This document shows positions 1-64,000 of a stretch of 64,000 nt of DNA, in pieces. The position numbers and the translations under genes are program-made. Under the pieces are notes generated by a model. It saw only the letters and a program-made list of their open reading frames with translations, had not been told where the DNA came from and ran no database searches. The DNA is from Cladochytrium replicatum (lineage: Eukaryota; Chytridiomycota; Chytridiomycetes; Cladochytriales; Cladochytriaceae), in the NCBI GenBank assembly GCA_025526935.1, contig JAHLKD010000083.1, forward strand, positions 62,001-126,000, written 5' to 3'. How positions within the stretch are numbered: the stretch's first letter is position 1; each line of letters opens with the position of its first letter.

Positions 1-888
1 TACACCCACAACCAGTCCTTTTGCAACAAACTTGCCACCTATCTCAACTTCAGTTGCAACACTAGCTGTCAACAATCCTCAAAAAGTCCTCCCTCAGTTG
101 GGTTGCTATCTCAGTCTGATGGGACTTTTTTCCAAGGGGAAAAGAAAGGGATGTTTATTTGAAATGTCTTGATTTAAAATGATTTCTTGGCTTTTTATAA
201 TTGTCTTTAGATTAGTAATGATTCGGTATAAAAGCTAAATAACACCGACCTGCCCATTACTTTAATCTCGTCTGTGGTCATGGGGTCACGTGGGAATGAG
301 AGGTTTGCAATTGATTTCTTAAAATCCAAAAAGGAATGGAAGGAAAGGCAAAAATAGTAAGCGTATGACGCCTCCAAAACATAACGGTGGAAATCCCAGG
401 GGTGTGTAGTGGAAAAAAATCTCTCGCAAAAAAAGGGGAAACAAAACAATTCAGAGAGGTGCAAGCACGGAGAGGAAAAGATATATTGGTTGGTGGACGG
501 AAACAATGAGAGAAAAGACGACGGAACAAAACGAAATTCACACACCACACGTCACGGAGAAATAAAGAAACACCTCTTTGCGTGAAGCAACGGGCGGGAG
601 AGGGAATGGCGACCCCTCTTGGTCACAGAGGTATCAACTGCGCACATATCTTGGCCCTGTTCCGCAAGATCATCCGCCCTTTACGACATGCCCAGATGTT
701 CCTCTGCCGTCGACGAGTCCTTCACTCTTGCACAAGCATGTCGCTAAGCTGCGAGGTCGAGTCACCGATCGGTGAGGGGTCGATGCAGGCCCATTTGTCC
801 TTCTCACTCTGAGGAAGACTCTCGAACCATTTCTACAAACATGAAAAAAAGAGGCGTCAAAAACCATTTCAAATTCTCTAATAGTTTT
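1..888. other. Left-edge stretch without a supported gene
   Basis: No reading frame here shows a recognisable family, and the short open stretches on both strands are low-complexity or overlap one another without coding character. The right part (about 780-888) is probably the 3' untranslated region of the leftward Nudix gene that ends at 889. A gene lying mostly outside the window on the left cannot be excluded. Confidence 0.5.
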
Positions 889-2691
889 TCATACCTTGAA
901 CTCCAAGATGATGCTCGAATGGTCGAACGCGAACGCCCGCTTCAAACCATTCTTGAGCTTCTTGGCCCCGCTCGCGGCCTGGAATACCGTCTCGAGATCA
1001 TACCACCCGGCACCTTTCGCGTCGTCCGCACCCACGATCTTGTTCACCTTATCGCTGTCCGCGCGCACCACAAACACACAAGTAACAGTGTGCTGCCTCG
1101 GGTCGCGCTCGAGGCTCCCGTGCATCGTCAAAAAGTGTCCCTTGTCACGGATCTCCTCAAGATGCGACTCCTCGTCCGCCTGCCCCGACGACGTGTCCAG
1201 CATCGTCTCTTCCTTGAGCTCGCGCCACGCGCCGTGGACGGGATCCTCGTTGTAGTTGACAAAACCGCCCGGGAGCGCGAGGTGGTCTTTGAAGGGCGCG
1301 TTGCCGCGTTGTATCAGGGCGATCTGGAACTTGCGGCCGGTCTCGGTGGACGGGTCGGGGACCTGGCGGGTGATGATGATGTCCGTGGTGAGCGAAGAGT
1401 TGCCGAGGTTGCGGGGCTGTTTGTAAGCATCGCCGTTGACGACGGTGTACAGGTCGGTGAGGTTTCGGCCTCGAGATTCTTGAAGTTTCCACCAGGCACG
1501 GAAGCGCTTGATGAAGTCGACTTGGTGCGGGACCACTGGGGCAAGACGGAGGGCGTTTTCGATTCCAGGCTTGGAAAAGTGCGCGTAGAATTTCTGCTCG
1601 TCGATGCGGCGTTGAGGGGCAGTTGATTTTTTGGGTAAGGTTTCCTCGAGAAGCTTTTCGTGCTTTTCGGATCCGCCGGGGAGCTCGCTGAATTTGAACC
1701 AGTATGCGTGTCGAGGATCCTTGCGAAGATCCACTGGAGCGAGAAGGGCTTCTTTCAGATGGGCATCATCGTCGGCCTCCGGATCCTCATTCAGAATGCT
1801 GACCTTTTGCAATGCAAGGGCAGTGGGATCCAGTTTGACAAGGTAGATAAAGTGCACGACGTGATCGCGCGCGTCACCGCCAAACTTCTCTGGCTTTCCT
1901 GAAACGTCGATCAGCTCAGCTCCAACGGTTTTCATGTTAGTTTCATGTGTGAATAGGCGGGCAGCCTCGTCTTCCGGGGGTTGCTGTGCAATCATGCCTC
2001 CCGGGAGGCGGAACAAACCCTTTGATGGGTTGATCCAGGTGCGGTACATGTACGCTTCAAGATCCTCAAAGCTGGCATTCTCTTTGTTGGTGCGGAGCGC
2101 GAGAACGGAAACTGCGATACGTGGGTTCTGGAAGGGTGAAGCTGCGGGTCCAAGCTGAGGATTCAGCACCAACTTTCCTCTGACATCCACCTTTGTTTCT
2201 GCTTTGTGCTTTTCAAACAATGCTTTGAGTTCCGGGGATTCCTCTGTAGGGACAACGACTGCAGGGGCTGGCGCAGGTTGAGTAGCAGCAGACTTGACTG
2301 CAGTAGCGGCCGCTTTGCCAGTCGCTTTCGATGCCGAGCCCGGACGCGAAGGCGAGGATGATTGAGACGATTTATCTGAAGCTGAGTTCTTACGCGCAGC
2401 CGGAGGAGAAGCCACTTTCGGCGGCGTGGCAGGAGCCAGGGGTGATCGAGTGCCGCCTGCGACTCGAGTAGCGGCCGGGGAAGGTTTAGCTTTGCGACCA
2501 CTCGCGGAGGTTGGTGTAGTCGGCGACTTTTGCGCAGGGCCCGACATTTTTTTGTCTGATTTCTCAGCAGCAGCGGCGGCGGCAGCACTGGCCTCTGGAG
2601 TTGGGGATCGCCCTTGGGGATGAAAGATCTTGTCGGTCACACGCCTGAAGACACTGGAACGTTTGGGCAAATTTGGGGATTGGTCGGTCAT
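889..2691 (-). CDS. Two-module Nudix hydrolase-like protein, 600 aa, single exon
   Basis: The protein is 600 residues, read from an ATG at 2691. The first ~165 residues are low-complexity (Ala/Pro/Ser/Lys) and probably disordered. Two Nudix-like regions follow. The C-terminal one has a complete Nudix box beginning GGFVNYNED (about residue 459) and ending WRELKEET, fitting Gx5Ex7REUxEE with Met in place of the last Gly; this is the Mg2+-binding catalytic helix that hydrolyses nucleoside-diphosphate-linked substrates. The N-terminal one (about residues 195-320) has LPGGMIAQQ followed by a helix that lacks the REUxEE glutamates, so it looks catalytically dead. The substrate cannot be read from sequence. 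It is one of the few genes here with no intron. It is divergent from MLH1 with about 740 bp between start codons. The family is secure, the substrate unknown. Confidence 0.85.
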   Translation of the reverse strand: MTDQSPNLPKRSSVFRRVTDKIFHPQGRSPTPEASAAAAAAAEKSDKKMSGPAQKSPTTPTSASGRKAKPSPAATRVAGGTRSPLAPATPPKVASPPAARKNSASDKSSQSSSPSRPGSASKATGKAAATAVKSAATQPAPAPAVVVPTEESPELKALFEKHKAETKVDVRGKLVLNPQLGPAASPFQNPRIAVSVLALRTNKENASFEDLEAYMYRTWINPSKGLFRLPGGMIAQQPPEDEAARLFTHETNMKTVGAELIDVSGKPEKFGGDARDHVVHFIYLVKLDPTALALQKVSILNEDPEADDDAHLKEALLAPVDLRKDPRHAYWFKFSELPGGSEKHEKLLEETLPKKSTAPQRRIDEQKFYAHFSKPGIENALRLAPVVPHQVDFIKRFRAWWKLQESRGRNLTDLYTVVNGDAYKQPRNLGNSSLTTDIIITRQVPDPSTETGRKFQIALIQRGNAPFKDHLALPGGFVNYNEDPVHGAWRELKEETMLDTSSGQADEESHLEEIRDKGHFLTMHGSLERDPRQHTVTCVFVVRADSDKVNKIVGADDAKGAGWYDLETVFQAASGAKKLKNGLKRAFAFDHSSIILEFKV

Positions 2692-3433
2692 GACGTTTGA
2701 TTGGAGCTAGCAAGTCAGTCAATCAGATAAGTCTTGCACGGAGAGAATAGCACTCACATATGTAGCAGACTGCGGTGATACAATACTGATTCTCTATGGA
2801 TTGGATTCCTTCCACTTATGTGGACCATGAGGCGCACCTTTCAGGGTCCCGGGCGGATATTTTTATACAATCATAAAATTAGCACTAATACGGGTGAAAC
2901 AATGGATGGCATGTATTGTGTGCAGAACAAGAGACGTAAACAATGGAACTAATAATTGAAAAAATATTTGTGAGAGAATTCCAGCATCAGCAAAGTCACT
3001 GGAAGCTTCCTTGTGTCTTGCTGATGGCTTTGGCTGGTTGGGAGAGCAGCTTCTGAAGATGTGATGAAAATGTATCATACCGTGGTTAATTATTTTAGGT
3101 ATTTTGGCAAGCCCCCACCGCGGCTATCACAAAAAAAAAGGTTTGTAGCTTAAAATTGTCCTCATCGAACACATCCGGGCTAGTATTACTGATGTTTGTT
3201 GGAATACTGTTGAGAAAAGATGGTTGCCGTCTCTGTTCAGTACATACATTGTTTCGACACGAAACCCTTACCAAAAGATATAAATTCAGTAAATTCTCTG
3301 ATCTAGATTTTGAAAGAAAATACAATCTGCTCCCAGGCCATCTCTTTGTCACTGCTCCTGGTCTGCCGCACACCACGTCCATGTCTCCAAGAATTGCTGC
3401 CAAAATCAGCAAGTGTGGCCCAGCAATTCGCAG
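2692..3433. promoter_or_regulatory. Divergent intergenic region between Nudix gene and MLH1
   Basis: About 740 bp separate the two divergent start codons, so both promoters should lie here. I see no coding signal beyond short random open frames and no clear TATA box or repeated element. Confidence 0.5.
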
Positions 3434-6400
3434 ATGGCACTCCAACCCCCACGAATCCAACGGCTGGAAGAGTCCGTCGTGAACCGCATTGCTGCCGGCG
3501 AAGTACGTGCCATATTTGTCTCTGGTTAAAATTTCCTTTGCTTATCCATGACGAAAGATCATTCAGAGACCAGCCAACGCCCTGAAAGAGTTGCTCGAAA
3601 ACAGCCTCGATGCGGAGTCCACTTCAATCACAATCCTCGTTCGAGATGGTGGGCTAAAACTCCTCCAGATTCAAGACAATGGAACCGGAATCCGAAAAGC
3701 CGATCTCGACATCGTATGCGAACGTTTCACCACTTCAAAACTCAGAAAATTTGAGGATCTGCAGACCATCGCGACGTTTGGGTTCCGCGGAGAAGCGCTC
3801 GCCAGTATTTCTCACGTAGCGCACTTGACGATCACGACAAAGACTAGGGATGAGGTTTGCGCGTGGAGGTTGGAATTGTTGTTCCGTGAAATAGGAGAAA
3901 ACTGACTTCTTGGAAACCGTTGGAAGGGCATCATACAGAGACGGCAAGTTAATTGCACCACGCCCAGGCCAATCTGCAGAGCCAAAAGCGTGTGCAGGCA
4001 ATAACGGGACCCAGATTACGGTAGAAGATCTGTTCTTCAACGTTCCAACACGGCGAAACGCGCTCAAAAACACCAGTGATGAATACGGACGCATCCTCGA
4101 TGTGGTATCCAGATACTCGATTCACAACAGCGGTGTCAGCTTTACTTGCAAAAAGGTTTGTGCGTGACATGATCGCTGTTGCAGAATGATTTCATTAGCA
4201 TCCCTTCCCGAAGCAAGGAGCAACAAACGCAGACCTCCACACTCAGCCCAACGGCTCCATCATCGACAACATCCGAACTATCTACGGACCATCCATAGCC
4301 AAAGAGTTGCTGCAGTTAGAGATGGAGTATGAGAGGCTATGTTTCACTGCAAAAGGATACATTACGCACGCAAACTACCACACCAAAAAAACCCAGTTCC
4401 TTTTATTCATCAACAGTAGGGGCTCGGAGATAACAGTTCCATTCAAGTCGATTCACCTCTCATTCCCAGATCGGCTAGTCGACTGCTCGCCATTGAAAAG
4501 AGGAATCGAAGGGGTCTACCAAGCCTATCTTCCTCGCAGCACCTACCCTTTCGTGTATCTCGCCTTGCAGATCAAACCCGAGCACGTGGACGTGAACGTG
4601 CACCCGACCAAAAAAGAAGTGAACTTTCTCGACCAGGAAGAGGTCATCGCGTGCGTGTGTGATGCGATCCAGGAGCGATTGGCGAATGCGAATGCATCGA
4701 GGACTTTTCTCACACAGGTTTGTTAAAATGCGCGGAAAGAAATGGTGGTCATTATCTGACATAAACCTTCCAAAGACTCTGCTACCCGGAGCTTTGCCGG
4801 TTCTTGATATACGCCCAACTGAGAGTGGTCAGTCACAAAAAGGTTTGAATATCATTCAGAGATAATTTTTAACATTGCTGATTGAAATCATTCAGTTGGA
4901 AAGGCTCGTGAACCTGATCACAAGCTTGTTCGAACGGACAGCCGCACACGGACGCTTCATGCTTTCTTCCCGCCCCCAGCAAACAAGCTTGACTCACCTA
5001 GAATAGCCGTGGATGGCACAGTGGCACGTACTGAATCGCGAGGAGAGGAAGTTGAGCATGACATCGATGAACGTGCTGAGACAAACAAACCACACCTTAT
5101 TGTCCCGGCAAAGCGAAAAGTGGATGATCAAGCGGCAGTCGGAGGTCAGAACACACTAGAAAGAGCTCAAGCCAATCCGATGACTGAGAACGATGGGCAA
5201 CAACGGATTGGACGGGCTGCGTTAACCGGTGTTTCTATGCCGCAGAGAGTGGGAATACGCGATTGGAGTAGACAAAAACAAGTGTTAGACACAAACGCAG
5301 AAGAAGAACAGCATCATGATGACGACGACGAGGCGAAACGGAAAAAGAGGAGGGGGAAGCTTCCTGTGTATCACAATGAAGCAGCGGTGCAGGCTGACGA
5401 TGACGATGCTGGATTGGAGGATGATGGAGATGTGGAGATGGTTTTTGTAGATGAAACGGAAAACGAGGCACCAGCGGCGCTAAAGGGAGTAAAGCCACCA
5501 AGGGCCTATGTGGAGGTTCGGTTGACAAGCGTGCTTGAACTGAGGGATAAAGTTGTGAAGGACGAGAATCGAGGTAATTGGATCTCGCTGCGTTAGTAAT
5601 ACTAAAAGTGGTGATCAGGCATATCAGACATTCTGCGCGAGTATGTTTTTGTCGGGTGCATCGACGATGTTCTTGCGCTTGTTCAGTACAAGACCAAGCT
5701 CTTCATGGTCGACTATCGAGAGATGAGGTTTGTGAATCCACAAAAAGGAATAACACAATTTCTTTGATTTGACCAGGTGAAATTAGTTGTGAGCTGTTTT
5801 ACCAACTGGGGCTCAAAGGATTTGCCAACTTTGGCTTCATCCGCCTGTCACCACCACATTCCATCTTCGACCTCACCATGATTGCCCTGAACGATCCAGA
5901 CGAAGACGCCATGGTGCTTGAAGATGGTCTACCAAATCAAGAATCAATTCGGTGGGGTCCAGACGGGACAATTACCCCCAAAGCAGAGATTGCTCAGGTA
6001 AGAACCATGCAACTAGTTTTCGATATTTGTATCAACATGATGATATCAAAGATGGTTGTGGATCTCTTGGTCGATCGTCGTGAAATGCTCCTTGAATACT
6101 TTTCGATAACAGTGACTCCCAGCGGCGAACTAGCATCCCTGCCAATCCTCCTAGCGAGCTACACTCCCAACTTTGGCAAACTCCCACTGTTCCTCTTGCG
6201 TGTAGCCAGCGATGTGACGTGGGACACCGAAAAGGAGTGTTTTGATACTTTTATACGCAACCTTGCCACGTTCTACGCCTTCCAAGCAACGCCTTTGCCT
6301 CCAGATTCGGTACGGATTGAACCAGAACAAACGACGGGGATCGTGTTGAAGACAACTGCCGGTAATGTGGAAGTGAGCCGTCGGGTTGATGACGATGATC

Positions 6401-6576
6401 CGGGAAAGCGGAATTGGAAGGTAGAATTGGATCCGGAGTACCGGTGGTCGGTCGAGCATGTTTTGTTTCCTGCATTAAGAACGCATCTTTTGGCACCTCG
6501 AACACTTGGGGATGGAGGATTTGTTGTTCAGGTTGCGGACCTTCCTCAGCTTTACAAAGTGTTTGAGCGATGTTGA
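3434..6576 (+). CDS. DNA mismatch repair protein MLH1 (MutL homologue), 9 exons
   Basis: Exons 3434-3502, 3558-3868, 3927-4155, 4214-4717, 4776-4842, 4896-5573, 5619-5727, 5787-5997 and 6052-6576 join in phase to 900 residues. The N-terminal GHKL ATPase is clear: [11 protein letters not shown] carries the catalytic Glu, DNGTGI and [11 protein letters not shown] are the other MutL signatures, and [17 protein letters not shown] follows. A lysine/aspartate-rich linker (about residues 420-560) leads to the C-terminal dimerisation domain. The protein ends in FERC, the strictly conserved MLH1 tail whose last residues contribute to the endonuclease site of its PMS-type partner. It acts in the nucleus in MutL-alpha, downstream of MutS recognition of mispairs. 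All eight introns are 44-59 nt; the last (5998-6051) is 54 nt and can be read through, but removing it restores the family alignment. It is longer than human MLH1 (756 aa) because of the linker. Confidence 0.95.
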
Positions 6577-6803
6577 ATGGATATATCAGCGTTCTCGTAT
6601 TTCCAGTTCGGTTGTAAATTATGATTTTTTCTTTTGAAAGTGTGAGGAGGGGTTAGGAAGCATAGCAATATTGCAACCATATTGATGTTATTAGTGGTAT
6701 CAAGGAATAGCAGGTCTCAGCCCCAAGGAAAAAGCACAGGTGCCAAAAAAAGCAAGCCAAGACGAAAAGAGAGGGCAGAAACAGCCAAAAGGCAGAAACG
6801 CTA

Positions 6804-8028
6804 TCACAAGGTGCATCCAGCTGCATGTGACATGGATACAACAAACGAGCAAGGGACCGGCTCAATATAGCTGATGTTTGGTGGCACCCCAGTGATCGAT
6901 TTGTCACACTGGATAAGCAGGGTTGTAAATCCCGGTTGACACGGTGACACTCTGTAACTTAAACCACCTGCAGCAAAACAAAACCGATCGTGAGTCACAA
7001 TCCCTCTTCGCACAGTTTCGCTAACAACGTACCGTAGTGAATCTGAAGCCCGTTGGTTTTCTCAATGGGAAACGGTGCGTACGTTACCGGCGCCGTCACG
7101 TTCCCCACGGCCAGTTTGAAACCCCCATAGTCAACCTGACATCCTGTCCCTTCCTCATAATCCCCGCACGATCCACCGAAAAATCTCCTCTCGTCGGCAT
7201 TCAAACCCCTCTGCACTGCAAAGATGAAGCTGGTGGAGTTTCCCGGACTCGCGGGGTTCGTATATGCGATAAGACGGGTCATATCCTGCAGCGCTTTCAC
7301 GTTGTAGCGAACGGTACCGCCCGTGAGAGGCTGGTTGACTCTAATGTCAACCGGGAGTGTGAGAATCGGTGTGCTGCCCCCGCCGGAGGTCGGTGATGGC
7401 ATTGCTGTCGAGTTGGATTCGGAACAAGAAGACGCTTTTGCGCTCAGAAGAGGGACGGTGACACCTGCAGTGATACCGGCGGTGATGAGAACTGAGACGA
7501 TGGCGACGAGGACGACGAGCCGCCACGGGAACGGACGTGGGTCGGGTTGGGTTTTGAGGTTCTCGGGGTTCCCCGGTGGAATGTATCCGCCCGGTCCTGG
7601 GGTGAACGGCGTGCTCGGGCTTGGGAACATGTGTACGTTTGGCGGCACTGTGAAGGGAGGTTGGTAGAGTTGTCCGTTTGCATCCTGGGTTTGGGATGTG
7701 AGCCAGACGACGCCTGTCGGCGGTGAGCGATCACCAAGATATGAGGGTCTTGTTACAAGGATTAGGTTAGGGAATGAAGCAGTGGTTGTGGAAGAACGCA
7801 AATATACCCGTCACTTAAAGTCTCATTTGAAGTAGAGGTTTGAAGATTTGTGTTTGGAGTCGTTGCGCGACCGCTGGATGAATGGCTTGCATTCAAATTA
7901 TCGAGGTGACCTGAGCTTGCAGCATTCCTTTGCGGGGCAACCGGGAGCCACTGTGAGTCTGCCATGAATGTTTGGTGCGGAACTTTGAAGGAAGGAGAAA
8001 ATTTCTTGTTTTTATCCACAGACACCAA
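6804..8028 (-). CDS. Single-pass membrane protein with MRH-like (mannose-6-phosphate receptor homology) ectodomain
   Basis: Exons 7808-8028 (or from the ATG at 7965), 7033-7748 and 6804-6967 join in phase to 366 (or 345) residues. A Ser/Asn-rich then Pro/Gly-rich N-terminal half leads to one strong transmembrane helix (PWRLVVLVAIVSVLITAGI). With no cleavable signal peptide, a type II topology is likely. The C-terminal half is cysteine-rich and ends with TTLLIQCDKS, a Pro/Gly stretch, PCSFVV and HAAGC. This spacing resembles the last strands of MRH/Atg27/OS-9-type domains, which bind mannosylated glycans or sort proteins in the secretory pathway. The aromatic Tyr usually found after the penultimate Cys is Ser-Phe here, so glycan binding is doubtful. 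The family call is from pattern, not search. Partner and location are inferred. Confidence 0.6.
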
Positions 8029-8583
8029 CGGGTGGCTTGCGACACTTTGGGCGGAGACAACAAACTTTGATACTTTGCAGTGGCACCAGAAATAGTCGCT
8101 GATGCTCAGCAGGGAGTCGAGTTCAACTGCATGTAGAGTGCTGCCAATGTTGCCTCAGACCAGCAGGGGGCTTAAACCGCCTCGAACATCGAATCAACTG
8201 TGGCATTTCTCTTTGAGTACTTGAAAATCTATCAGTACATTGCAATGTTGGCAATGTGTGCCTTTCACTTATTTAAGGTGGCAGCAGAGTTTGGTGGACA
8301 CACTTAGAAGCGATCATTGATCTCTAATATGGTAGATGTGAATTGGGGGAAAGTGGGGAAGATCCTCAGAGATCAGAAAGGAGTGGTTGTACCATCGATG
8401 GTAATGGTAAGTTTGACGACGAGAAGCAAGTCTGATAGCGTTCAACCGTAAAACCTTTGTTTGCAGTGATAATTAGAATTGTTTTGTGTTACTGGTTTTG
8501 ATAATAACGCAGCTATCAATAAAGTAAAAACCAATCTCTTGGGAAGAAACTCGAAACGTTGGTCACACGAAAGGTCCAAAAGA
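8029..8583. promoter_or_regulatory. Intergenic, divergent promoter region
   Basis: The stretch lies between the MRH-like gene (-) and the dead hydrolase copy (+). No coding signal was recognised. The bases just before 8584 resemble those just before the intact hydrolase start at 10083 (both read CCAAAAGAATG), so the duplication reaches a little upstream of the start codon. Confidence 0.5.
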
Positions 8584-9133
8584 ATGGGTATAACCGAGCA
8601 CAAATCAGTAGCAAAATGTGTGTCATATCTGCTGTACCTCACCGTATCTGCATCCATTTCGCGCACCTCGGGGCGAAACAAAGAAGGATTTCTGTCAGAT
8701 TTGCTATTGTTGATGGCGATTGCAGTGCGATACGACATTCTCCCCAACCCGCTCAAGGGAGCTCGCAAAATCGAGAGTGTAACGGAAATTCTGGCGAATG
8801 TCACCATTACTGAGAAACCGACAGAGGAAGGATTTCATATGGACCAGGAACAAATATGAACATGGTCTGGCAATATAACTACACAGAGGAGGCTATTCAT
8901 TCTGCATGTCCCTGACGAATGTGGAGTCACTGATCGAGCTACGAAGGCTCATGGCATTCGCATCTTTTCGCTTGAATACCAACCCACTCAAAGAGCAAGT
9001 TCCCGGGGCAATTGAACAAAGCTTTTGCGCACTTCCTTTTCTGCTGCAGAACCGGAGGAAAGGACAGCGTATGTTTATTATCAGTCATGTTGCCAATGGA
9101 AATCTAGTTCTTGTGCTCCCCCGAACAACTTAA
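8584..9133 (+). pseudogene. Decayed copy of HSL-type alpha/beta hydrolase
   Basis: Three segments in different frames align in order with the intact gene at 10083-11072. The first, from the ATG at 8584 to a stop at 8859, matches residues 1-95 (LKGARKIES against VKGAREIES). A short middle part reads LHRGGYSFC against FHGGAYSFC. The third (to 9133) matches residues 118-187 and ends early. The nucleophile motif GDSAGG has become SHVANG, so the catalytic Ser is gone, and the last third with the Asp and His is missing. Frame breaks, loss of the active site and truncation together indicate a relic of a tandem duplication. Confidence 0.85.
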
Positions 9134-10082
9134 GGATTCTGATATGGCCTTTCTCCATGGTTGGACTTAAGCCCCAGCAATATCGGATATGATATTATGT
9201 AACAAGTAACCATTCTCACCGTCATAAATACGTTTTACTCTTCTCGAGTAAACGATAGTTACCAACGATTATAGCCTACAGGTCTCTCCGCATCATGCAT
9301 TTTACTCTTCTCGAGTAAACGATAGTTACCAACGATTATAACCTACAGGTCTCTCCGCATCCCACATTTAAAACTCCTGGACGTCTCCAGTCTATCTGTT
9401 ATGTCGTATGTTTTGTGGAAAATTGTTAAAGTGACTGCAATAGAGTCCAGTAACTAGCATAATCCAACACCTGTCTCAGTCAAAAGTTCACCTATGGAAC
9501 AAAGCCGTATGTCAGTACCACCGGGGCTTCAAACTGAACAATCTGTGCACAGCATGACGGCGGGCTACCTGCTCCTTGTACTGGTGATTCTGGTAGACAA
9601 GGCATTACCCACGACAACGATGGACAGCCGGTCTACCACGACCCCAACTCACCGCATGGTATACCATGTAAGTCATTGCTAAGGAATTAAGGACGAATGA
9701 CTATCACCATTGTGAAATGTCGCAAGTGGCTCGCCGTGAGTTCCTGAGGTTCTGGCTAGCGTTGCTTCGATCGATGATCTACTTCGTTGATCGGATGGGT
9801 AAAAGTTATGGTAACGGGCAACGGGAAACAACTGCCCCGCAGCCAACGACCACCATCCAACAACCCTTCCAGTACAGTGACCACGATTCAAAGTGCCATT
9901 TGTGAAAGTTATGGTTGCGCACTTGTACAGAGTTTTGTGCATGTGAGCTTCCAATAAACACACGTTTATGTCATAAAAACCTGAATAGGGGTCTTTGAAA
10001 TCAACTTTCCGTTCCTTCCAAGCAGGTTAAATTTTTCTTCAATTTATATTTTATTTGCACATCATCGCAGGCCTCCAAAAGA
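9134..10082. other. Intergenic stretch with tandem repeat, no supported gene
   Basis: It lies between the dead and intact hydrolase copies and contains the 67-bp tandem repeat annotated separately. One frame around 9570-9680 reads CTGDSGRQG followed by an Asp/Asn/Pro-rich run to a stop, slightly reminiscent of a serine-protease GDSG site, but with no surrounding support. A CATCGCAG just before the intact start looks like a splice acceptor, so the hydrolase may have an untranslated first exon here. Confidence 0.45.
9233..9361. repeat. Two-copy 67-bp tandem direct repeat with internal hairpin
   Basis: Copy 1 starts at 9233 and copy 2 at 9300. They agree over 62 bases with one difference (AGCCTACA against AACCTACA). 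Each copy begins with a perfect 7-bp inverted repeat TTTACTC/GAGTAAA around a TTCTC loop, so each could form a hairpin or bind a dimeric protein. Adjacent ATAGTTACC and AACGATTAT are also conserved between copies. It is not a CRISPR: only two units and no spacer. Confidence 0.85.
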
Positions 10083-11072
10083 ATGCCTCGTTACAAGTCC
10101 CTGTTAAACTGCGTAGCATATCTCTGCTATGTCACAGTGTTAGTATCAATCCGGCGCATACTCGGTCGGAAAAAGGGCAACTTTCTGCATGATCTTCCCT
10201 GGTTGAGCGAAATTGGAGTACGCTATCTCCGTTACAGCATCAACAACACGGTTAAAGGAGCTCGAGAAATCGAAAGCGCTATTGCCAAGGTGTCGAACCT
10301 CACCACCAAGGAGAAATCTGTACATTTGCAGGGAGACGGGTTTCACGGTCACTGGATTGGAGAAGACAATGCCGACCAGCCGCTTTTGTTATATTTCCAT
10401 GGAGGTGCCTACTCGTTCTGCTCATCACTGACCTATTTGGAGACTTTGGGACAGCTCCGGAGGCTGGCTGGCGTTCGCATCTTCTCGCTTGAATATGGGC
10501 TTGCCCCAGCGACAAAGTTCCCCGGACAGTTGAACGAAGCCCTTGCTGCCACGCGGTTCCTTCTGAAAAATCGGAAGCCAGGACAGACGTTGTTCGTTAT
10601 GGGAGATTCGGCTGGTGGAAATCTTGTTCTGGCACTCCTGCAACGACTTGACGATGCGGAGCGGAAGCAGATAGCAGGAGCCATCCTCATCGCTCCTTGG
10701 GTGGACCTGAGTCGCCCAGCCCTTACCGCACAGAACGCAGTGTACGATTATTTCGATCAGGACCAGATTGGGCCTCATGTCGAGGACTTCATTCCAGCCG
10801 GAGTGTCTCCGACCGACCCACTCATCTCGCCGGTTTATGCCGACCTCAAGGGATTCTGCCCACTGCTCGTTTACTACGGTGCCCGTGAAGTGCTTGCTGG
10901 TGACATCGAGCGATTTATTGAACGAGCCCGTGAAACCACGGGTTTGGATGTCGAAGTATTCCGCGACCCCGTGGCACCACACGTTGCCGTGATGTTGCCG
11001 CAGTTTTTCCCCACAATTTCGGCTGCTGGTTTAGATTCCTTCGCATCGTTTGTTAAACGAAAGGCAGTTTAG
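10083..11072 (+). CDS. Alpha/beta hydrolase, hormone-sensitive-lipase (HSL) type, 329 aa
   Basis: The intact copy of the local pair has 329 residues and no intron. It carries the HSL-family oxyanion motif as FHGGAYS (about residue 105), the nucleophile elbow GDSAGGN (about residue 178), and the downstream PWVDLSRP typical of the family. The catalytic acid should lie near DPLISPVYAD/REVLAGD and the base is the His of VAPHVAV (about residue 300). It should hydrolyse small ester, acetyl or lipid substrates; the actual substrate is not readable. A hydrophobic N-terminus (CVAYLCYVTVLVSI) suggests a membrane anchor or signal-like segment. An upstream untranslated exon is possible. The broken copy 1.5 kb upstream shows this locus arose by tandem duplication. 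Confidence 0.9.
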   Translation: MPRYKSLLNCVAYLCYVTVLVSIRRILGRKKGNFLHDLPWLSEIGVRYLRYSINNTVKGAREIESAIAKVSNLTTKEKSVHLQGDGFHGHWIGEDNADQPLLLYFHGGAYSFCSSLTYLETLGQLRRLAGVRIFSLEYGLAPATKFPGQLNEALAATRFLLKNRKPGQTLFVMGDSAGGNLVLALLQRLDDAERKQIAGAILIAPWVDLSRPALTAQNAVYDYFDQDQIGPHVEDFIPAGVSPTDPLISPVYADLKGFCPLLVYYGAREVLAGDIERFIERARETTGLDVEVFRDPVAPHVAVMLPQFFPTISAAGLDSFASFVKRKAV

Positions 11073-11301
11073 TTTTGAGAACTGCCCTTGCAGATAGATC
11101 GAGTCACCAGATCCTCAGTGGTTCGATAGTTCCCCAATGAAATTCCCCCTCGGATTCAACTACTGCTCCCTATATACAGTATACTCCAACCATAAAAACG
11201 AACCTTCTTTTCTTAAAATGCAGTTTCTACTTTTTGTGTGTCTCAACGCAAAAAATTTCAGATGCGCCCCCTGCCGCCTGCTAGCCCCTGCAATTTGGAG
11301 G

Positions 11302-13990
11302 ATGGGAGCTGCGTGTCGAAGACGCTGCCCTTGCCAACGGTCGTTGCTGCTTTCCATCATCCTCACTCTGTCCTCTGCGCGTGCGACTGCGTCAATGGGG
11401 CCGGTCCCCAGCCTTGCACGTGCACTATTAACAGACCCGGTCACCGCATGCGCACCAGCTGACGACGCAATTTCGACATGTAAAACGTATGTTACTTGGT
11501 TGACTACGACAGAAGATGCGCCAGTAGGACTCACGCTGGGGAAGTATGTGAGAGAACACAAGGACTTGGTTGCCATGTACAATGCAGACTGCGACAATGC
11601 TTGGACGAGATATCTGTGTACTTGGATGTACCCCGTTTGTACAATTCTAAACAATGGTGATTAATTCAACTCGCAATTTGAATCCGTTTGTTGTAACCAC
11701 CTTTGAATCAGGAACAATAAGTCTGGAATCTCAAGTTTGCCCATCTTTGATGAACGATACCTACAATCGATGTTATCGAACATTCACCAACTTTAACGAC
11801 TCGCACCTTGCGGAATTTCTCCAATTGACAACACCATTGAACTTCAGCGTACCGACGTGCCATGGCGATATTCCAAACCCGCTCAAAACTATTTCGCAAA
11901 ACTATACTTGCTTTGATCCTCTCACCAAAAAGCCTGATAAGTATAATGATGAACCTCTCCTTACAAGCTGCTTAGCGGATTCTGGATGCTGTATGAGGTA
12001 ATGAACGTTCTTACACTCGGGGCAATATTGACTGTCTTCTCTTACAGCTGTCCCCCCGCGTATCACTTTTACCCCAGAGGTCTCGCGGCCATATTTGTGG
12101 TAGTAACTGGCGTTTTTAAGTTGATATCACTGCTTCTGGTGTTTGCCACTATAATCACTTACATAGTGCTTCCGACCAAGCGATCCCACCCTCGAAAGGT
12201 TGTGCTCTTTATCAGTATTTCAATGGCGCTTTGGATTTTGCCAGCGTCCATAGGATTCATGGCGCCATCAAAGATTTTCTGTAAAGATGATATCACATTA
12301 GCCAGTCAGAGCAACAACTGGCTTTGCGGAATGACTGGTGCCTTGTTTATTTTTGGGATGCTGAGTACTGCGACGTGGTCGACTTTTATGCTGGTCAACA
12401 TACATGTGGTATGCTTCCATCAAAGCTTTTATCCACAAACACATCTGACCTAGACTCAACAGCAAGCGGTGTGGCAGTCTTCTATATTGGGCCATTACTA
12501 TTTGGTTCATCACGTCATTTGCTGGGGGATTCCACTGCTCCTCACAATCTCTGCGGTATTCACAGGCTCGATCAGATATGATTTCGGTCCAGTCTGCTTT
12601 GCTTCTGCAGAGACGGCTACGTTCATCATATTTATCCCAATTTTCTTAATCGTGCTCCCCGGGATGCTTTTGCACATCTACACAACGATCTGGTTGACTT
12701 CTCGAGTTCGTGAGCAGAGAGCCAATCCGGATATACACCGACAGTCGATGCGTTCTACACGAAATTTCTCAACCGTACAACTCGCTCGGGTAGAGAGTGG
12801 TGTAAGCATCTCGGCACTTGCACCACCCACACCACCACAGCATCCAGTTATCGGGAATCCTGTGTCTTCGTCGCCAACACCAGCGAACTTCCTGATGATT
12901 AGAAATATATCGGATACAAACGTCGCGGTAGGCCCATTTGGCCCGACCGTGCCTCAGGAGCAGCTCAACACGCCAATTGGAACGCCGTACAGCCAGAGCC
13001 ATATTACCACAACAACAACCATGTCTACGGGCTCGAGTGTTGGGCCACGGCGAGTAGCTGGACGTAGAGTGAGTCGTGGGGATGTTACAGCCGCTGTTGG
13101 GAACATTGCTACACCAGCGACTCCTCCACTGGCACCAGCCTATCCTCCACCGCAAGCTGGGCCGACAACCCCAACGAGGGCAAAGAGGACCCCCTCGACT
13201 TCGGCACATGAGAGATCGACCACATCAATCCCTCCTCCACCAACGCCGGCACAGACACCAGCTTCACGTCCACAACCTCTGATCATAGGAGCGAGGACCG
13301 TCCAATGGCGCACTTGGGTCTTGTTCTTGTCTTACGCACTTTGCCCCATTGCCGTACTGGTAGGCGAAAATGTTTAATTTGAACTCGTGAAAGGCTCAAA
13401 ATATTATTCATGTGCAGTTCTTCTTCGAGTACAACATCAAGGGAGTAAGCTCGTTAGTCAATTACGAGCAACCGTTGGAAGGTGGCGTGATGCACGACTA
13501 TCTTAACTGCATTGCGAACAAAGGCCAGGATCTGTGTGCAATCGAATTTATTCGAGCAGGTCGTATCCCCCACCTGTGGGTGACTGTTCTCATCGACTTT
13601 CTTATATCTATTTCGGGAATCTACCCCTTCTTCGTGTTCACCTTCCGCAGCGAGGTCGGGAAGGAGTGGACAGACGTGCTGCACCGTAGAGGATGGTGGA
13701 AGAAGAACGACGATAGGACAGGTTCTGCTGGGGATAGATGGAAGAACCAGTTTGGATGGTTCAGGTCGCTCAAACGTATGGCTGGGAACGTGCGGAGAAA
13801 GAAGGAATCCGCAATGGGGGACTCGGAGACAGAGGCAGAGATGGTCGTGGGACCGGCTTTGACACCACGTACAGCAGACGCTGCCTTGCCACCCGTCCCG
13901 CGTTCACCTATTTCTCCCGTGCAACAGCAAGAAATGAGAGCTTATTTGGAGGAAATGAGATGGGGTAGGAACATGAGTGATAGAAAGTGA
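11302..13990 (+). CDS. Frizzled/Smoothened-like seven-transmembrane receptor with cysteine-rich ectodomain, 5 exons
   Basis: Exons 11302-11656, 11712-11997, 12048-12408, 12463-13359 and 13418-13990 join in phase to 823 residues. A signal peptide (RSLLLSIILTLSSARA) precedes an ectodomain with about a dozen cysteines, including YLCTWMYPVC, the C-x5-P-x-C pattern of the Frizzled cysteine-rich domain, several N-glycosylation sites, and CLADSGCCMSCPP just before helix 1. Seven hydrophobic helices follow; helix 4 has VHHVICWGIP, like the Frizzled HLxAWxxP. The loop between helices 5 and 6 is about 190 residues, Pro/Ser/Thr-rich and unusually long. The region after helix 7 lacks a clear KTxxxW, so Dishevelled-type coupling is not supported. 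It is expected at the plasma membrane as a receptor of unknown ligand. Confidence 0.82.
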
Positions 13991-14287
13991 GGCTTCTCAT
14001 GATGATCGCTCCCAATCGGTCGCTTGACGTTCCCAAATTTTTAGTTCTCGCAAAGGAAACACCTTTTTGTTTGTTTTTTTGTTCTTAGTTGGGTTTGCAT
14101 GCTCAGTTGCGTTACCTCCACACATATCTGATACGGCAATCACTTGCGTCAGCGTTGTTCTCTGCTGTTGGTCAACATACCCAATTGTATTACAAGCATA
14201 AGCCGTGCGATGTTTTTGGTCATCTTTCTTAGGTCTGTTTCTTTTAAAAGTATCTCACTTTAAAGATTCGAGTCACTTACGGATTGT

Positions 14288-15389
14288 TTGGCAGCAAGTT
14301 ACCTTTCTGGTTCACACCTTCCATATCAGGACAACGGGTCACCGAACCAACTAAGAGAACCCCTGCGTACCCAGAACGATGTCCATCGGATCATCAGAGA
14401 CGCCTGTCCCCACAATGACATCCAGCGACTAAAAGCTTCACGCACACCATGGCCCAATAGTCGGCCGCGTTCTTGCAATGCACCATGGATTGATCCTGAC
14501 AAGATGTTTAAGTATTTCCCAACAACTACACCGCTCTATCTGCAGATCAGGATTAAGCCCAATACGATTCATAGCTTACGCAATTTGCGGGCACGTATGA
14601 TCTTGTGGTCGACCGCAACACTACGACCCCAACTGCAACAATTTCTCGAGTCTCATGAAAAGGATGTGGCGGTTCCCGATCTTCCCATTCCGCTCCAGAA
14701 ACGGCTCAATTCGATCGTTGCGGCTATGTCGCTGACACGGACAGTCATCCGGATTTTCCATTGGCTCGAGCCCATCGAGCAGATGTTTGAGGGGGATCCA
14801 ACAGCTTGTCCAGATGACCGCCGCGTCCGGGACAACGTCCTTGTGATCAACTATAATGTTAAAAATAATGCGATTTGTCCAATGCATCTCACGTTTTAAG
14901 AAGTACTGCATGCAATGTCGCTGGTGACATCAACTGCCTCGCCCAGATCGGCGCTCTCGGCTCCAAGACCGGCACAGTCTGGGGCCGACACGCATCCCAG
15001 CTTTGGCTTACCTGCATCTGGCGCGAGCTCTACGAAGTCACAAAGTCGTTTTGTCGACGCCTGCACCATCAAGAAGAACGCTCTACGACGCCATCTCCGA
15101 AAACCGGAGGTCCGCTCCACAAATGGCTGGCCGACTACGACGTCGTTGATCGTGCCATCGAAAAGCAGCATGGGCACGATCCAGCAATTTGACACACATC
15201 TGAGGGCCATCTGCACTATTTACTTCAAGCTGTTGATGGATGGATCTGATATCCTGCTCGTTCCATGTGTTCCACCTTCGAAGGGAAGCACGGATGGATC
15301 AGGGGTGGCAGGTGTGGACGGGACTAATCTCGGCGTGGATCGGTGCTCATAAGCTCTATGGAAAGCTTCGTGACCGCATGTTTAACTGA
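14288..15389 (+). CDS. PEX11-like peroxisome proliferation protein (model incomplete)
   Basis: Three in-order segments resemble PEX11-gamma/PEX11C proteins. One is an amphipathic stretch LTRTVIRIFHWLEPIE (about 14730-14785). The second is GDINCLAQIGALG then LWLTCIWRELYEV (about 14927-15040), matching the conserved helix before the membrane region. The third is a C-terminal LLMDGSDILL joined across a 52-nt intron (15260-15311) to VWTGLISAWIGAHKLYGKL and a stop at 15387-15389. A second intron (15142-15184) also keeps phase. The junction between segments one and two (about 14788-14910) has no canonical splice pair that keeps phase except a 114-nt intron starting GTTTGAG, which removes residues. 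The start is unresolved (candidates from 14383). PEX11 proteins bend and elongate the peroxisome membrane. A frameshift cannot be ruled out. Confidence 0.55.
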
Positions 15390-15635
15390 GAGTCAACAAC
15401 AATATTGGCAACCTTCTTTTCCTCATATTCATATAAAGCAATAAGGTACCAGCGTTAAAAATCTATTTGGAAAAGTGCATTTAAGGCTCAACAAGTTTTG
15501 GAGTACGAGAAAGCATCGTTAGCACCGGTCAAACCCACAATTAAGGAATTGCCAAACGCAGGGGGATCTTGAAAACCCAAACAACATCTGAAAACCAACA
15601 TCTTTTTCAACATTATCAAAAACACACGTCCCCCA

Positions 15636-18590
15636 TCATGTAATCAACTGCCTTTTTGTATCTCTGTATTCATCACTTGAACTCCCATCCGACGGCGGAG
15701 CGATCCCGCTACTCCCTGCGCTTCCACTCGCAGACGGCACCATAAGCGCCGACGAAACGGCATCCAAAGTTGCCGGAGAGAGCAACGGATGGCCATGCGA
15801 TGACAAATTTTTCGGGAGAGTTGTAGTTATTGTCGGCAGCATTGAAGGGCCGTCTTCCATCCTGGAGTCTCCATCCGGATCGGGCTTCACAAATCCAAAG
15901 GGTTTCGGCTCCGAGCCGAAAGGGGGTGCACCTCGTTGAGATGAGGGATGTGCGCCGTCATCTTCAACTTCACGTTTCCGCTTGCCCACACTCGAAGCAG
16001 AGATGGGAGGCGTTGATGCAGCAGAAGTCGGAGGCTTCAAACCTGGCGGCGACCTGTTCGCTACAGCATCCGGTGGCGACTGATGGTCGCGATGACAAGT
16101 GTAGTGATAGAGCTGAAAAAGTTGAAAAATGCGGAGATCGAAGGATTTTTCGAGAGAAAAGGGAGAGATGGTGAGTTTGTTTTGGAGAGTTCCCGTTAAG
16201 AAAGAAATGGGTGTGAAAGAATAAGTTAGGTTGGTTTCAGCCCATTTAGATTTTTGTTTTTTTTCGTTTGTTTTGTTTTTTAAGTTATGATGATAGTTCG
16301 GCGAGCAGAGCACAAACACAACATCCAAAATGATCGCGTTTGGTGGGAGAAGCGACCGGTGCGGAGGTACAAGAGGGGGAAGCGTTCTTGGTCAGTTCTG
16401 GCATGCCATGGTGAAACAAATCCTGGTTTACCTTGTTGTTGACCCTAACAGCATTGCGGAACATCCACTCTTCCTGCTCCTCATCGAAAAACGTCTTAAG
16501 CACCTCATTGCAAATACCACATGATGCATTTTGCAACCCATCCGTCGGCACATCGTGTGATTCCTCTTCAACTGGTTTCTCGGCGACTTTCTCCTTGGTT
16601 TCAAAGAACGAGGATGGGGCTGTTTATTAATGATCATAATTAGACCAAGAAATCACAGGTGAACTTCCATTATCTTACCGTGAGAGCTCTTGACAAGAAA
16701 GTCAGTCTCGAGTTCCGTAACCCACGCCTCCTCGGCAAGGTACCACTCCCTCGACATCGCCCTCTTGTCCTTCTCCTTAACCCTCTTGTTTTGCCTAAAA
16801 TGCCAGTCCAAGTGCTCCGAGTTTCGAGCTTTGCCAATTTCTGTTCGCGCATAACGTGCGCCGCACTGCGCGCACTGGATCTCGAGATTCTCGTACAAAA
16901 ACGCCACCAATCCTTTCACCTTTTGGTTAACCCCTTCGTTGGCCAGCGAGATGCGTGGGAACTTGGAGGTCGCCGTAGGCATCAGTGGAGCAACGATCGT
17001 GTTTGGCGGCGCCGCAACCGTGCTCGTTACGGTACCCGAAAGAAGACCGAAACTGATCAAATTGTCGAGCGAGACCGGCGGGTTAGAGACCAATGCTTGC
17101 GAAACGGGAGGAATGATTCCAAACGCGCCAACCGAGAACACAGGCTGTGCCAAGGGGTTGACAAGCGGTGGAATCGAGACTGAGGTGGGAATTGCATTCG
17201 ACAGGGTTTGAGCGGATACTGGAGCAGCAAGTGGTGCATCGACAAGTGACATTGGGAGAACGGGAGCTATTGGTGTTGAAATTTGCTGCAACTTCTCTTT
17301 GATACGGTCGATTGTCTGACCGTCCAACACCGTGCTCTGGACGACTTTCAGAAGCTTTTTACAAATGTCAAGTAAATACAAAAACACCGCTATTAACTAC
17401 GATCCGCGTACCTGGGTCAGAATTGCAACTTGCTCATTATCAACCCGATTCAGAGGATTAAGCACAGCCATTTGCTGTTTCTGAAGCAGGAGCATCTGGA
17501 TTTGCTGCTGAATTGCGAGTGTTGCGGCGGACATTATTGGCACCACGGGAGGCGAAGGTCGACTTACAACCGCTTCCGGAGCTATTTGCGAATGAGGAAC
17601 TTCACTGTATTCGGTTTGATAGCCCGTCTGTGATATAATGTTAAAAACCCTTGTTTGGATTTGATAAATAGACTTACGCGAGGTTGGCTCCTCTCTGTTG
17701 GGTATGGCGCCGCATAAGGCTCCCTGCGCTCGAACGGAGCTCTGAAAACGATGAAGCAACATAAGCTTGCGGGAAACTAATGATAATGCTTCATTACACA
17801 CCTTGTTGTTTGGGGATATTGCCCGCTAGATTTTGGCTGTAGCGAAGGGGTAAATTAGACAGAATATTTGGAAACTTACAAAAACATACCATAAAGTTTG
17901 GATTGACATGGATATGCTGTCCAGCGGCTCCTCGTCCTTGTGATAGTTGCTTAACCGCAGTATCGAGTTGATGCAAAATAGAAGGCGGGAAAAGCGGTCC
18001 GCCAGGGTGGTTCCACCAAGTCATCAGAACCTTTTGAAGCCGTTGTCGATCATCACTCTCCATAGCGTCAAAAGCAACCAGATACGTCCGGATTAAGTTG
18101 TGCGAGAACTGCTTTGAATACACAGTGCCAACGTTTTTGCAAATAGAGTCCAGCAAATAAAATACCGGAAGCTTCTGTTTCGGCGGAGCCTAAGAGTGTG
18201 GAAATGAGAAAAGAAAGTAAGCTTAAACTGAGCGCATATGTGAATATAGAACCCAGAGGGAATCATCAAAGTGCCCAACCAGCTTTAAATTAGGGTACGA
18301 AAAATAGGGAGAAGGGGCATTGTTGGGGAGTTCTTATTCCAAATTACAGAGCGAATAGATAGAATGTAACGAAAATAAAGCGACGAATTTATCCATACAT
18401 TTCGAATTTGATCCTCTATCACTTGAACAATTACCGGGGCGGCATGTGAGTTCTCTTGGGCAATGATGGTGAGATTCGTGATAATGGGCCTGGAGTTGAA
18501 CGTTAGATCTCCAACAGACGCTCGATATTCTTGTCGAAGGGTCTCGAGCTCAGCATTTGTTGGACCCATTACGTCGTATCCCCAGTGCAC
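15636..18590 (-). CDS. Pcf11, cleavage and polyadenylation/termination factor with CID domain, 8 exons
   Basis: Exons 18399-18590, 17890-18189, 17802-17836, 17678-17741, 17412-17627, 16679-17354, 16432-16619 and 15636-16112 join in phase to 715 residues (708 from the ATG at 18569, which matches the usual Pcf11 N-terminus better). Residues ~10-135 form the CTD-interacting domain: DLTFNSRPIITNLT, then KLPVFYLLDSICKNVG. A Gln/Leu-rich central part (IQQQIQMLLLQKQQ) and Pro/Val-rich linker lead to two zinc fingers, CAQCGARY with H/H downstream and CGICNEVL with YHYTCH. Pcf11 binds the RNA polymerase II CTD in cleavage factor IA and promotes 3'-end cleavage and termination. The first intron is about 209 nt and the last about 320 nt, much longer than the others. 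A GTAAGT at 18702 suggests a further intron in the 5' untranslated region. Confidence 0.92.
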
Positions 18591-19152
18591 ACCAACGGTC
18601 AGTTGGGCAATGCGGAACTTCTTGAAGATTCAAAAGCGTTGGGGCTGGGAGTGAATTCAGTTCAGCAATGGCAAAACAAAATATCTCCGAATATACTTAC
18701 CTCAGCGAACGGTGGAGAAGCTGAACCGGAGCGGACGTAAGCAACTAAGTGAGACTCGTGAGGTCTTTAGCTCTTGGGTGCAAATGAACGTCCAAGTCTA
18801 TAAACTTTTTGCAAGCTACTTTTCGCAAAAAAGGTCGACGAAAAAGAGAACGAGCAACTCTTTTATTCTGAAAGGTTGGTAACACCTCTCTAGACACAAC
18901 AACTACTCCAATTCGCAGGGACAAACGGGGTGAGATTGAGATTCTGGGGACAAAAGACGAGTGAAACAACAGACGCACAGCCCCACTTTGGACCAGGCGC
19001 AGGGCTTTTATACCCTCTCAAAATACAACCAACAAAAAAAGAGATTCGTTGACTGCTGCGACCTTAATATAAAGCTGCTGTGATGCTTATGAAAATAAGA
19101 GAGCGTGTTTGTTTTTTGGAATGTGGACTTCGCAACAAAAGTGTATACACAT
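18591..19152. other. 5' region of PCF11 and 3' region of RPL9
   Basis: No coding frame was recognised. On the minus strand a GTAAGTAT near 18702 downstream of a possible transcription start fits a 5' untranslated intron of PCF11. The rest (about 18750-19152) is AT-rich and probably holds the RPL9 3' untranslated sequence and the PCF11 promoter. Confidence 0.45.
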
Positions 19153-19873
19153 TTACTCCTTGACAACAGTGCTGCGGTCAGAAACGTAGATACCCTGGAA
19201 GAAAGAGTAAGAGCAAATCTAAATATATATGCAGTACACTTACGTCCAAGAACTTTCGGATATCCTTGTTTTTGACAGCGCAAGATTGCTGGATCGAAGC
19301 GGCTAACAACAAACGTTAATATCTTAAGACCACTAAAGAAAATTAATCTCACCAGACTGCGAGACGTTCTGAATGTCGTTGCCGACAAGGATGATCTCAT
19401 CCTTTTGTCCAGTGGAGTGGCTGACCTTAACACCCTCGAGCATCTTCACCCTTCGGATGACCTTCTCACCCAAGAAATTCCTGACCTCGACGAGAGTGTC
19501 GCCCTCGCTGATGTTGACGTTGATGGGAAAGTGGGCGTACACAAAGCGCATCTTGTACTCGAAGCCCTTGCAAACGTAGAATCAATATGCGAAATGACCT
19601 TTCTATTCCACCACTGCTCACCTTGGTGACGCCAGTGATCATGTTCTCGATGTGAGAGCAGATGGTGCGGATGCACGCAATGTGCTTGCGGGTGCCCTGC
19701 CAGACCTTAACACGGACGGTGTCGGGAGCGACACGGACCATCTCGAGGTTGACGTGGGTGAAGCTCTTCTTCAAGGTACCACGGGGACCCTTCACGCGAA
19801 CGGTGCGGGCCTTGAAGTCCAAGGAAACACCTTCGGGGATTTTGACGTCGCGGTCTTGAACAATCGGCCTCAT
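19153..19873 (-). CDS. 60S ribosomal protein L9 (uL6), 4 exons
   Basis: Exons 19622-19873, 19353-19566, 19244-19302 and 19153-19194 join in phase to 188 residues, the normal length. It starts [16 protein letters not shown] and carries [40 protein letters not shown] and, near the end, [16 protein letters not shown], all hallmark stretches of eukaryotic uL6. The protein belongs to the large ribosomal subunit near the factor-binding site. It has three short introns (49-55 nt). A tetranucleotide repeat lies about 170 bp upstream of the start. Confidence 0.97.
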
Positions 19874-20291
19874 GGTCGTTTAGTGTGTGCGAGTGGGTTG
19901 GTCTGGATACGAAAGCAGATTTAGAATCGTAATCTCCAAAAATCACGTCCGGAAGTCCACAATTGTTTCCATGCAGCTTCGAAATAATCCACCTCCCACC
20001 ACCCGCCAAGATTTCTCAAATAGACGGCACAATCTTTCCAATATCCATCCATCCATCCATCCATCCACTCATCCGCAATCGTTTTACGTCCGTAAGTCTG
20101 CTATGTCGAATCGAACCATCTCCTCGCCGTCTGTCCTCCCGCCCCCCGTTCTTCGGTTTCTTGGTTTGTCCTTGCCTTCCTTCACTCACCGGCGAGTTTC
20201 GCTCTGATCCAAACTAGGTGGCTGTGCGCTTGACCAACTGAAGGCACGTGTTCATGCTCGTGGGAAACATTAAGGACTTTCATTTTGAGTA
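19874..20291. promoter_or_regulatory. RPL9 promoter region and 3' region of Nudix gene
   Basis: No gene was seen. The stretch contains a short (ATCC)n microsatellite at about 20043-20066 and pyrimidine-rich runs (for example around 20120-20190), which often occur upstream of fungal ribosomal-protein genes. No factor-binding site was identified. Confidence 0.45.
20043..20066. repeat. (ATCC)n tetranucleotide microsatellite
   Basis: Five to six ATCC units stand in tandem (CCATCCATCCATCCATCC within), followed by imperfect units. It lies in the 5' flank of RPL9. Confidence 0.8.
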
Positions 20292-22006
20292 TCAATCAAT
20301 ATCGCTGTCGTCATCATTTCCGTCAATCTCTCCATACCTATAATCTCCTTCTTCCTCTTCTTCTCCTTCGTCTTCGCCGTCCACGTCCTCCTCGTCTTCC
20401 TCGTTTATCTCGAGTCCCCCTTCCCTGCCCACCTTGATTTGCCGTATTGACCCTCCAGAGTCTCTTTTCTCACGACTTGCTGTTCCATTCTTATCCTCCG
20501 AATACACCGAAAACCCGACTCCAAATCCTGCCCCAGGTGCTCCTGTACCCGGCACAAAAACCACATCGTCCCGCTCCATGCCGAGCACATTCAGCGGCCA
20601 AACAGCCCCGCCTTTAGCGACATAAGGGAACCAAATCAATGGTTCGCGTCCACGTAATGGAAGATGCTCTCCAAAGTGTTCGAGTGCAACCCAGCATGCT
20701 CCAGCCGAGTGCAGATCAGGAACGTGCTTTGGTGGGGAAGGAATTGTGATCATGAACGCTGGAAGTTGCGGAACCGCTTGGAAGAGTGCTTCGGCGGATC
20801 GTGTGGGCAATGGTGTCGATTCAGGGGCTGGCTACCACCATTGTTCGTTTCAGTCCTCAAGAAGTTTAAGGCTGGAAATCCATACCTCAGCGTAAAATAT
20901 GACACGGATTCGAAACCCGTATTCGGAAGGTGTGTACTCCATGCGAAGGATCCCTTTGATCTGCACGACTATGCCAGCCTCTTCGAGCGTCTCTCGTTCA
21001 GCTGCGCTGACGAGATCCTCTCCAACTTCCACACCTCCTCCGGGCAGCCACCACCCCTGATGAAAGAATCATGTTCAAATACTGTAGCAGTTTTGTAGAT
21101 TCACCCACCTGAGAAGACACCTCGTCGACCATCAAAAACCGGCCATCCGACGGCCTTCTGCACACTACCAACGCAAACACAGGCTGACGATGGTTGACTG
21201 GCTTTCTCCTCAGCATACTCCCACTTCCTCCCTCCGATCCGTCTCCATGTGCTTTATCTAGATGTTTCGGTAACCCTGCGACATTCTCCTTGCATATGGA
21301 GCAGACTGTTCCCCCCGGTTCTTGGGCGTGGTACAGCGGAACATGTGCTCTCAACTTTGATATCGTGAATTCGAGACCGCAGTATGGGCAGCTGAATTCA
21401 GCATCATCATCTTCTCCCGGAGAGTGTTTTGAGATCCTGGATCCAGGTCGCCCGGAGCGCGTAGGTGACGTGGAAGACTTGTCGAATATAGATCGGGAAG
21501 ACCGTTGAGCGTGGATGGATGTAAGGATACTGTACAGCGCTGGGAGGTAATCGGTCACCATGTTGACTCCTTTCCTGAAACTTTCATTAAGTTCCACTGA
21601 ATCAAATAACCAGGTTATCAGACCTCGACCAGTAACTTCGTTCTCGCGCATCGACGCTCGCTCGGGAGCTCCACAACACCACGAATGCTCGCTTTCCAAT
21701 CGGCGCACCCGATGCTCTCAATCGTCCAATAACCTCCTTCACCTGCTTCCTCGCACCTTCTTCGCCACCTTCATGTTCCACAACCAGCACCGCGGGGTTG
21801 ACGCTAAGGAGTAAAGTCAAGACGTCCTCTGCAGTTGTAAGGACATGGAATCCGAAAGTTCTTGGGGGGAGGATTGAGGGTAGAACGGCACTTGGAGGTA
21901 TAACCTTGGACTGTGATCCGACAACGCGACGAGGAGCTGCGGTTAAGGCATCAGTCGAGTCAGCCGTGAAAATCACAAGATGCGGAAGAGTTGAAGGTGT
22001 GGTCAT
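20292..22006 (-). CDS. Nudix hydrolase with paired Cys/His zinc-finger-like motifs, 4 exons
   Basis: Exons 21637-22006, 21109-21596, 20886-21056 and 20292-20831 join in phase to 522 residues. Residues 1-125 form an unassigned Val/Leu-rich alpha/beta-looking region. Two short zinc-finger-like motifs follow, CPYCGLEF with a distal H-x4-H (about residue 193) and CSICKEN with H-x4-H (about residue 225). The Nudix box GGGVEVGED...RETLEEAGI (about residues 290-313) is complete, including REx2EE. The C-terminus is very acidic (Glu/Asp runs). The first intron (21597-21636) would be only 40 nt; its phase is consistent. The protein probably cleaves a nucleotide-derivative substrate, possibly RNA- or DNA-linked given the fingers, but that is inference. 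It is unrelated in architecture to the Nudix gene at 889-2691. Confidence 0.82.
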
Positions 22007-22134
22007 TCGAGAAAGCGATGATTTGGTTTGTAGTAGGGCAGTCACTGACCCGACAACCAAACGCTCCCAGCGAATCAGCAAAAGTCACTGATCGGGGTAA
22101 AAAATTTCACTACCACTCAAAAGGAGAATTACAT

Positions 22135-24064
22135 TTAGGCAGATTTAGATGGGTTGTAGTCCAAATAGTTCTCGCTTTCTGCTGCTTCGTATTCGTTGAT
22201 CAAGTCTTGAACCACTTCCCTGTTCCAAGAATTCAGCAAATCCGAAACATATACTATCTTTATAAAAATTTCTCACCTGGAAATATCAAACTCCTCCAGT
22301 CCATCCGCGAAAATGGTCTCCCTCTTGTACTGCTCCAGAAAAGCATTTCGCTTCCTTAGACGATCGAACTGGTCGCAAGTACGTTTGAACATCTTTTGGA
22401 TTCAGTGTCAATAATGCAATTTTTTCAAAGAGAAGAAGAAGAGGAGTTACCGTAGAAATGCTTGTATGGTTTGCAAGCATGAGCCCAGAAACTTTGTGGC
22501 CAGCCTGAATGTATGGACTCTTTTTTGAAAGTGCAACCTGAATACTTGCAGGACCCCATGGAATGAATTGTGCGAGTCTCCTTTCACGTATTCTCATGAG
22601 CGACTTGTGAACCTACGCGAACGTTGAATGACCTCTTACAAAACTCGCATCAAAGTCATACCTCGGTGGGATCCACATCTCCTTGAATGATGTTGAGGAT
22701 CGAGATGTAGCAGCTGTTCTTCGACACCGTCGTTGAAACCATCTTATTCTTGGCCTGCAGCAATCGCCGCATAACATCGAGGACAGTTGTTTTGCGAACA
22801 CCTTTTGCCTGATCATTGTGTTAATCATCGCTTGCTTTTGGTATATCAAAATTCCTTCAAAGTGTCTTACGGATTCAACTTGATCGCTGCTGAAAGGTGT
22901 GTAGCTGGTTGTCAGATAGTGGCATCTAGGGGTAGGGATCAGCGAGGCAACCAGTCCAACAAGATCATTGTTCATGTAGCCGGGGTATCGAAGTGTAGTT
23001 GTGCTGGCACTCATCACTGTCGAAACCTGTTCAAATATTCAACAGAACAATCTTCATTGAGATAATACCATACCAATTGATTTGTCTGCGCAAAAGTTGG
23101 ATTTGAGATGTGCAGCCTGTCGGCAGCTATCCGATTCAGCGCAGCGTTATCAAGTACTACCTGGATATTTTCTGAATTTTCGGGAGGAAATGAAAGTGTC
23201 GGTCAACTTACCACTGAGTCGGCACACGTTGTAAGCCGCTTCAGCGTGAGCATAGAGTTATACGGCTGCACAACAACGTCGCTGGTTTCCTCGCTGTTTG
23301 GAAACACAGAGTATGTCTGAATAAGCTTCTTTGGGTACCGATCGTTCAATGTTTCGAGCAAGTAAGATCCCAATCCAGATCCCGTTCCACCAGCAATAGA
23401 GTGCAAGAGCATGAATCCCTAAGAAGCAGAGAACCACCATGTCAGCAAGACATAGAAGCGAAGCGGTCAAACCGAACCTCCAAACTGTCACTTCCGTCTG
23501 CTTCTCTATCAATCATCTCAATGATCTCTTCATGCACTTTCTCGCCTTGGGAATATCCGTACGCCCAGTTGTTTCCAGCACCACCTCCATCCTGAGACAT
23601 GAACACATTTTCTGGGTTGAACAAGTTCGCATAAGGGGAGGCCATGATATTGTTTATAACCTGGGAGTATCGATTAAAAACGACAAATTTTGAGGAAATA
23701 TAAAAATAATCAATCTTGACACGCTCGCTTACTCTTGGCTCCAGATCCAGCAAGATCGATCGAGGAATGTAGTGTTCATCGTCTGCCTATCAGAAACGTG
23801 TTTCAGCAAAGTTGGGATTCGATAGATGGCTTTGGAGGTACTTGATAGAAGAAAACGTCTTTTCTGTCCCCGGTCTCGGTTGCAAAGTCTTCCAAAATTC
23901 CATCAGGCCGGATCCCATGTTCAGCGCACAGTTGTTGCCAAAACACCTGACCAACTGAAACAAATGGTGGTAGCAGTTAGAATCTGTGACATATGTAGTG
24001 CCCGCTCAGACCTACTCTGGTTCCCGCACTGGCCGACTTGCAGGGTGATGAGCTCTCGAGGCAT
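22135..24064 (-). CDS. Gamma-tubulin, 11 exons
   Basis: Exons 24016-24064, 23842-23954, 23733-23786, 23478-23660, 23212-23418, 23074-23160, 22871-23026, 22662-22808, 22451-22612, 22277-22392 and 22135-22219 join in phase to 452 residues, the family length. The start [18 protein letters not shown] is diagnostic, with the GTP-binding glycine loop as [10 protein letters not shown]. The gamma-specific stretches [43 protein letters not shown] and [18 protein letters not shown] are all present. It nucleates microtubules at the spindle pole body or, in zoosporic fungi, the basal body. All ten introns are 46-73 nt. It is divergent from WDR59 with only 42 bp between the two start codons. Confidence 0.97.
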
Positions 24065-24106
24065 TCCTGGCCAATCCAAATTAGGTGGTGGGGCTTATCA
24101 CTTGGC
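24065..24106. promoter_or_regulatory. Ultra-short divergent promoter between gamma-tubulin and WDR59
   Basis: Only 42 bp separate the gamma-tubulin ATG (24064, minus) from the WDR59 ATG (24107, plus). A core promoter for both directions can hardly fit, so transcription of each gene must start inside the other or the 5' ends must overlap. No TATA element is visible. Both start codons are supported: the tubulin one by family alignment, the WDR59 one by the lack of any other ATG before its first conserved exon. Confidence 0.7.
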
Positions 24107-27100
24107 ATGATGGCTGCTGTTGTGAGTGAGCCCAACACACACGAGTCGGGCGAAACAATTAATCAGCACATCGATGTGGAACTCGACGCTCCAGTCACTA
24201 GCATGAGCATTAGTCCGTGGGGCCGGGACGTTGCTTTGGCCGCGTGAGCATTTCCACACCAAAAAATTGTCCAGCTGATTTTTTTATGCGTCCATTCCAG
24301 AAAGATGGGCCTATGGATTATCGATTTGGAAAAGCCATTCGAACGGCCTCGCATTATGCAGCACGTTACAAAGTGGGAAGTTAGCGATGTACAGTGGAAT
24401 CCTCATAAGTCGCATGGACGCTGGATTGCATCCACTGTAAGCAATCTGCGTCGAACACTCTGTGCAAATTTGACGGCGAAATCTTATTAGTCGAATCAAA
24501 GTACCCTGATCTGGAATGTCACTCCAAGTGGAGCGGTGTTGGAAGGCCAGAGTCCAAGGATTTCGCACGGTCGTTCTTCCAGCGTCGACATCGATTACAC
24601 TCCGAGCTATACATCAGATCGGACGCTTCAGAGTGAGATTCAGAAGAAAGTCTCGGGGAACTTGAGCTCGAAGAACGTTGCATTCATCTTGAGTCAGCAC
24701 AGTCGAGCAGTGTCTGACCTGAACTGGAGCCCGATTGACCCTTACCTGCTGGCAACATGCTCAAACGACACCAAAGTATTAGTATGGGACATGCGAACTT
24801 CGCCAGTCCATTCCGTCATGACCTTTTCGCACTGGACATGTAAGGCAGTGTATTTTATTCCTGACTATCTCTGACAGAGAATTTTGCAGCTGGTGCAACA
24901 CAAGTAAAATGGAACAAAGTGAACGAGTCGATTCTTGCATCATCACACGACACTGAACTTCGTGTGTGGGACAAGCGTGTAATTATTGTGCACCATAACT
25001 AGTTTCTTGGCTGACGTTTGCTTTGTCCAACATACAGAAAGGTGCGAAGTACATTTCTATAACAGCCCACACTAGCAAAATTTATGGAATTGACTGGAGT
25101 TGGGATGATGAAAATGCAATTATAACCTGCAGCAGAGATAAGAATATTAAAGTAAGACACAATCTCTGTAATTTTGACATAGTGGTTGATTTCCATTTCA
25201 GTTTTGGGATATCCATCAATCAAGAACTCCACAAGGCACAATCAATACTCACTACCCAGTTTGGAGGGCACGTTTCACGGTACAAAAAAATTACAGGGGC
25301 AAAAATCTTTTGCACTCATTATTATCTTAAGCCCTTTGGAAAAGGAGTGCTCGCAATGCCTCAATCTGGGGACAATTCACTCTTTTTGTATTCTATTACA
25401 GACTTTACTCGACCTGCTTATACCTTTGCTGGGCATACAGATGTCCCAAGAGAGTTTGTATGGAGAAAGCAAAGCTCAAATAAGAGAAATGGCGAGTAAT
25501 TGGAATACAAATTTATTTGATTTCTTTGTTTATTATAGTACTGTAGGGTCAGAATTCCAACTTGTAACATGGGCAAAAGATAAACATTTGAAGCTTTGGC
25601 CTATAGACACTGCAATTTCAACTGTAAGTTACTTTGTTGGGATGTGTCAACTTAACTCATTTGAGTGATAGTCAATTGGGGAACTTGATGGACTCAACCA
25701 AGATAGTGGTGTTAATTCACCAGAGACTGCTGTAACTATTCTGCCTCAAAGTGGTGAGTTTCTGTCTGCTTACATTGGGAAGATGAATTTCTTATCTCTG
25801 TTCTAAGTGAGTTATGTTTCATTATTCTCAAATACAGAGTCAACAAGTCAAGCTGCAAATTCTGAAAAGGAACTTTTATTAACTTCAAAAATTGAAAAAC
25901 CTTCAATAATCAGATCAACCGCAATTGCTCCCAGTCTACTTATTGGGGAACCCAGAACCACTGTTGAAAATCAGAAACGAACAGACTCTGTTGCAACTGT
26001 TGAACCTCAACGTGACGTGCAGCAAAGTATCATTAGTTCTGAAATCATCTCTTCTGTACCAGTGCAACTAATCTCCACAGGTGGTAGATTTGATGATGAA
26101 CTTAATGCTGTATTGCAAGGATTCCCAACTATATCAGTTCAAAAGGTACAGTCCTTATGTAAGATAATCGAGTCCCAATTCTCACTATATTGTAGACTGA
26201 TGAAACATGCTGTACATTTGGCATTCAGAGGTCCATCTCTTCAGATGATGAGATGCAGATGACACCTTCCCTCTCAACATTCAATTCTGTAGCACCACCG
26301 TTTTTTCGCTTGACTATCAGGTTTCCAGAGGCCTATCCACCTACCTCACAAGAAAAAGTAGATACAGTTTCAGCCCCAATATTTGAGGTCCATAAAACCG
26401 GCATGGTATCAATGGTGGCCCGAGCTACAATAGCAAAGGCATTAAATCAGACTGCTGTTGCATTTGTTAGTCATGGTCTTCCATGCTTAGAAGCATGTTT
26501 TAGACTTGCAGTTTTTGGAGAGCAGCTTTTGCCAACCAATTTTGCTATAGATAATTCAGATCAACTTCAATCAAGCTTTGTAACTTCAGCAAACTCATTA
26601 TTATCACCAACTTCCCCAAGCTTATCAGGCCTGCAGAATAGTGTCGATGTGAATACTAACATCAATGAAAAAAGCTATGGTGGAATTGAGGCAGTGAACA
26701 TTAACAGATTTAGCAGATCCTCAATAAACGCAACAATATCTGACAAAGCTTCAAATAATAATGAGAATGTGAAAGACCCATGGCTCAAACAGATCCAACA
26801 AGCTGTTGAACCACTTCCACCAGACAGTTTATTCCAAAGTAGTTCAAAAAAAGATAAGTCTAGATCAGATGGGGTTCCTTGTCCAAGGGTGTGTGGAGCA
26901 ACATTTTCAGTGACTGGTAAACTATGGAGCCAAGAAAGTGGGTTTCTCCTAACTTACGGAACAATTTCTTCCAGGGAAGCTGATATACTTTATGAATCCC
27001 CTTCCTCATCCAACAGAGCTAAAGATCACAATGATCACACTAGAGACACGCAATAAAGTTCCGAGATTACAACCTCGACCATGGCTGACTATGCCACGAA

Positions 27101-30100
27101 ATCTCACAGAATACATGTATTATCTCAATCATGCATTCCGGAACTTGGGACAGATAATTGCAGAGACAGCAGCTGTACGAGAGCTCACTCCATTAGAATC
27201 ACCCTTGCACTTTTCTCCACAAGCAGATTTAAATGTGGGAGAACAAGATTTCAATAATTTGTTCAAAAGTGGGTACAGTGCTTCCAATCCAATTAGCTTG
27301 AGGGGCAGCAGAAAGCAAAGCACAGTTGAACCTGACAACAGTGATGAATTGCTACTGGTTTCCCAGTCCTTTGGGACCAGATTGAGTCAGACTGATCTAA
27401 TTGTGGGATCTAACAAATCTGATGAAGATGTCATGAGAGAGTGGGAGAGTCTGGTCTTCAATAATAATTCTGACTTGAAGGGCAATAGATTATACTTGCC
27501 ATATACTAAGGTCAGGTGAACTTCCCTTTATAAAAATACATCTTAACACTATATTACTTCCAACAGGAAGAGTTGAACGAGCTTGAAATGCCAACAGGTG
27601 ACTTCTTCACACAGATTAAGCAAGTGATGCAACCTTCAATAGTCCATGCAGATTCACCAGCTAGGCATGTGGATAAGCTGCCCAACCAGCTGAATAAACA
27701 AAAGTCAGTCTTTGTTGGGAGTGCAGAGCTGCCATTCTCTCCTTCAAGGCAGACATCATTTATTCCAATATTCCCAGATATGAGCCTAAGCATCCAGATT
27801 GCTGGAGATACATCCTCCTCAACTCAAAAGATAGAGCGTACTTTTGGATCATCATTGAATGCTGCATCAACGTCCGGGGCTGACACTACATCACATCCAG
27901 AAAAAGATGATCCCAGCCATGGAAATAGTGGAAAAACATTGCAACGACTTCAGATTCCATTTACCACCGCCAGATCCTTGCTAAGTGCCTCTAGCTTGGG
28001 ACAAGGAAATCTCTTGGCAGTTGATAGCACACAGCATTCAGCTCACTACTTTGCTGATGAAGAAACTGGCTTCACAGACAGTGATGATAATCATGTCAGC
28101 GATAGTCAAGAGAGGACTAAAGTGCAGTCAAATGAGCCAAGAATGTCCAGGCACTCTCGGAGTCACTCAGCAAGTGCCAATAGCATACATTCTTTCACTT
28201 CTACCAGCTCCCATGGAGATGTAAGTTATGAATTTGGCCAAGGGGGCATGTTGAATCTCAAGCAGAGAAGCTCTCTGAGAAGTTTGCTGAAGGGTGGCAA
28301 AGAAACAGCGCCGGAAACACCAACAGCTCAGCCTGGAACTCCTCTAGCAAACACTAATCAGTTTAATTACTTTCAGCAACTTCTGCTCAAAGTTCCAAAA
28401 TTGCACAAGATGATTAAGCCAATTGTACATATCAGAAACATGGGGAATTTAGTAAACAGCTTCGAGCTTGCAAAGTCCTACACGTGAGTATTTTTGGTGA
28501 TATAGGATGCAGTCAGCTGAATATTTTATAGGTTGAATGGCTTAGATGCAGCAGCAGTTTGTGAGGCAAATTGCAAAGCGGCGAAAGATAGTGAGCGGAT
28601 GGACTTGGCTAAATTGTGGAGCTTAGCAAGCCTTATACTTTGCAAATCTGTTCCGTTAATGAAGGGAGTAACTGATCACTATCAAGACAAGAGTAAACAA
28701 CTATCAGTAATGCATCCAGATTTACATTCAGCGCATATCCAAACAAGTCAGAATCCAGAAAAGCCAAAGCGAACCAGCAAAAAGTTGATGCGCAAAGAAC
28801 AGATGCGCCATGGAATGGCCAACATGCAAAATAACATGCCAAGAACAGCCGAGCAACAGAATGTGTCAATTTATAGCAACACGTCAACACCAACCTTCAG
28901 AATAGCGAGGGATGGTCAAATTGTTGAGAATGACGAGGCAATAAGCTTGTGGCACAATATTCTGAGTCTCGCGGGTCAATCTCCAAAAGATGGTGACAAT
29001 AACTTAATTTCAAGGTTTTTCGCCTCTGTTGACTGGGAAAACCACCCTTTTGGACGGAAACTTGCTATTGACTACCTGTATGATACAAATCCAGCACCAA
29101 TACTCTAACCACCTCAAATTTCCTGAATTAGGCTTGGCTACGTTTCATCATTGAGGGATTTCCAATCTGAAGCGTTGTTTTCTTGTATTCTCGCCGATTC
29201 GTTTGTGCATTTTCAGGTTCATTATGGAGATCAGTTCGGTATTTGCAGTTACTGATAGTACTCTATTGTACAGCGACGTGCGGAATGTTCTGAAGCGAAA
29301 GATGTTCTTCCACGCTCTTCTCAAAACGTAACGATCCCCAATGTCAACGCTTTTTCCGGAAAGGCTCAAGCAAAATCGTCCTTGCCATTGGTTCGAGATT
29401 TTGCTGGACGAACAGTCGTATCCTCGGCACACCAAAGAAAACCATTAGCATATGCGGAGGTTGTCACAATTGTTGGTAATGAAGTCGGCGAGCAGAACGG
29501 TTTTAGTGTTGGGCGATTCATCGCTGAAGATGGATGGACCACGACATCAGGGGAGATTTCGGGTCCATCCGGAAGGAGTACCCGTCAAGAGGTCGGAGAC
29601 GCAATACTGGAACTCCACGACTTGAATTTTGAGATTCCAATATCACCGACAATTCGCTTCTTTGTCAATCGAGGTCGGACGCTTACTTCCTTTCGCCCGT
29701 CACATGGTAAAAGCGACAAGATGTATTTAACTGATGGGGAAGAGCTGCAACAAGTATATAAGCGACAGCGGATCGTCTACGCTTCTCTACTTTATGACAT
29801 GGGCCTTACAAAGCAGCGTGCAGAAATGCTCAAGTACGTGTTCGAGGAGAAAGAGGAGCATGTCGGTATTGGTAAGCTATGTTTGCGTTGTCCCTCAATG
29901 TTCTCGTAACCACACCTTGCAGAACTTGCTTCAATATGCAAAAGATGTAAGGCTCTGTCATCAGAAACGTCGGGATGTGCAAAAGTGTCGAGAGTTTGTG
30001 ATCTCAAGCAACGTTGCAGCGTATGCCGAAGAATATGCAAGAGCCTTTCGAGTTTCTGTCGTGTTTGCGGTCACGGCGGACATATTCAGCATCTTCAAAG

Positions 30101-30188
30101 CTGGTTTAGCGACAACACGATGTGTCCGACAGGATGTGGATGTGAGTGCAGTGTTCATTCTGGAGGGTATTCTGGGGATTACTGGTAA
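24107..30188 (+). CDS. WDR59 homologue (GATOR2/SEACAT subunit), 17 exons
   Basis: Seventeen exons join in phase to 1736 residues: 24107-24243, 24301-24436, 24491-24839, 24890-24978, 25038-25151, 25202-25279, 25332-25495, 25539-25623, 25672-25753, 25838-26145, 26196-26916, 26975-27510, 27567-28483, 28532-29077, 29132-29216, 29274-29871, 29923-30188. The N-terminal WD40 propeller has TKWEVSDVQWNPH, LATCSNDTKVLVWDMR, HTSKIYGIDWSW and FQLVTWAKD, as in WDR59. An RWD domain follows (DDELNAVLQGFP to FRLTIRFPEAYPP). Then PCPRVCGATFS, HPFGRKLAIDYL, and a C-terminal zinc-binding RING/ribbon with FCRVCGHGGHIQH and MCPTGCGCEC, the WDR59 signature. It acts at the vacuole/lysosome surface, relieving GATOR1 inhibition of TORC1. 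It is larger than human WDR59 (974 aa) because of Ser/Thr/Asn-rich linkers. Exons 5-14 are visibly more AT-rich than neighbouring genes. Confidence 0.93.
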
Positions 30189-30289
30189 TATGTTAAATAA
30201 AAACAAACAAATTTTTCGCCATCTCCGCAGAGACAACACGTGCCAGAGAAGAATTGTGCCCTCGCCAAGAAAGTTTCATCATCCCACGA

Positions 30290-32914
30290 ATGGAGAAACC
30301 AGACGATTCAACCCAAGGACTGTCTCGCTTGCTCACTGTATTAGCCTTTGACGGAGATGACGATGACACGACAGAACGGGGTCTGCCCAAGAGCAAAGAC
30401 AATGCCAACGACAAATATGAAGATGAATATGTCGCCAATCGTTTGGGCAGCAACACGTCGGATGATTCGTTGAAGGCCAGCGATTCTTCAAAGGGCGGCC
30501 TGTTTGCAAGGCAAAAGGAGAAAATGAAAGCATATGTAGCCCCACTAAGTGCTGTATCTGCTTCGATCTATGACGGATTTGCCGACTCTATCGAAAACCT
30601 GCTCCCAAAGAGATCGAAAGCGGGTGAAAAGATTGCGACGGGCGTCGGGAGAACCTATGATCCGCAAATTCATCCCGAGGTCAACCGTACCGCTTTCATT
30701 CGAACGAAATCGGCGCTTTCAGACATTAGCGCGGAAGAAAAGCAGTTTGTACGAAATCGTCTCTTAAACATGCGAGAGTCGTTCGCAAATTTCATCGGCG
30801 AGAAGCCCGAAGATGTTGATCCCCTTGACATTCCTGTCATATCCGTAACAGGGAGTGGTGGCGGCTTCAAGGTCCGTTGGCAAAATTTCTGGTGCGGCAA
30901 CAGGCACTGACTGGTTTTGTTTCAGGCAATGATCGGAGCAGCGGGATACTTGAAAGCAATGGAGGAGACTGGATTCTACACTAATGTCACATACCTCTCT
31001 GGAGTCTCAGGATCTTGCTGGATGCTGGCAAACTTGTACATCGCTGCGAAAGGGTCTCCCTCTGTGCTTGTCGAACATCTTAAAAAGATCCTCGTTCATC
31101 ATCCTGCTGATATCAGTCGCTTTGCAAGCATTATCTCATCTGGAGATGATGCAAAGAAGCATTCCTCACTATTATTTGATGCGATGACCGACAAACGTTC
31201 CGTGGGGCTTCCGCGTGGTACGTTTTCTCACTAAAATTTTAGATACACCTAAAGCATTTGAAAAGGCCTTGTTGATCTCTACGGAGTGATGCTTTTTGCT
31301 CACTTCTTGAGCAACGAAGATCTTTCGAGAACATGGGATCCAGATTTATTCAAGCTCAGCAAACACATCAATATCGGCGGGAGTAAGCTCCCACTCCCCA
31401 TCTATACTGCCGTCAGGTAGGTGTGCCAGAGATTGGTGGTGAGTTTATGCTGATTTCCATTCTCTTAAGACATGAAAAACCGTGGTCAAAAAAGTTTGAA
31501 GTGGATCCTGCTGCAGAAACTACAACCGAAGGTGCCTCACAACAACCCGCCGTTGATCAAGCAAGGAAACAGGAGGAATTCAAACGGCAGCAAACCAGAT
31601 ACGAACTACGTACTGAAGCTGCCTCGGGTAATGGATCAGCTGACGATGAAGATGACGAAGATGACCCGAATGCTGAACGCGCGTGGTGGCAATGGTTTGA
31701 ATTTACCCCCTTCGAGTTTGGCTGCGACGAGCTGTTTTGGTGCCCTACGTGGGGGTTTGGCCGGAAGTATCAACGTGGAGAAAGCATTATCAATGTCCCC
31801 GAGCAATCTTTTGCACTTGTTCTTGGTTTAACAGCTTCCGCTATGTGCGCGCCGTTCACTGGAATGTTTGAGACAATGGAACGTGCGGATGGGGATGGCT
31901 TTATGAAAAAGTTTGCGACGAAGGTTCTGCAATGGAGCGCTCAACCTCTTGTTCATCAACTGCTCAGCAAACATCCAGGTTTGTTCTTTCAATATATTTT
32001 TAATTTCTATCTACTTATCATTCATTTTTCAAGTTCATGCTGGGTATAACTTCAACCCAATGTACCATCTCGAAGATCCGGCAACAGCACCACCTGGCTT
32101 AAATCATGCACAGCGCATTCAGCTTATCGATGCTGGGGCCGATAATAATCAAGCGCTGTATCCTATGACGCGACCCGGCCGTTCTGTGGACGTCGTCATC
32201 GTCTTAGATGCCTCTACAGATGTCGAGCGCAATTTCATCACCCCAGACATTGCAACCTTTGCAATACGGAAGGGCCTTAACCTCACAGTAAGGCCCAATC
32301 CCGCAGCACCGCGGTCCGACTCTCCATCTGCACCGAGATCGAGATCATCTTCGTCCGACAATCTTCAGGCTGACCTCCCGCCGCCGCTTCCGCCCCGTTC
32401 CATACCCGCACAACTACAACCTCCTTCCCCATATCCACCACGTACAACCTCAGCCGTCCCACCTCCTCTTCCACCTCGCCTCTCTGTGCCACAACTTCTT
32501 GTGCCAGAAGCCGGTTTGACAGCGCCAGCTTCCCCCATCAGTGCAACGAAAAAGTTCCCTCCGCACAGATATTGTCAGGTGTACACCGCCTCACCTGCAG
32601 CTGGCACCGCACATGGCGCACCACCGGTGATTGGACCCCATGGAGAGCAGCTGCCCCAAAATGACATGAAGATCGTTTATCTTCCGCTGATCGCGAACCC
32701 CGAGATGCCAGATTTCAGCCCGTCAAAGTTTACGTTTGCAAAGATGCAATATGAGAAGGACGAGGTGGAAGATCTTGCGCGGTGTGCGTATTTGAACTGG
32801 ATGAATACGAGCGCACAGGATCAGGTGAGGGAGATTGTGAGGGAGTTGTGGATGCAGAAGCGTGATGCACGGGTCGAACAGGCACGAAACTCAAATGCTT
32901 ACATTGATTCTTGA
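30290..32914 (+). CDS. Cytosolic phospholipase A2 (group IV type) catalytic domain protein, 5 exons
   Basis: Exons 30290-30871, 30926-31217, 31266-31416, 31470-31978 and 32034-32914 join in phase to 804 residues. The catalytic core shows GSGGGFKAMIGAAG (oxyanion/phosphate loop), GVSGSCWMLANLY with the nucleophile Ser of GxSGS, and LIDAGADNNQALYP with the catalytic Asp, followed by VDVVIVLDAS. This is the PLA2c/lysophospholipase fold that cleaves fatty acids from glycerophospholipids. No C2 domain or signal peptide is seen, so membrane targeting is unknown. An acidic insert (DDEDDEDD) and a Pro-rich insert (about residues 600-690) interrupt the core. The Arg of the usual GGGFRAM loop is Lys here, next to the first intron. 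The start codon at 30290 is 101 bp after the WDR59 stop. Confidence 0.88.
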
Positions 32915-32947
32915 GAGTTGATAGTTTTTTGGTGTTTTTGGGTTTTG

Positions 32948-34692
32948 TCAGAGTTCATTACATGCATGCTCAGCGGTTAGTTTAATTATACTTGAAAGCT
33001 CTTCAATATTCATACCAATTGCTTGCTTGTCAGCAGTCTGTACAAGTAACAAAATAGAACCAAGGGGTTTGCACGGAGCAAACCCATTGAAGTCCACTAG
33101 CTGCGCTGCGAACACAAAATTCAAGGAGCAAGGCAGAGTTAAGTGGCAACATTCAAGCATCGCTTTTTCAGCATCGCCAGCTCGAAACATCCGCCCGTGG
33201 GGTGCATTCGACAACATCTGGTCAATCATTTCGCCGATCAAGCGTGGCAAGTTTGTGAGCCGCGAGATAGTTACTGGATCACCGGGACCTCCCGACCAGC
33301 AATGCTCATGGCCAATCCAGAGCCAGGGAATGAGCCATAAACAATCTTTCCGTCCCAAGCGGTTTTTGCTTACCGCTTCATCAAACAGTCTCGCCTCTCC
33401 CTCGAGATAAAACGAATCTGCCGTGCCTACGTACACGCGAATCTTGCCTCTAAGCAATTTGCTCAGTTTCTTCCAGTCCCTCACAATGTTATGCGATAGA
33501 TCCCAGTGTTCGCGCCAGTATTCGGCTACCGTGCGGTTAATCTCCCCGGTCTCTTTGTTCCAGATCGGTTCAGGATACCCGTTGCTTCCGACTGGCGCGT
33601 ACACTGCTAGCCAGATGTCGTATTGTTCCCCGGATCGAGACTTGTGGTCGCCTGTCGCGAGTTCGAGCCAGTTGGCTTCTAACTGGGTTGCGAAAGGTCA
33701 CCGTATGAGTTTCGCTCGGCGGGGATGGGAGTCTTGCGCCAGGAGCTCTTGTAGTAGTTGCGTTGTCTTGGTTGTGGATGTCGATGTTTATGTAGCGGCC
33801 GGAGTCGATTGGGTCGGGGCAAGACGCCCAGCATCCATTGTACTCATCTGGGTTAGAAAATCTGAGGAATAAAGTGAGCGACATTGAAAAGAAACTGGCA
33901 ACTTTGATGAGGTTTACCTGGACGGCAAGAGATTCTTAAACGAAAGAAAAGAGCAACAGGATAAAGCTATAAAACACATTGAATAATCAATTTGCGCTCT
34001 TTACTCACCCCAACCGCCAAGCGAACCACCGAATATGACACGAGCCGATGACTCGCCGATTCCCCTGAAAGTGGAATCCACGTGCGGAACAAGCTCATAA
34101 GTAATCGCGTCCCCGTATGGCCCGACATTCAGAGAGTTTGTTGCGTAGTTGTCGTCATACAATGGGTTTGCGTGCTGGACAGTCATGACGATGGCTCAAT
34201 TGTTGTAGACGGGCTGTCGGGAATTCGAGATGTCCAGTTCTTGTAGAGGTAGTAGCTATACAGTTGTTCTGGGTAGGCGTAGTCCTCTGCCGTTTCATCG
34301 GGAGAGTGTTTCACGGAATGCGGCCGGGATCAAGAACGTGGAAGTGAAGTAGCCGTGATACAAGACAAGCGGATAGCGCGTTGGCATTTTCGGGCTCTTT
34401 CGACCCATCCTTGGAGATAAGAAGAAGAACACGGCCGTCAAGCTTCTCGCCTTTAACTCCAGAAGATTTCTCTGGGCCAATGTCAATCTTTACGTTGAAA
34501 GTTGCGCCGCGGTGGGGCCACAACAGGTCTGCGGAAGATAACCGTTTGACCATAATCATCTTGATATAGCACGATTGCATTGAGATCAGGTGCAGATAGA
34601 GAGCGAGAGCTCTCCTGCCTGAATGCTGGAAATCCCAACAGCGGCAGATAAACCACCAGGATGAACGGCAGTGCCGTTGCTGCAAGACCCAC
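32948..34692 (-). pseudogene. Decayed secreted esterase (alpha/beta hydrolase, PF00756-like)
   Basis: Segments of one esterase appear in order but in different frames. The N-terminus has a signal-like TALPFILVVYLPLLG and DGRVLLLISKDGSKEP. A middle reads RYPLVLYHGYF, then YAYPEQLYSYYLYKNWTS. Next come VQHANPLYDDNYATNS, GPYGDAITYELVP and FGGSLGGW with the nucleophile Ser. Then YNGCWASCPDPID, YDIWLAVYAPVGSNGYPEP and EYWREHWDLSH, with HEHCW near the end. About 150 residues between KEP and RYP are missing. Several joins need a 1-nt indel: near 33858 TTCTAACCC reads correctly if one A is removed, and near 33690 TTTCGC reads correctly if one T is removed. No coherent splice model repairs all breaks. 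The parent would be a secreted ester hydrolase. Confidence 0.72.
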
Positions 34693-34763
34693 GCGATCGT
34701 CGTCGTGGGAGAGTGTGGTGCTAAAAAAATAGTGGCTTTGACATCTGGATATCTCAAAGCCAC

Positions 34764-35246
34764 TGAAGGGAATTGAAAAGAGTCAAGTATTTCTTGTGTT
34801 GTTTTGCATCGGTTTTATTCAAGAAAATTGCTGGTGAAACATATCTATTTTCTTGTTCATGATTTTATGACTAATTCTCCTTGTAATTCGCTGTGAACGG
34901 TGATTCGTGATCCTTTGTTGTTTTGGTCGATATCGTCGCTTGGAGCACCAATCCATTAACCTCACCCACAAACAGTTAATGCAAAAGATCGAAGATCGCG
35001 AATTCACGAATCCTTAGTGTTCGAGAGCATTGGATCGACACAGGTGAGTTGAGGCTGTCTATTTAAACCAACGCCTTTGATCCCCCTGATTCCTGAACAT
35101 CATCTTATTGTTCCAATTTGAATCAGACAGCATCTACCCATTTCGTTGAACCAAGAGCACCAGAGCGGACCTCCTGTACTCTGCCTCCACAGTTATACGT
35201 CTCTTCTCCATTTCAACCTACCTCACATCACACGCACATATTCACG
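34764..35246. other. Intergenic stretch, 5' side of the MGCGGSK gene
   Basis: No gene was recognised. The right half (about 35060-35246), with pyrimidine-rich sequence, is likely promoter and 5' untranslated region of the gene starting at 35247. Confidence 0.4.
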
Positions 35247-36371
35247 ATGGGTTGTGGAGGATCTAAAGGCATGGTCGCTGTTGCACCAGAGTCTATCACC
35301 CAGCAGAACACCGTCGCAGTCGTCCATACCAAGAAATCCAACCCTGCCCGAGTTAATCCTGTCACATCAGATCCTCCCACAGAATCCTATCCGCCGCCTC
35401 TTGGTAAGACTGGTGATCTCTTTCGTACGTAAACAAGGATTGATTTATTGGTGAATTAGGCTCAGCCCTGTCAAAGCCAGTGGTTCCCTCTATTGTCCCA
35501 GCTGCTTCGGTGTCTGATCCTGGTCGAAACAACAAGGACGAAGGTAGTGCTTACTTGTAGTATCTTACAAGACACTCATATAGTAATCAGAAGCTGTTCG
35601 AAAACCGGTGGCATTTGAGATCCCATTGGATGACAATGTTTTCGAAAAGTCGCCCACAAGGAATATAGGTGGAGCACCTTCTGCGAGTGGAAATGCACAA
35701 AACAAGGTTTCTCTGCCTAAGCTGAATCTCACGGCGCAGGACTTGCAAGCAAAGCTCGCCAACACAGAAGCGCGATGGAAGGTAATCAAATTTTTACTAA
35801 CACTTCATTGTAAAGCTTAGCATTGACTCAAATATAGGAAATGGATAGCCAGCAGGAAGCTCGCCGCAGCTCAAGGGCCAAGTCTAGACCTCCACAGCTT
35901 ACATCCTCGACCAGGCAGCGCAAGCCAACGGGAGACGATCCCATCACTCTTAAACAGCGCATGCTAGAGAAAGAGCAGCAAGTCGCACAGAACCGCATTC
36001 GAGAGATGGAGAAGCTCCAGGCAAAGCTTGCTCGACAGGAGGTTCACGCCCGCCAAGTGCAAGAACGCAAACGCAACCTTGGCCGACTTTCGAACGAAGA
36101 TCTCAATGTATCCTGGGGCGGCGAGATGGGACTTTCGGATGCACTTAAAGGAGCTGGAGCGGTGATTCCTGCTGTAGCTAAAAGCGCGGATTCCGGAAAG
36201 GGCTCGTCTTCGGTTAGCTTGTCGCTTGGAAGCAGGAGTGGTAGTGGAAGGTCCAACGGGACGGCTGTTGACGTCGGCTCTGAGGATGGCGATGCTGCTC
36301 AGACAAAGGAGAAGTCAAAGCTTGCGAACGAATCGACACCACTTGTTCAGCCATCCCTTGGTTTGGCTTAG
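35247..36371 (+). CDS. N-myristoylated/palmitoylated coiled-coil protein of unknown function, 4 exons
   Basis: Exons 35247-35403, 35460-35543, 35591-35781 and 35838-36371 join in phase to 321 residues. The N-terminus MGCGGSKG is a textbook N-myristoylation site with an adjacent Cys for palmitoylation, so the protein should sit on the inner face of a membrane. A Pro/Ser/Val-rich stretch follows, then a long charged helix-forming region (about residues 115-230: LTAQDLQAKLANTEARWKEM, EKEQQVAQNRIREMEKLQAK) that looks like a coiled coil. The tail is Ser/Gly-rich. No family was recognised; the helical part is faintly stathmin-like but this is not a safe call. Exon phases and codon character make the gene real. 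Confidence 0.8.
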
Positions 36372-37350
36372 AAAAGGATCGAAAAGCGTGGAACGCTGTT
36401 TTTGTCCCGCCTTTTTACTTCCGCTCATGGTCTCCTTATCTGTTCTTTCCCACAATTACGTACCCCTTTAACTGCCCCATGATTCTCGCAAAGGGATTTT
36501 TTTGTATAGACAAATGTACACTTTGTTTCGGACATCTTGACTTTGTTGATACCCGGTTTCATTTACACTGCGATCATGTTTCATGTTGTTTTCCCAAAGT
36601 CTGTTTTCTCTTTGTCTTTCTGGCTCTAAAATCGCCGTCCCTTGCGTCATAGTGTTGCCAGTCAAGGCACCTCAGGGCGGTCTCTTGCTAGGTACGCACA
36701 TTTGTTTTGATATCGACTTGATCCAAGGTTGATGTTATTGTTGTGTTAGTGGGTGTCGTAATCCTTGAAAATATAGAATTCATAAAAGAAAAACGAAAAA
36801 ACAAGAAAAGATACCAACAAAGAAGTGTAAGAATAATATCTGTTGAAATCTTCATCATCACAATGCCCATTCCAGTTGCTCTCCTGCGGAAAGGGAATGC
36901 TAGAAACCCTTAACAATTACAAGCGGAATGAGACAAGCTGATGCACGTTCCGCCAGCGGTGCCAGTGAACATACACGTCTCTCCAGTCACCAACGAGGGA
37001 GCTCTGTTCATAGTAATCTGTGTGCTCTAGTTTCGAGTTCTGAGGCAGGAAAGCGACGGCCACGATGGTATGATCTTTGTATACGGATGGATCTGCAATC
37101 GATAATCGCTTCATGGCGCTGCCGTCGGTGATATCGATGAAGGCAGACGAGCGCATGTCCGGTGCCTCCGTCGTGGCATCTGCCTGGTAGAGGCGTGGCC
37201 AAAAAGGACCGCTTGAAGAAGAAGTAGACGCCGTTCTTGCATTCATGGATGAAGCGATCAAACATCGAAAACTCGAATTGAATGATCCTGATAAGCATTG
37301 ATCTGGTTTCTCATTGGGTTGACCCAGATCTTTTGAGGACTATATTTTTG
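36372..37350. other. Intergenic stretch with one unassigned open frame
   Basis: Mostly AT-rich. On the minus strand 36917-37261 an open frame ends DYYEQSSLVGDWRDVYVHWHRW-type sequence rich in Trp/His/Tyr, and a second frame just upstream reads FDRFIHECKNGVYFFFKRSF. These could be exons or relics of one gene, but no start, splice pair or family could be fixed. Nothing else was recognised. Confidence 0.35.
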
Positions 37351-37359
37351 TTTTGGGGT

Positions 37360-38425
37360 ACATGAAACGTGAGAGGAGAGGACTCTTTAGCGACAGACGA
37401 AAGTTACTTGCATCCAGGGCTCGAAGGTATGTCATTTGATTTGGAAGGTTTGGAGTCTAATTCCACATTTTTCCACCTCTTTTTCCCAGAATTTCAGTAA
37501 CGTGCTTAAACTCGGGCAAGAGTTCTTCGGACCTAAGGGCACAATTAAATACAGCAGCGTATGAACCACAGCCGTTAAAAGCGGCAGCCCAGACTTCACG
37601 TAAGATGCGGTTGTCGTGTTTTCATTCTTTCCTTACTGTATTTCTTTCAGATTCCAAACCAGGTGGAACAACGAAGTCCGATCCTAGGCACCAACAGCAC
37701 TCTGCTGCTGCTCCCAGGCAATATCCGACCGCTTAAAACTGCAGTCGCGTAACAAACCTCCAAGTGGAGAGGAAGTAAAGACGCCAATCATCATCGTTCC
37801 AACCTCTCCACTTCAATGCTCAATCTGTAACGTGAAGGAGTTCTTGGGAAGCTCGTGCGTCCTAATTTGGTTTCGTGATACATTCTGAATTATGCCGAAT
37901 TGTGATTAATCAAGACCCATATTCGTTGTGTCCGACGAGCAGACCGCGAAAGGAATGTCGAAGCCAGGTTCGGTCTTTATAACTCGCTCTTCTGTCAATC
38001 GTCCGGGACTTCCTGAGAGCTTCCTTGTGATTGATGCACCGGAACGATTCACCCAAGATCAGTGATATACCGATCAATCACCATAGCACTTATCAAAAAT
38101 CTGTAGGAGTGTTTGCCATTAGCCAAGATAGGCAGTTTAAGAATTGGAAGCTTGGTGCGGAAAGACCAGATAATATACTTCGAGCAGGTAAGTAAATGTT
38201 TCGGTTTCGAGAAGATGTTCTGAAGTTTGCATTGCAGTGCGCGGCATCTGCTTGAAGTATAATGATGATCAGCTTCAGGACGGACTGAAAAGTTGGAATC
38301 TTCATCCACATGTTGTGAATACACTGGCTGGTGAAGGATGTTATCCAACTGACGGATTGTACAGATCGATCGAAACCGAAGTCATCGAGATTCCTAGGCG
38401 GAGATGGACTTTTGGAAGATTGTAG
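37360..38425 (+). pseudogene. CDC73/parafibromin-like relic (C-terminal half)
   Basis: Pieces in order on the plus strand resemble Cdc73 of the Paf1 transcription-elongation complex. They are a basic stretch followed after a short intron (about 37424-37490) by NFSNVLKLGQEFF; EEVKTPIIIVPTSPL (about 37769-37813), like the PIIIIP motif; FVVSDEQTAKGMSKPG with ESFLVIDAPERF (about 37920-38056); and RQFKNWKLGAE joined by a phase-consistent intron (38187-38236) to RGICLKYNDDQLQ, like the QFKGW...FHLKYD region. The N-terminal half is absent, the first and second pieces are in frames closed by stops, and the junction near 38060-38105 does not keep phase. Either the model is badly broken or this is a truncated relic, the second being more likely. 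The identity rests on recalled motifs only. Confidence 0.5.
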
Positions 38426-38520
38426 ATTATCATATATCCAACAATCCGAAGCTTATGAATGCATAATCAAAATAGCTCATTGATTGTAAATTGATTCTCT
38501 ATGGTCCATGTTTATGGAGA

Positions 38521-40132
38521 TCATGGCGGGATCAAATTAGTTTCTGCACTTTTTTCTTGCACAAGCTCAACCATATCGTCCAATCTGTAAGTGTTCGTTA
38601 GTTAGCTAATGCGTCAGCCCAAAAACGCATACATCTTCTGTTGACGCTGGTAGAGAGCAAAGCTATGTTCCAGTGATGTGAGAAGCATGAAATAGTTCGC
38701 CATAAGCTCCTTCATTCTGACAGTAAAATTCTATCAACAAACAGAAAATTTTAAAATGCAACAACAGTACCTAGTTGGTAAAGTGGGTGAGTAGTAGTTG
38801 TCGATGCCGGATGATTCCTCGAATAGCTCTCCAAATTCCAATGCCGTTTCTTCCCTATCTTCCTCGTCCACAGCTAGCTTTGTATCATTCGCCATTAGTT
38901 GCTCGTCCAAAAGCAACATCGCTTCCTCTTTCTGCAATGATTAGAAAACGAGAATGAGATTTGATGGCATGAACAAGGCTTAACCATACAGACCTTCAGC
39001 TTCTTCTTTTTCTTCTTCCTACCTCGTTCAGCGTTCGCCTGAGTAATTTGCAAGTTGTTCACAATGACAGCTACAAACAGGCTGACGTCCTTTTTCATTA
39101 GAAGCAAGTCTCGAGAAGTTCAGTCAAATTTACTTCAATAACATGAATCCTTGTATGATGATGAAGGTGACGGCATATGCCCAGATCTCCGGCGCGACAA
39201 GGCGGTTGTCGTGGTAAATGTAGCTCCAGTTGTCAAAGGTCATGACTGCAAATATGTAAAAGAAACTAGATCCGAGGCTTCCGAATCGGAAAGGGTCGAT
39301 AGTTCTGAAGGTCACTGTGCCGATAACGGCATATATATCTGCAGAGAAATCATCAGCTCAAGGATGGTGAACAGATCTCGATGCGTACACATAACGAGGA
39401 CCATCAATATCAAGATGTTCCCCATTGCAAGCACCGATTTCAACAATGTGGTAACTATGATCTGTAAGCTCTTCAAGAAACTGATGGTCCGCAGGGCTCG
39501 GAGCGAACGAAGGGCTTTCACAGTTCTGAGAATACGCAGCAGACGGAATACTTTTGTGTTTATCGTGATCACGAATGTGAGCACGACAGGGGCGATCCAG
39601 GTGACCAGACTCGTGAGCACGATGAAGAAGTCAAAGCAGTTCCAACCGATGCGAAAGTATTGTAATCTCCAGCAATAAAGCTTGAACGTACATTCGAACA
39701 AGTAGATTCCCAAAAACACAGAATCCAAAGCCGAAAAGTACCAACCTGAACAAGGATACAGCAGAATTTTAACATCGCAGAAATCTATTATAATATACAC
39801 ATCTCACCATAAAGTTTGTTCAATGAAGTAACAGTTTGTAGTGCCATCACCACCGTATTGATGATAATGATTAGAAGCATGCCGTTATTGAAAATTTGAG
39901 ATTGACAGAATTCGAGTGCGGTCTTTCTGAAGAAGCCCGATGAGCGAAGCTGCTTAATCAACTTCTTTGCAAGACGTGTCTCATCGTCAACATCACGCTT
40001 TGAGCTCGATGTCGCCCCCGAATGCGCAGAGGACGCCGCTGATAAGCCAGAGACATAGGAGACTGCGGATACTACCGAGTCTCCTGCGCTGCTGGCAGCA
40101 GCGGAGGACACAACGGAGCTTCGAACACTCAT
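38521..40132 (-). CDS. CatSper-like single-domain six-helix voltage-gated cation channel, 7 exons
   Basis: Exons 39808-40132, 39389-39745, 39134-39338, 38994-39081, 38771-38931, 38633-38716 and 38521-38584 join in phase to 427 residues. After a ~95-residue Ser/Ala-rich cytosolic start come S1 (MLLIIIINTVVMALQTV), S2 and S3. S4 (VFRLLRILRTVKALRSLRAL) has Arg or Lys at every third position as voltage sensor. S5 is MGNILILMVLVMYIYAVIG. The pore loop holds MTFDNW, matching the T-x-D-x-W selectivity motif typical of CatSper channels. S6 ends LLNLFVAVIVNNLQ. The C-terminus is a short acidic/coiled-coil region (EEAMLLLDEQL, KELMANYFMLLTSLEH). A single repeat of this size fits CatSper1-4 subunits, which form a tetrameric Ca2+ channel of sperm flagella; in a zoosporic fungus it may serve the zoospore flagellum. 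It is not a four-repeat Cav/Nav channel. It is divergent from DNA polymerase epsilon. Confidence 0.85.
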
Positions 40133-40240
40133 TATTGTTTACTTCCAGATCAGGAAGGAACGCGACTGCAAGCCACGGTTTGAACTGGAGGGTCCTTAAT
40201 TTACCGAAAGAGGAAGGAATCTGCACCACTCGACACTCCA
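40133..40240. promoter_or_regulatory. 108-bp divergent promoter between the CatSper-like gene and POLE
   Basis: The two start codons (40132 minus, 40241 plus) are 108 bp apart, so a cell-type-specific channel gene and a replication gene share one very short control region. No TATA box or obvious cell-cycle box was seen. Confidence 0.65.
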
Positions 40241-43200
40241 ATGTCATACCAGCAGAAATGGAGAGGGAATGGGCGAGGTCAAGGGTGGAGGAATCGAAAC
40301 GACCCAAATCGGAACGGAGGCGGGGGAGTAGCACAGGGGAAATCAGGGCGAAATGGCTCGTCCTTCTTTTCGAGAAGTTTCTTTGCCGATCCGGATGCAG
40401 CATTCGATGACGTTGCCGGCATCGACCCAAATTTCGAAGACCCAAACTCGGCCGACGTTGGTTTTGGTCCCATTCTTGCGGGAAAGGATGCGGAAATGGA
40501 CCCTTCGCTTAAGGGAGCGTACACGAGCGAGGAAAGGCTAGAGGAGCTCCGAGCATCGAATGCTTTGGACGAAATTATGGGATTCAGCAGAATTGAGGAG
40601 AAGGAAGGGAAGCTTGGGTGGCTCGTGAATATGCAGCCGGTATGTCAATGTCACCCAACAGAAATCTTTGTCTAATAAAATTATCCAGTCATTGGTGATC
40701 GATAATATTGATGGTGTTGGACGTGCGGCAATCGATTTCTATTTCATTGAAGAAGATGGCCAAACTTTCAAGGCAACGGCCTTGTACGATCCATATTTTT
40801 ATGTCGTTTGCAAGGTCCGCATCACTTTCCTCGTCAATAATAACCGATTTACATTGACCTATTATTAGCCCGGGACAGAAAGTGATGTCGAGGACTATAT
40901 TCGTCGGAGATGGGAGAAAGTTGTCAAATCAACCAACAAGGTGTATAAGGATGACCTAAAACTGGTAGAAAACTTGGACGATGATTCGACGAAATCAAAC
41001 TTACTTTAATTCTCAAAGCCAAACCATCTCGTTGGACACAAAAGAGTCATACTGAAGATAACTACCCCAAATGTAGCGAATCTCTTGGCCATTCGAAAGG
41101 TTCTTCTGCCCGCAGCGGGACGTAACAAAGCGAAGAGAAAAGCAACGGAAGCATATGAAGACGGTGCCATTGAGTATGCCAATGTCAGTTCTTCTTCAAT
41201 CGGGGTCGCTTATCCGCTTTAGGTTCTTGGATGATCGAAACAGCGATGATGAACAACCCGGTGACGATGTTGGAGGTGCCGGAACGGATTTTGGATTTGG
41301 GATCGCGGCCGTGGATGGGGAAAATCATTTCAAGCATTCCTCTCGGTCTGGTATTGGCGCAACGAACGCCGGAACCAAAGGAGCAGCACACAAAGATCCA
41401 CTGGACTTTATTATGGACCTTCGTGAATATGATGTACCGTACTATGTTCGAGCTGCAATCGACAATGGTATGCATTGCTTTCCATCAAATGGGTCCTATG
41501 CTCAACCCATCTTAGATTTCCGAGTTGGATATTGGTATAATGTCAGATGCGGAGGAGGGACTGTTACTCTTGAGAGAAGAGATGACAAGGTTAAGCGTGC
41601 CGAACCCGTCGTCTTCGCATTTGATATCGAAACCACAAAACTTCCGCTCAAATTCCCCGACCCCGAAGTTGATAATATCATGATGATTTCATACATGATT
41701 GATGGGCAGGTAACTGATTCAATGTCGAGCTCCAACGGTGCAATCTAAATGTCTCATGTTAGGGGTTTCTTATCACAAACAGAGAAATTGTGTCTGAAGA
41801 CATCGAAGACTTTGAATACACACCAAAACCTGAATACGAAGGTTGCTTTACAATATCCAATGAACCGAATGAGGTATTTATTCATAATGAGCCCAATTGG
41901 AACCATTAATGAAATTATTTGTCGTCAGAGTTCACTGCTCAGAAGATTCTTCGATCACATCCGTGAAGTGAAGCCAAAGGTTTATGTCTCTTACAACGGA
42001 GACTTTTTCGATTGGCCGTTCATCGAAAAGCGAGCATTAGCCAACGGCTATGATATGAAAAAGGTGTGCAAAATGTCATAAACATCATATCAGACTGAAA
42101 AAGTATGTAGGAAATCGGTGTGTCGAGGGATTCAAACAATGTGTACTCTTCCCTTTATGGTGCACATCTTGATTGCTTTTACTGGGTGAAGCGTGACAGT
42201 TACCTACCTCAAGGAAGTCAAGGTCTGAAGGTTTGAGCACGATGCACAATGTGTTGCACATGCTTCCAAAACTAACCTTCCTCTTATCCAGGCAGTCACG
42301 ACAAATAAGCTCGGTTACAATCCTATGGAGCTGGACCCAGAAGACATGACAAAGTGAGTGAAGTACGGTATTGCAGAAAATAGTAGTAAACCGTTTTGCC
42401 TAGGTTTGCATCCGAAAGACCACAGACCCTAGCCCAGTATTCAGTCTCAGATGCTGTTGCTACATACTACCTTTACATGAAATATGTGAACCCGTTCATC
42501 TTTTCGCTTTGCAATATCATCCCGATGAATCCTGATGAAGTTTTACGGAGAGGGTCCGGAACACTCTGTGAAACGCTTCTCATGGTGATGCAATCGCTTC
42601 CAACATTCGATACCGTAACTGACAACCGACTGTTCTATTCTAGGTGCAAGCTTACAAGGCCAATGTCATTATGCCCAACAAACATGTTGATGAAGCTGGC
42701 AAGACGTTCGACGGGCACCTCCTCGAGAGTGAGACATACGTTGGAGGGCATGTGGAAGCACTTGAAGCTGGAGTATTCAGAAATGATTTGCCTGTTAACT
42801 TCAAGCTTGCTCCAGAGGGACTGCAAACAGTAAGTAGTGATACTGAAATTCTTGGAATCTATATTTACACTTGTTGTAGCTAATTGACGAAGTGGATAGT
42901 GCACTCCACTTCTCAATTGTCAACGAAGCCCAGCTTTCCATTAATGACGTGACGAATTACGAGGAGGTATATTCAACCCTCTGAATCGCTCTACCAGGAA
43001 TCTCAACCATTTTGTAGGTAAAATCTCAGATCATTTCTGCCCTCACGAAGCTGCGGGACCAGCCGAATCGGTCAGAAGAGCCCCTGATTTACCATTTGGA
43101 CGTGGCAGCAATGTATCCGAATATTATTCTTACAAATCGATTACAACCTGACGCAATGGTCGACGAAAGTTTCTGCGCAGCTTGTGACTTCAACGATGGT

Positions 43201-46200
43201 CCCGGTACTTTATGCCAAAGGCGCATGCAGTGGTCTTGGCGCGGAGAATACTACCCCGCAAAACGAAGCGAGTACAATATGATTCGCAACCAGTTAGAGA
43301 CAGAGAGGTTTCCTGGAGACTCACCAGACTCCCCAGTACGCACTTTCCACGAATTGCGAAAAGCAGAGCAGCACGCAATTTTGAAGAAGCGCATTTCAGA
43401 TTACAGCAAAAAGGTTTACAAAAAGATGTACGAAAACAAAGTTGTATCTCGAGAGTCGATAGTGTGTCAACGAGAGAATCCTTTTTACGTCGATACTGTG
43501 CGAAATTTCAGAGATCGGCGGTATGAATACAAAGGTCTGCTAAAGACCTGGAAGAAGAAGCATGATGATGCGAAGAAGCACGGAAATCTCAAGGACATTG
43601 AAGAGGCAGATAAGCTTATCGTTGTGTACGACTCCCTGCAGCTTGCCCACAAGTGCATCTTGAACTCATTCTACGGCTACGTGATGAGGAAAGGCGCAAG
43701 ATGGTTCTCAATGGAAATGGCGGGCATTGTTTGTTTGACTGGAGCGAAAATCATTCAACTTGCCCGCTCGCGAGTCGATCAGATAGGCCGTCCTTTGGAG
43801 CTCGACACTGATGGTATCTGGTGCATCCTTCCAAAAACTTTTCCGGAAAACTTCACCTTCAATATGGCAAATGGAAAGACGCTTCAGATTTCGTACCCTT
43901 GTGTAATGCTCAACCATCTTGTCCACGACAAGTTTACAAATCATCAGTATCATGACTTGGAGCAAAAGGACAAATTTACTTATTCTGTGCGTTCTGAAAA
44001 CTCAATTTTCTTTGAAGTTGATGGGCCGTACCGAGCTATGATTTTGCCATCTTCAACTGAAGAAGACAAGTTATTGAAGAAACGATATGCGGTGTTCAAC
44101 GACAATGGTTCATTGGCTGAATTGAAAGGATTCGAGGTCAAACGGCGTGGTGAGCTAAAGCTTATCAAGATTTTTCAGAAAGAAATTTTTGGAGTCTTCT
44201 TGAATGGCACGACATTGCAAGAGTGCTACGAGGCAGTGGCAGCAGTTGCAAACAAGTGGCTCGACATATTGTGGAGCAAGGGGGCGGATTTGAGCGATGA
44301 GGAACTGTTTGAGCTAATTTCCGAGAATCGGAGCATGTCGAAGAGTCTTGAAGAATACGGAGGGCAAAAATCAACCTCTATCAGCACTGCAAAGCGATTA
44401 GCTGAATTTTTGGGAGATCAGATGGTGAAAGACAAGGGCTTGACATGTCGATATGTAATTTCGGCCAAACCCAAAGACACACCAGTCAGCGAAAGAGCGA
44501 TCCCTGTTGCTATCTTCTCTGCTGAACCGCAGGTTCGTCGGCATTTTCTTCGGAAATGGCTGAAAGACTCTGGGAGCTCAAGGGGATCCGGTGGTTCCGA
44601 GTCTAACGGGGGGGACGAGTGGGACATTCGTCAGATATTGGATTGGCAGTACTACCTGGATCGGTTTTCTTCCGTCATCCGTAAGATCATTACAATTCCA
44701 GCGGCGATGCAAAAGATCATAAATCCTGTTCCTCGAGTCCCGCATCCTGACTGGCTTTCGCGGAGGCTTGCCATCCTCAACGACAAAAATCGGCAAAACA
44801 CGCTTGTTGACATGTTCCAGAGGATGCGCGAGAAAGAGGCTCGAGAGGAACTGGATCAGGATGCGCTTATTGAGGCTGCTGAAGAGGATGTAGAAAGCGA
44901 CCTATTGGGACGAAGCGCTATGGAGATCGAAAATACGCCCATCCATAAAGGAGTAGACATTGAAGATGCAATATCAGATCCGTCAAGTAATGGTCACGGC
45001 TTGAAAGGAAAGATGGTGGCAACGGTTCACAAACACGTCCGGTCGGGCAAAAGTGTTTTGGCTTCAAGGAATCGCCAGCAAGTTGTGCCTGACGTCATGA
45101 ACGGAGAAGTTTGCCCTCCTATCACTGGTCCGTACAGGGATTGGTTGGCATTCCAGAAAAGAAAGTGGCAGCGTCAAAGAGACTTTCTGTACCGCAAACA
45201 GCAAGAGGAGCTTGATGACACCTCCGATGATTTGCCAAGGAAGCGTCTCCGCATTGCACCCGGCTCCGCATTGCCAGGAGGTGGGGGTATGGTGGATTTT
45301 TTGCGGCGCCAAACGAACCAAATAATGACGAGTGACTGGCATATCGTTCAAATAACCGAAACCGACATCCCAGGCGAGTTTCGGGTTTGGGCGATGGTTC
45401 GCGATCAGCTACATGCACTGAAAATGTCAGTTCCACGGATATTTTACGTGAATAGTAGGGTACCGAACCCCGCGGGATCTGCTGCAGCAGCAGGTGGTAT
45501 CAAGATCTCCCGTTGCACCAAAGTGCTTCCGAGATCACACCCTTGTCTCAACTTGTACGAGTTTCGAATGGGGGAAGACATTTACCGAAAGAACATTAAC
45601 GTATTTTCGACCTTCTTCAACGATCCGGGGATTGAAGGTGTATATGAAACTCAAGTTCCTCTACTCTTTCGAGCTATGATGCAGCTCAGCTGTATTGCGA
45701 GAGTAGGACAGGAGCGGCGAAAAATACAATCTGGATCAATAGGCCCTGATAGATACGATCTGTATGATCTCCAGCCTGAGACGAATGGCGCGACGTATCT
45801 TAATCCAGACGTTAGTGGGCGGACGATCTCAGTATTGCAACACATATACATCTATCACGCATGCTCAGAGAACAACGCACATCAGATAATTGGCATTTTC
45901 TTCACTGCTCTTGGGAAGGGAAGTGCATTTTTTGTCGATCGTCGTCGAAGGAAGGATCAAATACCTTCTGCGACCCGAATATATGCCGAAACTGAGACTG
46001 CAGTGGTTCAAGCCAAAGGCCTGGACAAAATTTCGGAGCTTACACCGACGCAACATTCGTGGTCACAAGTCGGCGTATCTCAGGCGGAGACTGTGGGATC
46101 ACAGAAGGGCGATGATGAAGGTCGTAGCATCGCAGACTTTCAGTATCCGAGCTGTATGGTGTTCGAAACGCTGGTCCATGGAACAGAGCAGGAAGCTTTG

Positions 46201-48591
46201 GGAGCGGTCAATCAGGCACTAAGAGAGTATCAAGATCAGAGAAGAGGCCCAACAATGCTCATCATTCAATCGCCTCGCACTCCGCGCATGTTGGCCGCTG
46301 CTGCACCAAGTATATTGGACTTCCCAAACTTGACCATTCCGTCGTTGAAGCAAGATCGCCAATTTCCAGCACTGGGTTGGCAATTACCGCAATGCCGCGC
46401 CATGATGTCGCACTACTTTGAGCTCTCCGCTTGGTTGGCAGATCACATCGCCCTTGCAAGATACGCAAGTTTGCCACTATGTAACCTTGAGCACGACTAT
46501 CTTGTGTTCATGGGTGATTTGCTAGTTGCAAGGCGACTTACAAAGCAGGATATGATACTCTGGTACTCCACATCGGGGAAACCAGATTTAGGGGGCAGAG
46601 AGGAAGACGACTATGCCTCAACATCATCGTTGCTCACACGGGGCGACGTTCTATCCGCGTCGAATCCAGAGATCAACCATTCTGGCGCTTACTACAATGT
46701 GTGTATTGAGATGGATTTACGAGATCTTGCACATAATGCTGTTCTTCAATCCCATCTTGTCAACAACTTGGAGGAAACAGGTGAGAGTTCAGGATTTTCT
46801 GGCTCAGGAGCAACATACGAAACCCAGAAAGCGACGGAGAAGCAGCCTGAGAGATCTCAAAAGCAATCGACCACGGAGATTGCGACTGAGCCAACCGCTT
46901 CATTTGCCGTAGTGGAAGCGGGCGAGAATGAAATAACCCAAAAAACTTTCAGGGTGATAAAGGACTTGGTGAAATCATGGGTCGCAGAGGCACGCCTCTC
47001 CCGCAGCCGATTCGCTCTGATGCTGCTTGGTCACTTGCAACGATGGTTGACGACTTCGACATCGAAATTCTTTGATCCTGCATTCAACGTTTTGCTAAAC
47101 ACCATGATGAGCAAGGTGCTGTTGCAGCTGCTTGCGGAGTTTAGGCGACTTGGTTCAATGGTAGTCCATGCCAGCTTAAACAAAGTTATTCTTGTGACAA
47201 CGAAAGTTTCGACTGCAACAGCACAGAAATACGCTACTTGGGTTCTCGATGCGGTTCGAAAAAAGCCTCTCTTTCAGTACATAGACTTGCAGCCAAGAAC
47301 TTTCTACGAAGCTCTGCTGTGGATGGATCAGTACAACATGGCGGGACTTGCATGGAGTGACCAGACGGAGCAAGAAAACCCCAAATCTACATCAGAAGCT
47401 GACGATGAGGAGGGCGATGAAGGAGGTGCTGCCAAACAGCGAACGTCAAAGAGAAGAAGGATCTTGGATGATGATGAAGAGAGTCCTGATCATGAACATC
47501 AGCCGATGCAAGCTGACCAAGGGTCCAATCCACAACCAAAGCTTGTGCTCACGATGCATTGGAACATCATGGAATACCTTCCGCCACGAGTTCAACCCTA
47601 CTTCGTTGAAGTGCTGCAGATGTACATGAAAACATTACACGAAAGCCGCATCAGCGTGCTTTCGGGTATAGCGATTGATATTGATACAGGAGAGGACGAT
47701 GGTCCAGCGGAAGGCCTGGAGGCAACAAACGGAATGACAACCACTGGTCGCGGAAGCAAGTTAATCGGGCTTCTCCAGCGGCACGTTGAAACGACGGTCA
47801 AACGACGAGTCTTGCAGATTGTGGATGGCTTGAACTCTATTCGGGCGTCCCAGGCATCAGCAAACACAGACCCAGACTTTGAATTCCCGAAACCAGCAGG
47901 ATCGCATCTAGACTTGACGTTATCAAAAGCCAGTCCCCCTTTAGAGTTCGCGAAGATGATTTGTACAGTTTTATCCCTCGACCGGCGTCTTCTCGACAAA
48001 GTCAACTCGCTGAAGCGTGATATTTTCAACCTGGTCAACGGAGCAACAAGAAGAAAAGCCGGAATCGCAGCGAGCGAGTTTAGCGCTGCGGCCAAATTTG
48101 TAAACCCTTGCGAACCACTCAAGATCCCACTTGTGATCTGCGAGTATTGTCACTTTGTCAGGGAGATGGATCTCACGCGTGACCCAGATCTGAATCGAAA
48201 TCCGAACGCTGGCGATGACGAAGACGGCGCGTCGGCCGAAATACCGTGGGAGTGCAGTGAATGTGGACAGGAGTACGACAAGACGCAATTTGAGCAGAAG
48301 CTCATACAGATGGTATATCAACTGCTTGCGGCATGGCAACTGCAGGATACGCAGTGTCGGGCATGTAGGCAGGTGAGGGCGGAGAGGATGGCGATAAATT
48401 GCCGAATGTGCACCAAGGGAGGCGGATCCGGGTCGCAAGGGGGTTTCGAGCACGTTGGAATGATCAACCGGTCGGGCGGAGGGACGGGGGCAGAAGATGT
48501 GATGAGACGGATTAGGGTGATGCGTAACGTCGCTGAAATCCACAAGATGGAAATGCTGAAGGATGTGGTGGACTGGGTCCTTTCTAGGTGA
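40241..48591 (+). CDS. DNA polymerase epsilon catalytic subunit, 14 exons
   Basis: Exons 40241-40639, 40689-40814, 40869-40964, 41019-41173, 41223-41467, 41516-41709, 41763-41873, 41929-42063, 42111-42230, 42292-42353, 42404-42584, 42644-42829, 42880-42966 and 43018-48591 join in phase to 2556 residues. The proofreading exonuclease has FAFDIETTK (Exo I, about residue 375) and [13 protein letters not shown] (Exo II). The family-B polymerase has [14 protein letters not shown], motif [10 protein letters not shown] (about 725), [14 protein letters not shown] (motif B), and motif C ELDTDGIW (about 960). The inactive second exo-pol half and two C-terminal zinc modules (CEYC...CSEC; CRAC...CRMC, about 2410-2500) complete it. 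It synthesises the leading strand in the nuclear replisome. It is about 300 residues longer than human or yeast enzymes, mostly in N-terminal and internal linkers. Thirteen introns lie in the first 2.8 kb and none in the last 5.57 kb. Confidence 0.97.
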
Positions 48592-48630
48592 ATAGAAGTG
48601 GTGTAATTTGCGGAATGAAAAACAGTATAT

Positions 48631-50638
48631 TCATAATTGAACAATCTCGTCATCGGACATATCCATGTTTTCCTCGTCCTCACTCTTATGCTTATCATTG
48701 CTCTTTCTGTCGGACTGTTTCTTCTTGTCCTGCGACTCGGATCGACGATCCCGGCTAGCGCTACTTCCTCGGCGCTTTTGGGTGGATCGCTTGGCAGAAG
48801 AACCACGAGAGGAGCTTCTGCTCCGATTGTGTCCACCAGAAGATCGATGACGGCGGGAGCTACGACGATCTTCATCCGAATCGTTTTCATTTCGGCGGCT
48901 CCACCTTCCTTCCGGTACGCGGCTGCTCCGATCGACTCGAGCACGATCCCGGTCACGATTGCGATCACGGTGGCGATCACGTTCACGGTCGCCGTTGCGC
49001 TCCCGCTCTCGATCAACACCTTTTTCATTCCCATTCTTTCCGTCATCCCTTCCGTTGTTCCTTTCATCGCGTCGCCAGGAATCCGCTTCCGGAGTCCTAG
49101 CGTCCAGTTCACGGGCGCTTACGCCATACCGCTGCGATGGGAAACAATAAAAACATTCAAAATTGACAGACTAATAGGTATTGCAAAAGAAAACTTACCA
49201 CATTCCCACGTCCCTTGACTGATCTTCCTTTCTCATCCGTACGGGCACGCTGTCCTAAGCGAGAGAACACGTCGCGATTACCTGCTGATTCTTCTTCCTT
49301 CTTTGCATCGCCATTCTCTGCGTCCTTGCGGGACCATCCTCGATCAAGGAAAGTGATGCGGTCCATGGCCAACACATCGGGAGGGGGGAGTACACCACCG
49401 CGCACAGGGACCGATGCGGGGTCGATCTTCTCCAAGCTCTCGCCGGTAACTTTTGCAACGATCGCAGCGATCTCGTCTTCGTTCAGCTCGGATCCAGACG
49501 ACGAAGACGAGGATGAAGAAGAGGAGCTGCTGCTACTACTACTACTGGAGTCGGAATCGCTGCCCGATTCGCTTTCGGATTTCTTCTTGCTCGCTTTTTT
49601 GGTTTTCTTTTTTTTCTTCTTTTCGGTTTCCTTCGGTTTCTTTGACTTTCCAACGTTTTCGTCTGGTTTTCCAGGGTCTTCGTCGACGCGTTTGCGTTTG
49701 GCCGGTGCAGAGCTAGATTCTTCGACGGGTTTGGTCTTTACTACTCGGACTAACTCGCCGCAGTTGGAAATGATCACTGGCTTCAAGGGACGATCCTTTT
49801 CCGTTTCCAAGTTTTCGATCTGTCTGACCAGGTCTTGACCTGAAATGACCTTTTCAAGTTGGTGGTTACAGAGTTTAAGAGCATGGATCTGGAGCGTTCA
49901 TTTTGGTACCTGGCCAAATACCACATGCTTGCCGTCTTGCAAAATCAAATATTAGTATTGGCAAAGAGTTTAGCGCTTACCCTCATACCTAGATGTCGGG
50001 TAGGTTTGCAGGTGATGAAAAACTGGCTTCCGTTTGTGTCAGGACCTATAAAATATCATATTGAGTCAAATGAAACTCAAAAGTAGTCAAATCGAATCAC
50101 CTTTGTTCGCCATGGACAGTAAGAAATCTCGATCGTGCTTCCGCCGGAGATTTTCATCCTTGAATGTCCCTCCATAGATTGATTCGCCACTTCGAAATAA
50201 GGTCAGCCATTTAGCTAAACTCTTTGAGGTTCCAACAGTACCCAGTTCCATCACCACGAGTAAAATCGCCTCCTTGAATCATAAAGTCTTTGATGACACG
50301 ATGGAAGCCCGAACCCAGAAAATGCAGTTTAAAATTGGACTTTGGGCTGCGACCTCGCTCGCCGGTGCACAGAGCTCGAAAGTTCTCTGCAGTCTTTGGG
50401 ACATCGTTTGCGAACAGTTCGAATACGATTCTGCAATGTATCGAGAAGCGTTAACGTTAAACTGAGGTTCTGACATAGCAGCGCTCGCTAAAGGTACCGT
50501 CCGACTTCAGCCCCAAAAATGCAAATTCAGTTCAGTGTGATCCGGTAGCTTCCGTAATATCCTTCAACCCATACCTTGCTTCCCGTCGATGGTGATGTCA
50601 AAAAAACACCTCGGATTTGTCTTCGAGTCTTCGCTCAT
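48631..50638 (-). CDS. RS-domain cyclophilin (PPIG/SR-cyclophilin type peptidyl-prolyl isomerase), 8 exons
   Basis: Exons 50575-50638, 50475-50487, 50242-50430, 50101-50189, 49989-50045, 49910-49935, 49199-49849 and 48631-49131 join in phase to 529 residues. The cyclophilin domain (about residues 1-175) has [45 protein letters not shown] and [13 protein letters not shown], including the catalytic Arg and the FFIT core. The C-terminal part has a Lys-rich stretch, a run of 18 serines, and then Arg/Asp/Ser repeats ([31 protein letters not shown]), i.e. an RS-like tail. Nuclear cyclophilins of this design bind splicing factors and the RNA polymerase II CTD. The 13-nt second exon keeps phase but replaces the usual GR of GRIVFEL, so the first 30 residues are the least certain part. 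It is divergent from CSN4, with 55 bp between starts. Confidence 0.88.
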
Positions 50639-50693
50639 AATTTCAATTTCGCTCGCCACACAAACGAAAACTTTCCCTTGAAGTCGAGTCGAA
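50639..50693. promoter_or_regulatory. 55-bp divergent promoter between cyclophilin and CSN4
   Basis: The cyclophilin ATG (50638, minus) and the CSN4 ATG (50694, plus) are only 55 bp apart. Both starts are supported by the first conserved residues of each protein, so 5' ends must overlap or be nearly leaderless. Confidence 0.65.
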
Positions 50694-52042
50694 ATGTCCC
50701 TCTCGGCGTCGCTGGCCCAAATCGCATCCGCTACGTCGCAGAAAGATCGCGCGTCACTGTACCAGAATCTGCTGGATACCCAGATCCTTGCTGCAAACCC
50801 AGAGCCAAATCCGTCGTTGTTTGCCTCTCTCAAGGAATACCTGAACCACGGCATCCAGGAATCCGTGGGCCTGGTCGTGTCGAGGCAGATACTGAGCGGA
50901 TTTATCAACAGCTTTTCTGAATGGGCAAATGGGAAGGACCCTGAATTTGCAACGTCTGTGTGGAGGGAACTGCTAGACCTCACTCAAAGCCGAACCGTTG
51001 CATTCGAGGACCAAGTGAGATACATTCACTTTCCAATACTCTCAATTATCATTTTTAATCTTACCATCGTGTAGATCTCAACGGTTCGTGAAAGGGTTGC
51101 ACAAATTCTTGAAGATGAAGAGGATTGGAAAGAAGCTGCTCGGATGCTGCAGGGCATCCCACTGGATTCGGGCCATCGTAACATTTCGGACGACTACAAA
51201 CTCCGTATCTACATTCGCATTGTGCGGCTTCTGATCGAAGACGAAGACGCTATAGGTGCGGAGACATACCTCAACCGATCTGCACTCCTCCTTCCGACAT
51301 GCACCGATAAAGTCGTTCACTTGCAGTTCAAAGGTTCTCAGGCGCGCATCTTAGATTACAAACGCCAGTTCATTCAGGCTGCGTCCAAGTACCACGAGCT
51401 CAGTTACCACCCTGACATGCCCGACGACGACAAAATTTTCTGTTTGGGTGCTGCAATGACATGTGCGGTTCTCGCCGGCGCCGGGCCCCAGCGCTCCCGT
51501 ATCCTCGCAACCCTGTACAAAGACGACCGTGTTCGTGAGCGGCCGGAACTCAAATCGGGCGGTGTCGTCGGCATCCTCGAGAAGATGTACCTTGACCGCG
51601 TCCTTCGCAGAGCCGAGGTGGAAGAGTTTGAACGGACGCTGAAGCCACATCAGCTCGCCAAACTGAGCGATGGGACGACGGTGTTGGACCGTGCTGTGAT
51701 CGAACACAATCTGCTTTCGGCTTCGAAACTGTATAACAACATCACATTCAGCGAGCTTGGTGCACTGCTTGCGATCCCTCCGGAACAGGCGGAACAGATT
51801 GCATCAAAAATGGTTGGAGAGGGACGGTTGGCGGCGACGATTGACCAAATCGACCAGCTGATCTTCTTCAAGACTGCGACGGTGCTGAGTACTTGGGATC
51901 AGCAGATCACGGGTCTTTGCCATCACTTGGATGATATCATCGAGAGCTTACAGGCAAAGTACGTTCGTGCGCTAAACTTTTTTGCAATTCGCTCACATTT
52001 GCCTCAATAAGGCACCCCGATTGGATGGCGATGAGAGTCTAG
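50694..52042 (+). CDS. COP9 signalosome subunit 4 (CSN4), 3 exons
   Basis: Exons 50694-51014, 51075-51958 and 52012-52042 join in phase to 411 residues (human CSN4 has 406). The C-terminal PCI/winged-helix region is highly conserved: [58 protein letters not shown] and [10 protein letters not shown]. The N-terminal part is helical TPR-like repeats. CSN4 is a core PCI subunit of the COP9 signalosome that removes Nedd8 from cullins. The last exon is a 31-nt piece giving HPDWMAMRV and a TAG; reading through the last intron instead would end at 52010, but the spliced tail fits the family better. Confidence 0.95.
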
Positions 52043-52168
52043 GGTGAATCAACTGCAGTTAGTCTTGTGTCAGCAGACATGTTCATAGTTCAACACGATT
52101 ATTATTAGAACATCCGTTTCAGTCTTATGTAACAATTCTTATATTTGGGAATTCTTCTTGATCACATA

Positions 52169-53902
52169 CTAAGAAAACAAGTCATCTAGTGCTGCGGCAA
52201 TTGTAGAAGGCCTGCCTTCCGCTTTCGCCTTTGACAATGAACTCGTTCCGTCATGTTTCATGCTTACTTGTTGAGACCCATTGTCTTCCCACTTCGCATC
52301 CTCTTCCCTTTTCACACTAGATCCCGATTCCCATCTGGACGCATTCTCCTCATTTTTGAAGCTGAATTCCGCCATCAAAGACGGGCTCAACGCACCATCC
52401 GGACTCTTTGGTGTTTGAGACTCCATCTGATCGTTTGCTTCCGCTGCTTGGGGTTTCGTTTCCTTGTGGTTGTTTCCTTCGTCATCATCCGACTCAAAAA
52501 TAACACCTGTCCTCGCTCGAGTCGAAAACACCTTACGAGGCAGCATGTCATCATCAGAAGCATCCGAGCTCACTTTGCGTTTAGCTCTTCGATCTGTGCA
52601 CATCCGTGCCGTTGGCAAGGACCGTGCTGAAACGCCTCGAGATCTTCTGCTCTTTGGAGCATCGGAATCTTCGGCATTTGCTGTGTCTTCTTCGTTCTTC
52701 TCATCAATCCCTTCCAGCTGTCGACGAGTGCTCGTCCCGTTTCTCTGCAAATGACTTTCTGCGTCACTCTTCGAATCAATGTCCATCTCGTAACCATCCC
52801 CATCGTCGCTTTTGCGCCCATTGCGCACGAACTTTGCTCCGCTTCGTTGCTGCGTTCTGGAACCCCACGGTTTCTCCTCGTCATTTTGTCCACCATCCTT
52901 TTCATCTTCATCGTCTTCCTCCTCCCTCTCTTCTATCATTAAATTGTGGGCAGCAGCTTCATCTTCGTACACCCTTCGCTCGTCCTGGGACATATTCGAC
53001 CAAAGCTCTTTCAAAAGTTTGGTTACGTCTGATGTTGACGCTCCTTTGTTCCCATTTTTCACACTTGTCCGCTTTCGCTTCGAGAATGCACCGTATCCAG
53101 TCATCCGTCTGGAAGAAGGAGCTGTTGATGACCGCGGTGCACCCGAAGGTCGCGGTGCGCTCTCCTTGGAATCGTCATTCTGCGTCGTTCTAGATCGTCC
53201 CGATATTTTCAAAGGCGCAACTTTCTTGGATATCTTTGCTGATGGAGATGCGGATGCCAACACTCGTTTTTTTATGACCGGTTTCGGTTCTTCGGTGTCT
53301 GACGATCGGTCAACCATTTTCACAGGCTGCTTGGTCCACACGAAATCAGATTCGTCCGAGAAATTATCGGGGTTAAACTTGTCCACCGAGTCGTCGCTTA
53401 GCGCAAGGTCCTCGTCCGTCCTGACGCTCTCGCCGTCGTCCGAACGCGCAGCAGTGTCCACCTTTGCTCTGTTTACTGTGGTATCGGTGATGGAAACACG
53501 CAAGGGAGCGACGTTGGCCATGGGAATCGATATCAAGTCACCATCATGGAGCTCCACGCTTGTACCCTTTGCAACGGCTTTGTCCTTGTCGTTGAGAAAG
53601 CATGTATTCCGGCCTGCCTAAGATAGCAAGGAGTTAAGATTGACACGGTAGACGAGCACAAAGCTGCTATGCAAACATTTTTGAGGGTGACTCGCTTTGT
53701 GTGTGCGTCGACGGTGACTTCAAACTGCGCTCGGCTAACTCTGCAAGCAATCCGGATTTCAAATGCTGGTTGAAAGAGAGAGCGTTGTTTATTCAGCTTA
53801 CTGCACTACGTTCAGTTTGAGGTGATTCCTGCCCAGCGTGAATGTCTCGTTGTTTTGCAGCTCGATGTGCAAGTCGCCCTGGAAGACTTTCACCACGAAC
53901 AT
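52169..53902 (-). CDS. FHA-domain protein with HMG-box-like segment, 3 exons
   Basis: Exons 53802-53902, 53677-53740 and 52169-53617 join in phase to 537 residues. Residues 1-95 form an FHA domain: FTLGRNHLKLN, VSRAQFEV, and NAGRNTCFLN then LHDGDLISI; FHA domains bind phosphothreonine peptides, usually in DNA-damage or transcription signalling. The middle (about residues 225-285) reads MTGYGAFSKRKRTS and LKELWSNMSQDERRVYEDEA, resembling the ends of an HMG box with its core aromatic/basic pattern. The rest is acidic/Ser-rich and probably disordered, with several KRK-type nuclear-localisation-like clusters. The protein is likely nuclear and chromatin-associated; no orthologue was recognised. 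The short first two exons holding half of the FHA fold were assembled from splice phases. Confidence 0.78.
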
Positions 53903-54449
53903 TTGTTGGGTTCGGTGTCTGACCGAGATGCGGAAAAACCAACGGAAAGTTTTGTGCAGCTTTGTTGTGCTCAGCAGCTTACTTTATTACTGTATTTCTG
54001 TATTACAGTTTACTGTTATGTTGATTAATATGCTGTGGAGAGCTCTTTTGTAGTGCTAACACTGAATGAGTTTACAGAAATCAACTGAATCGTGTGGCGA
54101 CTTTGATACGACCACAAATCAATTAAACGCACAAATAGCCCAGTGCTGATTTGGGGGCTTCAGCATCATCGAGAACCTGTGTCTCTCGCTCGCCATCGGC
54201 CTGCTCTGCTGTCGCACCAATGCTCGCCCTGCATTTTTGAAATATTTTCAACGAAAATTTGTGATACCCATCCGCCATTTCCAAAACACAGAGAAAAGCG
54301 TAGACAAACCCATCGGACCGGACCGTTCCAGCAGCTTCCAAGTTTCTTGCTCTCTGCCCACCTGAAAACGTCCTCGCAAGGACAACCAGAGCTGGTGCCA
54401 GCACAGCCCATCATTGAAGCAGGATTGCGAATGCGGGCCAATTTCGAAG
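53903..54449. promoter_or_regulatory. Divergent intergenic region between FHA gene and SUR7-like gene
   Basis: About 550 bp lie between divergent starts. No coding frame with family resemblance was seen. The part near 54000 is AT-rich and may hold core promoter elements. Confidence 0.45.
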
Positions 54450-55991
54450 ATGCTCACCAAAGTGCTTACGGCAACCACAGCCGTATGCTTCATCCTAGTG
54501 ATCGCCCTGAACGCCTTCTCGCAAGCGACAACGGAGCTTTACAGCCTTGTGACCGTGAGGAATGCGACCAGTGCCGAATCCGCAAAGACGACCGCGAATG
54601 GCACGGCGAGTCCAACAACAACATGGCCTACGACAGTACCATCAGCACCTGCTCCGTCTCAGACTACTTCCGCAGCCCAATGCACCTCCGTTCCGATTTC
54701 AGAAGAGAATGTTCATATTGGGTTTTGGGGTCGTTGCGACAGTGGCAAATGTTCTTCGGTCGACTTGCTCCCGACGTGGGTGGCGAGTGCAGCGGCGAAT
54801 GAGATGGGAACTAGAATCTATGACAAGCTGAACGCCTCACGTGCGTGTACCCTTGTTGCCCTATGTTGTGCGTTTTTTGCGGCCGTTGCCCTGCTATTCA
54901 GTTATAGAAACGGATCTGGAGCTGCCTTTGCTTATCCAATGGCAGTATTCAGCGGTATGCTCTCAGGTGAGTAATTTTTAAAGACCTGTTGAGGTTCAAA
55001 TTCTTATACTCTGTTATCATCAGGACTGCTACATACAACTGTCTGTATTCTGCTCGTTTTCGCAAAGATTAATCTGGAAACGATCAGCGCACGTCTGAAC
55101 GAGTCCTTTTCTGCCGAACCGTATTCCTTTTACACCGTTGTCTATTTTTCCTACTCGTTTTGGACGCTTGTTGCTGCAGCCTCCCTCTGCGCCGTCGTCT
55201 TTCCACTCCTTCTTTTCACCTGCGTGACGTCCAAAGGCGAGCGCCACCGAAAATCGCATCGGGAGTCCCGAAATCGCCTAGAGTCGGTGCTCACCCAGAC
55301 GTCTGACCAGAGACCGGTTTCGGGTGCCTCGATAGAGAAGATTTCTCCGCCACGGAACTCTATCCAGATGACCGCGCTGTCCCGCAACTCGACCCAAACA
55401 CCCTCAGGATCCTACCAAACTCACACTACCCCCGCCCTGTCCCGCGACTCCAACTCCCAAGTCCAGCCTATTCCGACGGTTTCTCCCACAGCCAGCTCCG
55501 CAGACCGCTCCTCGATACCCCCAGGGTATCAATACGGCTACGCTGATCGGTACTACAAGTCGCTCAGCAGATCACTGAGAGCCAGGACATCCTACGACGA
55601 ACTGGACCGTGACTACAGCACTTCACCGTCGGGACCACCACCACGCACACCGACCCCGCGCACACCTCCAATTGCCTACTACCAGCTTCCGAACTATCCT
55701 CCCTCTCCTCCAGTCATTGCTGCAACTGTTTCCGCGGAGCGCATGTCGAGAAAGTCTTCGCCGGCACTGCAGGTCGAAGTTCCCACACTGCAGCCACAAC
55801 GGAGGCACTCGATGTCGGCACATACGACTGTGTCGCCGTCGGTTATCACGTCGGCGGCGACAAGTCCACCCCCAGGGCCGCCCGTGATTCCACTTGGGGC
55901 GACAAGTACGGAAGTCGAGATGGTGATGAGGATACATGCTGAGGAACTTCAAAACGGATCACCGAATGGCTATCACTATCCCCGACGATGA
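54450..55991 (+). CDS. Four-helix membrane protein of SUR7/PalI-like architecture, 2 exons
   Basis: Exons 54450-54966 and 55024-55991 join in phase to 494 residues. TM1/signal anchor is VLTATTAVCFILVIALNAF. An extracellular Thr/Ser/Pro-rich loop then contains GFWGRCDSGKCSSVDLLP; this WGxC...C signature in the first loop is shared by SUR7/PalI and claudin-like proteins. TM2 (ACTLVALCCAFFAAVALLF), TM3 (GLLHTTVCILLVFAKIN region) and TM4 (YSFWTLVAAASLCAVVFPLLLF) follow. The cytosolic tail of ~240 residues is Ser/Pro-rich. Such proteins sit in the plasma membrane and help organise eisosome-type domains or pH sensing (PalI), but neither role can be assigned here. Confidence 0.75.
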
Positions 55992-57562
55992 TTCTAGTTA
56001 CACTGCAGATACGTACCAATCACCGAGGGTATGCTTTTCGTTGGAGATAATTTTTTTGGCCGCCAACAATATTTATCGAGCAATTTGTTTTTCAGTGGTT
56101 TCAGTTTTTGTTTTTTTCGTGCTACCATTATCATTAGGTCCTTGTCGTTGATAGAAAACGATCGCATTGTTGTTCATATCCCCCACCCAGTTCTTGTGTT
56201 CATTCTCAGCAATGTCCATTTTTACACAAACACAAAGAAAAAAACCTTGCCAAAAGCTCCAAAAGCTAATGAGGTGAAAATGTCGTTTTGTCCTTTCTAG
56301 CCAAAATCTTATGGTCTAATTTGTTCGCTTGTCTATGATTTCCAAACTTAGCGCTTGTTTTCTAACTTTCTCATATATCCGATCCATCGCCGGCGGATTC
56401 TTCCAGTCGTTGTCGCTACAAACAGAAATACTTTCAATACTAGTGTTTGTCCCCCAATAAGGATCTTCCAGCCGTCCTTTCCGCATGTTTTCCAATAGTC
56501 CACCAATTCCCACGGAGTGGGTGTTCGCTCATGGGTTGGTAAACAAATTGTCCGGTGTCGTCGCTCCAAGGTGGTGGATCTCTGTGCAGCAATTCTAAGT
56601 CCATCCAGAACCTATTTTAAAAATACCAAGAATCATCATCTCACTCTTCGAGTCCGACGAAAACGCGTTGGTTGTTTCACAACAGCTTCATCTAAGTATC
56701 TGGGCTGTTTTTGGGTAGCCTTGATCGCAAATCGAGCGAGCCAACTTAAGGCCCTATAGAAATTGAACGCCAGTCGACTTAGACTCAGAGGCGTGTGGTA
56801 CAGAAACGCACAGATTCCGAGGAGGAGGATTGGCAAGGTTACAGATCAGAGCGGCGAGTTGGGTGAGAATTTCTTGAGGTGGAGAAGTACCTCCCGACAG
56901 CGCCCCCCGGAGTCGCATAGATCAAATGCGCCGGCGTTCCATGCGCGATCGGCTTCTCTCTCACTGCCCGGCACGTCCGCCGGTCGCGCTGCAGGTGCCA
57001 CTGGCGGCGTCGCACTCATCCCTGCCGGCAAGCTCGATTCAATGTGTGACGTCCATGCAGAAGCAATGTATACAACCGGCAGCGGGAATGGAACGAGGGA
57101 GTACCGATTCCTGGTTGCGGAAAGGTCGGGATGGTTGTGCGCCTCCCGCGGGGTTCTTTCTTGGGTACCATTGTGGTACACAGAAGGTTTGCGTGTGGTG
57201 CAGAGGGGGCTTTGTGGAGCAGCTGGGCTGCAGATGTGGACACTGGTTCCAATGGGCGGCCGGTCCTGTTGGGCGGTTTGCTGGTGATTTCGGGGGAAAC
57301 AGCATCCTATCCGCTGTTTTCACACGCGAAACACGAAGTCATGTGGACAAAAATCTAAAAAAATAAAAAATAAAAAATAAACTCATAATTATATTTATGG
57401 GATCTAGAACACAAACGAAACCCCGAAGGCAAGCAAAACAACACGGGATCATAGGAATTTCGAGTAACAGTTCAGGAGGGAAAAACGATGCCCAGCTCAG
57501 CCAGGCGGACGAACACTGCCACGATCTAAAAGCACACGGTCCGTGAAAAAATTACAGGTCGT
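55992..57562. other. Unresolved stretch, possible small multi-exon gene on the minus strand
   Basis: Several minus-strand pieces look protein-like: MSATPPVAPAARPADVPGSE (from about 57019), a hydrophobic LPILLLGICAFLYHTP piece (near 56800), PPWSDDTGQFVYQPMSEHPL (near 56550) and NPPAMDRIYEKVRKQALSLE (near 56370). They lie in different frames, and I could not link them by a convincing set of splice sites or name a family. The plus strand offers only short frames. Around 57355-57380 there is a short A-rich (AAATAAA)n run. Confidence 0.3.
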
Positions 57563-58694
57563 TCAGTTGAGCACTGTGCCGAAAACGTAGTCCCACAGCT
57601 TGCTGGTGATTCCAAACCCGGCGTCGGGTTGTTTGTAGTGGTGATCAAGATGGTAGGTCTTCATTTCACGGATGTGAGCACCGTATGGCCGACCATGGTG
57701 GAGGTAGTAGTGCATCAGGTCGTACAGAACGTAGCCAAAGTATGTTCCTGCTCCAACAGCGTGAACGACGCCGATAGGAAGGAACACTTTGTACGAGTTG
57801 TAAACAGGCAGGGAGAGCGCGGTGAACAGAACGGGAGGCATGACAAGACGCATTCTAAATAATGAACAAAACGGTTACACGCATGTTTTTAACCTGAATG
57901 CAGTCCCCTTACCCATCCATGGGGAGGTAGTGGTGAATGCCGTGCATCAAAAAGTGGGCAGTGAGGGCATATTTGTTGTCGGGAAGGATATCATCGACGT
58001 GGAACAAGAAACGGTGGATTCCGTACTCGGTAAAAGTCCAGTTCAGAATACCAATGGCGAACATGATTGCGATAGCAGTAGGGCTGTGATAGGTGCTGGC
58101 CATGTAGACATGGTACGCCACAACAGGAAGCCAAACCATGGGAACGACATACCACGGTGTAAGTGTGAACATTTCCAAAAGCGGGTGACCGAAAATGGGA
58201 GCCGACCCCGGACAGTGCCGAGGAATATGGACTTGCTGCATGTAGTAATCCTTTTTGAAGTTCTTCGTCCAAACCTGGTAGAGCATGGGTTTGGTGATGT
58301 CGATGAACTTTTCCTTGTTGGTGTACTCCATGCCATCCTTTCCGTTTTGTGCCGTTGCCGAGGGCTTATCCATCTTCTCATCCGTTGCGAGCTCGCCGAT
58401 GTAATAGTCCGCGAGCATTTCAAAGGCAGCCTCCGAGTGGTTGTGCTCGGTGTGGTCGCGCATGGCCTTCGAAGCATCCTGACCTCCGTACTGCAGAATG
58501 TACTCCTCTCCGCCAGGATGGTCAAACAAGAACTTCGTCATGTCATAAACTGTGGAATGCGACACCACTTTTTAGGGGTTGCACTGGCATGATGTATTGC
58601 ACAAAGTACCTTTTCCATCGACAATGATCCATACCGAGCGTGCGGTGTGGTGCTTAGCAACCTCTGCGGGTGAGAAGAACTTTGTTTCCGCCAT
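57563..58694 (-). CDS. Fatty-acid 2-hydroxylase (Scs7/FA2H type), 3 exons
   Basis: Exons 58610-58694, 57913-58549 and 57563-57854 join in phase to 337 residues. The N-terminal cytochrome b5 domain (residues 1-95) carries the haem-ligand motif FLFDHPGGEEY and the second His in DHTEHNHS. The fatty-acid hydroxylase domain has the His-box series HRFLFH, HFLMHGIHHYLP, HYYLHHG and HLDHHYK that binds the di-iron centre, between hydrophobic helices. The enzyme 2-hydroxylates very-long-chain fatty acids of sphingolipids in the ER. Length and layout match Scs7/FA2H (about 370-385 aa) with a slightly shorter linker. The introns are 60 and 58 nt. Confidence 0.95.
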
Positions 58695-58955
58695 TTTTCG
58701 TCTTTCCGGGTGAATCGAATCGAATCGACGCCAGACAGCGATTCGTTGTGAAACCGTCGTCCACAGCCACTGGTGCAAAATTTTGGATCCGTTGAAAAAA
58801 ACAATAAACAGATCAGAGGATCAGAGCACTAGTGAGTGATCAAGATGCAAGAGCAACAATGTGTACAGCCATCACAAATACCCCAAGTAAATGTTTGCCC
58901 GTCCCTTTTTTGTCGTAGATCCGGTGAAGTTGCAGAAGACGAATCAATCCAAATG

Positions 58956-59843
58956 CTACGTCAGTGTGTACCTCAATAGTGTGAAAGCTAAACACATACA
59001 AAATGGACAATGCACCAAAAAACAGTTCTTTGTTGCCAGTGCAAGCTTGACCGCCTCCTTCTGCGCATCATTCAAACCCTTGCCAAAGAACTCGACATTC
59101 TTTGACAAATCCATGTCGAAAGTCGGAGCCTGCAAGCCAAACAAGACACGAAGCAGACTATCCGACGGTTCTCCGCCGGAAGTCTCTCCCATTGCACGAT
59201 TTACATCCTGGAGCGCATAACGCATCCTGTGTACGTGATTGCTTGCCAACGTAAACACCGAGATTCTTGAAACGTCATTTTGGAGCATATCGGGCAAGTA
59301 ATCTTTGAACACAAAAACGACCTTATCCGTCGAGATTCAATACACGACTCCGGAGTCGGCTCGATCAAAGTTTACCGATGATGCACCATCGCCACCAGCC
59401 GACTTTCCTCGTGCAGTTGATTTTGGTTTCGCGACTTTCTAAGCTCCATCTGATGCAAGCGGAATACCCCCAACTCACAGCTTGAAGTGTGTAAGCCCCA
59501 AAACGCATGATCTCGTCGTTTTTGATTTCACTACCAAACTCAGAGTCGGTGATATCGTTGCGATCGAAGAGTACGATCTACAAGACTGAATGCCAAACGC
59601 ATGATTAAATGAACATTTTGGTGTTCGATCCCCAAAGTTAGTCAAGTACTTCTTTCCGCCAAGACCAGTTCGAATAGAGTACAACTGCAAATTACCCAAT
59701 GTGACCCCGTTACGCTGTAATTCCTGGGGAGAATAGAGCGACCTGTTCTGCAGCACCTCATCGTTGTCGCATTTCTCCTGCTCGTCGATCAGACAGGCAA
59801 GTTCGTTCACGAAATCGGGCGAATCGGTGAGCCACCAAACCAA
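58956..59843 (-). pseudogene. IGHMBP2/SMUBP-2-like helicase relic, truncated and internally inverted
   Basis: The 5' piece (59640-59843) reads LQRNGVTLGNLQLYSIRTGL and GKKYLTNFGDR, matching the N-terminus of IGHMBP2-type superfamily-1 helicases, but has no ATG. The 3' piece (58990-59400) reads SGVVY, an in-frame TGA, ISTDKVVFVF, then SRISVFTLASNHVHRMRYAL and LNDAQKEAVKLALATKN. It breaks off exactly where the Walker A GPPGTGKT should follow, so the whole ATPase core is missing. Between the two pieces the expected strand is uninformative, while the opposite strand (59494-59586) reads THDLVVFDFTTKLRVGDIVA, which fits the missing beta-barrel segment. Stop, missing start, truncation and apparent inversion all indicate a dead gene. 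Confidence 0.7.
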
Positions 59844-59874
59844 CCAACGCGTCGATCAGGGCAGGACGTAAGAC

Positions 59875-60739
59875 ATGGCAACTTTCTTTGACACGGCAGT
59901 GCGGCGCTATACGGAGGTGCCCATCGGAGAGGAGGGCATCGATGTCGTCACATTCTTGGAATCCACCGAGGCGCTCATCAAGATGTTTGGTACGGCAAAG
60001 GGTTGGAACACTCCAACTACTCAGGAGCACTGAATCTAGCAAAATCCTTTGGTTTTATTTCCAGATGTTTTGCATCCGACTGCATTTGCTCCAGTCAAAT
60101 CTGATATGAACGGGAACGTCACGGTATGCGAGCTATGTGGAGTTTTATAAAGTCAAAAATCGCCAACAGACTCCGCCCAAATGCATTGCTAGAAAATCCG
60201 TGAGAGGTTCTTGGTCAGCTCGTCGCATACAACACTCTCCAAAGGCTTGTGGTCGAAGAAGCTAAGGAGAAGAAAAACACTGCTACTGTGGGGTTGATTT
60301 GGTTGAACCGCGGGCTCACGTTCACTTCGCAAGCCCTCCGTCGTAACGTCAACGACCCGAACGAGGAACTGAAGATTTCTTTCCAGAAGGCGTACGAGGT
60401 TACCCTCGCGAAGCACCACTCGTTCTTGGTTCGCCCCATTTTCTCGGTAAGTGCCATTCCCAAAGACGTTCGTGGAATCTCTAGAGCATGTCATGATCTT
60501 GCTTGATCGTTCTCTTTGTGTATGCGAGCAGCATCATTTGTGCTTTATTGAAATTGAATGTTCGATACTAGCTGGCGATGAACGCTTGCCCGTACCGCAA
60601 AGACTTCTACGCTAAACTCGGATCGGATCAGGCAAAGGTGGAGGCACAGATGAAGGAATGGCTAGCGGCACTCGAGAACTGCGTTGCCATCATCACGGCA
60701 TTTTTGAACGACACTGGTTACGAAAAGACTTACGGATGA
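59875..60739 (+). CDS. Glycolipid transfer protein (GLTP), with a suspect frame break
   Basis: Exons 59875-59989, 60065-60123, 60193-60206, 60245-60446 and 60572-60739 can be joined in phase to 185 residues. Conserved GLTP stretches are DVLHPTAFAPVKSDMNGNVT, VGLIWLNRGLTF, AYEVTLAKHHSFLVRPIFS and AMNACPYRKDFY, including the D/N/W/H glycolipid-headgroup site. GLTP moves glycosphingolipids between membranes through the cytosol. Between KIRER and LVVEEAKEKK the model needs a 38-nt intron (60207-60244), shorter than others here. Read without it, the frame after TKIRERFLVSSSHTTL shifts to QRLVVEEA, which is exactly what the family predicts if the CTCTCC at 60235-60240 lost two bases. So either a real tiny intron, a 2-bp insertion mutation, or a sequence error is present. 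The long last intron is 125 nt. Confidence 0.8.
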
Positions 60740-60885
60740 TTTTTTTGGGGATTCAAACTTAAGCTTTTAAGCTATGCAGAGATTGCCAAATTCAAATTCA
60801 CCTTTTTGGTTGCAACTAGCAAAACCCACCTAAAAAAAATGAGATAAATCCGAATGCTTGTCTGAGTGACATTTCGTGGCGCACG

Positions 60886-62815
60886 ATGCCCGACCCACAA
60901 ACCACGAAACGGCCAGAGCGAAAGACCCGCCGAAGGGCCAAGACTGGCAGTGGATCCGGTGGCGTTGAAGCACGAAACAAGCAGCGTGCGCGATTGGTAC
61001 TAGAAGTCAGAAAGATATGGAGACGGTTGTCCTGCAGGTGAAGGATAAACTGTATTCAGAAACCGTCGACACAGAAGCGCTGGCTGATGCGGTAGGTCGG
61101 AATGTCCGTGATGCTTGCATGCAGAAAATTGATTGTTAACTTCAGGTAAAGTATCTGATGCCTGAAGAGTACAGCGAGGTTGTGGATGAACGGGCATTCG
61201 GAGCAATACTCTGCGGATATCCTGGGTGTTCGAACGCTCCACAGGATAATATCAGACTCCCTTAATGAAGCGCTCTGAAGTGGTCATAGAAATTCACAGG
61301 GCGTTACAGGATTTCTCGGAAAGACCTGAAAATTTACGACCTCTCTGAACTGAGTTGCTATTGCTCTTCCAAATGCATGGCTGCATCACGGTTTCTTTCT
61401 AATCAGCTTTCGACAGACCCTGTGTATCTTCGCGACCTTTCAAGGTATCCTTTCCTGATCGATTGTGTTTTTCTCGTCCTAAAACTTGGTTTGATCCCAC
61501 AAGGCACACGCCCATCGAAGTGCTTCCCGCTGAATTTTCAGTATTCGATGTTGAAGTAGCGAGATCGGCTGATGGGCAACGATCGCGACGCGCAGGTCAT
61601 GGGATACGTCAGAGCTCTGCTGAAAACGCTGCCGCCGACAGATTTTGAGCTGAAAGCAGTCAAGGAGCGTGTGGCAGCAGAAACAGCGCCGTCAAAGAAT
61701 AATCAGTCGAAAGTTGAACCCAAATTGACGAATGATGCAACTACACCACAGAATACCACCGTGCCATCAGCAGAAAGGTTTGACGAGATTGAGGGATACA
61801 GGGTTCAAATCAATCGGAAAGGGAACAAGGGTGGTGCGGCGAAGGGTGCCAACGTTGCCATATTGGAGTAGCGATTGCTCCAACACCGAAGCCCACAGCC
61901 TCCCCAACGCAAGTACCTCCGAGAAAGCGAACTTCTATTGTGTCAGCTCAGTTCGTTGAGCCGACGAAGGCGATGGCAGTCCGTGCTGTTGGATGTAAAT
62001 CAAGCACCACCCAGCTGAACAAGCGCGCGCGCGATCGTCTCGCCTCACAAACCACACGTAAAGCCATCTTCGACAAACTACTCTCCTTTGAAGAAGTGAT
62101 TCGCCTTGAGCAGGCGGCACGGAAAGAACCAATTCGACCTTCCGAACAGCCTCGACCCACTATAGCGCCGAACGAAGGTGGATCGTTGACCGACGTAGAT
62201 TTATCTCAGACCGAAGATGAGACTGAGGAGAACTGGCTGAATCCAAGAAAGATGAAAGTTAAGCCGGAACTTAACTTGTTCGGAAGGTGCTGGATAAGGC
62301 TGGCCCGGATGGTGACTGAATCGACAAAGGTGTATCTGCGAGATCCCGATATGAGTTCGGGCGATATTCTTTTGGAAGCAGATGAGACGGAGCTGATGCG
62401 AAAGTCGATTTTCTCGCAGAAGATTGTTCAGACGTGCGTTTTGGCAAGTGATAATTTGCAATGCACTGATTTACTGTTTGACATTTATAGAGTGAATAAT
62501 ATGCGACGGGAGTATGGAATCGTAACGCCACTAAGTGACGACATCATCGGACTCGTTCGAACGCTGTCACTTTCGGAGAACACCGCCGTGTGGCCAGCTG
62601 TTGAAGACTGGACTGTCGCGGTGGTTTATGTAAAGACGTAAGTTTCGATTTCACGTTCGTTGAACTTTTTTTACCTCTCTATGAAGTCTCTCCAAGCGTT
62701 TGCCTGGCCTCGCGAAGGAAACAGAGGTCCCTGAACTTTGGATCTCTATGCTTGAGCGTGCAGATGGAATCACCGTCGATCACCTATCTGCTTTTTGCGG
62801 GCTGTTCGCATAATT
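60886..62815 (+). pseudogene. RPAP2/Rtr1-like RNA polymerase II CTD phosphatase, frame-broken
   Basis: The order of motifs is that of RPAP2: a basic N-terminus (PERKTRRRAKTGSG) from the ATG at 60886, KYLMPEEYSEVVDERAFGAI, LCGYPGC, RYRISRKDLKIYDLSEL, and CYCSSKC; the last two Cys clusters bind the zinc of the Rtr1 domain. Then VYLRDLS and HTPIEVLPAEF, and a long variable C-terminal part to about 62640 with a last exon ending CGLFA. Two introns (about 61087-61144 and 61445-61501) keep phase. Frame breaks without usable splice sites occur near 60998-61010, 61245-61300, 61560-61575 and 61860-61875. A working enzyme would remove Ser5 phosphate from the CTD. So many breaks suggest a pseudogene, or poor local sequence. 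Confidence 0.6.
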
Positions 62816-63340
62816 TCCATTGTGTGTACTAAAGTCATGTCAAAAACAGTGAATAAAACTCTGACGATTCCCATCGAATTCTCTCTCTATTCTACTCTAA
62901 ATGCAAAAGGCTCAATTGATGTTTTCTTTTGAGCTGGCTATTTCTTTTGGTCGTTGCCTTCGTTTGCCTCCCCCCATGCCTGAACCACTCAGAATGAAAA
63001 TGGTTTCGGCCAAAGTGGTACGGTGGGATAGCAAGGTGCAGCCAGGGGAACAGAATGATGACGAAATTGATTGGGAGAGAAAGACCTTGGTGATTTGCGA
63101 CAAAACGCTTTGCTCGTCCGCGGAGAGAAGGGGGTCGGAGGTAGATTTGGTCTTCAAGGAGACCAGTTGGGGTATTTGTTCCTGCCATGTTGAAGTACAT
63201 TGCTTTGACACGTCTCCGGACGAGGAATTGCACGATTAAGGATGGTAGCGACGAAGCTCGAGCGCCAGTTCTATCTGGTTCGTCTTGGCCGCGCTGAATC
63301 TGCAGGTCGTCCATCGTTAACTTGTTACTTATAGGCGGTG
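62816..63340. other. Intergenic or unassigned stretch
   Basis: Open frames exist on both strands (plus 62901-63239; minus 62892-63314) but neither shows a family, an intron pattern or clear codon character. A minus-strand frame ending SSKENIN is preceded by a Ser/Leu-rich stretch and could be a small gene. Nothing can be claimed. Confidence 0.3.
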
Positions 63341-64000
63341 ATTTGATTCGAGCTCATTGCTGCCTTGGAGGAAGCTGAGTCCCGCATGCCTTCCGGCCTG
63401 CCGGCAACCAACGGTGCGCGTAAAGTGCAAGGTCTGCCGCCCGTGACTCCCATTCGGTGGGCTAGAGAAATCGGTTGATTGATAAACACTGAATGTTCGC
63501 AGGAATCATCGTTCGCTCTGGTTTGGCCCGTCCAGTTTTCACTGCTGGAAATGACATCACCGAGCTATTCGAGTTCCAGAAGGTAGGTTGAAAGAATCAG
63601 CTGTAAAGACGACACTGCAATAAATATCTTAGTATACCGTAAAGATACATCCAATTCCAGAACATCCAGAATGTGTTCTTGGGACGATTGATGATGTCTC
63701 GTGTCCTGCTGGAGATGCGCTGTTGCGATGTGTTGTGATCAGCGCATTATCACATCGGACATCACCATTGGTTGAAAGTATGGAATCTACTGCCAGTTTA
63801 TTTCATAACCTCACTCTTTGATTCAAGTGAAGTGGCCCTTGGCATCCCGGTTCCTTATCCATGGTTGATACTGCTTGAAAGGTTGCTGGTGGAACGAAGG
63901 CCGCCGAGATGACAATCCAGGCAAAAAATGCTCAACGCAAAGTAAGCACTTGTGTATGGTCTGGTTGAAGCCGTGGTCGACAGCCCAGAAACCCTCATTG
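63341..64000 (+). pseudogene. Enoyl-CoA hydratase/isomerase (ECI-like), decayed, runs off right edge
   Basis: Recognisable pieces are ELIAALEEAESR, an intron (63434-63503, in phase), GIIVRSGLARPVFTAGNDIT (typical crotonase-fold GxFxAGxD loop), TIDDVSCPAGDALL (oxyanion-hole PAGG region, with Asp for the second Gly), QRIITSDITIG, EVALGIPVPYPW, AAEMTIQA, KMLNAK and YGLVEAVVDSPETL. The pieces lie in shifting frames: breaks near 63728, 63770-63830, 63900 and 63925, a deletion of about a dozen residues near 63680, and an in-frame TAA at about 63942 where the family has Glu (NAK-stop-ALVYGL). A nonsense change plus several indels argues for true decay. The parent enzyme shifts double bonds in unsaturated fatty-acid beta-oxidation. 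Confidence 0.7.

Follow-up and report, generated by a model that had tools for sequence, protein, structure and literature searches.

The window, i.e. the whole stretch of 64,000 nucleotides of Cladochytrium replicatum DNA (contig C83) that was analysed, carries a seven-exon gene on the minus strand at 38521-40132. The six introns (48-62 nt) all follow the GT..AG rule, and their removal leaves an open frame for a protein of 427 amino acids, which reproduced the exon number and the exact length proposed in the first-pass annotation. The features of this gene, a predicted CatSper1, and of the adjoining gap are as follows.

39808-40132, minus strand: predicted CatSper1 exon 1, with the start codon at 40132-40130, encoding a Ser/Ala-rich N-terminus and S1
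39389-39745, minus strand: predicted CatSper1 exon 2, encoding S2 to S5; wrongly cut by the ab initio finder
39134-39338, minus strand: predicted CatSper1 exon 3, encoding the end of S5, the pore loop, and S6
38994-39081, minus strand: predicted CatSper1 exon 4, encoding the end of S6 (NLFVAVIVNN) and then a lysine-rich stretch
38771-38931, minus strand: predicted CatSper1 exon 5, encoding an acidic C-terminal linker
38633-38716, minus strand: predicted CatSper1 exon 6, encoding the C-terminal helix KELMANYFMLLTSLEHSFALYQRQQ
38521-38584, minus strand: predicted CatSper1 exon 7 and the stop codon
39489-39554, minus strand: codons of S4 (residues 173-194), with K or R at each third residue, eight running
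39226-39240, minus strand: codons of the pore motif T-F-D-N-W (residues 261-265)
40133-40240, no strand: gap of 108 bp separating the CatSper1 start codon from where the DNA polymerase epsilon gene, transcribed divergently, is predicted to start

The first version of the ab initio finder predicted no genes, and a second version was trained with long open reading frames from the same genome. The start, stop, and splice sites of this second version agreed with the CatSper1 model except for exon 2, where one spurious intron and a differing donor site were introduced; with a looser gene penalty, the gene was divided into two. The predicted exon 2 rests on homology, with an Ion_trans score of 68 bits for that exon. 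Pfam analysis of the 427-aa protein placed a single Ion_trans repeat at residues 79-312 (E 9.3e-40). In a six-frame scan of the genome, exon 2 was the sole Ion_trans place on C83 among 19 places on 15 contigs, a lower bound as short exons can escape such a scan. The one stretch in the protein and the lack of a second on C83 bore out the single-repeat channel described earlier.

The S4 segment has eight consecutive basic residues at every third position, starting from K173, and none of 20000 shuffled versions of the protein reached this run length, which confirms the regular S4 noted before. The pore motif at residues 261-265 likewise proved to be a T-x-D-x-W filter as read at first, and S6 does end in NLFVAVIVNN, a segment spanning the junction of exons 3 and 4.

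On the other side of the 108-bp gap, the gene for the catalytic subunit of DNA polymerase epsilon runs divergently (window 40241-48591, plus strand); its identity was taken from the ORF 41077-41745, which matched this subunit with 96.9 bits. A promoter common to the two genes is possible. A predicted protein at window 22135-24064 on the minus strand has a gamma-tubulin-like start.

The whole 427-aa protein was compared with all PDB chains, and the best 60 of 162 matches (lowest score, 95.6 bits) were considered. The best match in one stretch among these 60 was CatSper1 (7eeb_A, 146.4 bits, query residues 71-417); the next CatSper1 chain was 9ubw_A with 137.2 bits, and no CatSper2, CatSper3, or CatSper4 chain was present among the 60. 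One-domain Nav chains of the NaChBac and NavMs type scored about 96 to 112.4 bits in the same set. Four-repeat Cav chains reached up to 191 bits as whole chains, exceeding CatSper1 because their repeats are summed, whereas the best single Cav repeat scored 64.6 bits among the five four-repeat chains with per-repeat scores. By this full-length comparison the window gene is a predicted CatSper1, and the CatSper identity originally suggested is supported. When the last 169 residues (pore, S6, and tail) were used alone, CatSper1 scored 31.1 bits at rank 21, outranked by several Cav chains and by some one-domain bacterial chains named 'Ion transport protein' (up to 35.9 bits); by these scores CatSper1 cannot be singled out from pore and tail alone. 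The last 61 amino acids, comprising the C-terminal helix, matched no CatSper chain of the PDB. These results with the last 169 and the last 61 residues indicate that most of the signal comes from the voltage-sensor half.

Subsequently, the rest of the genome was searched for other subunits, as had been proposed with the first-pass annotation, in which a lone subunit was taken to imply three further partners or a homotetramer. Regions from 12 further Ion_trans contigs, besides those of CatSper1, 3, and 4, were aligned with a spliced aligner. A gene on C101 with the pore sequence TAEGW matched CatSper3 structures (164.6 and 142.7 bits), and a minus-strand gene on C27 (TQDGW) matched CatSper4 (124.5 and 121.2 bits; 104.4 bits for a one-domain bacterial chain), per-repeat scores being taken for the first two chains only with these two genes. 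A gene on C65 (TFDQW) matched CatSper2 with whole-chain scores of 144.5 and 142.6 bits, against 81.7 bits for CatSper4 and 63.4 bits for CatSper3. These three genes are draft models with unsettled ends. Since the top matches differ among the fungal pore genes, each picks a separate animal subunit. Four different pore subunits, matching CatSper1-4 one to one, are thus predicted to be encoded in one genome. The other three genes share 27, 27, and 30% identity with the CatSper1 of the window, and 26 columns are invariant among all four.

Accessory subunits were detected as well. CatSper-beta was located on C131 by profile search (CATSPERB_C, 1.6e-25); in its 1174-aa draft, the second and head domains of CATSPERB precede CATSPERB_C, both under the curated cut-offs, and two CatSper-beta chains scored 65 bits against this draft, the other four of the six structure matches being 12.7 bits or less. 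Downstream of the beta draft and outside the model, the DNA encodes a hydrophobic stretch and then a stop. CatSper-gamma was found on C32 (CATSPERG_C, 1.6e-16; Ig-like domain, 3e-4, under the cut-off), and the top structure matches of its draft were CatSper-gamma chains (67.8 and 66.8 bits). CatSper-epsilon on C1 consisted of two ab initio pieces (CATSPERE_NTD2, 2.7e-8; CATSPERD-E_C, 1.4e-11), and theta/TMEM249 on C52 was recognised by two TMEM249 matches (5.9e-11 and 1.7e-4). The models of beta, gamma, epsilon, and theta are drafts, from which at least these four accessory families are predicted to be present. The presence of CatSper2-4 and of four accessory genes elsewhere in the assembly shows the earlier one-subunit inference to be wrong: four pore and at least four accessory subunits take the place of the lone subunit or homotetramer. 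The propeller profiles of CATSPERG (PF15064) and of CATSPERD, i.e. delta (PF15020), had no match in the genome and none in any control genome either, so that absence is not proven, whereas the OATP profile PF03137 (the family of SLCO6C1) had no match in the genome and was positive in 9 of 14 controls. As stated in the part of PMC10055175 consulted, TMEM249 co-evolves with CatSper genes and is needed for assembly in the mouse, where it supports CatSper4. The portion of the literature covered here contains no mention of TMEM249 in a fungus, which is no proof of its being unreported.

The pore filters of the four genes are TFDNW in CatSper1, TFDQW in CatSper2, TAEGW in CatSper3, and TQDGW in CatSper4; D is present in three of the four, and the filter ring across CatSper1-4 is D-D-E-D. 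The T-A-E-G-W filter, in which E replaces the D of CatSper, straddles a splice junction on C101 (region L021, about 5170-5250). Asp is described as absolutely conserved in the filters of animal CatSpers in the section of PMC2572835 at hand, whereas the corresponding section of a review (PMC10120453) gives glutamate for CatSper2/3/4; owing to this conflict, the extent to which the Glu of CatSper3 is a departure is unsure. By analogy with Cav rings, the D-D-E-D ring should still bind Ca2+.

The runs of S4 charges in the four pore genes amount to 8, 4, 5, and 6, that of CatSper1 being 8. Because regular charges are kept in all four segments, the sequences suggest a real and clear voltage dependence. 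Only 1 histidine was found among the first 75 residues of the window CatSper1, which makes a pH sensor in a histidine tail unlikely. When the C-termini were compared, the three pairs among CatSper1, 2, and 4 beat their shuffles (6, 2, and 1 of 1000 as good), whereas the pairs with CatSper3 were not beyond chance (484, 573, and 236 of 1000 as good).

Two further voltage-sensor genes with R-x-W-R motifs in S4 were observed on C1 (region L036, minus strand) and C19 (region L033, plus strand). The former matched 3wkv ('Ion channel'; 47.7 bits), which we take to be an Hv1 chimera, as well as T-type Cav (46.0 and 44.2 bits) and Hv1 (39.8 bits); the latter had a Pfam Ion_trans match only. Both are tentatively regarded as candidate Hv1 proton channels. 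Separately, C58:24469-28730 holds two weak Bac_rhodopsin matches (26-27 bits), one on each strand and about 4 kb from each other.

A motile flagellum is predicted from a Radial_spoke gene on C49 (2.9e-47; weaker matches on C108 and C17), in support of the flagellated stage postulated at the outset. Lys2-type aminoadipate reductase marks fungi. Ordered pieces of such a reductase on C55 covered profile positions 1-1388 of 1390; no piece alone exceeded the curated cut-off, and the model also had matches, all under the cut-off, in 12 of 14 prokaryote controls. This reductase fits a fungus and supports the fungal origin of the genome. We consider contamination with animal DNA unlikely: the short introns of CatSper1 resemble those of the polymerase-epsilon neighbour, the CatSper genes are spread over eight contigs of at least 114 kb each, and the scores against animal chains are modest.

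Duplicated blocks bear on whether the genes still work. The window interval 34393-38877 is repeated as an inverted block on C91 (region L024, 4806-9448) with 71-79% DNA identity in pieces, and all that is left of CatSper1 there is a remnant of its last exons interrupted by stop codons. The gamma region on C32 (L046) likewise has a second duplicated block on C56 (L045; 71-80% identity in pieces), in which the gamma copy appeared as ab initio fragments only. A second CatSper1 and a second gamma seem to have been lost from these blocks. The broken CatSper1 duplicate, the gamma duplicate judged broken from its ab initio fragments, and the E in the CatSper3 pore would suit true CatSper genes that no longer form a working flagellar channel, for example as relics or through reuse in the thallus. 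We regard this as unlikely, as the window copy is open through seven exons with its S4, pore, and S6 motifs intact, and as a set of interacting subunits has been kept, which would be unexpected for a useless complex.

The window gene might instead encode a eukaryotic one-domain channel resembling NaChBac or the EukCats, homotetrameric and with no CatSper function; bacterial one-domain Nav channels are homotetramers. One-domain Nav chains did score up to 112.4 bits with the whole protein, and the last 169 residues gave 35.9 bits to a one-domain bacterial chain against 31.1 bits for CatSper1. Nevertheless, CatSper1 leads by 34 bits over the whole protein, and the genome also holds CatSper2-4 together with accessory subunits. 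The filter residue here is Asp, whereas bacterial Nav filters are mostly glutamate, with two exceptions among the channels listed in the part of PMC2572835 examined. EukCats, in the excerpt of PMC10120453 used, are described as confined to stramenopiles, cryptophytes, haptophytes, and alveolates. Taken together, these points make a NaChBac- or EukCat-like channel highly improbable. The reading as a broken-off repeat or piece of a four-repeat Cav, NALCN, or Cch1 gene, which the highest, summed Cav chain scores might suggest, has next to no probability given the 64.6 bits of the best single Cav repeat (five chains) against 146.4 bits for CatSper1, the gene's own start, stop, and C-terminal tail, the polymerase-epsilon gene diverging 108 bp upstream, and the finding of no further Ion_trans place on C83. 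An origin in NaChBac-like channels or in a Cav fragment had been named at first as the case against a CatSper; the full-length scores spoke against both, and the part that stood is that the last 169 residues slightly favour one-domain bacterial chains.

The window gene is very probably the CatSper1 of a flagellated (zoosporic) fungus, belonging to a flagellar CatSper1-4 Ca2+ channel with an accessory canopy. The results here comprise the predicted genes and, by score, the families to which they belong; assembly, location, Ca2+ selectivity, and role are inferred from animal CatSper. The CatSper1 product would most likely join those of CatSper2, CatSper3, and CatSper4 in a 1:1:1:1 tetramer, above which CatSper-beta, gamma, and epsilon would form an extracellular canopy, with TMEM249/theta placed beside CatSper4. 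The complex would reside in the flagellar membrane of the zoospore (or gamete), where depolarisation, perhaps helped by internal alkalinisation, would open the channel to Ca2+; the entry of Ca2+ would then alter the flagellar waveform and hence the swimming path. We further propose, as a tentative idea that may well not hold, that this is a nearly whole animal-type CatSper, theta/TMEM249 included, in an ancestral form driven mainly by voltage, with charges in all four sensors, the D-D-E-D ring, no histidine-rich tail, and possibly alkalinisation through Hv1. If true, an ancestral-form CatSper would offer a non-animal system for learning how CatSper worked before sperm, and a zoosporic fungus would provide a free-swimming cell for testing an early flagellum-steering role and the order of subunit addition. 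As of 2017, heterologous function of CatSper had not been achieved according to the passages of PMC5362262 consulted.

The window protein shares with the CatSper1 of animal sperm (7eeb, 9ubw) the single repeat, the charged S4, the T-x-D-x-W filter, and a match over residues 71-417. It differs in its Ser/Ala-rich head, the lysine-rich stretch after S6, and its 1 N-terminal histidine, whereas mammalian CatSper1 has a histidine-rich N-terminus. Compared with bacterial Nav channels (NaChBac, NavMs), the one-repeat plan is the same, but the window protein scores lower to them than to CatSper1. At the level of the complex, the fungal genome differs from animals in that the delta propeller and OATP were not found in it, and in having the D-D-E-D filter ring and S4 runs of 8, 4, 5, and 6 charges; mammalian CatSper3/4 have few S4 charges. 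The animal complex comprises CatSper1-4, beta, gamma, delta, epsilon, theta, zeta, and EFCAB9, and of these the fungal genome shares the families of CatSper1-4, beta, gamma, epsilon, and theta.

CATSPER1 and CATSPER2 have been placed among the orthogroups specific to flagellated fungi in the sections seen of PMC13358043 (Sci Rep 2026), which also count four Ion_trans orthogroups among 107 non-minimal ones and state that the CatSper complex is not universally kept. Fungal CatSper subunits being already in print, the present finding is a rather complete further case and not the first. In PMC5362262 (eLife 2017), the portion of which at hand describes searches of genomes including Allomyces, Thecamonas, and Aurantiochytrium, CatSper1-4, beta, gamma, and epsilon are regarded as ancient, delta as later, and zeta as restricted to mammals; this ancient set of CatSper1-4, beta, gamma, and epsilon, as given there, equals the set found here.
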